In this document: one piece after another, positions 1 through 36,934 of the stretch | Layout of the letters: each line of letters begins with the position of its first letter | How positions within the stretch are numbered: position 1 is the stretch's first letter | Origin: a virus | IMG/VR virus record: IMGVR_UViG_3300044625_001284 | Coordinates: 1 to 36,934 of that record | DNA length: 36,934 bases | Reading direction: 5' to 3' (one strand) | Made by a program: the position numbers and the translations under genes | Notes under the pieces: generated by a model | The model's input: only the letters and a program-made list of their open reading frames with translations | Database searches by the model: none | Told to the model about the DNA's origin: nothing

Positions 1-226
1 CGTGTCGCGACTGGAGCGCGGCGCCAAGTTCCGCGAGCTTCCTCGCGGCCCGAAACGTAAATCGGGCAAACGAAACGCGAAGGAACGTCGTCGGCGGATC
101 CGCGACCTCAAACTGCTCGAGGAAGATTTGCGCCGGGGCATCCCGGAACGCGTTGGGCCGGTAGAGCTCGTCAGCAGCCTTCCGGATTTCTTCGGCAGTC
201 AGCCCGGCAAGCATCGGTCTCTCCAC
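1..226 (-). CDS. Small hypothetical protein, 3'-truncated by window edge (allele A)
   Basis: Reading leftward from a GTG at 226, 75 codons are present before the window ends. The product is almost identical to the complete 105-residue protein at 36473-36790. The differences are GTG instead of ATG as start, several silent changes, and two amino-acid changes near residue 36 (Glu to Asp and Phe to Cys, going from this copy to the right-hand one). No domain is recognised. The pattern of mainly silent substitutions says the protein is under purifying selection. It is divergently transcribed from the early promoter at 277-305. Confidence 0.6.
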   Translation of the reverse strand, partial: MERPMLAGLTAEEIRKAADELYRPNAFRDAPAQIFLEQFEVADPPTTFLRVSFARFTFRAARKLAELGAALQSRH

Positions 227-276
227 GCTGTTTCGTGCGTGATTTTAGCGGTTTTCCGCACACCCGTAAAACACTC

Positions 277-305
277 TTGACGGCGTGTACGCCGAACCGT
301 ACAAC
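277..305 (+). promoter_or_regulatory. Early rightward promoter with palindromic operator (allele A)
   Basis: TTGACG (277-282), a 17-base spacer and TACAAC (300-305) make a good sigma-70-type promoter pointing into the early operon. A 14-base palindrome, CGGCGT-GT-ACGCCG (281-294), overlaps the -35 box and spacer, where a repressor would block polymerase. The equivalent site in the right-hand copy keeps the promoter but has a different operator sequence. Function is inferred from position and symmetry. Confidence 0.6.
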
Positions 306-316
306 CTCTCCCAGTG

Positions 317-333
317 ACGCTCGCAGTGAGCGT
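317..333 (+). other. Hairpin in early leader
   Basis: ACGCTC (317-322) and GAGCGT (328-333) can pair around a 5-base loop, just downstream of the predicted transcription start. The sequence is identical in the right-hand copy although the promoter beside it diverged. It resembles the arms of the iteron palindromes at 5841-6081, so it could bind the same protein or act in the RNA leader. Confidence 0.35.
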
Positions 334-440
334 TGCCGCGACGCACAAGCGATCGCGTAAACGGATTCTCCAGGCAAGGGATGCCAGCATGACCGCACGC
401 AAGGCCAGCAGCGTGGCATCCCGTTTTACGGGAGCACGCC

Positions 441-1103
441 ATGCGAAATCGCATTGCGGGATTCAGCACGGGATTCACGGGCGAGCCGCTAGACGATCGG
501 CTCATCGACGAACGGATGGCGCAGGAGTTCGCCCGGTGGACTCCAGCACAGCGTCGCGTCCGCAGGATGTTCGCACGGATGCGACGACGGAGGATCCGTC
601 GACTTTTGCGGATGCACTTTGCCACGGCCGCCACGGAGGGCGCCCGGGATGCTGAAACTCCGTCGAACCGTGGGCGAGCGGATTGTGGTGATTCCGCCGG
701 ATTCCGGGCCTATTCGCGTGACGCTTGTGGAAGTCCGCGGCGGCAAGGTGTGGCTGGGCTTCGAGGCGGACTCGGAGACGGAGATTCTCCGCGAGGAGCT
801 CTACGAAGCGATGGTTCGGGACGGGGACCGTCAGCCGGTCGAGTGAGCACGGTGGCGGCTTCGCACGGCGACCGGCACCCCGGCGACGCAGAAGCGGACG
901 CTGCCGTAGCCGCGATGCGATGCGACACATGGTTCCGAACGGGCGACGTCGTGCGTTTCACGGATCCAGACCGTGGATTTTACCTGGAGCCGGCGACGGT
1001 GTTGGGAGCGATGACCGCCGGCCAGCTGCTGGTGCAGACGTTCGCCGGCCGAATGGAGCTGGTGATTTCCGAGTCCCAAGTAATCGTTTGGGAGTGTGCG
1101 TGA
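441..1103 (+). CDS. Hypothetical Arg-rich protein; open frame runs across csrA
   Basis: An ATG at 441 with GGAG about eight bases upstream opens a frame whose first ~70 codons look like real GC-rich coding sequence, with an acidic N-terminal part and an Arg-rich stretch around residues 39-57. The frame stays open through csrA (649-846, another frame) and joins the downstream gene at 843-1103 without a stop. Within the csrA overlap it reads as low-complexity Gly/Arg/Ser and is probably not selected. Either one 220-residue protein is made, or an N-terminal gene has lost its stop and the true C-terminal product starts at 843. No family is recognised. Confidence 0.35.
   Translation: MRNRIAGFSTGFTGEPLDDRLIDERMAQEFARWTPAQRRVRRMFARMRRRRIRRLLRMHFATAATEGARDAETPSNRGRADCGDSAGFRAYSRDACGSPRRQGVAGLRGGLGDGDSPRGALRSDGSGRGPSAGRVSTVAASHGDRHPGDAEADAAVAAMRCDTWFRTGDVVRFTDPDRGFYLEPATVLGAMTAGQLLVQTFAGRMELVISESQVIVWECA
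649..846 (+). CDS. csrA: CsrA-family post-transcriptional regulator
   Basis: The 65-residue product has the CsrA layout: N-terminal MLKLRRTVGERIVV, the central VTLVEVRGGKVWLGF strand region, and a C-terminal LREELYEAM segment holding the conserved Arg used in RNA binding. CsrA dimers bind GGA motifs in mRNA leaders and block or stabilise translation. The start is fixed by GGAGGG at 635-640. Its place near the front of the early operon suggests a role in redirecting host or phage translation soon after infection; this role is inferred. The family assignment is strong from sequence, although the host target is unknown. Confidence 0.92.
   Translation: MLKLRRTVGERIVVIPPDSGPIRVTLVEVRGGKVWLGFEADSETEILREELYEAMVRDGDRQPVE
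843..1103 (+). CDS. Hypothetical early protein
   Basis: A GTG start overlaps the csrA stop by four bases (GTGA), typical of translational coupling. The 86-residue product has a likely disordered N-terminus, then a compact region beginning near WFRTGDVVRF with alternating hydrophobic residues (FYLEPATVLG, LLVQTFAGRMEL), suggesting a small beta-rich domain. The same frame is open upstream to 441, so an in-frame fusion cannot be excluded. No function is assigned. Confidence 0.5.
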   Translation: MSTVAASHGDRHPGDAEADAAVAAMRCDTWFRTGDVVRFTDPDRGFYLEPATVLGAMTAGQLLVQTFAGRMELVISESQVIVWECA

Positions 1104-1327
1104 TGGGTGCTGTTTCCAAACGCCGAGCACGCCTCCGCGTGCGTCCGAACGTCGGTCCGCTGGTCGAGGCCGAGATCGTGGCGCTGGTGCGTTCGGTCGA
1201 GAGCCTCTTTGCAAGCGAGCAATGCGTTGGTGCGTGCATCTATCGGCAAGACCCGCTGGCACGGGTTCTTGTGAAAAAGCGCGCGGAGCGAGTGCGTGAC
1301 GTCTTCATCGGAGTGGACCACGAATGA
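1103..1327 (+). CDS. Hypothetical early protein
   Basis: The ATG at 1103 overlaps the stop of the preceding gene, and the stop overlaps the next ATG at 1324, so it sits inside a coupled operon. The 74-residue product begins with a basic stretch (KRRARLRVR), followed by an amphipathic helix (EAEIVALVRSVESLF) and a basic C-terminus (VKKRAERVRDVF). A nucleic-acid-binding role is possible, but no family is recognised. Confidence 0.55.
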   Translation: MGAVSKRRARLRVRPNVGPLVEAEIVALVRSVESLFASEQCVGACIYRQDPLARVLVKKRAERVRDVFIGVDHE

Positions 1328-1431
1328 CTGCGGCGATGTTGTTGGGATTCGCGGCTGGCGTTGCAGTCACGGGCGTAACCGTGATCGTCACCGCGTGCTG
1401 GACGGTGTGGCGTTCTAACGGAGATTCGTGA
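1324..1431 (+). CDS. Single-span membrane peptide
   Basis: A 35-codon gene overlaps its neighbours at both ends: ATGA at 1324, and a stop (TGA 1429-1431) interlocked with the GTG/ATG of the recombinase gene. The product is one hydrophobic segment (LLGFAAGVAVTGVTVIV) followed by a short polar tail, as expected for a small inner-membrane peptide. Coupling on both sides is the main evidence that it is real. Confidence 0.55.
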   Translation: MTAAMLLGFAAGVAVTGVTVIVTACWTVWRSNGDS

Positions 1432-2273
1432 TGGGTGCCGAAACGACGATTGCGAAGAGGGAGATGGCCAAGCGGTCTGTGCTGCTGGCGATGGCGGATC
1501 GGTACGGCATGGAGCCTGCCGCATTCGAGGCGACGGTGCGGGCCACCTGCGGCATGTCGGGGGCGACCCGCGAGGAGTTTGCCGCGTTCCTGCTGGTCGC
1601 CAACGAGTACCGGCTAAACCCGGCGACGCGGGAGATCTTCGCGTTTCCAAAGAAGGGCGGCGGCATTCAGCCGATCGTGTCGGTGGACGGATGGCTCAAC
1701 CTCGCGAACAGCCACCCGCAGTTCGACGGCATCGAGGTGACCTTTGAGCACGACGACGCCGGAAAGCTCGTCTCGGCAACGGCCCACGTCCACCGCAAGG
1801 ACCGGTCGCACCCGGTGGTGGTGACGGAGTATCTCGCGGAGTGCGTGCGTTCCACTGACCCGTGGAAGATGGCCCACAGGATGCTCCGCCACAAGGCGGC
1901 GATCCAGGGCATCAGGTACGCGTTTGGCTTCTCCGGGATCATGGAGCCCGACGAGGCCGAGAGCATCGACGCCCGGGCCGCTGTGGCCTACACGCCAGAG
2001 CCCCGCGCGGTGCAGCAGCTGCCGACCCTCGCCGATGACGAGTGGCAGCGGCAGTTGCCGGTGTGGCGAAAGACCGTCGAGAGCAGGAAGAAGTCGGCCG
2101 CCGACATCCTTGCTCTGGCGCAGATCCGCTGGTCCATCACAGAAGATCAGGCCGACACGATCATGCTCCTCGGGGCAAATGTCGCGCCTGACGGCGAGGT
2201 CATCGAGGCCGTGGCGGTCGACCGTGGCGACGCCTGGGAGCAGCCGGTCAGCGAGGAAGGGGGTGCCGCATGA
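1431..2273 (+). CDS. bet: Bet/RecT-family single-strand annealing protein
   Basis: The 280-residue product matches phage recombination protein Bet/RecT. The core motif region includes FLLVANEYRLNPATREIFAF, then IVSVDGWLNLANSHPQFDGI, AECVRSTDPWKMAHRMLRHKA and a conserved AIQGIRYAFGFSGI near residue 170. Such proteins coat single strands left by a 5'-3' exonuclease and anneal them to homologous DNA. The next gene is the expected exonuclease, overlapping by four bases. An in-frame GTG at 1428 is an alternative start. Confidence in the family is high because both sequence and neighbour agree. Confidence 0.93.
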   Translation: MGAETTIAKREMAKRSVLLAMADRYGMEPAAFEATVRATCGMSGATREEFAAFLLVANEYRLNPATREIFAFPKKGGGIQPIVSVDGWLNLANSHPQFDGIEVTFEHDDAGKLVSATAHVHRKDRSHPVVVTEYLAECVRSTDPWKMAHRMLRHKAAIQGIRYAFGFSGIMEPDEAESIDARAAVAYTPEPRAVQQLPTLADDEWQRQLPVWRKTVESRKKSAADILALAQIRWSITEDQADTIMLLGANVAPDGEVIEAVAVDRGDAWEQPVSEEGGAA

Positions 2274-3928
2274 AGACCGTCTCCCATGTCCAGGGCTCGC
2301 CCGAGTGGCTCGCCCACAGGGCCAAACATTTCAACGCCTCCGACGCCCCGGCCATGCTTGGTGTTTCGCCACACAAGACACGCCGGCAGCTGCTTGCGGA
2401 AACGGCTACCGGCATCACGCCCGAGGTTGACGCTGCCACACAGCGGCGGTTCAACATGGGGCACCGGCTGGAGGCCCTGGCGAGGCCGATTGCCGAGCAG
2501 ATCGTCGGCGAGCCGCTCTACCCGGTGACGGGCACGACCGGCCGCTACTCGGCGTCTTTCGACGGGCTCACGCTAGGAGGAGAGACGGCGTTCGAGCACA
2601 AAGCATTGAACGCGGAGTTGAGGGCCGCCCTGACGACCGACTTCGCCGAGATCCCGCTGCACTACCGGGCGCAGGTAGAGCACCAGCTGCTGGTGAGCGG
2701 CGCCGACCGGTGCCTGTTCATGGCGAGCGACTTCGACGCCTCGGGGACGCTCGTCGAGGAGCATCATCGGTGGATCGAATCGGACCCTGTGCTCCGCGAG
2801 CGGATCGTCGCCGGGTGGGCGCAGTTCGCGGCGGACCTCATGTCGTTCGAGCCGGCGGCGCCCGCGGACTCGGCCCCGATCGGAACCGCCCCTGAGACCC
2901 TGCCGGCCCTGCGGATCGAGGTCGAGGGCACGGTCATCGCCAGCAACCTTCAGGCGTTTCGCGAGACCGCCATCGCGGCAATCCGGAACGTCAACCGCGA
3001 GCTCACGACCGACCAGCACTTCGCGGACGCGGAACTGTCGGTGAAGTGGTGCCGGGAGGTCGAGACGAGGATCGAGGCAGCTAAGGCCCACGCCCTTTCG
3101 CAGACCGCGAGCATCGACGAGCTGTTCCGGACGCTCGACGACATCGCGGCCGAATCGCGCCGGGTGCGGCTCGACCTGGAGAAGCTCGTCAAGGGCCGGA
3201 AGGATGAGATCCGGGCCGGGATCGTCCTCGACGCCCAGCGGGCACTGGCCAAGCACCTCGCGACGCTTTCGGCGGAGTGCCAGCCGTTCACGGTGCCGCC
3301 AGTTACCGCGGACTTTGCCGGTGCGATCAAGGGCAAGCGTTCGATCACGGCCATGCACGACGCAGTAGATCACGCCCTTGCTGACGCGAAGATTGCGGCG
3401 GACGCTGCGGCGCGGGTGGTGCGGACGAATGCTGCGTTTTTCAGCGACGCCGCCCACGGGCACGAGACTGTTTTCCCGGACGTCTCCAGGCACATCGGAA
3501 TGGCTCACGACGCGTTTCGTGAGTTCGTGTCGGGGCGGCTTGCTCGGCATGCGGCCGAGGAGGCCGAGCGGGCCAGAAAGGCCGCGGAAGCGGCTGCGGC
3601 AGCGGCGCCCCCTGCCCCGGTGCCGACAACGCCGGCGCAGCCGGCAGAGCCCTACTCCTACTCCAAGGGTCGCGAGGATTTGGAGGCGTTTGAGGACGAA
3701 GGAGCCTCCCTCAGCCTGGGCGACATCAACGCCCGGCTCGGGATCACGATGTCGTCCGCGTTCGTCGCCAACACGCTCCAAGTGCATCCGGCTGGAAAGA
3801 ACCGCCGGGCGCTGCTGTTCACGGAAAGCCAGTTCGCGGACATCTGCCAGCGGCTTTGCGTGCATGTCCACACCGTGAAGGTGCGGAATTGTGTTCGAGA
3901 GGTTGCAAACGTTGGAGGTGACGCATGA
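2270..3928 (+). CDS. YqaJ-family viral recombinase/exonuclease, long form
   Basis: Residues 1-200 form a YqaJ/lambda-exonuclease-like nuclease: VQGSPEWLAHRAKHFNASDAPAMLG, RFNMGHRLEALARP, the SFDGL motif and the E-x-K of FEHKAL, then HYRAQVEHQLLVSG. It would resect duplex ends to feed the annealing protein encoded upstream. The protein is 552 residues, much longer than the bare nuclease. A helical middle region (about 205-430) is followed by an Ala/Pro linker (425-465) and a C-terminal module (470-552, SLGDINARLGITMSSAFVA) of a type I recall appended to many phage recombination and antirepressor proteins. The role of the extra regions is unknown. Confidence 0.88.
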   Translation: MKTVSHVQGSPEWLAHRAKHFNASDAPAMLGVSPHKTRRQLLAETATGITPEVDAATQRRFNMGHRLEALARPIAEQIVGEPLYPVTGTTGRYSASFDGLTLGGETAFEHKALNAELRAALTTDFAEIPLHYRAQVEHQLLVSGADRCLFMASDFDASGTLVEEHHRWIESDPVLRERIVAGWAQFAADLMSFEPAAPADSAPIGTAPETLPALRIEVEGTVIASNLQAFRETAIAAIRNVNRELTTDQHFADAELSVKWCREVETRIEAAKAHALSQTASIDELFRTLDDIAAESRRVRLDLEKLVKGRKDEIRAGIVLDAQRALAKHLATLSAECQPFTVPPVTADFAGAIKGKRSITAMHDAVDHALADAKIAADAAARVVRTNAAFFSDAAHGHETVFPDVSRHIGMAHDAFREFVSGRLARHAAEEAERARKAAEAAAAAAPPAPVPTTPAQPAEPYSYSKGREDLEAFEDEGASLSLGDINARLGITMSSAFVANTLQVHPAGKNRRALLFTESQFADICQRLCVHVHTVKVRNCVREVANVGGDA

Positions 3929-4455
3929 GCAAGGCTAAGAACAATCCGAATGAGACTGCGGACATTGACCAGCCGACGCCAGTGATGTCAGGCCGTGAGG
4001 CCGAGCACTACCGGGAGATCCGATCGCTGGAATCCACCTGCGACCGCCTGGAGGGCGAGTACGAGGCGGCCCGGTCATCGGCCTCCGCGGCGAAAAGCCT
4101 CTGGAGCGAAGCGGTGTCGAGGCTCCGCGAGTGCATCCGCCGCGGACCGGACCAGCAGTTGGCATTGCCTCTGGCCGGAGACTTCATGTCGACCGACATC
4201 CGAGATGTCTTGAAGCTCACCGAAAAGCAGGCGGAGGCCCTTGCGGAGTGCGGCATCTACACGGTGCAGGACTTCGAGGACGTGCGGGCCGGGAACGTGC
4301 CAGACGTCCAAGGAATCAAGGACGTCCAAGGCGTCGGACAAGCGACCGCCGAAAAGTGGGAGGACCAGATCCTCGATTGGATCGCCCAGCAGGCGAAGAC
4401 GACGACCAGCGTCGTCGATGACCAGGAAGACGACGACGAAGGGGGTGACGAATGA
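3925..4455 (+). CDS. Helix-hairpin-helix protein with acidic tail
   Basis: The 176-residue product has a coiled-coil-like region (27-75), then a helix-hairpin-helix-type segment (about 95-153) with the turn GIKDVQGVGQATAEKWEDQI, a fold used for sequence-independent DNA binding. The C-terminus (164-176) is almost wholly acidic, like the protein-docking tail of single-strand DNA-binding proteins. It overlaps the exonuclease stop by four bases, so a role as recombination or replication accessory factor is likely but unproved. Confidence 0.65.
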   Translation: MSKAKNNPNETADIDQPTPVMSGREAEHYREIRSLESTCDRLEGEYEAARSSASAAKSLWSEAVSRLRECIRRGPDQQLALPLAGDFMSTDIRDVLKLTEKQAEALAECGIYTVQDFEDVRAGNVPDVQGIKDVQGVGQATAEKWEDQILDWIAQQAKTTTSVVDDQEDDDEGGDE

Positions 4456-4688
4456 TCCGACGAGCAATCCGTTGGATGTTCAGCATAGACGCTTTCGAGC
4501 GGCTTGCGGCCCAGATGCACCAGATGGAGGTCGATCGCGACGCGGCCCGCGATGTCGCATTGGACCTTCGCCATGCGAACGAGGAGCTCGAAGAGCGGAA
4601 CGCCGTGCTGCTGTCGCTGGTCAGGATGCTCCGCGACGTGAACCGCGAAATGGACAGGCGAATCTGGAAGTTGGAGGCCCCGCAATGA
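4452..4688 (+). CDS. Small coiled-coil protein
   Basis: The 78-residue product is mostly one long predicted helix with heptad-like Leu spacing (RHANEELEERNAVLLSLVRML), ending in IWKLEAPQ. It is coupled to both neighbours by four-base overlaps. A structural or partner-binding role is plausible. No named family is recognised. Confidence 0.6.
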   Translation: MIRRAIRWMFSIDAFERLAAQMHQMEVDRDAARDVALDLRHANEELEERNAVLLSLVRMLRDVNREMDRRIWKLEAPQ

Positions 4689-4873
4689 TCGATGATGAAA
4701 CGAAGGAATACGAGCGGCTCGATCGCCACGTCCGGACGTCGGCCAGCGTTCGCGAGCTGGAGCACTGGGACGCCGTCCGAAAGCAATCGCCGCTCTCGCG
4801 ATCCCACTACCGGCTGCTCACGCTTCAGATTGCCGAGCGGATGCGTTTTTTCACGGAGGGGAAGCTGGAATGA
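4685..4873 (+). CDS. Hypothetical helical protein
   Basis: A 62-residue helical protein starts at an ATG overlapping the upstream stop and ends overlapping the next start. Charged residues dominate (ETKEYERLDRHVR, ELEHWDAVRK) and a hydrophobic patch lies near the end (LLTLQIAERMRFF). Its reality rests on the operon coupling; function is unknown. Confidence 0.5.
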   Translation: MIDDETKEYERLDRHVRTSASVRELEHWDAVRKQSPLSRSHYRLLTLQIAERMRFFTEGKLE

Positions 4874-5097
4874 GGCTCAAGCACACACCAGCCACCAAAA
4901 AAGGCGAGTCGAGAGTTTGGTCGTGCAGGAAATGCGGTTCGACGGTGTGCATCACGCATTCGGAAAAGCCTGCTGGTCGCTGCCCTGGATGCGACGAGCC
5001 GGCTCGGTGGTACGAGGTTCATCCGCCTGTGTCCGTGTTCGACGCAGAAAGGAGTTGGGACGATGCCGAAGAAAGTGGCGACTCGATCGAGTCTTGA
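4870..5097 (+). CDS. Zinc-ribbon protein
   Basis: The 75-residue product has two Cys pairs, CRKC near residue 18 and CPGC near residue 40, spaced as in a rubredoxin-like zinc ribbon, then an acidic Ser/Asp/Glu C-terminus. Such small phage ribbons usually bind nucleic acid or protein. The last 35 bases overlap the next gene, which has its own AAAGGAG site inside this one. Confidence 0.6.
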   Translation: MRLKHTPATKKGESRVWSCRKCGSTVCITHSEKPAGRCPGCDEPARWYEVHPPVSVFDAERSWDDAEESGDSIES

Positions 5098-5332
5098 ACA
5101 AGTGGCGATCATTGACTCAATGCTGAGGCGCGGAGGCGTGACGATGCGGCAAATGGCTGACGCTATCGGTGCGCACGAGAAGACGGTTCGCCGACACATC
5201 GACTGGATGCGTCGCAAGTTTGAGCTTCGCATCATCCGGCAGACGTATATCACCGGCCATCCGACTTGGAGTTATCCCTACAAAGGAAAGTGCATTTTCA
5301 CGGAGGAGGCGCTGCGATGTCTCGCCCGCTGA
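5063..5332 (+). CDS. Helix-turn-helix DNA-binding protein
   Basis: The 89-residue product contains an HTH at about residues 24-50: GVTMRQMADAIGAHEKTVRRHIDWMR. A basic wing (RRKFELRIIRQ) follows. The start has a good ribosome site (AAAGGAG at 5048-5054). It may regulate the early operon or help at the origin 500 bases downstream. The specific target is unknown. Confidence 0.65.
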   Translation: MPKKVATRSSLEQVAIIDSMLRRGGVTMRQMADAIGAHEKTVRRHIDWMRRKFELRIIRQTYITGHPTWSYPYKGKCIFTEEALRCLAR

Positions 5333-5703
5333 CAACCGCCGAAGCGATGGAATCGCTTCCACTGCTGGCGTGGGCAAAGCAGTCCGCCACCGGCGCCGCT
5401 GCCGGCGAAGCGTGCCTCGCTAAAGCCGAACGGACGACGGCATTCGATTCTGACGCGGCTCGGTCTGCGATCCTCGAGCTCCTGGCGGACGGCGTCGCCC
5501 GCAGCGGCGAGCAGCTGGTCGACCACTGCACGCGGCTCGGGATGGTTCCGCACGACGCACGAGCGTTCGGGCCGGTGCTGGCAACGCTGGCCCGTCGTGG
5601 GCTGATCGAGGCCGTGGGGTTCACGACCAGGGCGAAGGGGCACGGAAGCCCGGGCGGGCGTTTGTGGAGGATGACTGGAAAGGAGTCCTGGAATGGCCGG
5701 TGA
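5317..5703 (+). CDS. Winged-helix-like hypothetical protein
   Basis: The start at 5317 is chosen because it overlaps the preceding stop by 16 bases and has GGAGG about eight bases upstream; a longer in-frame start would lie inside the preceding gene. The 128-residue product has a winged-helix-like region (about 44-105: AARSAILELLADGVARSGEQL and ATLARRGLIEAVGF) with a Gly-rich tip (GHGSPGGRLWRM). It is probably a DNA-binding replication accessory or regulator, directly before the initiator. Confidence 0.55.
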   Translation: MSRPLTTAEAMESLPLLAWAKQSATGAAAGEACLAKAERTTAFDSDAARSAILELLADGVARSGEQLVDHCTRLGMVPHDARAFGPVLATLARRGLIEAVGFTTRAKGHGSPGGRLWRMTGKESWNGR

Positions 5704-6553
5704 TTGGATCAAAGTGCAGAAATCGACGCCCGGAAAGCCGGAAGTGCTGGCGCTTGCCGATGAGCTCGGAATCCACGTCGACCATGCCTTCGGCCTGTGC
5801 TTTCGGTTTTGGAGTTGGTGCGATGACCAGATGACGGATGGTCACGCTCAGAGCGTGACAAATGTCACGCTGGATTCGTTCTTTGGTCACGCTGGGTTCG
5901 CGACCGCGCTCGTCAAAGTCGGCTGGCTTCGGGTCCGCAACGGCTCGCTCGAAGTCCCCAATTTTGACCGGCACCTGTCCGAAAGTGCAAAAAACAGGGC
6001 ACTTTCCGGCATGAGGAAGGCGAAACAGCGTGCGGAAAGTGTCACGGAATTGTCACGCTCCGAGCGTGACAAAAGCGTGACCAGAGAAGAGAAGAGAAGA
6101 GAAGAGATAGGAAGACAATACGCGCGCGCCGCCGGCCAGCCGTCGGGGACGGGGGCCGGGAGCAGAAAGCCCGAGCCAGAGCATGCGGCGGACGGCGACC
6201 CTGCGGCCGGCATGAATCAGGCCCGGACAGCCCAGAAGCCCGGGTGGGTTCACGACGACTGGGCACGGATCGTCGCGGCCTGGAACGCCACGGAGCGGGC
6301 CGTGCCGTGGACGCTGATTACGCCCCCGAACGGGTTTGCCGATCTTGCGGCGTCGCCGGGGTGGGTGCAGCAGGCGATCGCGGGGATAGCGATGCTGCCG
6401 ACGTGTCGGAGGTTCGACAGGCCGGTGCCGTGGACGCAGTTCGTCCGCGAGCTCGATCGCATCCTCGCCGGGGAGTTCCGGGATCCGAGGGAGGCGCCGC
6501 GCCAGCTGGCCGCGGCCGGGGGCCGCCAGCAGAAAAGGGGGAACATGCGATGA
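5693..6553 (+). CDS. Phage replication initiator (replisome organiser-like)
   Basis: The 286-residue product starts with the winged-helix-type N-terminus seen in phage replication proteins (DWIKVQKSTPGKPEVLALADELG), with FGLCFRFWSWCDDQ and VKVGWLRV downstream. A low-complexity hinge covers about residues 95-180, and a C-terminal region (WNATERAVPWTLITPPNGF to FVRELDRILAGEFR) resembles primosome-type loaders. The gene contains the palindromic iterons at 5841-6081, the arrangement of lambda O and its origin. A helicase loader-like gene lies downstream, which fits. The initiator role is inferred from domain layout and context. Confidence 0.7.
   Translation: MAGDWIKVQKSTPGKPEVLALADELGIHVDHAFGLCFRFWSWCDDQMTDGHAQSVTNVTLDSFFGHAGFATALVKVGWLRVRNGSLEVPNFDRHLSESAKNRALSGMRKAKQRAESVTELSRSERDKSVTREEKRREEIGRQYARAAGQPSGTGAGSRKPEPEHAADGDPAAGMNQARTAQKPGWVHDDWARIVAAWNATERAVPWTLITPPNGFADLAASPGWVQQAIAGIAMLPTCRRFDRPVPWTQFVRELDRILAGEFRDPREAPRQLAAAGGRQQKRGNMR
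5841..6113. repeat. Palindromic iterons and purine tract, probable replication origin
   Basis: Two perfect palindromes, GTCACGCTC-N-GAGCGTGAC, lie at 5841-5859 and 6052-6070. Half sites occur at 5864-5871, 5886-5893 and 6074-6081. The two palindromes are read in different codon frames, so protein coding does not explain the repetition. A purine tract of GAGAA repeats (about 6084-6106) follows the last site. Iterons inside an initiator gene are the classic lambdoid origin design. No origin activity can be shown from sequence. Confidence 0.65.
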
Positions 6554-6978
6554 GCAAAAGTGAACGATTCGAGGAGTTCATTTACCAGGACACAGCGAAG
6601 GTATGGCAGGACTTTGGATTCCGTATGGGTCAAATGATGGCCGAGATGATGGATCGTCGGCTCGCAGAAGCCATGGTCCGTGAACGCGAAACCGACGAAT
6701 CGAATGAAGCGTTTGCGTGGGCTGTTGTGTATCGGGATGGACACGTATCGCTATTCAAAGGAAAGCCGACACTTTGTCCGGTCTATGCGAAAGTTGTGCC
6801 GCTGTTCCGAAGGCCGCATCCGACGCTTACCGACGAGGAGCGTGAGGGTTTGCATTGGGCCGCCGCCGAGTCTCTTGAGCGTGCGGACGCCGCATCGCTA
6901 TGGAAAAAGGACTTGTCGTTAGAAAGACGTGCTGCCGCTCTTCGTGGTCTTTTGATCCGAACGGAAGGTGAACAATGA
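6550..6978 (+). CDS. Hypothetical protein
   Basis: The 142-residue product is coupled to the initiator by a four-base overlap and ends overlapping the loader-like gene. It has a helical, charged N-terminal half (FEEFIYQDTAKVWQDFGFRMGQ, MMDRRLAEAMVRE) and a middle segment with hydrophobic strands (AWAVVYRDGHVSLFKG). Codon use is less GC-rich than the neighbours. No family is recognised; the position suggests a replication accessory. Confidence 0.6.
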   Translation: MSKSERFEEFIYQDTAKVWQDFGFRMGQMMAEMMDRRLAEAMVRERETDESNEAFAWAVVYRDGHVSLFKGKPTLCPVYAKVVPLFRRPHPTLTDEEREGLHWAAAESLERADAASLWKKDLSLERRAAALRGLLIRTEGEQ

Positions 6979-7556
6979 CACGAACGTGGGAGCAAAACAG
7001 CGACGCCATCAACGGACTCTGGCCGCATTGCCAGTGGACCGACGAGGAAATAGAGCTGTGGCGGTCGGACCTGTCGGCGCTCGATCAGGACGTGCTTTTC
7101 GAGGCAATCCGGGAGGTGAAGCGTTCGCGTGAGGCCCTGTACCCGCAACTCGTGTGGATCCACGCCGCCTACAGGACTCTCAACGCGGCCAAGCGGTCTG
7201 CAGAGCGTGCCGCGCGTCCGAACACGCCGGCCTTCTGCGGCGACCGATTGGAGATCGACCCGCAAGAAAACCGCAGGCTTGCGGACGAGATATCCGCTGA
7301 GATCGAGCGGGCGACAACCGCTGACGTCGATGGGATCGTCAAGAAAATCCATGAGCACACCGACCGCATGGATGCGGCTACCGCGTACCGCCTGGTGTGG
7401 CGGGCGTGTGCCAAGCGTCGTGGGCATTCGCAAATGCAGCCCGCTTCCGGTGACCGCGAGCGTGCTGCTCTGCAGACGTTCACGGTGATCGGAACGGACG
7501 ATGACATTGAACGGCGCCGCGAGGAGCAGCTGCGTATGTTGCGCACCGCGAAGTAA
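6975..7556 (+). CDS. Probable replicative helicase loader-like protein
   Basis: The first ~70 residues follow the pattern of phage helicase loaders such as SPP1 G39P: a short N-terminal helix, an acidic W-T-D-E-E-I-E-L-W segment, LDQDVLFEAIREVKRS, and a YPQLVWIHAAYRTLN segment where the loader family has its 'P-x-x-x-E/I' region. The C-terminal 120 residues are charged and helical. It lies straight after the initiator, as expected. No helicase gene is present, so it would recruit the host enzyme. The match is by pattern only. Confidence 0.45.
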   Translation: MTRTWEQNSDAINGLWPHCQWTDEEIELWRSDLSALDQDVLFEAIREVKRSREALYPQLVWIHAAYRTLNAAKRSAERAARPNTPAFCGDRLEIDPQENRRLADEISAEIERATTADVDGIVKKIHEHTDRMDAATAYRLVWRACAKRRGHSQMQPASGDRERAALQTFTVIGTDDDIERRREEQLRMLRTAK

Positions 7557-7610
7557 CGCTTTCGCTTAGACTGACGCGTACGTTTCACCAGATGTCGCAT
7601 GGAGGCGACG

Positions 7611-8081
7611 ATGTTGATCGGAATTGACCCTGGGCCGCGCGAGTCGGCGTTCGTCGTGTGGGACGGCGCGCGTGTTGTCCGGACATGCGACATGGCCAAC
7701 GTAGAGTTGGCGGAATACCTCGATTCGGCATCATCCCCAGTCGCGTGCGAGTGGATCGAATCGTTCGGCATGGCCGTCGGCCGCGAAGTCTTCGAGACGG
7801 TCTTCGCGATTGGGACGTTCAGCCAGCACGTCCGATTGCGGCTCGTGCCCCGTCGCGACGTGAAGATGCACCTGTGTCAGTCCCTGCGGGCGAAGGATGG
7901 GAACATCCGGCAGGCGTTGATCGACCGATTCGGCCCCGTCGGCACGAAGAAGAATCCCGGCCCGCTGTTTGGGATTTCAAATCACCGTTGGGCGGCGTTG
8001 GCCGTCGCGGTCACGGCGTTCGATGTCGCGACCACCGAGCACGAGGCCACGTTCCATTTGGTCGAGGCGACGGTCGCATGA
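7611..8081 (+). CDS. RuvC-like Holliday junction resolvase
   Basis: The 156-residue product opens with MLIGIDPGPRESAFVVW, the first strand of the RNase H-like RuvC fold with its catalytic Asp. A CEWIESFGMAVG segment supplies a further acidic residue, and the C-terminal NHRWAALAVAVTAFD contains the last helix. Such phage enzymes cut branched DNA before packaging. The start is set by GGAGG at 7601-7605, five bases before ATG; an in-frame ATG at 7599 overlaps that site and is less likely. Confidence 0.75.
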   Translation: MLIGIDPGPRESAFVVWDGARVVRTCDMANVELAEYLDSASSPVACEWIESFGMAVGREVFETVFAIGTFSQHVRLRLVPRRDVKMHLCQSLRAKDGNIRQALIDRFGPVGTKKNPGPLFGISNHRWAALAVAVTAFDVATTEHEATFHLVEATVA

Positions 8082-8566
8082 CTACCACGAACCGCACCCA
8101 TCGGGACGTCGTGGCCTACGCGGAATCAGCCGCGCGTCGGTATGCCTCACGCACGAAGGACGAACCGGAGGACATCGCCCAGCGGATCCTCGTTCGCGTG
8201 TCTGCGGAGGTTCGCTCGGGATCCGCACCGTGGGGCAACGTCGTCGCATCGATCCGTCAGGCGATCGCGGATATCGCCAGATTTGATCGAGCGGCCAAGC
8301 GTGCCCACGTTGGTTGGCGGATGGTGATTTCCGACGGCAGCTACACGAAGGGCGGAATAACTGACCTGGAGCGTGCAGAGTTGCGGCTGGACATTGCGGC
8401 GTGCCTCGACCACGAGGGTGAATCCGTGCGGCGTCTCTGCTCACTCTTGGAAACGATGTCGCTATCCGAGGCGGCCGAAGTGATGAACGTGCCGCGATCG
8501 ACGCTACGCGGCTGGCTGGCGTCGCTGCGGGAGCGGCTGGAGGCGCGGGGGCTTGGCCGGGACTGA
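8078..8566 (+). CDS. Sigma-70-like (ECF-type) transcription regulator
   Basis: The 162-residue product has an N-terminal region like sigma region 2 (YAESAARRYASRTKDEPEDIAQRILVRV) and a C-terminal region-4-like HTH (about 120-155: ETMSLSEAAEVMNVPRSTLRGWLASLRERL). It is the last gene before the structural block, so it may switch on late transcription. It also occupies the usual place of the small terminase, which was not recognised elsewhere, and a terminase role cannot be ruled out. It overlaps the resolvase stop by four bases. Confidence 0.6.
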   Translation: MTTTNRTHRDVVAYAESAARRYASRTKDEPEDIAQRILVRVSAEVRSGSAPWGNVVASIRQAIADIARFDRAAKRAHVGWRMVISDGSYTKGGITDLERAELRLDIAACLDHEGESVRRLCSLLETMSLSEAAEVMNVPRSTLRGWLASLRERLEARGLGRD

Positions 8567-8656
8567 TTGATCGAAAAGGTACTACCGGGCGGACGGCGCG
8601 GCTCCGCCGCCTGACGGAACGCCCGACTATTGCGACTCTGTTTGTTTTCGGACGGC

Positions 8657-10816
8657 ATGGCGACCAAGAAACCGAAACAACCGCGCCGGCCCGAGAGCGT
8701 GAGCCGCAAGGCGGTGCGCGAGTCTCCGAAGTTGGCGAAGCGCAGCGACGCGTCAGGTTACGAAGCGTTTCGCGCGTCGATGGCGAAGCGATCCCGCGCT
8801 CGAGCGGAGAGCGGTCGCGACATCGGCGAGCTTCCTCCCGTCGTCGATCCGGCGCGCAAGGAAGCCTGCCGGCTGAACTTCCGCCTCTTCTGCGAGACCT
8901 ACTTCGCGGACCAGTTCTACCTGGAGTGGTCGGCCGACCATCTGGAGATCATCGCGGCGGTCGAGGCCGCGGTGCTCAAGGGCGAGCTCCTGGCCTTCGC
9001 GATGTCGCGAGGATCCGGGAAGACGGCATTGATCGAGGCGGCTGCCCTGTGGGCATTGTTCTACGGCCACCAGCAGTTCGTCGTAATCATCGGGGCGACT
9101 GAAACACACGCGTCCGAGATGCTGGAAAACATCAAGGTCGCGTGCGAAACGCGCGACATTCTCGCGGAGGACTTCCCGGAGGTGGCCTATCCGATCCGGA
9201 AGCTCGACCGGATCACGCACCGAGCTCGGGGTCAGACCTACCGCGGCAAGCCAACCTTCATCCAGTGGAAGGGCGAGAACGTGCAGCTGCCGACGATCCC
9301 CGGCTCGCCAGCGTCTGGCGGCATCATCCGGGTCCGCGGCATCACCGGCAGCATCCGCGGAATGGCGGTCTCCCGGGCAAGCGACGGGCGGCGAGTGCGT
9401 CCGTCTCTGGTGCTCGTCGATGACCCGCAGACCGACAAGAGCGCCCGCAGCCCGTCGCAGGTCGCCCAGCTTGAGAAGGTGTTTAAGGGTGCCATCCTCG
9501 GCCTCGCCGGCCCGGACGTGCAGATCGCCGGGCTCGTCACCGTGACCGTCGTCGCCCCCGACGACCTGGCGGAACGGCTCCTCGACCGCGAGCGGAACCC
9601 GGCGTGCCACGGCAGGAGGATGAAGCTCGTCTACGAGTGGCCGACGGAAGTCGAGCTCTGGGAGAAGTACGCGGAACTCCGCAAGGCGGGGCAGCGAAGC
9701 GGCGCCGGGACGGGCGCTGCCAACAAGCTGTTCGCCGACAACCTGGAGCGGATGACCGCCGGGTGTCGCCCGGGGTGGCCGGCGCGGATGAAGGCAGGCG
9801 AGATCCACGCCATCCAATCGGCCTACAACCTGCGAATCGACAAGGGCGAGGCCGTGTTCGCGGCCGAGTACCAAAACGAACCGCTGCCGGTGGTCGACCG
9901 CACGACGGAGGAGCTCACCGCTCCCGAGATCGCCGAGAAGATCAACCGCTACCCGCGGCAGTTCGTTCCGCTCTCCTGCCAGTACCTGACGATGTTCGTC
10001 GACTGCCAGCAGCACGTCCTGTACTGGGTCATCTGCGCGTGGGAAGAAAACTTCACGGGCTACGTCATCGACTACGGGGCCTACCCCGACCAGCGGAGGC
10101 CGTATTTCACGGTCCGCGACATCACGAAGAAGCTGACCGACGTCAGCAAGGCGAAGAGCATCGAGGGCGCTTTGATCGAGGGACTCGACGCGCTGACGTC
10201 GCATCACATCGGCCGCGAGTGGAAGCGCGAGGACGGCGCGTCGATGCGGATCGAGCGGTGCCTTGTGGACGCGAACTACCGCTCCGACACCGTGTACCAA
10301 TTCTGCCGCGAGTCTTCGCGGGCCGGCGTCGTGATGCCGAGCCACGGCCAGGGCGTGAAGGCTTCGAGCATGCCGTTTGCCATGTATGCCAAGAAGCCGG
10401 GCGACCGCATGGGGCACTACTGGCGCGTGCCGAACGTCGCGAAGAAGCGGGTGATACGCCACGTCCAGATCGACACGAACTACTGGAAGTCGTTCATCCA
10501 CGCGCGGCTCGCCGTGCCGCGGGGCGACCCTGGGTGCCTGTCGTTCTTCGGCGAGCATCCGGAAGCCCATCGCATGATCGCCGATCACCTCGTCGCCGAA
10601 TACCGCGTGGCAAACACCGCGAAGGGTCGAACGATCGAGGAGTGGAACGAGCGACCCGGGAAGCCCGATAACCACTGGTTCGACGGACTCGTCGGATGTG
10701 CGGTCGGGGCGTCGATGCTCGGGGCAACGCTCGACGGGTCGGGAGGCTTTCGGCCGGCCAAGAAAAAACGGGTTTCGTTCGCCGACATGCAACGACAGCG
10801 GAGAAGCGCCGGATGA
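8657..10816 (+). CDS. terL: Terminase large subunit
   Basis: The 719-residue product has the packaging ATPase Walker A SRGSGKT (117-123), an acidic Walker B in LVLVDDP near residue 253, and a nuclease half starting at LTMFVDCQQHVLYWVICAW, with DANYRSD and HWFDGLVGCAVGASM as later acidic positions. It pumps DNA into proheads and cuts the concatemer. An ATG at 8657 is preferred over a TTG at 8630. The upstream gap (8567-8656) contains a weak 5-bp GC hairpin (8594-8609) and could hold a late promoter. It is longer than many terminases because of a ~65-residue basic N-terminus. Confidence 0.93.
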   Translation: MATKKPKQPRRPESVSRKAVRESPKLAKRSDASGYEAFRASMAKRSRARAESGRDIGELPPVVDPARKEACRLNFRLFCETYFADQFYLEWSADHLEIIAAVEAAVLKGELLAFAMSRGSGKTALIEAAALWALFYGHQQFVVIIGATETHASEMLENIKVACETRDILAEDFPEVAYPIRKLDRITHRARGQTYRGKPTFIQWKGENVQLPTIPGSPASGGIIRVRGITGSIRGMAVSRASDGRRVRPSLVLVDDPQTDKSARSPSQVAQLEKVFKGAILGLAGPDVQIAGLVTVTVVAPDDLAERLLDRERNPACHGRRMKLVYEWPTEVELWEKYAELRKAGQRSGAGTGAANKLFADNLERMTAGCRPGWPARMKAGEIHAIQSAYNLRIDKGEAVFAAEYQNEPLPVVDRTTEELTAPEIAEKINRYPRQFVPLSCQYLTMFVDCQQHVLYWVICAWEENFTGYVIDYGAYPDQRRPYFTVRDITKKLTDVSKAKSIEGALIEGLDALTSHHIGREWKREDGASMRIERCLVDANYRSDTVYQFCRESSRAGVVMPSHGQGVKASSMPFAMYAKKPGDRMGHYWRVPNVAKKRVIRHVQIDTNYWKSFIHARLAVPRGDPGCLSFFGEHPEAHRMIADHLVAEYRVANTAKGRTIEEWNERPGKPDNHWFDGLVGCAVGASMLGATLDGSGGFRPAKKKRVSFADMQRQRRSAG

Positions 10817-10998
10817 GCACACCTTCGGATGCCGGAATCGCGTGCCCGCGGTGCGGATGTCGCGACCTGCGGACCAGGCGAACGATGCGGGTGCGAGACG
10901 GCATGATTCGTCGGTATCGCGTCTGCCGGCACTGCCGACGACCGCTGACCACGCACGAGTCGGTTGCCGTGCCACAGCCGCGGTCCGGACGGGCATAG
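10813..10998 (+). CDS. NrdR-type zinc-ribbon protein
   Basis: The 61-residue product matches the N-terminal zinc ribbon of NrdR: CPRCGC, then IRRYRVCRHCRRPLTTHE. The ATP-cone that follows in true NrdR is missing. NrdR represses ribonucleotide reductase genes, so a stand-alone ribbon could act as a small DNA-binding protein. It overlaps the terminase stop by four bases and is followed by two hairpins. Confidence 0.65.
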   Translation: MSTPSDAGIACPRCGCRDLRTRRTMRVRDGMIRRYRVCRHCRRPLTTHESVAVPQPRSGRA

Positions 10999-11035
10999 TT
11001 TCTACATATAGAAACTTGGCGGTTACGCGCCGCCA
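10997..11035. promoter_or_regulatory. Two adjacent inverted repeats before the connector gene
   Basis: AGTTTCTA-CATA-TAGAAACT (10997-11016) is a perfect AT-rich palindrome in GC-rich DNA and overlaps the upstream stop codon. It is followed at once by TGGCGG-7-CCGCCA (11017-11035). The first could be an operator or late-promoter element; the second, an RNA hairpin lacking a T-tract. Their exact abutment is unusual. No function is proved. Confidence 0.5.
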
Positions 11036-11095
11036 CTTCGCGACGAAAAAACGTACATGTCTCCCGAGGGTTCATCCTCTCGGAGAGACGGCCCG

Positions 11096-11296
11096 GTGGC
11101 AGACGAGAAGATTGCCGACGCGATTCGCGAGAACGCCGCAGGCCCGGTGAAGGCCAGCGGCGATATCGGTTCGTTCGAGCAGCACTCGATCGCAGACCAG
11201 ATCGCGGCCGACCGCTACCTCGCCAGCAAGGCAGCGGCGAAGAAGCCGCACCGCGGCCTCCGATTCTCCCGCATCGTGCCCCCGGGGGCCGAATGA
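11096..11296 (+). CDS. Small head-tail connector-like protein
   Basis: A GTG at 11096 preceded by GGAGAG gives a 66-residue product. An in-frame ATG at 11057 would add 13 residues without a good ribosome site. The sequence (ADEKIADAIRENAAGP, SIADQIAADRYLASKAAAKK, GLRFSRIVPPG) is of a type I recall between terminase and portal in many phages, in the place of lambda gpW. The assignment rests mainly on size and position. Confidence 0.6.
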   Translation: MADEKIADAIRENAAGPVKASGDIGSFEQHSIADQIAADRYLASKAAAKKPHRGLRFSRIVPPGAE

Positions 11297-12768
11297 TGGG
11301 GATCTTCGGCGGGCTGTTCAAGAACCCATTCGCCGCGCCGCAGCGTGTCGTGCGGCGTGCCATGCGGATGATCCGCGCCAGCTACGACTCTGCACGCACC
11401 ACGGACGACAACCGCCGCCACTGGGCAAACGTCGATCACCTGTCGGCGAACGCGGCACTGTCGCCCGCTGTGCGTCAGACGCTCCGGAGTCGGGCACGGT
11501 ACGAGGTCGCGAACAACTGCTACGCCGCGGGCTTGGTCCGCACCGTCGCGAATGACCTGATCGGCACCGGCCCGACGCCCCAGATCGTCGCCCCCGACGG
11601 GTTCGATGCGAGCCCAATCGAGGCCCAGTGGGATTTGTGGGCGAAGGCCGTGAAGCTCGCCCGCAAGCTGCGGTGCATGCGGCAGTGCCTGAGCCGGGAC
11701 GGCGAGGCGTTCGCGGTCCTGTTCACGAACCCCAAGCTCAACCACCCGATCAAGCTCGACATCCGCCTCGTCGAGGCCGAGCAGGTCACGACCCCGACGC
11801 TGATCGGCGAGAACGCCGTCGACGGGATCGTGTTCGACGAGTTCGGCAACCCCGAGACCTACCACATCCTCCGCACTCACCCCGGCGACGTGCTCCACTC
11901 GATGGAGTACGACGAGGTGCCCGCGGAGTTCGTGATCCACTGGTTCCGGCTGGAGCGTCCCGGGCAGAAGCGTGGCGTCCCGATCCTCGCGCCGGCCCTG
12001 CCGCTGTTCTCCAAGCTGCGGCGGTACACGCTCGCGGTCCTTGGGGCGGCTGAAGCCGCGGCCATGCAGGCCGGCGTGCTCTACACCGACGGTGCCCCGA
12101 ACGACGAGGACAACCTCGAAGGCGATGCATTCGAGGCCGTCGAGTTCGAGCGGAACATGTTCACGACGCTCCCCGGCGGCTACCGCCTGGAGCAGCTGAA
12201 GGCCGAGCAGCCGACCACCACGTACAGCGAGTTCAAGGCCGAGCTCATCGACGAGGCGGCGCGGTGCGAGAACGTGCCAAGCAACATCGCCCGCGGAAAC
12301 TCCTCGTCTTACAACTACGCGAGCGGCCGGCTCGACAACCAGATGTTCGGCCGGTCGCAGCACGTCGACCACTCCGAGGTCGAGGAAGAGGTCATCGACC
12401 GCATCTTCGCCGCGTGGCTCGACGAAGCCGCCCGGGAGCCGGGCGTCATCCCCGACGGGTTCCCCCCGCTGGCCGAGTCGCGGCACCAGTGGATTTGGGA
12501 AGGTCGCGAGCATGTCGACCCGAACAAGGAAGCGAACGCCCAGGCCACCCGCCTCGCCAACCTCACAACCTCGCTCTCCGAGGAGTGGGCAAACCGCGGC
12601 AAGGACTGGGAGCAGGGCGTCCGCCAGATCGCCCGCGAGCGTGCCCTGCTGGGTGAGCTCGGGCTGTCGCTCCCCGACGGCACCGCGGTGACGACCGCCG
12701 CATCGCAAGCCTCAGCCCTGTCCGACATCGCAGATCAAGCGGCTCTCCCGGCCGCAGGAGGACGATGA
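11293..12768 (+). CDS. Portal protein (lambda family)
   Basis: The 491-residue product follows the lambda gpB portal family: N-terminal ARYEVANNCYAAGLVRTVANDLIGTGP, a QCLSRDGEAFAVLFTNP segment, VIHWFRLERPGQKRGVPILAPAL, and an EVPSNIARGNSSSYNYASG-like region near residue 330-350. It forms the dodecameric ring at the capsid vertex and is the docking site for the terminase. The next gene starts inside its stop. Confidence 0.92.
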   Translation: MMGIFGGLFKNPFAAPQRVVRRAMRMIRASYDSARTTDDNRRHWANVDHLSANAALSPAVRQTLRSRARYEVANNCYAAGLVRTVANDLIGTGPTPQIVAPDGFDASPIEAQWDLWAKAVKLARKLRCMRQCLSRDGEAFAVLFTNPKLNHPIKLDIRLVEAEQVTTPTLIGENAVDGIVFDEFGNPETYHILRTHPGDVLHSMEYDEVPAEFVIHWFRLERPGQKRGVPILAPALPLFSKLRRYTLAVLGAAEAAAMQAGVLYTDGAPNDEDNLEGDAFEAVEFERNMFTTLPGGYRLEQLKAEQPTTTYSEFKAELIDEAARCENVPSNIARGNSSSYNYASGRLDNQMFGRSQHVDHSEVEEEVIDRIFAAWLDEAAREPGVIPDGFPPLAESRHQWIWEGREHVDPNKEANAQATRLANLTTSLSEEWANRGKDWEQGVRQIARERALLGELGLSLPDGTAVTTAASQASALSDIADQAALPAAGGR

Positions 12769-14858
12769 TGGACCGACGCGCCCGCCGCCGCCGCGACCGG
12801 ATGCTCCTGGCGTCCGCCGTCAAGCCGTTCGAGCTCAACGCCGCCGCCGCCGTGCAGATCGAGACCGCGTTCTCCGATCCCGCCGCGCCGGCAGTAGTGA
12901 CGATCGAGGCATACGGTGGCGGTGTGATGTCCGTTTCTGGCATCGGTCCGCTCGTCTGCGACGTGAACGGCATCGAGGCCGACGGCCGCGTCGTGCTGCT
13001 CTCTGGCCACGACAACACGCTGTCTTCGACGCTCGGCTCTGCCACGGTCCAGGCCGTCGACGGCCGGCGGCTCATGGCGACCGGGACGATCTCCCGCACG
13101 AATCCGATCGCCGAGACGGCGATCGAGCTCGCCCGCGACAACGTGCCGCTCCAGGCGTCAATCGGTGCCGAGCCCATCGACCCGCCCGTGAAGATCCGGG
13201 CCGGGCAGTCCGTCGACGTCAACGGCCGGACGATCACCGCCGGCCCCGCTGGGTTCCGGCTCTTCCGCCGGACCCGTCTCCGTCATATCGCGATTCTGCC
13301 CAACGGGGCAGACGCAACGACCAGTGTCTCTATCGCTGCGGCCGCTGCCGCCAACCAGGAGGGTTCCATGGATTTCCAGAAGTGGGTCGAGTCGCTCGGG
13401 TTCGTTTACGCGGACCTCACCCCCGAACAAGTCGCCGTGCTCCAGGTCGCCTACGACGAGGCGACGGAGAGCGCCGACGCCGCCGCCCCGGCCGCACCGG
13501 CCGCCGGCGACGAGCCCAAGACCGTCGCGGCTTCCGCGATGGGCACCATCGCCGCGTCGGCCGTCGCCCAGATCCGGGCCGAGCTCGCCGCCGAGACGAC
13601 CCGCGTCAACTCGATCCGCGCCATCTGCGGTGACCGCCACGGCGACATCGCCGCGAAGGCGATCTCCGATGGATGGGATACGACCCGTGCCGAGCTGGAG
13701 GTGCTCCGCTCGTCGCGGCCCCGGCTGCCGGCCATCCACACGAAGGAGTCCGGAACCGTGAACACGAAGGTCATCGAGGCCAGCCTGTGCATGGCCGCCG
13801 GCATCAACGTCGAGAAGTCCTACAACGAGGAGACGCTCGACCGGGCCAGCAAGTTCCGCCGGCGTGGCCTCAGGTGGCACGCGGAGCAGATCGCCGCGTC
13901 CAGCGGCAAGGCGATCGACGCCGACCCGGGCACCCAGGAGTGGATCCAGGCGGCGTTCTCCACGAGCGAACTCTCAGGCATCGTGGGCAACGTGGCCAAC
14001 AAGGCCCTCCAGGACGCGTTCGCCATGGCTCCGTCCGTGGCCGAGCAGATCACGGCGACCCGCAGCCACACCAACTTCCAACCGAACACCGTGTACAGCC
14101 TCGCGCTGAACGGCGAGCTGCAACTGGTGAGCAAGGACGGCGAGCTCAAGCACCTCCGCATGAGCGAGGAGAGCCGGACCCGTCAGGTTCAGACCCGCGG
14201 CGCGGTGCTGAGCATCACGCGGCAGGATCTCATCAACGACGACCTGAACGCTTTCGCCGACAACGCGAAGGCGCTCGGCCGCAAGTCTGTCCACAGCCGT
14301 GAGAAGACGCTGTTCGCCGCCCTCAACGCGACGGGCAACGGTGCGTCGTTCTTCACCTCGGCCCGCGGCAACTACGTCGAGGGTGCGGCCACCAACCTTC
14401 AGAGTTCAAGCCTGTCGACCGCCGTCCAGATGTTCCGCGACCAGGTCGGTCCGGACGGCCTGCCGGTGATGGTCGATCCGACCATCCTGCTCGTTCCGAC
14501 GGCGCTCGAGCCGGTCGCGAAGGAACTGATGAACAGCCAGTACGTGCTCGGACCGACGTCTACCAAGACGCCGTCGGCGAACATCCACCAGAACGCCTAC
14601 CAGGTGCTCGTCTCGCCGTGGCTCTCGAACTCCACCCTCACCGGTGCGAGCTCGACGGCCTGGTATCTGCTCGGCAACCCGGCCGACCTCGCGGCCCTGG
14701 AGATCGCCTACCTCAACGGCCTCCAGACGCCGACGGTCGAGTTCTTCGGCATGGACACGAACCCCGAAGTCCTCGGCGTGTCGTGGCGGGTGTTCTGGGA
14801 CTTCGGCGTCGCGCTCGCCGAATACCGGGCCGGCGTGAAGAGCAAGGGTGCGGCCTGA
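12765..14858 (+). CDS. Prohead protease-scaffold-major capsid fusion
   Basis: Residues 1-180 resemble a prohead protease, with SGHDNT (His82) and QASIGAEP (Ser132) as likely catalytic positions. Residues 202-340 are Ala/Glu-rich and helical, like a scaffold (delta) domain. From about 340 to 697 the sequence is a HK97-fold coat protein of the Mu-like type (TQEWIQAAFSTSELSGIVGNVANKAL, WYLLGNPADLAALEIAYLNG). Fused protease-capsid genes are known in some phages. An AGGAGGG site and in-frame ATG at 13368 could also make the 496-residue scaffold-capsid form alone, giving more coat than protease. Confidence 0.88.
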   Translation: MMDRRARRRRDRMLLASAVKPFELNAAAAVQIETAFSDPAAPAVVTIEAYGGGVMSVSGIGPLVCDVNGIEADGRVVLLSGHDNTLSSTLGSATVQAVDGRRLMATGTISRTNPIAETAIELARDNVPLQASIGAEPIDPPVKIRAGQSVDVNGRTITAGPAGFRLFRRTRLRHIAILPNGADATTSVSIAAAAAANQEGSMDFQKWVESLGFVYADLTPEQVAVLQVAYDEATESADAAAPAAPAAGDEPKTVAASAMGTIAASAVAQIRAELAAETTRVNSIRAICGDRHGDIAAKAISDGWDTTRAELEVLRSSRPRLPAIHTKESGTVNTKVIEASLCMAAGINVEKSYNEETLDRASKFRRRGLRWHAEQIAASSGKAIDADPGTQEWIQAAFSTSELSGIVGNVANKALQDAFAMAPSVAEQITATRSHTNFQPNTVYSLALNGELQLVSKDGELKHLRMSEESRTRQVQTRGAVLSITRQDLINDDLNAFADNAKALGRKSVHSREKTLFAALNATGNGASFFTSARGNYVEGAATNLQSSSLSTAVQMFRDQVGPDGLPVMVDPTILLVPTALEPVAKELMNSQYVLGPTSTKTPSANIHQNAYQVLVSPWLSNSTLTGASSTAWYLLGNPADLAALEIAYLNGLQTPTVEFFGMDTNPEVLGVSWRVFWDFGVALAEYRAGVKSKGAA
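13357..13370 (+). promoter_or_regulatory. Internal ribosome binding site and start in capsid gene
   Basis: AGGAGGG (13357-13363) stands four bases before an in-frame ATG at 13368, exactly at the border between the protease and scaffold regions (codon 202). It is one of the strongest ribosome sites in the window. Translation here would yield the scaffold-capsid product without protease, comparable to the nested Nu3 scaffold of lambda. Confidence 0.65.
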
Positions 14859-14932
14859 GCCGCCCCTTCGCTCGTCTGATCGAGACGACAACCTCAAACC
14901 CAACAACCTGACCCAAGAAAGAGAGAGCAGAT

Positions 14933-15265
14933 ATGGCAGTCGCCGACTACGTTTCCGGACCGGACACCATCGACTACACGCCGGGCAGCGACACGGTCGC
15001 CGGCGCGGTTGTAATCCAGTCCACGGATCATGTGGGCATCACCAAGGTCGCGATCCCCGCCAACGTGCAGGGAACGCTTCATGTGCGTGGGGTCTTCGAC
15101 ATCGACTGCGCGAGCGGCACGACGTTCTCGCAGGGTGCGAAGCTCTACTACAACGCCGGCACGGCGAAGGTGACCACGACCAATACCGACGTCTACATCG
15201 GCCGCGCCGGGTCTGCGAAGGCGTCGGGGGCGCTGAAGGCTCGCGTCCGACTCAACGCGATCTGA
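14933..15265 (+). CDS. Capsid decoration (cement) protein, DUF2190-like
   Basis: The 110-residue product is beta-rich with the pattern of DUF2190 phage proteins: an N-terminal DTIDYTPGSDTVAGAVVIQ and a C-terminal IGRAGSAKASGALKARVRLN. Its position right after the coat gene fits a capsid cement protein. An A/G-rich ribosome site precedes the ATG. A weak 6-bp hairpin (14872-14888) in the gap may tune expression relative to the coat gene. Confidence 0.7.
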   Translation: MAVADYVSGPDTIDYTPGSDTVAGAVVIQSTDHVGITKVAIPANVQGTLHVRGVFDIDCASGTTFSQGAKLYYNAGTAKVTTTNTDVYIGRAGSAKASGALKARVRLNAI

Positions 15266-15285
15266 TCGGCCGCGTGACGTTTCGT

Positions 15286-15325
15286 GACGGGGCGCCGCGC
15301 AAGCCCAAGAGCGCGGCGCCCCGTC
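15286..15325 (+). terminator. Strong hairpin after decoration gene
   Basis: A perfect 15-bp GC-rich stem (left arm 15286-15300, right arm 15311-15325) with a 10-base loop lies 20 bases after the decoration stop. There is no T-run after it, so it may be a Rho-assisted terminator, an attenuator, or an RNA-stabilising hairpin that raises head-gene mRNA over the fibre genes downstream. Confidence 0.6.
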
Positions 15326-15355
15326 AAGCGGGCTGAATGACACTGGAGTGTTGAC

Positions 15356-15718
15356 GTGCCGAACGACAACTGCACCACGAAGAGCGCCGCCGACCGCCCG
15401 GCGATCGTCCCGCTGGAGTTTGTTCAGGGGGACGATTATTCGCGCCGCGTGCGAATCACTCGCGACATTAGTGGCTACACGCTGGCGGCCGCGATTGTGA
15501 ACGCGGAGACAGGGAATACGGTCTGCACGTTTGCGCTCGCACACTCGACTGTTGTTGTGAACGGAGAGACGCATTCACGCGTCAGTCTCTCGCTAACGGA
15601 AACGCAAACGGCACTACTCGTCAGCCCGCCCACTTACCGCTGGCACTTCAGATGGACGAGCCCGTCAGGAGACACCCGCACGATCCTTGCTGGACGCGTC
15701 TTAGCGAGGAAACGCTGA
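15356..15718 (+). CDS. Hypothetical fibre-cassette protein
   Basis: A GTG start follows a GGAG site. The 120-residue product contains VPLEFVQGDDYSRRVRITRDISGYTLAAAIVN, resembling small beta domains (BppU N-terminus-like) found before phage fibre genes, and ends with a strand-rich segment (TYRWHFRWTSPSGDTRTILAGRV). It may attach the following fibre to the virion. It is the first gene after the strong hairpin. Confidence 0.5.
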   Translation: MPNDNCTTKSAADRPAIVPLEFVQGDDYSRRVRITRDISGYTLAAAIVNAETGNTVCTFALAHSTVVVNGETHSRVSLSLTETQTALLVSPPTYRWHFRWTSPSGDTRTILAGRVLARKR

Positions 15719-15719
15719 T

Positions 15720-17504
<1,785 letters not shown>

Positions 17505-17508
17505 AAGC

Positions 17509-17904
17509 ATGGCAATCGCAATACTGAACGCAGCCGGCCAAGTCGTCACGTTCGTCCGCGACGACGTTCCAGATGGATGGGCAGCACCCGAAGGATGCAC
17601 CGCCATTCCAGAGACAGAACTTCCGGCCGGATGGGAGCGCGCACCAGATACATCGCCCGTTCCGGAATCCATTACGGCCAGACAGGTGCGACTGTATCTC
17701 GTGAGGCATGGCATTTCTATGGCCTCGGTCGAGGAGGCCATCAACACGATTGCCGATCCCGTCACCCGCGAAAGCGTGAGGGTGGAGTGGGAGTATGCCC
17801 CGTGGATAGATCGCTCGCACACATGGTTGACTCCATTGGCTGAATCGCTCGGCATGAGCGCAGCACAAGTCGACGCCGCCTTCCGCGAGGCGGCAACGCT
17901 ATGA
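17509..17904 (+). CDS. Fibre-associated (assembly-type) protein
   Basis: The start at 17509 lies just after the fibre stop. The 131-residue product has a short N-terminal domain (MAIAILNAAGQVVTFV) and a C-terminal helical domain (about 55-131: TARQVRLYLVRHGISMASVEEAI, RESVRVEWEYAPWIDRSHTWL, ESLGMSAAQVDAAFREA). This C-terminal pattern is common in small proteins encoded next to fibre genes. A chaperone role for the fibre is inferred from that association. Confidence 0.6.
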   Translation: MAIAILNAAGQVVTFVRDDVPDGWAAPEGCTAIPETELPAGWERAPDTSPVPESITARQVRLYLVRHGISMASVEEAINTIADPVTRESVRVEWEYAPWIDRSHTWLTPLAESLGMSAAQVDAAFREAATL

Positions 17905-18302
17905 CTGATATGTTCCGAAAAGCATCGCACTGGCTTGATGAGCGGCGGCATGCCGTGGCAACAAGCGAAGTCGTCTACAGACGTGACGATCGGACAGTAT
18001 CGGTGCGGGCCACCATCGGACGCACGGAGTACCAGCAAGATGACGGCGTGGGCGTCATTACCAGGGCCGAAACCCGTGATTTCATCATCCGTGCGCGTGA
18101 ACTGTTGATTGACGGAGTGCAAGTTCTTCCAGAAGTTGGCGACCGCGTTGAGGAAGTAGATCGCGGCACGCTGTTTATCTACGAAGTGCTGCCTGTCGGC
18201 AGCATGCAACCGCACTATCGCTACTCCGATCAATACCGCACGACGCTGCGCATCCACACAAAACTTGTCGCTGAGGAGTTTGCATCGTCATGCCAGCGAT
18301 AA
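17901..18302 (+). CDS. Probable head-tail adaptor/stopper protein
   Basis: The 133-residue product has alternating strands (SEVVYRRDDRTVSVRATIG, TRDFIIRARELLIDG, DRVEEVDRGTLFIYEVLP), like small beta-barrel joining proteins that seal the portal. It is coupled to its neighbours and sits between the fibre cassette and the presumed tail terminator. The call rests on position and fold pattern. Confidence 0.5.
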   Translation: MTDMFRKASHWLDERRHAVATSEVVYRRDDRTVSVRATIGRTEYQQDDGVGVITRAETRDFIIRARELLIDGVQVLPEVGDRVEEVDRGTLFIYEVLPVGSMQPHYRYSDQYRTTLRIHTKLVAEEFASSCQR

Positions 18303-18721
18303 CACAACGCATCGCCGACGCCATCCTGTCGGAGCTCGTAGGACACACGTTTTCATCGACGTTTACTGCCGCGCGAAAGTACGTTCCACAGTTTGACCTT
18401 CGCGATATCGACGGAATCCAGATCAGCGTTGTACCGCGCTCAGTCACTATCGCGAACGCGGACAGGTCGCGCACGTCGCACGAGGTGTCTGTGGACGTAG
18501 CAGTGCAGCGTAAGGTCACCAACGTGCTGCCAAGCGAGATCGACCCACTGATGGATTTAGTGCAGGAAGTAGCCGATTTTCTCACGCGCCTGCGCCTATC
18601 AAACGCTCTACACGCGTCATGGCTGCGAATCGCCAACACGCCGATTTATTCGCCAGAGCACATGGTCGAAAAGCGGATGTTCACCAGCGTTCTCACCGTC
18701 ACCTACATCGTGCATCGCTAA
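18290..18721 (+). CDS. Probable tail terminator/completion protein
   Basis: The 143-residue product has the mixed alpha/beta pattern of tail-terminator proteins (gpU-like): an N-terminal helix (ITQRIADAILSELV), a strand VEVVP-like segment (GIQISVVPRSVTIAN), a long helix (IDPLMDLVQEVADFLTRLRL) and a final strand (SVLTVTYIVHR). It overlaps the adaptor gene by 13 bases. Direct sequence similarity is not clear. Confidence 0.5.
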   Translation: MPAITQRIADAILSELVGHTFSSTFTAARKYVPQFDLRDIDGIQISVVPRSVTIANADRSRTSHEVSVDVAVQRKVTNVLPSEIDPLMDLVQEVADFLTRLRLSNALHASWLRIANTPIYSPEHMVEKRMFTSVLTVTYIVHR

Positions 18722-18733
18722 CAGGACACTCCC

Positions 18734-19105
18734 ATGGCAGATACGAATGCACCAGCCGCCGCCGCGGTCCAGTTCGATGCGATCGCTGACCAACTAGCCG
18801 CCTTCATGAACCAAGCCAGGGTCACCGCGGCCGACGGCCTGACATGGACGGAGTTCGGTGAACTGCTGCTGTCGCTTCTGCGATTGGTTATCACCACGCT
18901 TGACTCTGTCACAACGCTTTCCGGTGAGGAAAAAAAGTCGATTGCCCTGGGTGCGGTGGAGCGGCTGTTTGATGCCGTGGCCGACAAGGCTGTGCCAGCG
19001 GCCGTCTACCCGCTCTGGCTGCTCGTCCGACCGGCCGTGCGGTCGTTCGTCGTTGCAATCGCATCCGGGTCCATCGAAAAGCTTCTCCCGCTGGTGAGGG
19101 CCTGA
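18734..19105 (+). CDS. Hypothetical protein with hydrophobic C-terminus
   Basis: The 123-residue product is helical with Leu-rich segments (FGELLLSLLRLVITTLDSV) and a hydrophobic C-terminal half (AVYPLWLLVRPAVRSFVVAIA). It could associate with membrane. It is the first gene of the eight-gene block that interrupts the tail genes. No named family is recognised. Confidence 0.55.
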   Translation: MADTNAPAAAAVQFDAIADQLAAFMNQARVTAADGLTWTEFGELLLSLLRLVITTLDSVTTLSGEEKKSIALGAVERLFDAVADKAVPAAVYPLWLLVRPAVRSFVVAIASGSIEKLLPLVRA

Positions 19106-19106
19106 C

Positions 19107-19358
19107 ATGCTCGACAACGTCAGGCTGCTCGTGGAATGGGCACCACTGCTCGGATACGGCCGGCGGCTGTCGGCAGCCACCGACGACCGCCAGCGGTCCG
19201 AGGTCATCGCCGACGCCCTCGAGTGGCTGTCATCGAAGACCGGTAACCGCATTGACGACGAACTGTCCGGTCTCCTGGCAGCCGTACTTAAGACCCCGGA
19301 GGGTGCGGCCCTTTCCGGGTGGATCGCCGACAAGGCCGCTGACCTGGAGAAGCCATGA
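19107..19358 (+). CDS. Hypothetical helical protein
   Basis: The 83-residue product follows the previous gene by one base and overlaps the next. It is helical (VRLLVEWAPLLGYGRRLS, LSGLLAAVLKTPEGAALSG) without a clear membrane span. Function is unknown; co-expression with membrane and protease genes suggests the same task. Confidence 0.5.
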   Translation: MLDNVRLLVEWAPLLGYGRRLSAATDDRQRSEVIADALEWLSSKTGNRIDDELSGLLAAVLKTPEGAALSGWIADKAADLEKP

Positions 19359-19597
19359 CATACGTCAACATCGCCCAGTACGTGATCGCCGCCGGCCTCG
19401 TCGGCTATGGCGTCTTCGTAGGAGTGCAGAAGCTGGGCGGCCGGTTCGGACGTCGGCGCGATCGGACGCCGGTGGACGACCTTCGCCTGGTCATCGACCT
19501 TGCGGCCCGGCTGCGAGACCAAGGGAAGACCTCGGCTGTGTCGGTGTGCCAGCAGCTGCTTGATGAACTGCTCAAGCCGGAGACCACGAAATCGTGA
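19355..19597 (+). CDS. Small membrane protein, holin-like
   Basis: The 80-residue product has one N-terminal membrane span (VIAAGLVGYGVFVGVQKL) followed by a basic, helical tail (RFGRRRDRTPVDDLRLVIDL). Size and topology fit a type III holin or a membrane anchor. It is coupled on both sides to its neighbours. The holin role is a guess from context. Confidence 0.45.
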   Translation: MTYVNIAQYVIAAGLVGYGVFVGVQKLGGRFGRRRDRTPVDDLRLVIDLAARLRDQGKTSAVSVCQQLLDELLKPETTKS

Positions 19598-19962
19598 AGC
19601 CGCTCGTCTTCATCGCCACCGGGATTCTCCTGCTGACGCTGCCGCGCGTCGAGTTTGGCCGCGTGGACATGAGCGGGTCTGCCACGGCGGCGGTTTACGT
19701 CTACGAGAAGGACGCAGGAGGTGTCCCGCCGTTCGTGACCGTCGCGGTCAACCGGCTGAACCGCGATCGGAAGGTAGTCGCGACGCTTCTTGAGGACGAC
19801 ACGACCGACGGCAATGGAGACGTCCCGGAGCAGTATCGCGCCGCCCTGGATGCAGCCCGCAAGGCCGGGCTTCCAGCCATCGTCGCACTGGCCGGACGGA
19901 CGGTGATCCGGGTGACTCCTCGGCCCTCAAGCGAAACCGCGATGATGGAGGCCGTGCCGTGA
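19594..19962 (+). CDS. Exported hypothetical protein
   Basis: A GTG start overlaps the previous stop. The 122-residue product begins with a signal or anchor sequence (MKPLVFIATGILLLTLP), then a folded segment with strands (SATAAVYVYEKD, PFVTVAVNRLNRDRKV). It would act in the envelope. No family is recognised. Confidence 0.55.
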   Translation: MKPLVFIATGILLLTLPRVEFGRVDMSGSATAAVYVYEKDAGGVPPFVTVAVNRLNRDRKVVATLLEDDTTDGNGDVPEQYRAALDAARKAGLPAIVALAGRTVIRVTPRPSSETAMMEAVP

Positions 19963-20828
19963 TTGACCCCAATCTCATCGACGTCTTCCCTGAAGAGCAT
20001 GACGGATACCCGGCGAGCCTCGCAATCGAGGACACGCCAGACGCCCTACGCGATGCCTGCGGCGACGCCTCGCGCGAGTTTCCGGATGCGCTGTGGATCG
20101 AGCCGCGCGAGTGGGTGGCTCATGCACGGGAGAACGATGCGGCAGGATCGTGGGGCCTGAACTACATCGACCGGTTCACCAATCAGAATCCGACCCACGA
20201 ATGCACTTGCCATAGTCTGCGGGCCAATGTCGAGGCCGCACGCAACCGGGCGCGAGGCGTGAACTACGGTGGACCAAAGAAGGACTACCGCTACCCCGAG
20301 TCGCGCGAGTTCGGGGCCGTGTGGCTCTCGCCGCTGTCTGTCTATGCAGAGGCGAACCCACGGCAGTGGGGCGGCGCGAACGTCCGCGTGGTGCTTGAGA
20401 TCGCCTGCCGCCGCGGCATGCTGCCCGACACTGTGCAGCCCTACGACTACCGTTTTCGCCACGCCATGCCTGGAACGGTTGGCAAGGGCGGCCTGAACCA
20501 GTCGCACGGGCCGTGGACGCCGGTCTCGCGGTTCCCGGATGGCTGGGAGGAGACGGCGAAGAATTTCCGGCCGTTAGAGGTGATTTTCCCGGAGAGCTAC
20601 GAGCAGGCCGTGTGCCTCGTGCTCCACGGCTACGTCGTCAGCGTTGGCCGCAACGGACACGCGGTGCCATGGGCACGGTGGATTCCCGATCAGCGGCTCA
20701 TGGCCTACCCGGACTCCTACGACATCGTGCGATACGACTCGGAACGGACCGCCCGCTCGGCGTGGGAGGGATCGTTCGCCGTGGCGTCCGTGACTCTCCC
20801 CGATGATTGGAGCCGGCCCGCCGGGTGA
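19959..20828 (+). CDS. Papain-like cysteine peptidase-type protein
   Basis: A GTG start overlaps the previous stop. The 289-residue product has a Q-x5-C arrangement (Gln76, Cys82, with Cys84 close by) in QNPTHECTCHSL followed by a helix, as in the papain active site. GGANVRVVLEIACRRGMLP matches the usual second subdomain, and SVGRNGHAVPW (His234) supplies the likely catalytic His, with Asp residues in PDSYD following. It carries no signal peptide. It could be a lysin-like or virion protease. The fold call rests on motif order; activity is unproved. Confidence 0.5.
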   Translation: MIDPNLIDVFPEEHDGYPASLAIEDTPDALRDACGDASREFPDALWIEPREWVAHARENDAAGSWGLNYIDRFTNQNPTHECTCHSLRANVEAARNRARGVNYGGPKKDYRYPESREFGAVWLSPLSVYAEANPRQWGGANVRVVLEIACRRGMLPDTVQPYDYRFRHAMPGTVGKGGLNQSHGPWTPVSRFPDGWEETAKNFRPLEVIFPESYEQAVCLVLHGYVVSVGRNGHAVPWARWIPDQRLMAYPDSYDIVRYDSERTARSAWEGSFAVASVTLPDDWSRPAG

Positions 20829-21640
20829 CCATGATCGCCATCAAGGCAGACACGACGCCGTTCCTACGCGACCTCCGCCGCGCCGCCGCTCTCGTGGCAG
20901 CGTGGGCCGCTCTGGCCGCGGCCGCCCCGTGCTCGAACTGCCACGGCGACCGGGTCGTCGGCCCCGGCCCTGTGCGGTTCGCCTGCCCGGTGTGCGACGG
21001 TGCCGGCGAGCTCACAGAACCGCAGGCGCCACCGGCCCCAGCTGCTGCCGCTGCACCCGGCCCACGGCCGGCCGTCTGCCGGATCGAGTGCGGGTCCGGC
21101 CCGTCCCGCGACTGCGGCAGCGGCGTGCTCGTCGAGGCCCGCGACGGCCGGGCTCGCGTGCTCACCGCCTGGCACGTCTGCCGCGGCAACCGAGACGCGA
21201 TCACGATCCGCTGGCCGGACGGCACCAGCAGCCCGGCCCGCGTGACCGCGTGGGATTCCGCCTGGGATCTGGCGGTCCTCTCGACCGCGGCCCCCGCCGC
21301 CGCCCCGGTGCCGATCGCGGCCAGGCCCCCGGCCATCGGCGACCGGCTGACGCTCGCCGGCTACGGGCCAGTGCCTTTCGTCTACCGGGAGGCGAGCGGC
21401 GAGGTGACCCAGTTCGTCGGCCCGACTGGCCGGCACCCCATGCACATGGTCGAGGTTCGTGCCGCGGCCCGGCAGGGCGACTCCGGCGGTCCGATCTTCA
21501 ACGCCCGCGGCGAGTTGGTCGCGGTGCTGTGGGGAACGACCGGCGGACTGACTGCCGGGAGCCATGTCGCCGAGATCCGGCGGATGCTGGGCCAGCCGGT
21601 GGCCGCCGCCGTCTGCCGGGACGGGAGGTGCGAGCGATGA
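20825..21640 (+). CDS. Secreted trypsin-like serine protease with CxxC motifs
   Basis: The 271-residue product has a basic start and hydrophobic segment (AALVAAWAALAAAA, about 21-34), like a signal or anchor. Two CxxC motifs follow, CSNCHG and CPVCDGAG (36-61), as in DnaJ zinc centres, and then a trypsin-like domain with a full triad: His117 in TAWHVC, Asp148 in AWDLAVL, Ser220 in RQGDSGGP. Starts at GTG 20825 (overlapping the upstream stop) or ATG 20831 are both possible. An exported protease in a phage late operon is unusual and could attack surface or envelope proteins at lysis. Confidence 0.85.
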   Translation: MTMIAIKADTTPFLRDLRRAAALVAAWAALAAAAPCSNCHGDRVVGPGPVRFACPVCDGAGELTEPQAPPAPAAAAAPGPRPAVCRIECGSGPSRDCGSGVLVEARDGRARVLTAWHVCRGNRDAITIRWPDGTSSPARVTAWDSAWDLAVLSTAAPAAAPVPIAARPPAIGDRLTLAGYGPVPFVYREASGEVTQFVGPTGRHPMHMVEVRAAARQGDSGGPIFNARGELVAVLWGTTGGLTAGSHVAEIRRMLGQPVAAAVCRDGRCER

Positions 21641-21933
21641 CCGACGCCGACTACGTCTGGGCCGAACTGGCCCGTCATCCGATCCGCCGGGCCATGCTCG
21701 GCCGCGAGCGGTGCGACGAGATCGTCGCGACGGCTGCCAGCATGTCGCCCACGGGCGGGGCGGCCGTGGCCGCCGGCCGCAACCGCGACGACATGCGGCG
21801 GATGTGGGAGGGCCGTGTCCGCGACGAATACGCGAGCCGCGCGGGGTTCGCGTTCATGACCATGCTGGTCATGTGGGCCATTGGTGCCATCGTGCAGGCA
21901 CTCGTAAGGAAGTGGTGGGAGGAAAACCCGTGA
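21637..21933 (+). CDS. Small protein with C-terminal membrane span
   Basis: The 98-residue product is polar and helical for its first 65 residues and ends with one membrane span (AFMTMLVMWAIGAIVQALV) and a short basic tail. It is coupled to the protease and to the next membrane protein. It may be a holin partner or spanin-like protein; no family is recognised. Confidence 0.5.
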   Translation: MTDADYVWAELARHPIRRAMLGRERCDEIVATAASMSPTGGAAVAAGRNRDDMRRMWEGRVRDEYASRAGFAFMTMLVMWAIGAIVQALVRKWWEENP

Positions 21934-22235
21934 CACAGCAGACGAGCGACGCCATTGACGTCGGCATCCGCATCGCGAGGGAGTTCGGATTTCCGTGCTT
22001 TGTCCTTGCCGTTGTCGGCTATTGGTGCCAGTTGGCCGCCGTGGCATTGCACGAAACAGTTTTGAAGCCAGTCGTGGAATCGCACTCCACGTTTCTTAGG
22101 ACCACTTCGGACACGCTCTCAACGCTCTCAAGGGCACAGGAGCGGCAGGCCGACACGCTTGAGGAATTGGCCGCTGGTCAGCGGGAACTTCAGCACACCA
22201 TCGGCAAGGCCGTTGGCGAAGGGAGCCGGCGATGA
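21930..22235 (+). CDS. Holin-like membrane/coiled-coil protein
   Basis: A GTG start with GGAGG about eight bases upstream overlaps the previous stop. The 101-residue product has a membrane span (FPCFVLAVVGYWCQLAAVAL) followed by a long coiled coil (TLSRAQERQADTLEELAAGQ). This layout is seen in many small phage membrane proteins encoded in lysis cassettes. A holin or antiholin role is likely but unproved. Confidence 0.5.
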   Translation: MTQQTSDAIDVGIRIAREFGFPCFVLAVVGYWCQLAAVALHETVLKPVVESHSTFLRTTSDTLSTLSRAQERQADTLEELAAGQRELQHTIGKAVGEGSRR

Positions 22236-22873
22236 GTGCCACCGTGAAGATCGAGGACAGGACGTCCTACGTGCGCAGGGCCATGCGCCGAGCGACGTTC
22301 AAAAACCTCGGACACGCTGGCGCCAGCCTGCGCCTTGCGGCACAGCGACTTATCCGCACTCGGCAGAATGCCAGTGATCCTGGCACACCTCCGCACACCC
22401 GCAAGGGAGCGCTGCGGAACTCAATCCTCTACGCCGTCGAGGGCGATCATACGGTGGTCATCGGGCCGGCTTCGCACCTGATTTCCGACGTTGCCGCGGC
22501 CCACGAGCACGGAGGCATGCAACGCCCAAGGTCGCTCCGTGGCAAGTCGCCTGAAAGCCTCGTCGCCGCAGGCACAAACTGGAAACTGTTCGTCGGCGGG
22601 CATGGCCCAATCAGCGACGCATCCGGCACTGTCTACATCAAGTTCGTGAGTGAGGCCCAGGTCGACAAGAGCAAGCGGTACATCGAAACCGCTCCAGCCG
22701 AAGCATTCGGAAATACCCGCAAAGCACGCATGCAGGCAGAGAAACGCCGGGTACGCGCTCTTGTAGCTGCCCACGGCGGCGTCGCCAACTACCCGAAACG
22801 CCCGTTCATGGGGCCGGCCCTGATGCAAAACATCGACCGACTTCCGCGACTGTGGGCCAACAGCGTTCAGTGA
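22232..22873 (+). CDS. HK97 gp10-like tail completion protein
   Basis: The 213-residue product carries the HK97 gp10/minor tail pattern: basic N-terminal helix, SDPGTPPHTRKGALRNSILYAV, a VVIGPASHL segment, AAHEHGG, and the C-terminal YPKRPFMGPAL. These proteins finish the head-tail joint. It restarts the tail module after the eight-gene block, and it overlaps the previous stop by four bases. Confidence 0.75.
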   Translation: MSATVKIEDRTSYVRRAMRRATFKNLGHAGASLRLAAQRLIRTRQNASDPGTPPHTRKGALRNSILYAVEGDHTVVIGPASHLISDVAAAHEHGGMQRPRSLRGKSPESLVAAGTNWKLFVGGHGPISDASGTVYIKFVSEAQVDKSKRYIETAPAEAFGNTRKARMQAEKRRVRALVAAHGGVANYPKRPFMGPALMQNIDRLPRLWANSVQ

Positions 22874-22913
22874 TTCTCGACCGTACCACCCAACCCCCAA
22901 GGAGGGACAGCAG

Positions 22914-23357
22914 ATGACCAGGATCGGATTGGATTGCAAGCTCTACTACAACACCGGCTCCTACACCACGCCCAACTGGCAGGAGATCACGAACGCGAAG
23001 GACGTGACCATCCCGCTGACGAAGGGCGAGGCCGACACGAGCCGGCGTGGCACGACGTGGAAGACGCGTCGCGGCACCCTCAAGGACGCCTCAATCGACT
23101 TCCAGATCGTGCAGGAAGACGGCGACGCCGCCTTCGCCGCCCTGCTCGACTCGTACCTCAACGGCACGCCGATCGAGCTGCTCGCTCTCAACGGCGATGT
23201 GGCCGAAGCCGGCTCCGAGGGGCTGCGATGCACCTGCGAGGTGTTCAGCTTCCAGGACGGCCAGGCCCTGGAATCGGCTGTTGTCTACGACGTGTCGGCC
23301 AAGCCCACGCCGAGCGAGCATGATCCCGAGTGGTACGAAGCGGCGGGGGCTCCGTGA
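22914..23357 (+). CDS. Major tail tube protein
   Basis: The 147-residue product matches phage tail tube proteins: GLDCKLYYNTGSY, NAKDVTIPLTKGEADTSRRG, RRGTLKDASIDFQIV and a C-terminal SAVVYDVSAKPTPSEHDPEWY. It polymerises around the tape measure to form the tail. AAGGAGGGA upstream is a very strong ribosome site, fitting an abundant product. It directly precedes the tail chaperone gene. Confidence 0.85.
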   Translation: MTRIGLDCKLYYNTGSYTTPNWQEITNAKDVTIPLTKGEADTSRRGTTWKTRRGTLKDASIDFQIVQEDGDAAFAALLDSYLNGTPIELLALNGDVAEAGSEGLRCTCEVFSFQDGQALESAVVYDVSAKPTPSEHDPEWYEAAGAP

Positions 23358-23830
23358 TGCCCGCCACCTTCACGGATACGGCCGGGCGCGTTTGGTCGGT
23401 GTCGATCGGCACCGACACGATCAAGCGCGTCCGGTCTCTTCTGTCCGTCGATCTCATGGAGTTCGTCGAAGGCTCGCTCATGGGCAAGCTCATGGGCGAC
23501 GTCGTGCTGTTCGTCGATGTCCTGTACGCCATCTGCAAGCCGGAGGCAGACGCCAAGGGAGTCACCGACGAGCAGTTCGGCCGAGCCATGAGCGGAGACG
23601 TCCTCCAAGCCGCTGAGGAGGCGTTGGCAGAGGGGCTTTTTACTTTTTCCCACCCGTCCCGCAGGGAAGCGGCGCGGAAGGGGTGGGAGAAGGCGAAGCA
23701 GCTGCGGCAGCGAGCGTGCGAGATGGCGACGGTCAGGCTGGACGATCCGTCGATCGACCGGCTGTTCGAGGAGCGGATGCAGGAACGGATAGCCGCCCTC
23801 GAATCACCGCCGCCGATGTCTGGAAGCTGA
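23357..23830 (+). CDS. Tail assembly chaperone, gpG-like
   Basis: The 157-residue product is helical and acidic, as in phage tail chaperones (GRVWSVSIGTDTIKRVRSLLSVDLMEF, GDVLQAAEEALAEGLF). It overlaps the tube stop by a shared base. These proteins come in short (G) and frameshifted long (GT) forms that coat the tape measure. Here the extension lies in the -1 frame without its own clear start (next entry). Confidence 0.75.
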   Translation: MPATFTDTAGRVWSVSIGTDTIKRVRSLLSVDLMEFVEGSLMGKLMGDVVLFVDVLYAICKPEADAKGVTDEQFGRAMSGDVLQAAEEALAEGLFTFSHPSRREAARKGWEKAKQLRQRACEMATVRLDDPSIDRLFEERMQERIAALESPPPMSGS

Positions 23831-24156
23831 TTTACCAACTTGCCGGCGTCGTGGGGGTCGATCCCGGCCCCCTGACGCTCCGCGAACTGGTGTGGATGGC
23901 AGATGGACGGAGACGAGACGAATGGAGGCGAACGGCTCGGGTTTGCAGCGTGCTCGCGAACATCCATCGCGATCGCAAAACACGCCCGACGCCGTTCACC
24001 GATGACGAGTTCAATGACTACGGAAGCCCGCGTCCGCCCGAGCGGCGGATCAAGGCCCCGATCACGATCCTGAAGAGCATTTTCCTCCCGCAACGCCAAA
24101 GGATTTCATCGTGTCGTCGTCCGCCATCCGCGCCGGTGCCGCCTACATCGAGTTGA
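23683..24156 (+). CDS. Tail chaperone extension, likely expressed by -1 frameshift
   Basis: The frame holds DVWKLIYQLAGVVGVDPGPLTLRELVWMADG from 23815, the typical C-terminal half of GT-type chaperones, and overlaps both the G frame before it and the tape measure after it. It lacks a ribosome site near its conserved part, so a -1 shift from the gpG frame is the expected mechanism; an ATG at 23683 opens the frame but precedes a low-complexity stretch. No perfect X-XXY-YYZ heptamer is seen. The T-rich run at 23636-23648 and the CCG repeats at 23806-23814 are the only candidates. Confidence 0.6.
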   Translation: MGEGEAAAAASVRDGDGQAGRSVDRPAVRGADAGTDSRPRITAADVWKLIYQLAGVVGVDPGPLTLRELVWMADGRRRDEWRRTARVCSVLANIHRDRKTRPTPFTDDEFNDYGSPRPPERRIKAPITILKSIFLPQRQRISSCRRPPSAPVPPTSS

Positions 24157-25685
24157 CGCTCCGCGACCGCGTTTCGCGGCCGCTGCATTCGGCATCCCTC
24201 GCGCTGAAGGATTTCGGCAACGCCGTTTCGTGGCAGGGTGCCAAGATCGCTGCTATGGGGGCGGCGATCACGGCCCCGCTCGCGGCCATGGGCCATGCGT
24301 TCGCGCAGTCCGCCCTTGAGCTCGGGCGAGTCGGGAACCGCCGCGACGCCGTAAACGTGTTCAACTACGTCTCGGCGCTGGTCCGGCTGTCTAACTCGTT
24401 TAAGGAACTGCGCGACGCCGTAGGCTCGGCGGTGCTGCCGCTGATGACGCGGTGGCCGAACACGTTGGCACGAATCCTGTCGCAGGCGGCAGCATGGGTG
24501 CGGCAAAATCGCGTCCTTGTGCAGACAATCGCGCGATTTGGAGCGGTGTTGGCTGCGGCCGGAACGGCCCTTGTGTTCGTCGGCCGTGGGATTGCGACGC
24601 TTGGGAGCGTGTTCGGCGCGCTGGCTACCGTCACCTCCACGATCGCAACCGGGATTGGCATGCTCGGCGGGCTGCTGGCATCGCTGCTTACGCCACTCGG
24701 CCTGGTCATCGTCGGCGCGGTCGCGTTCGGTGCCTACATGCTCTTCGCGACGGACATGGCAGGAGGTGCGATTACGTGGCTGCAGGAGAAGTTCGCGGAG
24801 CTGCACGACGACGCAATCAAGGCATGGCAGGGCATCGGCGACGCGCTGGCCACCGGAGACATCAAGCTCGCGGCCGAGATTCTCTGGCTCACCCTGAAGC
24901 TGGAGTGGCAGAAGGGAGTCGATGCGTTGAACCAGATGTGGATCACGGCCAAAGACTTCTTTCTCACGACCTGGAGCGATGCGTCATACGCGGTCGCCGG
25001 GTTTTTTATCGACGGATGGGCAATGGTCGAAAACGGCTGGGTCGAGACCGTGGATTTCCTGCGCGACACATGGGCCATTTTCACCAACGTCCTGCAAAAG
25101 ACGTGGCACAACACGGTTGGCTTCATCAAAAAGGCATGGGTGAACCTCAAGGCACTATTCGACAAGGACATCGACGTCAATGCCGAGGTCAACCGGATCA
25201 ACAACGAAACAAACGCGGCAAATCAGGAAGCCGACGCAAAGCGGGATTCAGGAATCGTGGAGCGCGAGAAAAAGCGGAACGAGCGGAAGGCCGACATCGA
25301 GGAACGTCGCAAGCAGTCGCAGCAGAATCTCGGCGACATGCAGGCCGCAGACGACGCCGGCCGGCAGGCCGAGTTCGACAGGCAGCGGAAGGCGTCCGAG
25401 CAGGCTGTGGCGGACGCCAAGAACGAATGGAATGCGGCCCTCGAAGAGGCCAGGCTTAATCGCGAGGAGCAGAACAAGAGCCCTGGGCCTCCTGTCGAAC
25501 TGCCCGTGATGCTCGGACAGGAGCAAAAGAAGCTTGAAAGCAAGGGCACGTTCAACGCCCTTGCCGCGCGTGGGCTGGGGTCCACCTCGCTAGCGGAACG
25601 GACAGCCAGGGCAACAGAGCGCGGTGCCGACCTGTTGAAAAAGATCGACGAGCAAGCCCGCAAGCAAGCAGGAGTATTCGCATGA
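24111..25685 (+). CDS. Tail tape measure protein
   Basis: A GTG start after AAAGGA opens a 524-residue protein with hydrophobic, Ala/Gly-rich central spans (about 135-230, AAAGTALVFVGRGIATLGS, LTPLGLVIVGAVAFGAYML) and a charged coiled-coil C-terminal part (380-430, QEADAKRDSGIVEREKKRNE). This is the usual tape-measure composition. With the known scale of about 0.15 nm per residue, the tail would be near 80 nm. It is short for a siphovirus. Confidence 0.85.
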   Translation: MSSSAIRAGAAYIELTLRDRVSRPLHSASLALKDFGNAVSWQGAKIAAMGAAITAPLAAMGHAFAQSALELGRVGNRRDAVNVFNYVSALVRLSNSFKELRDAVGSAVLPLMTRWPNTLARILSQAAAWVRQNRVLVQTIARFGAVLAAAGTALVFVGRGIATLGSVFGALATVTSTIATGIGMLGGLLASLLTPLGLVIVGAVAFGAYMLFATDMAGGAITWLQEKFAELHDDAIKAWQGIGDALATGDIKLAAEILWLTLKLEWQKGVDALNQMWITAKDFFLTTWSDASYAVAGFFIDGWAMVENGWVETVDFLRDTWAIFTNVLQKTWHNTVGFIKKAWVNLKALFDKDIDVNAEVNRINNETNAANQEADAKRDSGIVEREKKRNERKADIEERRKQSQQNLGDMQAADDAGRQAEFDRQRKASEQAVADAKNEWNAALEEARLNREEQNKSPGPPVELPVMLGQEQKKLESKGTFNALAARGLGSTSLAERTARATERGADLLKKIDEQARKQAGVFA

Positions 25686-26464
25686 CCGTCGAAATCTTCG
25701 AGGCATTCGGCAGCGGCAGGGCAACGTCTGGCCGCATCGACACGGACGAACTGCGGTACATCGTCACCGGAACCGAGGACGAGTCCGTCGTGATCGGAAC
25801 CGTCAAGGCCTACGTCCCAGCGTTGATAGGCATCATGGAGCCGCAGAATGTCGAGGCCAATCCTCTCGGCAACGGCATTTGGGAAGCGATTGTTCCGTAC
25901 GAGGGAAAAGACGAAACACAGTACACGTTCGAAACGGGCGGCGCCACCGCTCACGTCACGCAATCACTACAGACGATTGCGCGCTACGCAGCCGACGGCG
26001 AGACGGCGCCCAACTTTAATGGAGCCATCGGCGTCAATGGAGACAACATTGACGGCACGGACGTCACGGTTCCGATCTACAACTTCGCGGAAACGCACAA
26101 GATGGCCGCGTCTACCGTGACGGCCAGCTACAAGGCGGCCCTGTTTGCGGCGACCGGAAAGGTAAACAACGCGTCGTTTAAAGGATTCTCATCTGGCGAA
26201 GTGCTATTTCTCGGCGCCAGTGGATCGAAGACAGGGCTTGACAAGTGGGAGATCGCGTTCAAGTTCGCCGCGAGCCCGAACGTGACGAATCTCGACGTCG
26301 GCGGCATTACTGTTTCCAGCAAAAAGGGCTGGGAATACCTGTGGGTGCGGTTTCGCGACGCTGACGACGCCGCGGCGAAATCACTGGTAAAGCGACCATC
26401 GTCCGCATACGTCGAGCGTGTGTATGAATCGGCCGACTTCTCCACGCTGGGAATCGGCACATGA
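25682..26464 (+). CDS. Tail tip/distal tail protein, hypothetical
   Basis: The 260-residue product follows the tape measure with a four-base overlap, where distal tail proteins lie. It is beta-rich, with an N-terminal domain (EIFEAFGSGRATSG) and a C-terminal half including NFNGAIGVNGDNIDGTDVTVP and KKGWEYLWVRFRDADD. Direct family similarity is not recognised; the call is by position. Confidence 0.55.
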   Translation: MTVEIFEAFGSGRATSGRIDTDELRYIVTGTEDESVVIGTVKAYVPALIGIMEPQNVEANPLGNGIWEAIVPYEGKDETQYTFETGGATAHVTQSLQTIARYAADGETAPNFNGAIGVNGDNIDGTDVTVPIYNFAETHKMAASTVTASYKAALFAATGKVNNASFKGFSSGEVLFLGASGSKTGLDKWEIAFKFAASPNVTNLDVGGITVSSKKGWEYLWVRFRDADDAAAKSLVKRPSSAYVERVYESADFSTLGIGT

Positions 26465-27372
26465 ATGGCGACGCATTCCAGCGGGCACGGCCGGGCGACA
26501 AGCTGAAGATTCCAGCTGCGGCGTGGAACGCGTGCCTTGATGCCGCCGAAGCGCACAAGCGCGGTCGGCCAGGAAACGGCGGCCATACTCAATTTCGGCA
26601 GGCCGACATTGTGTTTGTGAAGAACACGAGTGGAAGCAACGCGCCGCGGTTCGGAGTTCTCGGAATCGACGGCGTCATCATCACTCCGTCTGATTCGTTG
26701 AGCGAGTTTCAGAATCAGGTGGCATTTCGTGGAATCACGCCTACCACCGCCGCCCACGCTGGAAAGTTCGTCGTGTGCCTTGACCCAATCGCAGATGGTC
26801 ACATCGGCCGTGCTTGGGTATCAGGCGTTTGCCACGTCCAAGTGAATATACAAGACAGTGCCGACACGCATTGCGACGTCAAAAACAACGACCGCACGAT
26901 GCTGCAATCGGGACGGTCCGGCCCGGCACGCATATTGTTTCGCGAGAGTGCTGGAGCGGGAACAAAATGGTGTGTTGTGCGACTAGGAGATGCTTACGTC
27001 GACGTATTGCGTATTTGCAAGACGACAACCAAGTGGACAAAAGACACCGAAGCAACGCTTGACGTATGGGAGGCAGGCGACCCTGCAACTCCTGCACAAA
27101 ACGATCCGGATGAGTCAGTCACGGCTGTCAATCTGTTTCACGACGTTGACGAAGGCGTATTTGTTGCCGTCGCCATGGCGAAAAACGGCCGCTGGTATCT
27201 CGTAGAGGCAGGAAACGCAGACACTGAAGGCTGTAAGAAGCCTGTCATTGCTGGCGACGACCTGACAACGCTCCCAGACTATGACGCCACGAAGACCCAG
27301 CTGCTGGGCCACGAGAGCGGATGCCTCAAGTGGTTCACCACGACCGACTGCTCGCAAGGGACGCCTCCGTGA
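26461..27372 (+). CDS. Tail tip/host-interaction protein, hypothetical
   Basis: The 303-residue product starts with FQRARPGDKLKIPAAAWNACLDAAE, an N-terminal segment of a kind found in short structural proteins near tail tips. The rest is strand-rich with conserved-looking Cys residues in VCHVQVNI, HCDVKNN and GCKKPVIAGD. It is coupled to its neighbours. It could be a hub or receptor-contact protein; no enzyme motif is seen. Confidence 0.5.
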   Translation: MNGDAFQRARPGDKLKIPAAAWNACLDAAEAHKRGRPGNGGHTQFRQADIVFVKNTSGSNAPRFGVLGIDGVIITPSDSLSEFQNQVAFRGITPTTAAHAGKFVVCLDPIADGHIGRAWVSGVCHVQVNIQDSADTHCDVKNNDRTMLQSGRSGPARILFRESAGAGTKWCVVRLGDAYVDVLRICKTTTKWTKDTEATLDVWEAGDPATPAQNDPDESVTAVNLFHDVDEGVFVAVAMAKNGRWYLVEAGNADTEGCKKPVIAGDDLTTLPDYDATKTQLLGHESGCLKWFTTTDCSQGTPP

Positions 27373-27989
27373 CTGAGATACGCCTGATCGGCGGGAAGCC
27401 CGTCATCAAGGACGGCAAGATCGGCACGGAGCCCGAGTGCTGCTGCGGCGGGCGGTGCTGTCAATGCACGCCAGGGATGGTGATGCAAACAAAGAGGAAC
27501 GATCAGGGCGATGAATTTTGGGAATATCACTACGGCCAAAGTGTCAACATGGCGATCTATGGCTTCGCCGGACTTCCGCCATCTCTGCGCGAGGAACTAC
27601 TTGAACTGATAAACGACGGAATTTCTGGCTTTGTCGAGGCTGCAAATGGCGGCGGGTATAAGTGCGTAAGCGTCACGCCAACATACAACACATCGGACGG
27701 CGTCAACGGCATGCTCGGCGCGACAATAGCCAAGGGGCGATGTTGCGGCACTGTCGACACGACTGCCGATCCGATCTGGACCGGCGAACTCCCGACGGGA
27801 TTGTATTTTGGTGCCCCGACGCTTCGCGAAGTCTGGCGTCTGTATCCGTGCGTTGGCCCATACGCCTACGACGAGTGCATACAGACAACGGAGGCTGAGT
27901 GCTGCCCCGATTTTGACTTCGACCCCAACGGGCAGTGCGGTGCCGAGGATCCGACGAGCGTTTGCCCGGAAATCAACAATTTCCCATGA
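27369..27989 (+). CDS. Cys-rich virion-associated protein, hypothetical
   Basis: A GTG start overlaps the previous stop. The 206-residue product has a striking cluster CCCGGRCCQC near residue 24 and further Cys pairs (RCCGTV, ECCPDF) toward the end, suggesting metal binding or disulfide cross-links in a secreted or virion protein. The central part (IYGFAGLPPSLREELLELINDG) is helical. No family is recognised. Confidence 0.55.
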   Translation: MTEIRLIGGKPVIKDGKIGTEPECCCGGRCCQCTPGMVMQTKRNDQGDEFWEYHYGQSVNMAIYGFAGLPPSLREELLELINDGISGFVEAANGGGYKCVSVTPTYNTSDGVNGMLGATIAKGRCCGTVDTTADPIWTGELPTGLYFGAPTLREVWRLYPCVGPYAYDECIQTTEAECCPDFDFDPNGQCGAEDPTSVCPEINNFP

Positions 27990-28489
27990 CTCCTGTAACC
28001 GGCTTGCGTTCCCAGTTCGAGGCCCGCGTCCGCGAGCGCGGCTACACGCTCGACGACGTACGCGGCTGCATCGTTGCCGAGGACGGAGAAACGATCACAG
28101 TAGACGTCGACCACCCGGCCTATCCTCGGGCAAAGACGTTACTATCGCTTCCGGAGAAGGCAGCGCGGTTTGCGTCATCTGCCGCACGACATGTTGCTTC
28201 CGGCATGCCACAAACAACCGACAAAGAGCGTGAACGTCGGTTTTCAATCTGCCAACATTGTGAATTCTTCGACGGAAAGGCGTGTTCCAAGTGCGGCTGT
28301 AGTGTCGTGCGTGAAAAGCGACTGATATCAAAACTCGCTTGGGCGCACGAGGAATGCCCGGTCGGAAAATGGGGCAAGGACGTCGGAGTGACCAACACAC
28401 CTATAGAATTTACAGATAACACATCAGTGAGATTGTCTCCTCTGACAACTACGGAGGGCCAGTATGGCGAAGAAGGCATCAGACCTTGA
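27986..28489 (+). CDS. Zinc-finger protein of DUF6171 type
   Basis: The 167-residue product contains a CQHCEFFDGKACSKCGC module with a later Cys in EECPVGKWG, a pattern I recall from a family of small phage proteins (DUF6171-like) encoded near tail genes. The N-terminal half (RERGYTLDDVRGCIVAEDG) looks like a separate short domain. It probably binds zinc; the role is unknown. Confidence 0.6.
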   Translation: MTPVTGLRSQFEARVRERGYTLDDVRGCIVAEDGETITVDVDHPAYPRAKTLLSLPEKAARFASSAARHVASGMPQTTDKERERRFSICQHCEFFDGKACSKCGCSVVREKRLISKLAWAHEECPVGKWGKDVGVTNTPIEFTDNTSVRLSPLTTTEGQYGEEGIRP

Positions 28490-28739
28490 CCAAATCATGT
28501 TGTCCGCCGCGCAGACGGCGGAGCGGCGTCCTCCAAACGGAATCCTTCCATGGCACAAAAAGCTACCTCCGGACGATCAGCGCGAGCTCGAAGCAATCCG
28601 GGAGCGGTTCGAGCGCGGCGAGTACGGCCGGCTCAACCAAAGCGAGGCCGCCTTGGCGATCATCCGGTGGGGCGAGGAGCGCGGTCACGCAATGCCGCGT
28701 CGGTGGGCGGTGGTCAGGTGGCTCACGCGCAAGGTATAG
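28464..28739 (+). CDS. Hypothetical protein
   Basis: The 91-residue product starts after a strong GGAGG site and overlaps the previous gene by 26 bases. It has LPPDDQRELEAIRERFERGEYGRLNQSEAALAIIRWGEERGHAMPRRWAVVRWL, resembling a small HTH-like DNA-binding domain in its second half. It sits at the border between tail and metabolic genes. No specific family is known. Confidence 0.55.
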   Translation: MAKKASDLDQIMLSAAQTAERRPPNGILPWHKKLPPDDQRELEAIRERFERGEYGRLNQSEAALAIIRWGEERGHAMPRRWAVVRWLTRKV

Positions 28740-28747
28740 GCGACGCC

Positions 28748-29920
28748 ATGGCCAAGGCAGCGGTCAAGGCAGCGATCAAGGCGGTGGCCCCGGAGGCCGA
28801 CGCCGAGCAGGTGACGAAACGCACGGACGGCGATGCGGTCGAGGCCCGGTCGACAAGCAGGACGATCCGGACGGTCGAGGACTTGCTCAAGCACATCGAA
28901 GCCGACATGGCCGTTTACGAGGTTGCATCAAGCGAGGCAACCAAATGGGAATGCGCCACTGTGGATCGCAACACTGGGCAACCGATGGTCACGGAACTTT
29001 ACCGAGTTTTTGTCAGGCTGAGGCCCAAAGCCGGGCCAAGCGTCCGCGAGTGCGTCGAGGCGATGATCGAGGCGGCGAAGTGTGACATCCGCAAGCCGAT
29101 TGTGCCGCGTCCCAGTCCCGTCAAGACGAGCGACAGGTGGGCAGTGCTGGTCGTGGCCGACCCGCACTTCGGCAAATACTCGTGGCGGCGGACGGCCGGT
29201 GCAGACTACGACCTGGACATCGCGGCCCGGCTGGTCCGCGACGCGTCGGCAGAACTGCTCGACGTGGCGGCACGGTACAAGCCTGGCCGGCTGACGGTGG
29301 CCACGCTCGGCGATCTTTACCACTACGACACGCCAAGCGGCACGACGACCAAGGGAACGCCGCTGGAGCGCGACGGCAGGCTGCAAAAGATGCTAAACAG
29401 CGGGACCGATTCGCTCCTGGCGATGATCGACGCCGCTGCCACGGTCGCCCGGTGCGACACGCTGGTTGTGAACGGCAATCACGACGAGACACTCACCTGG
29501 GGCTTTCAGCGGATCCTGCTTGAGCGGTTTCGCAACGACCGACGGGTGACGGTCGAGGAGGAATACACGCCGCGGAAATACCTCACGCATGGGAAAAACC
29601 TCCTCGGATTCTGCCACGGCAACAAAGCCAAGCGGAAACTGCCGCAGCTGATGGCGATTGAGGCGGCCCGCGAGTGGTCACGCTGCCCGTACCGCGAGAT
29701 CCACACCGGGCATCTGCACCACCAGGCGGCCGAGTGGTCGCGGCCGATCGAGACCTATGACGGCGTGCTGGTGCGTGTGGCCCCGGCCCTGTGCCCGCCG
29801 GACGACTACCACGCCGTCGAAGGCTTCGTTGGGAACCGGCAGGCGATGGAACTGTTTATCTACGACGCGGCCGGCGGGCTTACCGCGATGCACGTAGCCG
29901 GACCGAAGATGGCAGCATGA
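28748..29920 (+). CDS. Calcineurin-like metallophosphoesterase
   Basis: The 390-residue product has the full metallophosphoesterase motif set: DPHFG (138-142), GDLYH (188-192), NGNHD (242-246), a FCHGNK segment and GHLHH near 312. These residues bind two metals and cut phosphodiester or phosphomonoester bonds. Phage members often act in DNA repair or end processing. An N-terminal region (1-125) with TVEDLLKHIEADMAVYEV and ELYRVFVRLRPK precedes the enzyme and may hold the substrate. Confidence 0.85.
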   Translation: MAKAAVKAAIKAVAPEADAEQVTKRTDGDAVEARSTSRTIRTVEDLLKHIEADMAVYEVASSEATKWECATVDRNTGQPMVTELYRVFVRLRPKAGPSVRECVEAMIEAAKCDIRKPIVPRPSPVKTSDRWAVLVVADPHFGKYSWRRTAGADYDLDIAARLVRDASAELLDVAARYKPGRLTVATLGDLYHYDTPSGTTTKGTPLERDGRLQKMLNSGTDSLLAMIDAAATVARCDTLVVNGNHDETLTWGFQRILLERFRNDRRVTVEEEYTPRKYLTHGKNLLGFCHGNKAKRKLPQLMAIEAAREWSRCPYREIHTGHLHHQAAEWSRPIETYDGVLVRVAPALCPPDDYHAVEGFVGNRQAMELFIYDAAGGLTAMHVAGPKMAA

Positions 29921-29931
29921 AGGAGAACCCA

Positions 29932-30336
29932 GTGCAGAATATCGACGAACGCAACCGCACGCCGCGGCCATGGGTCTACATCGCGTCGCCATACACTCGC
30001 GGCGACCAAGCGTGCAACACCCGATTTCAGCTACGGATGTGGGACGCGCTCTTCGATGTCGGAGCGGTTCCGATCGCTCCGCTGTGGAGTCATTTTCAGC
30101 ACATGCACAACCCGCGGCCCTACCGTGACTGGGTCGAGTACGACAACGAACTCATCTCGCGGTGCGACGCGTGCCTGCGGCTGCCGGCGACCGACGAGGG
30201 AACGGGCTACGTGCAAAACGAATCGAGCGGCGCGGACGCGGAAGTGACGCTGTTTCGGTCGCTCGGGAAACCGGTATTTCACGACTTTTTCTCGCTCAAG
30301 CAATGGATCGACGACCTAGCGGAGGCTCACGCGTGA
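29932..30336 (+). CDS. Nucleoside 2-deoxyribosyltransferase-like protein (DUF4406 type)
   Basis: The product begins WVYIASPYTRGDQ and contains GAVPIAPLWSHFQ and RCDACLRLP, as in the deoxyribosyltransferase-like families that rearrange or hydrolyse deoxynucleosides. A GTG at 29932 with AAGGAG seven bases upstream is chosen; an ATG at 29917 overlaps the previous stop and would include the ribosome site. It forms a nucleotide-metabolism pair with the kinase downstream. Substrate is unknown. Confidence 0.65.
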   Translation: MQNIDERNRTPRPWVYIASPYTRGDQACNTRFQLRMWDALFDVGAVPIAPLWSHFQHMHNPRPYRDWVEYDNELISRCDACLRLPATDEGTGYVQNESSGADAEVTLFRSLGKPVFHDFFSLKQWIDDLAEAHA

Positions 30337-30893
30337 AGATCATCGGATTTGCAGGCAGAATCGGTTCCGGGAAGACGCTCGCTGCGTCGATGGTGCCGGA
30401 TGCCCACTGTCTCCAGTGGGCCGATCCGCTCTACCGCGGCCTTTCGGCCATCTTTGATGTTCCGGAAGAGGTGCTTCGCAACCGCGCCCAGAAAGAAGCT
30501 TGCTTCGCCTGCGGTGAGATCGAGGTCGTCCCTCGCGACCTGCTCCGCACCCTCGGCACCGAATGGGGGCGTGAGCTCGTCCATCCGGACCTTTGGGTGT
30601 CACTGACTATGGCCCGGATTGACCGATTGCACGACCAGATCGGTGCCGACACGTTCGCAATCTGCGGGACGCGATTCCCGAACGAACTCGCTGCGATCCG
30701 CGACCGGGGCGGGGAGGTGTGGTGGGTTGACCGCCCTGGGGTTTCCCTCGGCACGCATTCCAGCGACTTCCGGATCGGGCCGAACGACTGCGACGACGTG
30801 ATCCTCAACAGCGGCACCGTCTCGCAGCTGCGGCACCGAGTGCTCGGGGCGTGGGCCGCCTACACCGGGAGCATTCCATGTCCGGTCCGCTGA
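30333..30893 (+). CDS. Deoxynucleoside monophosphate kinase
   Basis: The 186-residue product has a P-loop GFAGRIGSGKT at residues 5-15, then VPRDLLRTLGTEWGREL and FAICGTRFPNELAAI, which match phage dNMP kinases of the T4 gp1 type. These enzymes raise dNMPs to dNDPs for DNA synthesis. A GTG start after GGAGG overlaps the previous stop. Confidence 0.8.
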   Translation: MKIIGFAGRIGSGKTLAASMVPDAHCLQWADPLYRGLSAIFDVPEEVLRNRAQKEACFACGEIEVVPRDLLRTLGTEWGRELVHPDLWVSLTMARIDRLHDQIGADTFAICGTRFPNELAAIRDRGGEVWWVDRPGVSLGTHSSDFRIGPNDCDDVILNSGTVSQLRHRVLGAWAAYTGSIPCPVR

Positions 30894-31024
30894 TTGCCAT
30901 GACTGGGCTGATCTACGCCTACGTTGCCGCGGAATTGGCGTGGGCCGGAAAGCCCGGACTCGCCATCGCCTACGCCGGCTACGCGTTCGCAAACATTGGT
31001 CTCTATATCGCCGCCACGAGGTGA
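30878..31024 (+). CDS. Small two-span membrane protein
   Basis: A 48-residue gene overlaps the kinase end by 16 bases. The product has two short hydrophobic segments (LIAMTGLIYAYVAAELAW and AIAYAGYAFANIGLYIAA) separated by a GKPG turn. It is so short that similarity searches may miss it. It stops four bases before the metallopeptidase gene. Confidence 0.55.
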   Translation: MSGPLIAMTGLIYAYVAAELAWAGKPGLAIAYAGYAFANIGLYIAATR

Positions 31025-31027
31025 CCC

Positions 31028-31696
31028 ATGCGAGCCGTCTGCGACCTGCCGCCCGAAGCCTGTGCCTGGATGGAGTCCGTGCTCCGCGAGCTTGAGCACG
31101 CCGAGATCGAGGTTCGGCTGATCGACGCGGAGCAAGCCGATTGCCACGGCAGCCCGGTCGGGGGCTACTTCGACGAGGACCAGGCCGAGTTCGTCGTGGC
31201 CACTGGAGGCCGGCAGGAACTCTGGCTGTCCGTGTTCCTGCACGAGTACATGCACTTTCGGCAGTCGCAGGCTGCGACGCCGGCATGGACGGCCAAGCTC
31301 GCCGGCGGGGCCTGCCCGCAACAGGCGTTCGACGCGTGGCTGGCCGGGGTGGTCGAAATGACGCCCGAGCAGCTGCGGGCGGCCGTCGGGCTCGTGCTGA
31401 CCATGGAGCGGGAGTGTGAGACGATGGCCCTGGAAACGCTCCAGATCACTCCAGAAATACCGATTGACCGGGAATGGTACATCCGGGCGACGAACGTCTA
31501 TCTCGGCTTCTACGGCGTCGTGATGCGGACTCGGCGGTGGTACGACCGGTCACCCTACTCCCGTCCAGATCCGCTGACGCTCGTGCCCGGTGACCGGCTG
31601 CTATCGGTCAACGAGGCGATGTCGCCGACGCCCGCGTTCGTCGAGGCGATCTGCGAAACGTGCTACCTACCGGCTGGGCTGCGGGTTATGGGGTGA
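31028..31696 (+). CDS. HExxH zinc metallopeptidase-like protein
   Basis: The 222-residue product has the zinc-binding motif HEYMH (72-76) and a likely third ligand among the Glu residues of MERECETMALE (126-136), the spacing of gluzincins such as ImmA/IrrE-type phage peptidases. Cleavage of a repressor or host factor is one possible role. It is the last gene of the rightward late block, ending 50 bases from a convergent gene. Confidence 0.65.
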   Translation: MRAVCDLPPEACAWMESVLRELEHAEIEVRLIDAEQADCHGSPVGGYFDEDQAEFVVATGGRQELWLSVFLHEYMHFRQSQAATPAWTAKLAGGACPQQAFDAWLAGVVEMTPEQLRAAVGLVLTMERECETMALETLQITPEIPIDREWYIRATNVYLGFYGVVMRTRRWYDRSPYSRPDPLTLVPGDRLLSVNEAMSPTPAFVEAICETCYLPAGLRVMG

Positions 31697-31747
31697 CGGA
31701 TCATCACGCTGACGTCAGTGAAATGGTCATTCTTCCGTGACCGCTGT

Positions 31748-32158
31748 TCACTGCGGCACGAGTTTCGCCTTCTCCAGCCGTTCGCGAGTTTGCGATGCTT
31801 TGCCGTAGACGAATACGCCTACGATAGCGGCGGCGGCTGATGTGGCGATGGCGGCACCTGCCGAATCGTGCCCAGCCAGTGCGCACCAGACGCCACCGCC
31901 GACAAGCGCTAAAGCGATGATGAGTCCGCAAGCCATTCCGGCAAAGCGTGCTCGCTCGCCACTCTTCACAACCATGGCCTCAAGTGCCATGCGATGATGG
32001 GCTTGGTCATCGATCGTCTTCAGCATTCTCGCCCCAGCCCCGGGGTCGATTTCATCGAGTTGGCGGTAATACTCGGCAGGGATTGGCCCAGTAAACGTGA
32101 CGCTCTTCTGGACGAGCATGCCACCGCGGCTTGCGGGGACACCCTTGTTTTGAGTCAT
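31748..32158 (-). CDS. DUF2335-like membrane protein
   Basis: The 136-residue product has a polar N-terminus with VTFTGPIPAEYYRQLDEIDPGAGARML, the pattern of DUF2335 proteins, and two membrane spans (FAGMACGLIIALALVGGGVWC and IATSAAAAIVGVFVYG). This family is frequent in prophages and phages. The role is unknown; superinfection control is possible. The start at 32158 is the first Met after an upstream stretch that overlaps another gene. Confidence 0.7.
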   Translation of the reverse strand: MTQNKGVPASRGGMLVQKSVTFTGPIPAEYYRQLDEIDPGAGARMLKTIDDQAHHRMALEAMVVKSGERARFAGMACGLIIALALVGGGVWCALAGHDSAGAAIATSAAAAIVGVFVYGKASQTRERLEKAKLVPQ

Positions 32159-32171
32159 GCGGCGTTCGTGC

Positions 32172-32399
32172 CTACGCGACTTTCGCCTTGGACTCAATGG
32201 TCGCGCTCCCTGTGACCATCGCAGCGTCGGCCATGATGGCCATGACGTCGCAGGCCAATGCCCTCCTGTCTGCATCGCCTGGGGAAGGGCTCGTGTTGTA
32301 CTCGGTCATCGTGCCTGCGAAGTCGAACAGACGCGCGATACCCTCAACGAATGAGGGAATCGCGTACATGAACGTTGTCAATTGGCACTGACTGAACAC
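32172..32399 (-). CDS. Hypothetical small moron protein
   Basis: A GTG at 32399 preceded by AGGAGG gives a 75-residue product: an N-terminal segment (LTTFMYAIPSFVEGIARLFDF), a Pro/Asp-rich middle and an Ala-rich helix (DVMAIMADAAMVTG). It ends 13 bases before the DUF2335-like start, so the two may be co-transcribed. A TAGAAT box lies at 32419-32424 just upstream. Confidence 0.55.
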   Translation of the reverse strand: MFSQCQLTTFMYAIPSFVEGIARLFDFAGTMTEYNTSPSPGDADRRALACDVMAIMADAAMVTGSATIESKAKVA

Positions 32400-32527
32400 G
32401 GCTACGCCTCCTAGCGAGATTCTACGCATTCACTCGCACCTAGCAAAAGGCCGTATTTTTGCCGGATTCCTCGCGAGATCGCGTGATAGACCCTGCTGCG
32501 GTGGTCCACGCCGCTAGCGTCTTGCGG

Positions 32528-32767
32528 TCAGGCGTGGCACCACCACCGCACAACCCGAAGGACCCATACCCAGACAAGCGCGATCGCCATGGCAGCGGCG
32601 CCATTGGCCAAGTTTTGGTTGAAACTCCCGTTCTCTGTCGGGGTGTTGTATCCGACTGCCGTGTACCCCATGCCGACCATCATCAGGCCCCACGCAAGCA
32701 GTTGCTGAAGTTTGATCCACTTCGCGGTTTTCTCAACAGTGACGTGGCCACGGATCTTGTCTGCCAT
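32528..32767 (-). CDS. Two-span small membrane protein
   Basis: An ATG at 32767 follows GGAGGAAACA, a very strong ribosome site. The 79-residue product has a basic N-terminus and two membrane spans (LLAWGLMMVGMGYTAVGY and AAAMAIALVWVWVLRVV). Such proteins often act in superinfection exclusion. No family is recognised. A 6-bp hairpin at 32790-32808 separates it from the upstream gene. Confidence 0.6.
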   Translation of the reverse strand: MADKIRGHVTVEKTAKWIKLQQLLAWGLMMVGMGYTAVGYNTPTENGSFNQNLANGAAAMAIALVWVWVLRVVRWWCHA

Positions 32768-32789
32768 TGTTTCCTCCGTTGGTGAATGT

Positions 32790-32808
32790 CGGCCTGAAAC
32801 GCAGGCCG
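32790..32808 (-). terminator. Short hairpin between two reverse-strand genes
   Basis: CGGCCT and AGGCCG can pair around a 7-base loop in the gap between the exported protein's stop (32826) and the next start (32767). There is no T-run, so termination is uncertain. Confidence 0.3.
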
Positions 32809-32825
32809 ATTGAAAAGCCACGCTG

Positions 32826-33596
32826 TCACCGCCTGATCTTCGCCTCGACGATCGCACCTGGGCTGCGCTCGGCTTCTTCGCGGGTCTGGTCCCAGACGTT
32901 TCCATACTCGGGCTTGATCCGCGTGATCCGGACAGCGACCCGTGTGGTCGTGTCCTGCACCGCCAGCATCCATGTCGCCGGGGCTATTTCCGACTCGCGG
33001 ATCGGCTTTTGGCTCGTTGCCCGAAGGATGTTGTCGTCCCCGTGCATCACGGGCTCGCCGAATGAGTCCCAGCACTGGATTTCGACGTCATACGCCTCCA
33101 CCGTGCGGTCGCTGAGGTTGCACGCATACACAGTCACTTCAGGCACTCCGATGCTGTTTGGTTCCAGCACGACGCCACCGATGAGGAGCGGTCCGCCATG
33201 CCGAATTTTCTCCAGGGCAAATTCGCCTGGAGTCAGATCTTCACGCAGCACTGAATTGTCATCGTCTTGGTCGGCGCGTTCGCCGGGAACTCTGTTAGCG
33301 ACGCGCCGAGCACGCTCCAGGTAGTCCGATGCGCTTTTTGCCCGAGCTCGTGCCAACTTCCTTTTGGCTTCGGTGATATGGTCGCGGGCTTTCTTGATTG
33401 CCGCGGTGTCGCGATTGGCGATTGCGTACTGGAGCCATCCATTTGACTCGACGATGTCCCGCTGGGCCGCCTCGACGTCGATTCGGTGAGCCATTTTCGC
33501 GAGGCCTGAGGCTCGCTTCTCGGCGGAAGGCTCGGCCGCATGGCCCGTTGCAAGAACGACGCAAACTGCGACTGCTGCGGCGAAAACTGATCGCAT
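32826..33596 (-). CDS. Exported moron protein with signal peptide
   Basis: An ATG at 33596 follows AGGAGG. The 256-residue product has a signal peptide (MRSVFAAAVAVCVVLATGHA) with a cleavage-like AEP site. A helical region (about 30-105, AIKKARDHITEAKRKLARA) follows, and then a strand-rich C-terminal domain with TVYACNLSDRTVEAYDVEIQ of the FxLYD-like envelope type. It lies beside the integrase and has its own putative promoter, so it is a likely lysogenic-conversion gene acting outside the cytoplasm. Confidence 0.7.
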   Translation of the reverse strand: MRSVFAAAVAVCVVLATGHAAEPSAEKRASGLAKMAHRIDVEAAQRDIVESNGWLQYAIANRDTAAIKKARDHITEAKRKLARARAKSASDYLERARRVANRVPGERADQDDDNSVLREDLTPGEFALEKIRHGGPLLIGGVVLEPNSIGVPEVTVYACNLSDRTVEAYDVEIQCWDSFGEPVMHGDDNILRATSQKPIRESEIAPATWMLAVQDTTTRVAVRITRIKPEYGNVWDQTREEAERSPGAIVEAKIRR

Positions 33597-33621
33597 GGGA
33601 GTACCTCCTATCGGTGGTGTT

Positions 33622-33627
33622 ATCCTA
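33622..33627 (-). promoter_or_regulatory. Putative -10 box TAGGAT before exported protein
   Basis: On the reverse strand TAGGAT lies about 25 bases before the start codon, with a weak TTCAGT 17 bases upstream. The same hexamer occurs before the reverse-strand genes at 36084 and 36446, and TAGAAT before those at 32399 and 36790. Confidence 0.4.
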
Positions 33628-33720
33628 CCCCGAGTGTCAACCGCACTGAATCTGCCGATTTTGCGTCGCCGGATTCGCACTTCTGCAACGTCCGGGGACA
33701 GGATCAGGAACCGAGCACGA

Positions 33721-34620
33721 TTACGCCGATCGTGCCGGTGTATCGTCCTCAGGCTTGAACACACGCGGCAACGATTGCCATGCCTTGGGCCGCCGCGAAT
33801 CCACCACGCGAGGGTCAAGGTAGGAACGCCGCGTGATGCGGTCTGTCGAATGACCGAGGTACGAGGTCGCATCGAGGCCGGCCGCGGCCAGGTGCGATGC
33901 CGTAGATCTCCGAAGGGCATGAAACTGAACGTCGCGCCCCTCCCCGAGGCCGGCTCTCCTAGTGATGGTCTTCCACCGTTTCCTGAGAGCCGTGTCGCTG
34001 GCGACCCACCAGAAAACCGTCGGTCCGTTGTGTGCAACGACGTGATCCACGAGGTCGCACGCCTCCGGCGACAATTCGTACACACGTTCGACGCGGCCCC
34101 CCTTTCTGACGCCGGCCGGCACGGTCAGCGTCGGCCTGACCCAGCAATGCTTGGGCGTCGTGAGAATCGCGTTGATACGCTCCCCTGTCTCAAGGCCGAC
34201 GGCGATGAGGGCCTGAAAAAACACTGAAGCAGGCACCGGCCCAACCCACCCGCTCGACCATTTGGCCGCCTCCGCGAGTCTGGCCAGCTCGTCCGCTGTG
34301 AATGCGCGCGGAGTAGACTGCGGAACCAGTTCGGGGGCCACCGTCGGCCGGAGCTTTACCAGCCCGCGCCCTTGGGCGAGATTCCAAAGAGCCAACAATC
34401 CCGAACGCTCGCGCGCCACGCTGTTGGGCGACTTCTTTTCCGCCATCGCCGTAAGCCATTGGCTCACGACCAGGTCCTCGAGGTCATCGAGCACTGCGGG
34501 CCGGCCAAGCCACTTTGAAAACTGGGTGATGGCGTGCCTGAGCAGCCGGACGCTTTCAGGCGAGCGGCCGCGAAGCCGCAGGGGGACGTAGACGGTTTCC
34601 AGGAACGTGGTGAGTGTCAT
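33721..34620 (-). CDS. int: Tyrosine-family site-specific integrase
   Basis: The 299-residue product has an N-terminal helical DNA-binding domain (LRHAITQFSKWLG) and a C-terminal catalytic domain with the Arg148 of ETGERINA, HALRR (His234, Arg237), LGHSTDR (His257) and the nucleophile Tyr267 in RRSYLDP. It integrates the genome into host DNA. The start has GGAGG upstream. The attachment site was not found and may lie in 33597-33720 or 34621-34846. Confidence 0.93.
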   Translation of the reverse strand: MTLTTFLETVYVPLRLRGRSPESVRLLRHAITQFSKWLGRPAVLDDLEDLVVSQWLTAMAEKKSPNSVARERSGLLALWNLAQGRGLVKLRPTVAPELVPQSTPRAFTADELARLAEAAKWSSGWVGPVPASVFFQALIAVGLETGERINAILTTPKHCWVRPTLTVPAGVRKGGRVERVYELSPEACDLVDHVVAHNGPTVFWWVASDTALRKRWKTITRRAGLGEGRDVQFHALRRSTASHLAAAGLDATSYLGHSTDRITRRSYLDPRVVDSRRPKAWQSLPRVFKPEDDTPARSA

Positions 34621-34655
34621 GGCGTGATCCTCCGGTCAAGGGATAGGTCACGCTT

Positions 34656-34723
34656 CCGTGCGGGGATGTCCTTCCGTGAGTGGGGTCCGATTTTTCCAGC
34701 CGTGCGGATTAGCCGCCGCACGG
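34656..34723. repeat. CCGTGCGG repeats in the integrase-repressor control region
   Basis: CCGTGCGG occurs at 34656-34663 and 34700-34707, with its inverse CCGCACGG at 34716-34723. The last two form an 8-bp inverted repeat. The site is between the divergent integrase and repressor genes, so it is a good candidate operator or integrase arm-site cluster. Confidence 0.45.
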
Positions 34724-34763
34724 TTGGTCGTTGGATAGTTCGCTCCTGTCCCCGCCACTGGCA

Positions 34764-34797
34764 AGGGTTGCAATCCCCGAAAGGGGATTGCAACCCT
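34764..34797. other. Perfect 15-bp hairpin with GAAA loop, CRISPR-repeat-like
   Basis: AGGGTTGCAATCCCC (34764-34778) and its exact inverse (34783-34797) flank GAAA. The hairpin lies upstream of the repressor on the forward strand, about 50 bases before its start. There is no T-run. The GTTGCAATCCCC core with a small loop and palindromic arms is very like the repeats of type I CRISPR arrays. Alternative roles are a leader attenuator, operator or attachment site. Confidence 0.6.
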
Positions 34798-34846
34798 GAC
34801 CCGCCCTGGAAAAAGGGCATCAAACTCGCGGCACGGAGGTCGGCAT

Positions 34847-35122
34847 ATGGCGACGGCGAGCGAAAGACACCCTGGCGGGAGGCCGCGGACTCGGGAGCCG
34901 TCTGCGATTTTCCTACGTGTGCAGGCGATGGCAAAGCGTCGCGGGATTCCCCTGGACGAACTTGCCGAGCGAGCAGGAATTCGTCGGGCAACGATCTACG
35001 AACTGAGCGACCCTCGGGTGTCCACTGCCCGCGCGATCGCTGACGCCCTTGGCATCACGCTCGACCGCCTGACCCGCGAAGAGCCGGCATCGAAGCGAAC
35101 AGCCCGTCGCAGGTCGGCGTGA
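34847..35122 (+). CDS. XRE/Cro-CI-type helix-turn-helix repressor
   Basis: The 91-residue product has a clear HTH of the Cro/CI class at about residues 33-75: GIPLDELAERAGIRRATIYELSDPRVSTARAIADALGITLDRL. It lacks a C-terminal dimerisation or cleavage domain, so it is a short repressor or Cro-like protein. A GGAGG site precedes the ATG. It is divergent from the integrase and its leader contains the perfect hairpin. It is the best candidate for lysogeny control. Confidence 0.8.
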   Translation: MATASERHPGGRPRTREPSAIFLRVQAMAKRRGIPLDELAERAGIRRATIYELSDPRVSTARAIADALGITLDRLTREEPASKRTARRRSA

Positions 35123-35150
35123 CCGCTGAGTGGCGACGCAGTCAAGGCCG

Positions 35151-35639
35151 TCAGCCAGTCGGCGCCCCCCCTAGCAACTTGAACGCCATGCTGGCAATCA
35201 CTGCAACGCCACCGCAGGCCATGCACGCCCGCAGCCACCACGAAAGCCTTGCAGTTTCGATTTGCTCTTCGTTTGTTGCCTTGCAGATATCGCCCAGCAC
35301 AGTCGCCGCCGATCCGTCGTCGTCGACTTGGACCAGGAAGTGCCAAAGACTATCGCGATCGGTTCCGCTTGGGATTCCGACGCCGCCGGGAGCCCATGCG
35401 AAGTACGCGCAGAGAAACGCCGCATTGAGTGAAACGAGCAGCACCGCCAAAGCCGCTGCCCTTGCGAGTGTTGCCGCTGCGGACACGTCTACTTCCTTGA
35501 ACATCAGACCGACGGCCGCAATTGCGGCGCCTAGAACGATTGCTACCCGGTCAGCCACGCGACGCCGCGAGGCAACTTGTCCCTCATAGTTTCGCCACGC
35601 GAGATCGAGCACGCGTTTCTTATTTTCCGAGGTATCCAT
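35151..35639 (-). CDS. Multi-span membrane protein (SLATT-like pattern)
   Basis: The start at 35639 follows GGAG; an in-frame upstream extension is possible but lacks support. The 162-residue product has YEGQVASRRRVADRVAIVLG, then membrane spans near VAIVLGAAIAAVGLMF, LARAAALAVLLVSLNAAFLC and the C-terminal ACMACGGVAVIASMAF. This resembles small multi-span effectors of the SLATT type by pattern only. It is convergent with the repressor and could act in exclusion of other phages. Confidence 0.55.
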   Translation of the reverse strand: MDTSENKKRVLDLAWRNYEGQVASRRRVADRVAIVLGAAIAAVGLMFKEVDVSAAATLARAAALAVLLVSLNAAFLCAYFAWAPGGVGIPSGTDRDSLWHFLVQVDDDGSAATVLGDICKATNEEQIETARLSWWLRACMACGGVAVIASMAFKLLGGAPTG

Positions 35640-35859
35640 GACAACTCCAGGCAATAATTCGAACCAATCCACTCCGCAAAACGCGGCAATCCCCAAGGCC
35701 CCAGAGACGCGGCCCGCCGTTACCCAGACGATGATAAAGGCTTCGCATAATCAGCCGCAGGCCGAAAAGCGTTCGCCATAGTGTTTTATTCCCTGTTGCT
35801 CAGCCCAACCGTTTCAGCAGCCCGCAAAGCGTGTGAATGTGGTGGTAGTCCTTGGGATA
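35640..35859. other. Intergenic region with no clear gene
   Basis: No good gene is seen on either strand in these 220 bases. It is less GC-rich than its surroundings and should hold the promoter of the membrane protein gene at 35639 and the end of the transcript of the gene at 36084. No clear -10/-35 pair or strong hairpin was found. Confidence 0.4.
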
Positions 35860-36084
35860 TCATCGGCCTTCGTCGCAAGCCTCGCGAATCGCCTGTCGTT
35901 CCGCGTCTGTGAGCGCTGGCCGATTGACCACCAGACCAAGCGAAAACAACGCGGTAACGATGTTCTCCGGAGCGCTGACGGACGCATGGTGATCGCGGCA
36001 CCACTCAAAGGCCGCGTGGGCCATGTTGAACCGCTCGGAAAACAGTGGGGTGTCACCGTGAGAACAACGCGATAAAACGGACAT
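35860..36084 (-). CDS. Hypothetical small protein
   Basis: The start at 36084 follows AGGAGG by eight bases. The 74-residue product has no transmembrane span; it contains FNMAHAAFEWCRDHHASVSAPENIVTALFSLG and ends in an acidic helix (LTDAERQAIREACDEG). No family is recognised. A TAGGAT box lies about 50 bases before the start. Confidence 0.5.
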   Translation of the reverse strand: MSVLSRCSHGDTPLFSERFNMAHAAFEWCRDHHASVSAPENIVTALFSLGLVVNRPALTDAERQAIREACDEGR

Positions 36085-36131
36085 CGCCTTGACCTCCTGT
36101 TTGATTGCGAATCCTCGCGGCGATGCCGCTT

Positions 36132-36137
36132 ATCCTA
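36132..36137 (-). promoter_or_regulatory. Putative -10 box TAGGAT before the gene at 36084
   Basis: TAGGAT on the reverse strand occurs about 48 bases upstream of the start codon at 36084, in the gap after the preceding gene. No good -35 is seen. It repeats the hexamer found upstream of the exported protein. Confidence 0.35.
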
Positions 36138-36146
36138 CGTGTTCGC

Positions 36147-36446
36147 TTACTCTTTCGCCTTTAGTGTGTCGCACAAGTCCTGCACCGCTTTGAGCAGCAC
36201 TTGCGCCGACTTAAGTTTCGGGCAACGGACGAAGACGCCGAAGTTCTCGCTGTTGCCCTCTGGGCACATGGCCCCGATGTCGCATGGCTGGGTTAGGGCT
36301 CGCATCAGGATGCCGGTCGTTTTGTCCTCGTCCTCAATGCACTTGATGCCAACCAGCCCGTCTCCAAGTGGAACCGTAACAATGAACAGCGAACCATTGG
36401 ATGCGGGAGACGGCTCGGCACCGTCTTGCGTGTTGTCATCGTTCAT
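36147..36446 (-). CDS. Hypothetical protein
   Basis: The start at 36446 is chosen because AGGAG lies about eight bases before it; a more upstream Met has none. The 99-residue product has an acidic N-terminus, a strand-rich core (SLFIVTVPLGDGLVGIKCIED, NFGVFVRCPKLKSAQVLLKAV) with Cys at three positions, and a helical end. It probably folds as a small alpha/beta domain. Function is unknown. Confidence 0.55.
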   Translation of the reverse strand: MNDDNTQDGAEPSPASNGSLFIVTVPLGDGLVGIKCIEDEDKTTGILMRALTQPCDIGAMCPEGNSENFGVFVRCPKLKSAQVLLKAVQDLCDTLKAKE

Positions 36447-36472
36447 GATTCGCCGCTCCTGATCCTTGGCGT

Positions 36473-36790
36473 TCATCGATCTGCCATCTGAATCGAGTGC
36501 CAAGCCATCTGCTCCGGGTCGATCCTACCCAAGTAGACAACGAAGACCAGATTTGAATTCTCGCCGTGTCGCGACTGGAGCGCGGCGCCAAGTTCCGCGA
36601 GCTTCCTCGCGGCCCGAAACGTAAATCGGGCAAACGAAACGCGAAGGAACGTCGTCGGCGGATCCGCGACCTCACACTGGTCGAGGAAGATTTGCGCCGG
36701 GGCATCCCGGAACGCGTTTGGCCGGTAGAGCTCGTCAGCAGCCTTCCGGATTTCTTCGGCAGTCAGCCCGGCCAGCATCGGTCTCTCCAT
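36473..36790 (-). CDS. Hypothetical protein (complete allele B)
   Basis: The 105-residue product starts at ATG 36790; the diverged partial copy at 1-226 starts with GTG. It is amphipathic: LTAEEIRKAADELYRP, FLDQCEVADPPTTFLRVSFARF, AARKLAELGAALQ and a final NLVFVVYLGRIDPEQM. It has no HTH, so it is not a classic repressor, though it occupies the position next to the early promoter. Two alleles with mainly silent differences indicate real function. Confidence 0.65.
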   Translation of the reverse strand: MERPMLAGLTAEEIRKAADELYRPNAFRDAPAQIFLDQCEVADPPTTFLRVSFARFTFRAARKLAELGAALQSRHGENSNLVFVVYLGRIDPEQMAWHSIQMADR

Positions 36791-36934
36791 GCCGTTTCGT
36801 GCGTGATTCTAGCAGTTTTCCGTTTTCGGAAAACTTGGCTTGACAGCGTTTTCCGAGTCCCATAAAACCCCTCACCGTGACGCTCGCAGTGAGCGTTGCC
36901 GCGACGCACAAGCGATCGCGTAAACGGATTCTCC
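36565..36934. repeat. Right copy of diverged terminal direct repeat
   Basis: This is the second copy of the sequence at 1-371, with the complete reverse-strand gene extending out to its left. The promoter/operator portion (36815-36876) is where the copies differ most. See the left copy for the comparison. Confidence 0.9.
36815..36868 (+). promoter_or_regulatory. Early rightward promoter with GTTTTCCG operator repeats (allele B)
   Basis: TTGACA (36840-36845), a 17-base spacer and TAAAAC (36863-36868) form the promoter equivalent to 277-305. GTTTTCCG and its inverse CGGAAAAC (36815-36822 and 36827-36834) make a perfect inverted pair upstream of the -35, and a third GTTTTCCG (36848-36855) lies in the spacer. 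On the reverse strand a TAGAAT (36806-36811) serves the divergent gene. The operators differ from those of the left copy. Confidence 0.6.

Follow-up and report, generated by a model that had tools for sequence, protein, structure and literature searches.

Whether protein or peptidoglycan is the load-bearing part of the planctomycete wall has been a matter of long debate, and no paper was found that describes how phages exit from Planctomycetes. How such a phage might be released is the question raised by a block of eight open reading frames (ORFs), with junctions of 1–4 bases, in the virus record IMGVR_UViG_3300044625_001284 (the window: the whole stretch of DNA analysed, 36 934 nucleotides). 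This record probably represents a complete genome, because bases 1–371 match the last 374 at 91 %. Sequence comparison suggests that tailed Planctomycetia phages use the block (positions 18734–22235, + strand; Table 1) as a protease-centred exit (lysis) cassette, with a probability of about 0.6; this reading is favoured because the genes form a coupled unit, are common to unrelated backbones and are swapped whole at fixed borders, and because no peptidoglycan hydrolase was recognised.

Table 1. Cassette genes and other features of the window discussed in the text.
Feature	Position	Strand	Description
ORF 5′ of cassette	17901-18302		
ORF 5′ of cassette	18290-18721		
g1	18734-19105	+	123 aa; hydrophobic/amphipathic, moderately hydrophobic only
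g2	19107-19358	+	83 aa; soluble
g3	19355-19597	+	80 aa; N-terminal membrane segment, charged helical tail
g4	19594-19962	+	122 aa; exported or membrane-anchored, thioredoxin-fold, without CxxC
g5	19959-20828	+	289 aa; papain-like cysteine peptidase, Gln76/Cys82/His234/Asp252
g6	20825-21640	+	N-terminal hydrophobic segment, four-cysteine knuckle (C36, C39, C54, C57), trypsin-like domain (H117/D148/S220); GTG start at 20825, alternative ATG at 20831
g7	21637-21933	+	98 aa; C-terminal membrane segment
g8	21930-22235	+	101 aa; spanin/holin-like layout with a membrane segment at the N-terminus and a long helical tail after it
Neck/tail-completion gene	22232-22873	+	phrog_26, E 1.5e-5; 3′ neighbour in this backbone, outside the cassette
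Two-helix membrane protein	30878-31024		
HExxH protein	31028-31696		Adjacent to the two-helix membrane protein gene

The coupling of the eight genes, proposed in an initial annotation of the window, was borne out by comparison with related loci. All eight genes were found in the same order in 51 of the 60 loci that covered both sides of the papain-like gene, and the 4-base overlaps were kept at g2/g3 (60/63), g3/g4 (63/63), g4/g5 (57/63) and g6/g7 (59/63), a conservation far beyond chance. No clear case of a cassette retaining g4 without g5 was seen; the apparent cases lay near a contig end, some of them behind an inserted gene. No relative of g5 was found among the INPHARED phages. The description of the small proteins as membrane proteins is supported by hydropathy for g3 (segment in 57/60), g7 (58/59) and g8 (54/56); g1 is moderately hydrophobic and g2 has no segment (0/58). 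Searches with g2 gave no Pfam or NCBIfam match and PHROG matches at chance level only. The small membrane proteins matched no holin or spanin family in Pfam, PHROG or NCBIfam; g3 is a candidate holin or anchor.

The catalytic residues singled out by the initial annotation, Cys82 of g5 and Ser220 of g6, were confirmed by alignment. Among distinct g5 sequences Gln76, Cys82 and His234 were invariant (71/71), as was Asp252 (70/70), which stands at the position of papain's catalytic Asn (NSWG). Neither a signal nor a membrane segment was seen in g5, and no match was obtained in Pfam (including PF00112), NCBIfam or PHROG, or in the PDB by sequence. The structure model was poor (pLDDT 48), with C1 enzymes as the nearest PDB rows (best Z 7.1; best Foldseek E 1.1). 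A collinear local BLAST match, with E values of ∼1e-8 to 1e-6 in small databases, joins g5 to a phage-encoded, PF00112-positive protein of G040 and aligns Cys82 with the Cys of that protein; the g5 profile did not match the same protein by hmmsearch, so that pairwise BLAST is the sole link. On its sequence g5 is classed as papain-like and is not filed in peptidase family C1, because no PF00112 profile match was obtained.

The second protease, g6, matched Pfam Trypsin_2 (PF13365) with an E value of 3.7e-20 (73.6 bits against a cut-off of 27.6); H117 and D148 of its triad were conserved in 64/64 sequences, S220 in all 61 that reached the position, and the CxxC/CxxC knuckle in 67/67. An NCBIfam MarP-like match (1.7e-14) was far below the cut-off. 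For g4, which had been annotated as an exported protein, this description stands as far as it goes and is extended by a model (pLDDT 84.6) with the topology beta-alpha-beta-alpha-beta-beta-alpha. Nearly all rows listed in searches with this model were thioredoxins or thioredoxin-fold proteins, at weak scores (best E 2.8e-3; best Z 7.7). CxxC was absent from 23 aligned g4 proteins; g4 is probably a non-redox thioredoxin relative, because the motif is absent and the matches are weak.

The cassette was found at three different sites in three unrelated backbones. It lies at the head–tail joint in type A, the type of the window, between the prohead protease and the major capsid gene in type B, and after the tail genes, behind metallophosphoesterase and dNMP-kinase genes, in type C. 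In part of the type B and C loci g2–g8 are cleanly swapped for another module, at the centre of which stands a second papain-like enzyme, a canonical one. The borders of the exchange are identical in both backbones: DNA homology ends at the end of g1, the only cassette gene common to the alternative module, and returns after g8. Type B loci with enough coverage carried g5 in 28 cases and the alternative enzyme in 18, with none carrying neither; the corresponding counts for type C were 26, 51 and none, two further loci being too short. Cassette genes were present in 30/30 phages near the window within type A. In the alternative enzyme Q, C and H were conserved in 72/72 aligned sequences and N in 70/72; a PDB search by sequence gave one chance match only. 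Profile comparison could not join the two enzymes (hhalign 0.2 %; hmmsearch at chance level), and they may therefore share the fold only. In the initial annotation the two proteases had counted equally. The comparison points instead to the papain-like enzyme, since no recognisable g6 was seen in those alternative modules that were inspected.

The statement that the window encodes no endolysin of a known class was upheld by Pfam, PHROG and hydrolase-family searches, in which no peptidoglycan hydrolase was found (for some lists, among the best 25 families). The protein scans of related phages covered products of at least 60 aa without homology to window genes. Amidase_2 was absent from 30 whole records, Phage_lysozyme, SLT, M23, NlpC/P60 and M15_3 were absent from 27, and the Pfam families of two complete type B genomes included no peptidoglycan hydrolase. 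In more distant type A phages the cassette is absent at this site. From these phages 133 non-redundant, closed proteins of 95 aa or more that lack homology to window genes were selected; 97 of them were run against Pfam, and no hydrolase was found (for one list, among the 25 of 42 families listed).

The viruses that bear the cassette probably infect Planctomycetes. Of 392 Planctomycetota genomes, 10 contained the alternative module in prophages, and in some of these CxxC thioredoxins adjoin it. A search of genome contigs placed the window-type cassette in a single genome bin, on a phage contig without a clear host flank, which by itself is weak host evidence. Cysteine-rich YTV wall proteins were present in 11/11 carriers (the ten genomes with the alternative module and the bin) against 5/90 others, an association (Fisher p 2.7e-11) that is confounded by descent. 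PMC2754498 describes the planctomycete wall as a disulfide-bonded protein sacculus. For another phage, a deep-sea Planctomycetes phage of 21.9 kb, release without lysis is reported in PMC10945688.

If the block serves lysis, its products could act as follows. Late in infection g3, g7 and g8, perhaps with g1, would permeabilise or depolarise the inner membrane. Made without a signal, the peptidase g5 would then reach the periplasm in the manner of an endolysin, and the membrane-anchored trypsin-like g6 and the thioredoxin-fold g4 would act on the outer side. Together the enzymes would cleave a load-bearing, cysteine-rich, disulfide-linked layer of wall protein that would resist a peptidoglycan hydrolase acting alone. 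Given a role in lysis, the target would probably be wall protein and not peptidoglycan peptide; this is the least certain step. Protease-based lysis of a protein-rich envelope, as the initial annotation had it, is favoured in outline by site sharing, module exchange, the failure of the searches to find a peptidoglycan hydrolase and the cysteine-rich protein walls of the hosts found, with the substrate and the lysis step remaining putative. We put forward more tentatively that lysis in these phages is not primarily peptidoglycan-directed: two papain-like enzymes, unrelated or separated long ago, might dissolve a disulfide-linked protein wall, aided by membrane proteins, by exported proteins that are cysteine-rich or have a thioredoxin fold and at times by a trypsin-like protease, a system whose evolution would be owed to the hosts' reliance on cysteine-rich wall proteins. 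Several observations count against the lysis reading: two of the three cassette sites lie inside structural operons, an unusual position for lysis genes; the distant type A phages have neither the cassette at the site nor an endolysin in the proteins searched; g5 has Asp for Asn and a poor model; g4 lacks CxxC; and no holin or spanin family was matched.

The cassette may serve lysis with a different substrate. NlpC/P60 and CHAP enzymes, which act on peptidoglycan, have the papain fold as well, and g5, without a signal as in classical endolysins, might be a new papain-fold endopeptidase that cuts stem-peptide cross-links as they do. According to PMC10632474, Planctomycetes are now held to possess peptidoglycan, and Planctopirus limnophila can dispense with most of its genes for peptidoglycan synthesis. 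The first point favours such an endopeptidase and the second, from one host genus, speaks against it, as do the missing NlpC/P60 match, the classical papain motifs QGxxDCxSxGW and NSWG of the alternative enzyme, and the trypsin-like protease that accompanies g5; we regard this substrate as unlikely.

Somewhat less likely still is an accessory (moron) cassette for superinfection exclusion or for remodelling of the lysogen envelope. Morons are often inserted within structural operons, and the cassette is membrane-rich and moves between backbones. It is not optional, however, since no covered type B or C relative lacked both modules, and nothing else endolysin-like was seen in these genomes. Virion-associated enzymes for breaching the protein wall as DNA is injected would also suit the location in types A and B, where head and tail genes surround the cassette, but in type C the cassette follows genes for a metallophosphoesterase and a dNMP kinase, its position is bound to no structural module and several products have membrane segments, which makes a role in entry improbable. 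That the two-helix membrane protein and the HExxH protein, whose genes occur together in the window, G022, G016 and G056, do the lysis in the window backbone and leave the cassette another role is very improbable: the HExxH gene (no PDB match by sequence for the window protein) was found only in type A contigs and occurs in G029 without the membrane protein, and the pair, which could serve lysis in type A, cannot do so in types B and C because it is absent there, the sole trace being a protein of G050 that matches the membrane protein at 50 %.

Should proteases indeed stand where other phages carry peptidoglycan hydrolases, the lysis genes would be direct evidence on the planctomycete wall. 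The cassette proteins would then be tools for opening planctomycete cells, and the cassette a marker for host assignment of hundreds of unplaced viral contigs.

Among known systems, the block resembles holin–endolysin–spanin cassettes in being compact and coupled, with several predicted small membrane proteins flanking one or two hydrolases, in being swapped as a module between phages and in its late structural-region position. It differs in that none of the known holin or spanin families was matched and that, in place of a peptidoglycan hydrolase, papain-like and trypsin-like proteases and a thioredoxin-fold protein were recognised. Papain (C1) peptidases such as xylellain share with g5 the residue order Gln, Cys, His and then an acid or amide; they have a catalytic Asn where g5 has Asp, and g5 has no match to the family profile and a low-confidence model. 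Like the envelope proteases HtrA/DegP and MarP, g6 carries a Trypsin_2 domain with a conserved triad behind an N-terminal hydrophobic segment; unlike them it shows no PDZ domain, has an extra cysteine knuckle and scores far below the NCBIfam cut-offs. With thioredoxins g4 shares the modelled fold, without their redox CxxC.

The cassette is a conserved unit, promiscuous in position and exchanged as a whole, in which active sites are conserved and which is not accompanied by a recognised endolysin. The eight ORFs of the initial annotation (g1 to g8) were present in the window as described, with every junction measuring 1-4 bases. Only g6 received a clear family assignment (Trypsin_2); g1 to g5, g7 and g8 gave no notable Pfam match, no NCBIfam match and PHROG matches at chance level only. 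The window record is a virus contig of 36 934 bases, whose first 371 and last 374 bases share 91 % identity; the genome was therefore taken as nearly complete and circularly closing, with strain variation at the ends. Both ends encode one same small protein, and their imperfect overlap suggests a closed genome assembled from two strains.

The earlier statement that no endolysin of a known peptidoglycan-cutting class was recognised in the window also held: no peptidoglycan hydrolase was found among the 47 other proteins (best 25 of 35 Pfam families; best 25 of 62 PHROGs), for which Pfam returned portal, capsid, cement, terminase nuclease, RecT, YqaJ, integrase, CsrA and dNMP kinase, among others. 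Amidase_2 was absent from 30 records, and Phage_lysozyme, SLT, M23, NLPC_P60 and M15_3 were absent from 27 records (11 with the cassette, 16 with the alternative module or its backbone); cellular control genomes gave matches. A further 53 proteins of two complete type-B genomes fell into 20 Pfam families, none a peptidoglycan hydrolase. These searches covered known families; a novel hydrolase would escape them. As separate observations, two of the 61 proteins scanned in G011, G028 and G029 also gave a CsrA match, all contigs in which the window's HExxH gene was detected belong to type A (G022, G029, G016, G056), and G050 carries a 50 % match to the neighbouring two-helix protein.

Single-sequence patterns detected at least 101 relatives of g5 in the viral collection, and alignment patterns raised this to at least 128. 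Gene order was counted in 94 loci (93 fetched and the window), 60 of which span both sides of g5; all eight genes stood in order in 51 of these, and the 4-base overlaps were conserved across loci. The nine incomplete loci comprise six lacking a recognisable g1 only, two in which the insertion of a DNA methyltransferase gene displaces g1/g2 beyond the contig end (L010, L024) and one without g7 and g8 (L047). The methyltransferase-like gene has a variable central region; in L018-L020 and L023 a 53-aa basic ORF takes its place.

Three backbones carry the cassette. In type A (phages with a lambda-type portal) it is flanked by 18290-type genes and the neck gene; in type B, where terminase and portal differ from type A, by the prohead protease and major capsid genes; and in type C it lies downstream of the tail, metallophosphoesterase and dNMP-kinase genes. 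Exact end repeats of 123-127 bases mark the genomes G029, G021 and G026 as complete. Cassette genes were present in 30/30 loci of near type-A relatives (neck identity ca. 71 % and up) and were not found at the neck-gene site of distant ones (36-57 %). Six loci (L192, L194, L197, L198, L200, L201) carry a ca. 526-aa tailspike-like gene with small partners at the window's cassette position, near the neck gene. In L212/L303 a papain-family enzyme is encoded at yet another site, between two tail genes. On the 77 kb contig G056 (L376-L379) a type-A phage bearing the cassette is joined to a type-C phage bearing the alternative module, as either tandem prophages or a chimeric assembly.

Features located in the window and in related records
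Feature	Record	Position	Description
Cassette, g1 to g8	window	18734-22235	coupled genes, + strand
g6	window	20831-21640	Pfam Trypsin_2, E 3.7e-20
Terminal overlap	window	1-371; 36561-36934	
CsrA	window	718-846	probable ORF behind the Pfam match
Two-gene region	window	30878-31696	48-aa two-helix membrane protein, then 222-aa HExxH protein
Methyltransferase-like gene	L010; also L013, L024, L033, L083, L084	624-1970 (L010)	DPPY motif; between g4 and g5
Transgly_assoc-like (GlsB/YeaQ)	L250; also L238, L251, L319, L361	4955-5212 (L250)	small membrane protein, frequent in alternative module
Papain-family protein	L212/L303	13765-14529	canonical; between two tail genes of distant type-A phage
Type A members	window, G022, G029, G016, L092, L005		
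Type B members	G021, G026, G007, G023, G020, L082, L017, L049		
Type C members	G011, L020, L031, L041, L062, G028		dNMP-kinase gene not seen in L062
Alternative module			182-aa membrane protein; ca. 370-aa enzyme (N-terminal membrane segment, papain motifs); 85-aa membrane protein; ca. 100-aa cysteine-rich protein

Relatives without g5 were retrieved with two scan queries, the type-B capsid gene and the 121-aa gene located directly after the type-C cassette. Among type-B loci g5 was present in 28 and absent from 18, all of which retain g1 and carry the alternative module (13 by reading, five by contig name). The 79 type-C loci comprised 26 with g5 (17 newly read, nine fetched earlier), 51 with the alternative module, none with neither and two too short. 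The module is the main difference between two type-C records, L311 and G011, whose DNA is 94.7 % identical almost to the end of g1 and 99.3 % identical directly after the last cassette gene. The type-B pair L223 and G021 has the same two exchange borders, with flanks at 95 % (parts 79-95 %) and 97 %. The two modules share g1 and small membrane proteins, and each encodes a papain-like peptidase; the alternative one sometimes adds a Transgly_assoc-like protein (Pfam E 1.3e-4, below cut-off), and the trypsin-like g6 was not found in those examined. Such module-for-module exchange would be expected of two solutions to one task.

Residues Q76, C82 and H234 of g5 were invariant in 71/71 distinct proteins, and D252 in all 70 reaching that position; in alignment, C82 corresponds to the active cysteine of a protein from a phage that scores over the Pfam Peptidase_C1 cut-off. 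The predicted g5 model was poor (pLDDT 48), and its fold matches were weak, with Z 7.1 at most, although C1-type enzymes or close relatives made up the top six Foldseek rows and 18 of 19 VIA rows. The alternative enzyme, encoded by 295 stretches of the viral collection, keeps Q, C and H in 72/72 and an NSWG-type Asn in 70/72. The triad of g6 is kept and its four-cysteine knuckle occurs in 67/67 (six incomplete rows lack the serine part). The g4 model was good (pLDDT 84.6), with thioredoxin topology, and the rows listed by both fold searches were overwhelmingly thioredoxins.

The sole match to g5 in the genome collection was a Planctomycetaceae genome bin. The alternative module has planctomycete hosts: of 392 genomes from that phylum (Planctomycetota), 10 encode its enzyme, several of them on chromosome-size contigs. 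The order of g1 and alternative module is preserved in L406-L408, a terminase-like gene is no more than a few kb away in L406 and L407 (from translated ORFs), and a thioredoxin-like ORF with CxxC adjoins the papain-like gene in L407, L408, L410 and L414 (Pfam run on L408, L410 and L414). In published work the planctomycete wall is portrayed as a disulfide-bonded protein sacculus (PMC2754498), wall preparations are reported to contain YTV proteins rich in cysteine (PMC8567305), and most peptidoglycan-synthesis genes of P. limnophila are reported to be non-essential (PMC10632474). YTV proteins are encoded by 10/10 alternative-enzyme genomes and by the g5 genome bin, as against 2/40 and 3/50 other genomes of the phylum (Fisher p 2.7e-11; 2.7e-6 restricted to genomes of 5 Mb or more); descent accounts for part of this association, since YTV is restricted to one class according to PMC10632474.

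In the proposed mechanism the cassette would act late in infection, g3, g7, g8 and g1 would open the membrane, g5 would be delivered, and wall protein would be cleaved. A thiol protease accompanied by thioredoxin-fold and cysteine-rich exported proteins is suited to a disulfide-linked protein layer; g4 has no CxxC, which cautions against assuming reduction by g4 itself. No description of the cassette was found in the literature searched. Compared with the holin-endolysin cassette, g1 to g8 are predicted to work likewise, yet the defining enzyme of that class, a peptidoglycan hydrolase, was not recognised among them; compared with C1 peptidases, g5 is papain-like, with Asp in place of the catalytic Asn and no match to the C1 profile. 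The whole is therefore regarded as a putative new variant of the phage lysis cassette.

Follow-up and report, generated by a model that had tools for sequence, protein, structure and literature searches.

Assemblers leave repeats of k-mer length at the ends of circular genomes, as described for CheckV (PMC8116208); the same work names strain heterogeneity and chimeras as assembly problems and states that chimeras of closely related viruses are not yet detected. Homologous repressor–operator systems diverge into heteroimmune types, for example in lambda and 434 and in the cluster A mycobacteriophages (PMC6550527). Phage-borne clusters of attC sites without an integrase (CALIN) are also known (Qi et al., PMC9892861). 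The window analyzed here is the whole of an IMG/VR record, 36,934 bases long, and its two ends carry two versions of one region:

1–371: first copy of the overlap (allele a), carrying the control region of a putative strain A (91% identity to 36565–36934)
36565–36934: second copy of the overlap (allele b), carrying the control region of a putative strain B (same alignment)

The two versions align end to end, as the first-pass annotation had reported, with 91% identity, an E value of about 1e-148 to 1e-150 and 33 differences, with a single 1-base indel. A search of the whole window revealed no other long direct repeats, leaving the terminal pair as the sole one. The 371-base repeat lies at the very ends, at 91% identity; an exact end repeat is absent from the window, which places it outside the CheckV rule for direct terminal repeats (the two contig extremes must be identical over 20 bases or more).

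The differences are distributed very unevenly, with 5 in 226 positions of a leftward gene, 3 in 32 of the spacer, 25 in 55 of the divergent early promoter/operator part and none in the 58 of the leader. The clustering of 25 of the 33 differences in 259–313 was overlooked in the first-pass annotation; it spans two promoter-like sequences and palindromes, and the flanks of the diverged block are 97% and 100% identical. The first 110 bases of the overlap are the same in both alleles. An attempt to derive the assembler k-mer length from the end overlaps was given up, because identical stretches of 110 and 58 bases are incompatible with one k. The leftward gene does start with GTG in allele a (226) and with ATG in allele b (36790), as had been noted. 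The coding differences, previously described as mostly silent, comprise two silent changes (codons 6 and 24), two missense changes (E37D and F39C) and the start codon, which are too few for any test; the argument that errors would not favour silent sites fails on these counts. Sequencing or assembly errors in one copy are nevertheless a next to negligible explanation. Coverage is often low at contig ends, but the 25 clustered differences preserve promoter hexamers and create new perfect palindromes, and each copy has bases that are conserved in relatives. When six relatives were compared at the eight differences outside the block, they agreed with allele a at three and with allele b at four. 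Because each allele keeps conserved bases that were lost from the other, sequencing error is unlikely, and this explanation was rejected.

The overlap region holds the divergent early control of a temperate phage, with the following features:

36473–36790, reverse strand: leftward gene (105 amino acids), first gene of the lysogeny operon, with an ATG start in allele b and no known family
2–226, reverse strand: allele a copy of the leftward gene, with a GTG start, truncated by the contig start after 75 codons
259–313: diverged operator/promoter block of allele a, which holds the 25 clustered differences
36823–36876: diverged operator/promoter block of allele b
251–272: predicted leftward operator of allele a, GTTTTCCG-CACACC-CGTAAAAC
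36814–36835: predicted leftward operator of allele b, the perfect palindrome AGTTTTCCG-TTTT-CGGAAAACT
286–303: predicted rightward operator of allele a, TGTACG-CCGAAC-CGTACA, between −35 and −10, a perfect inverted repeat also present in L003/L136, G003 and G004
36848–36868: predicted rightward operator of allele b, GTTTTCCGAGTCCCATAAAAC, which resembles those of L148/L149 and G007
277–305, forward strand: rightward promoter-like sequence of allele a, TTGACG-17-TACAAC, recognized, like its counterpart in allele b, from sequence only
36840–36868, forward strand: rightward promoter-like sequence of allele b, TTGACA-17-TAAAAC
314–371 (= 36877–36934), forward strand: leader, the same in both alleles (0 of 58 positions differ), with the inverted repeat ACGCTC-GCAGT-GAGCGT

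The predicted leftward −10 (TAAAAT or TAGAAT) and the rightward promoter-like sequence are kept in both alleles, and the palindromes between or across them differ. In both, palindromic putative operators overlie promoter-like sequences near an HTH_3 gene, an arrangement that points to an immunity system. The leftward gene product has no Pfam or PHROG match. A single-sequence search with this protein returned nothing, and matches came once an alignment was used. An exact 30-base pattern from the common leader found no other contig.

Relatives of the phage were found by searching with its exonuclease and capsid proteins. A megablast search against the phage collection revealed no near relative of the window, and the best-listed terminase match in that collection was about 27% identical. 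The control region is single-copy in eight related contigs. In the six relatives that have the leftward gene, the homologue of 36470–36564 runs directly into the homologue of base 1 onward, and the 37,870-bp contig of one relative (G006) closes into a circle through an exact overlap of 123 bp at its ends. Because the relatives are collinear across the join with a single copy, we take the unit to be about 36,564 bp, permuted and cut at the control region, in agreement with the size of about 36.56 kb proposed before. A single genome larger than the contig, with the control region present twice, has the occurrence of both copies on one contig as its sole support. With one copy in the eight relatives, including the closed circle, and a gene order that wraps exactly, such a genome is very improbable, and it was rejected as contradicted by the single-copy relatives. 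A near-exact end overlap marks a phage genome as complete where a test for exact repeats would label it linear.

A related contig, G007 (77,375 bases; L128–L131), has imperfect repeats of 99% and 89% (1–129 versus 36667–36795 and 35145–35548 versus 76975–77375). It looks like two related phages joined via a common segment, each nearly closed, and is a second instance of imperfect closure in the group. Many related contigs also stop around the minor tail gene (15720–17504; 15.7–18 kb in window-equivalent positions), a second break point.

The rest of the genome is that of a temperate phage. The rightward genes encode a CsrA-like protein, Bet/RecT, a RecE-like exonuclease, a replication initiator, terminase, portal, protease-capsid and tail proteins, and the lysogeny side holds the 105-residue leftward gene, a repressor-type HTH gene and a tyrosine integrase. 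Individual genes lie at these positions:

649–846, forward strand: CsrA-family protein of the early rightward operon (Pfam CsrA, E 2e-13)
1428–3928, forward strand: Bet/RecT annealing protein and RecE-like exonuclease, early rightward, across the join
33721–34620, reverse strand: tyrosine integrase, XerD-like (Pfam Phage_integrase)
34847–35122, forward strand: Xre-type HTH repressor candidate (91 amino acids; Pfam HTH_3, E 6e-7) with recognition helix GIRRATIYELSDPR

A Planctomycetota metagenome-assembled genome encodes a 53% match to the capsid protein, and the capsid profile has matches in 57 of 392 Planctomycetota genomes, on the strength of which the host group is probably Planctomycetota. 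The repressor profile gave weak matches only in Planctomycetota genomes, probably to generic HTH proteins. Between integrase and repressor gene, the window has a 34-base near-perfect palindrome (34764–34797), possibly a terminator or recombinase site; no Rfam family was found in the window. An apparent 3′ part of tRNA-Arg lies between integrase and repressor in L136, L142, L148, L149 and L008 and is likely the attachment site of a second integrase group. A search of the window for such an attachment site showed no tRNA-Arg 3′ end upstream of the repressor gene.

In the few relatives that carry both, the type of operator agrees with the recognition helix of the repressor. L003/L136, G003 and G004 share the helix GIRRATIYELSDPR and the rightward operator TGTACG-N6-CGTACA, and a pattern search of IMG/VR with this operator returned exactly these four contigs (L003, L136, G003 and G004). 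The helix GVGRATLYQLNDPK occurs in G007 and L148/L149, whose rightward sites end in CCATAAAAC, and with the b-type pattern the search retrieved L148 and L149 and no other contigs. A third helix is found with a third operator in G006. Helix and operator match completely in all relatives that carry both parts, which are few and related phages, and the Mantel correlation between helix and operator distances is 0.95 (p 0.017) for six related phages only. The leftward gene places the window with G005/G006 (80%) and not with G003/G004 (70%), and therefore the operator seems to track the repressor rather than the local background. Against the a-class operator, allele a has 0 mismatches in 12 positions and allele b has 5 in 12 at best; allele b is more like the operators found with another helix. 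L003, which is identical to L136 over 6,038 bases, is the relative most similar at the operator; it has an a-type operator but a different leftward gene. The operator region of allele a is 88% identical to that of L003 and only 65% to allele b. With conserved bases in both alleles, this supports the earlier claim of a join between two different but related phages or strains.

We consider it probable that the window goes once round the genome (about 36,564 bp) of a temperate phage, circular or concatemeric, and that two strains of a mixed population contributed to the assembly. The imperfect closure of G007 between two phages is in line with this reading. The contig would begin in the divergent early-control region of strain A (allele a), circle the genome and end in that of a sister strain B (allele b). 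Closed through allele a, strain A would be a self-consistent circle, in which the Xre repressor may occupy both palindromes that lie between the early promoters of the two directions and so keep the lytic genes silent. Strain B, with near-identical flanks and the other operator block, would respond to a different repressor, i.e., it would be heteroimmune. The passage from A to B may have been made by the assembler in sequence common to both strains, between the repressor gene and base 36674. Repressor binding, heteroimmunity and the assembler-made join are what we infer from these data. The following speaks against a strain mixture: the identical end stretches of 110 and 58 bases misfit a single assembler k-mer length, and the helix–operator rule comes from few, related phages, with a TTTCCG half-site common to the a-class leftward operators and allele b. 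Nor was a complete contig of strain B found, in searches that may have passed over the records closest to the window.

The same layout of the ends is predicted if two phages, A and B, lie head to tail in a tandem double lysogen or a mixed concatemer, the contig spanning from the control region of A to that of B. The phage encodes an integrase, and many Planctomycetota genomes have relatives of the capsid gene, in some cases twice on a single contig. In that case, however, the repressor gene on the contig would belong to phage B, and a b-class helix would be expected beside allele b; the sole repressor gene, 1.7 kb from the b operator, has an a-class helix. Moreover, the contig is without host sequence, and among the capsid matches listed there is no pair in the same direction about one phage length apart on one contig. 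This explanation is thus unlikely, and of the circular, concatemeric or tandemly integrated forms first suggested, the tandem form is disfavoured.

The more interesting rival is an operator-swapped strain with an a-class repressor. Here B would keep the repressor gene of the contig and would have gained allele b by recombination, so that its early promoters escape the repressor or answer another one. On the contig, the a-class repressor and allele b are joined without a break, and the sharp 55-base block between flanks of 97% and 100% identity resembles a recombination tract. However, the 1.5 kb from repressor to operator has long stretches that two strains could share, and the linkage could be assembly-made; in addition, helix and operator match in all relatives that have both. 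We regard such a strain as quite unlikely. Under the preferred strain mixture the assembly join is ordinary in itself, but it reveals that the predicted immunity switch has been exchanged in nature. Differences in an end overlap are a free readout of strain variation, and because here they fall on a predicted repressor–operator switch, they offer a testable pair in which immunity specificity would shift with the remaining genome constant.

A second kind of variation was found next to this switch. Between the repressor and leftward genes, the relatives carry interchangeable leftward ORFs, including C5 and N4/N6 DNA methyltransferases, an HNH nuclease and small unknowns. The ORFs are separated by imperfect palindromes of 41–83 bases with the form AAC...GATC-stem-loop-stem-GCATC...GGTT. 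A model of these sites has two matches in the window and many in relatives (L004, L005/G003, L006/G004, L008, L009, L011, L140, L143 and L145). The two sites in the window are:

36391–36473, reverse strand: attC-like site that adjoins the leftward gene's stop, with the start region of ORF 36147–36446 in the loop (70 bits, but a member of the model-building alignment)
36062–36143, reverse strand: another attC-like site, which includes the start of ORF 35860–36084 (46.5 bits, E 4.5e-13, outside the model-building set)

In 22 distinct sites, 95.5% of cells are paired and six pairs have changed on both sides, compared with 26–46% pairing in slid controls. The sites have the AAC/GTT ends and the extrahelical base of attC hairpins. 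In many of them, the loop holds a start codon, with the result that unrelated proteins share the N-terminal motif xASxGS/Y. In place of the GTTRRRY crossover core the phage sites mostly have GGTTMT, and sites found with the same model in Planctomycetota mostly have GTTRGGC or similar. Matches to the model occur in 28 of 199 Planctomycetota genomes, some of them clustered, and in four of the five tested Planctomycetota genomes with sites, an integron integrase match passes the curated cut-off. Neither the window nor the relatives have a match to TIGR02249 above the cut-off. Judged by sequence and predicted fold, the phages carry attC-like sites but no integron integrase of their own, and the array connects the integrons of Planctomycetota with the cargo of temperate phages. 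In this group, many contigs stop just after the repressor gene, at the start of the array, although the set was chosen for the repressor and the clustering is suggestive only; the array may partly explain the frequent contig breaks in the lysogeny region of the group.

In L137–L147 and L150–L152, a conserved block of about 110–130 bases follows the repressor stop codon, ending in ...ATAATGACAAGTT or ...CACTGGTT. Beyond it the sequence differs from phage to phage, and L139 and L146 end exactly at the block, which could be an attI-like or attP site. The block is absent from the window.

Taken as a whole, the immunity region may be a natural switching locus, a tentative proposal that we hold as possible but doubtful: near-identical strains would swap a 55-base operator block, with repressor specificity changed or escaped, and the adjacent lysogeny operon would swap cargo via attC-type cassettes that bring the genes' own start codons.

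Compared with the systems described above, the window resembles circular phage contigs with direct terminal repeats (PMC8116208) in that one turn of the genome is present and its start is repeated at the window's end; unlike in those repeats, the repeat is inexact and its differences lie on a regulatory switch. As with lambda and 434 and the cluster A mycobacteriophages (PMC6550527), related phages have diverged repressors and operators, and predicted specificity is paired with operator sequence. Unlike in those phages, two operator types stand in near-identical flanks within one record, with binding that is predicted. Like CALIN (PMC9892861), the lysogeny operon has folded attC-like sites between small interchangeable ORFs, with DNA methyltransferases among the cargo. 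In contrast to CALIN, the sites mostly end in GGTTMT and not in GTTRRRY, many hold the start codon of the leftward ORF in the loop, and the arrays lie in the lysogeny operon of Planctomycetota-type phages.
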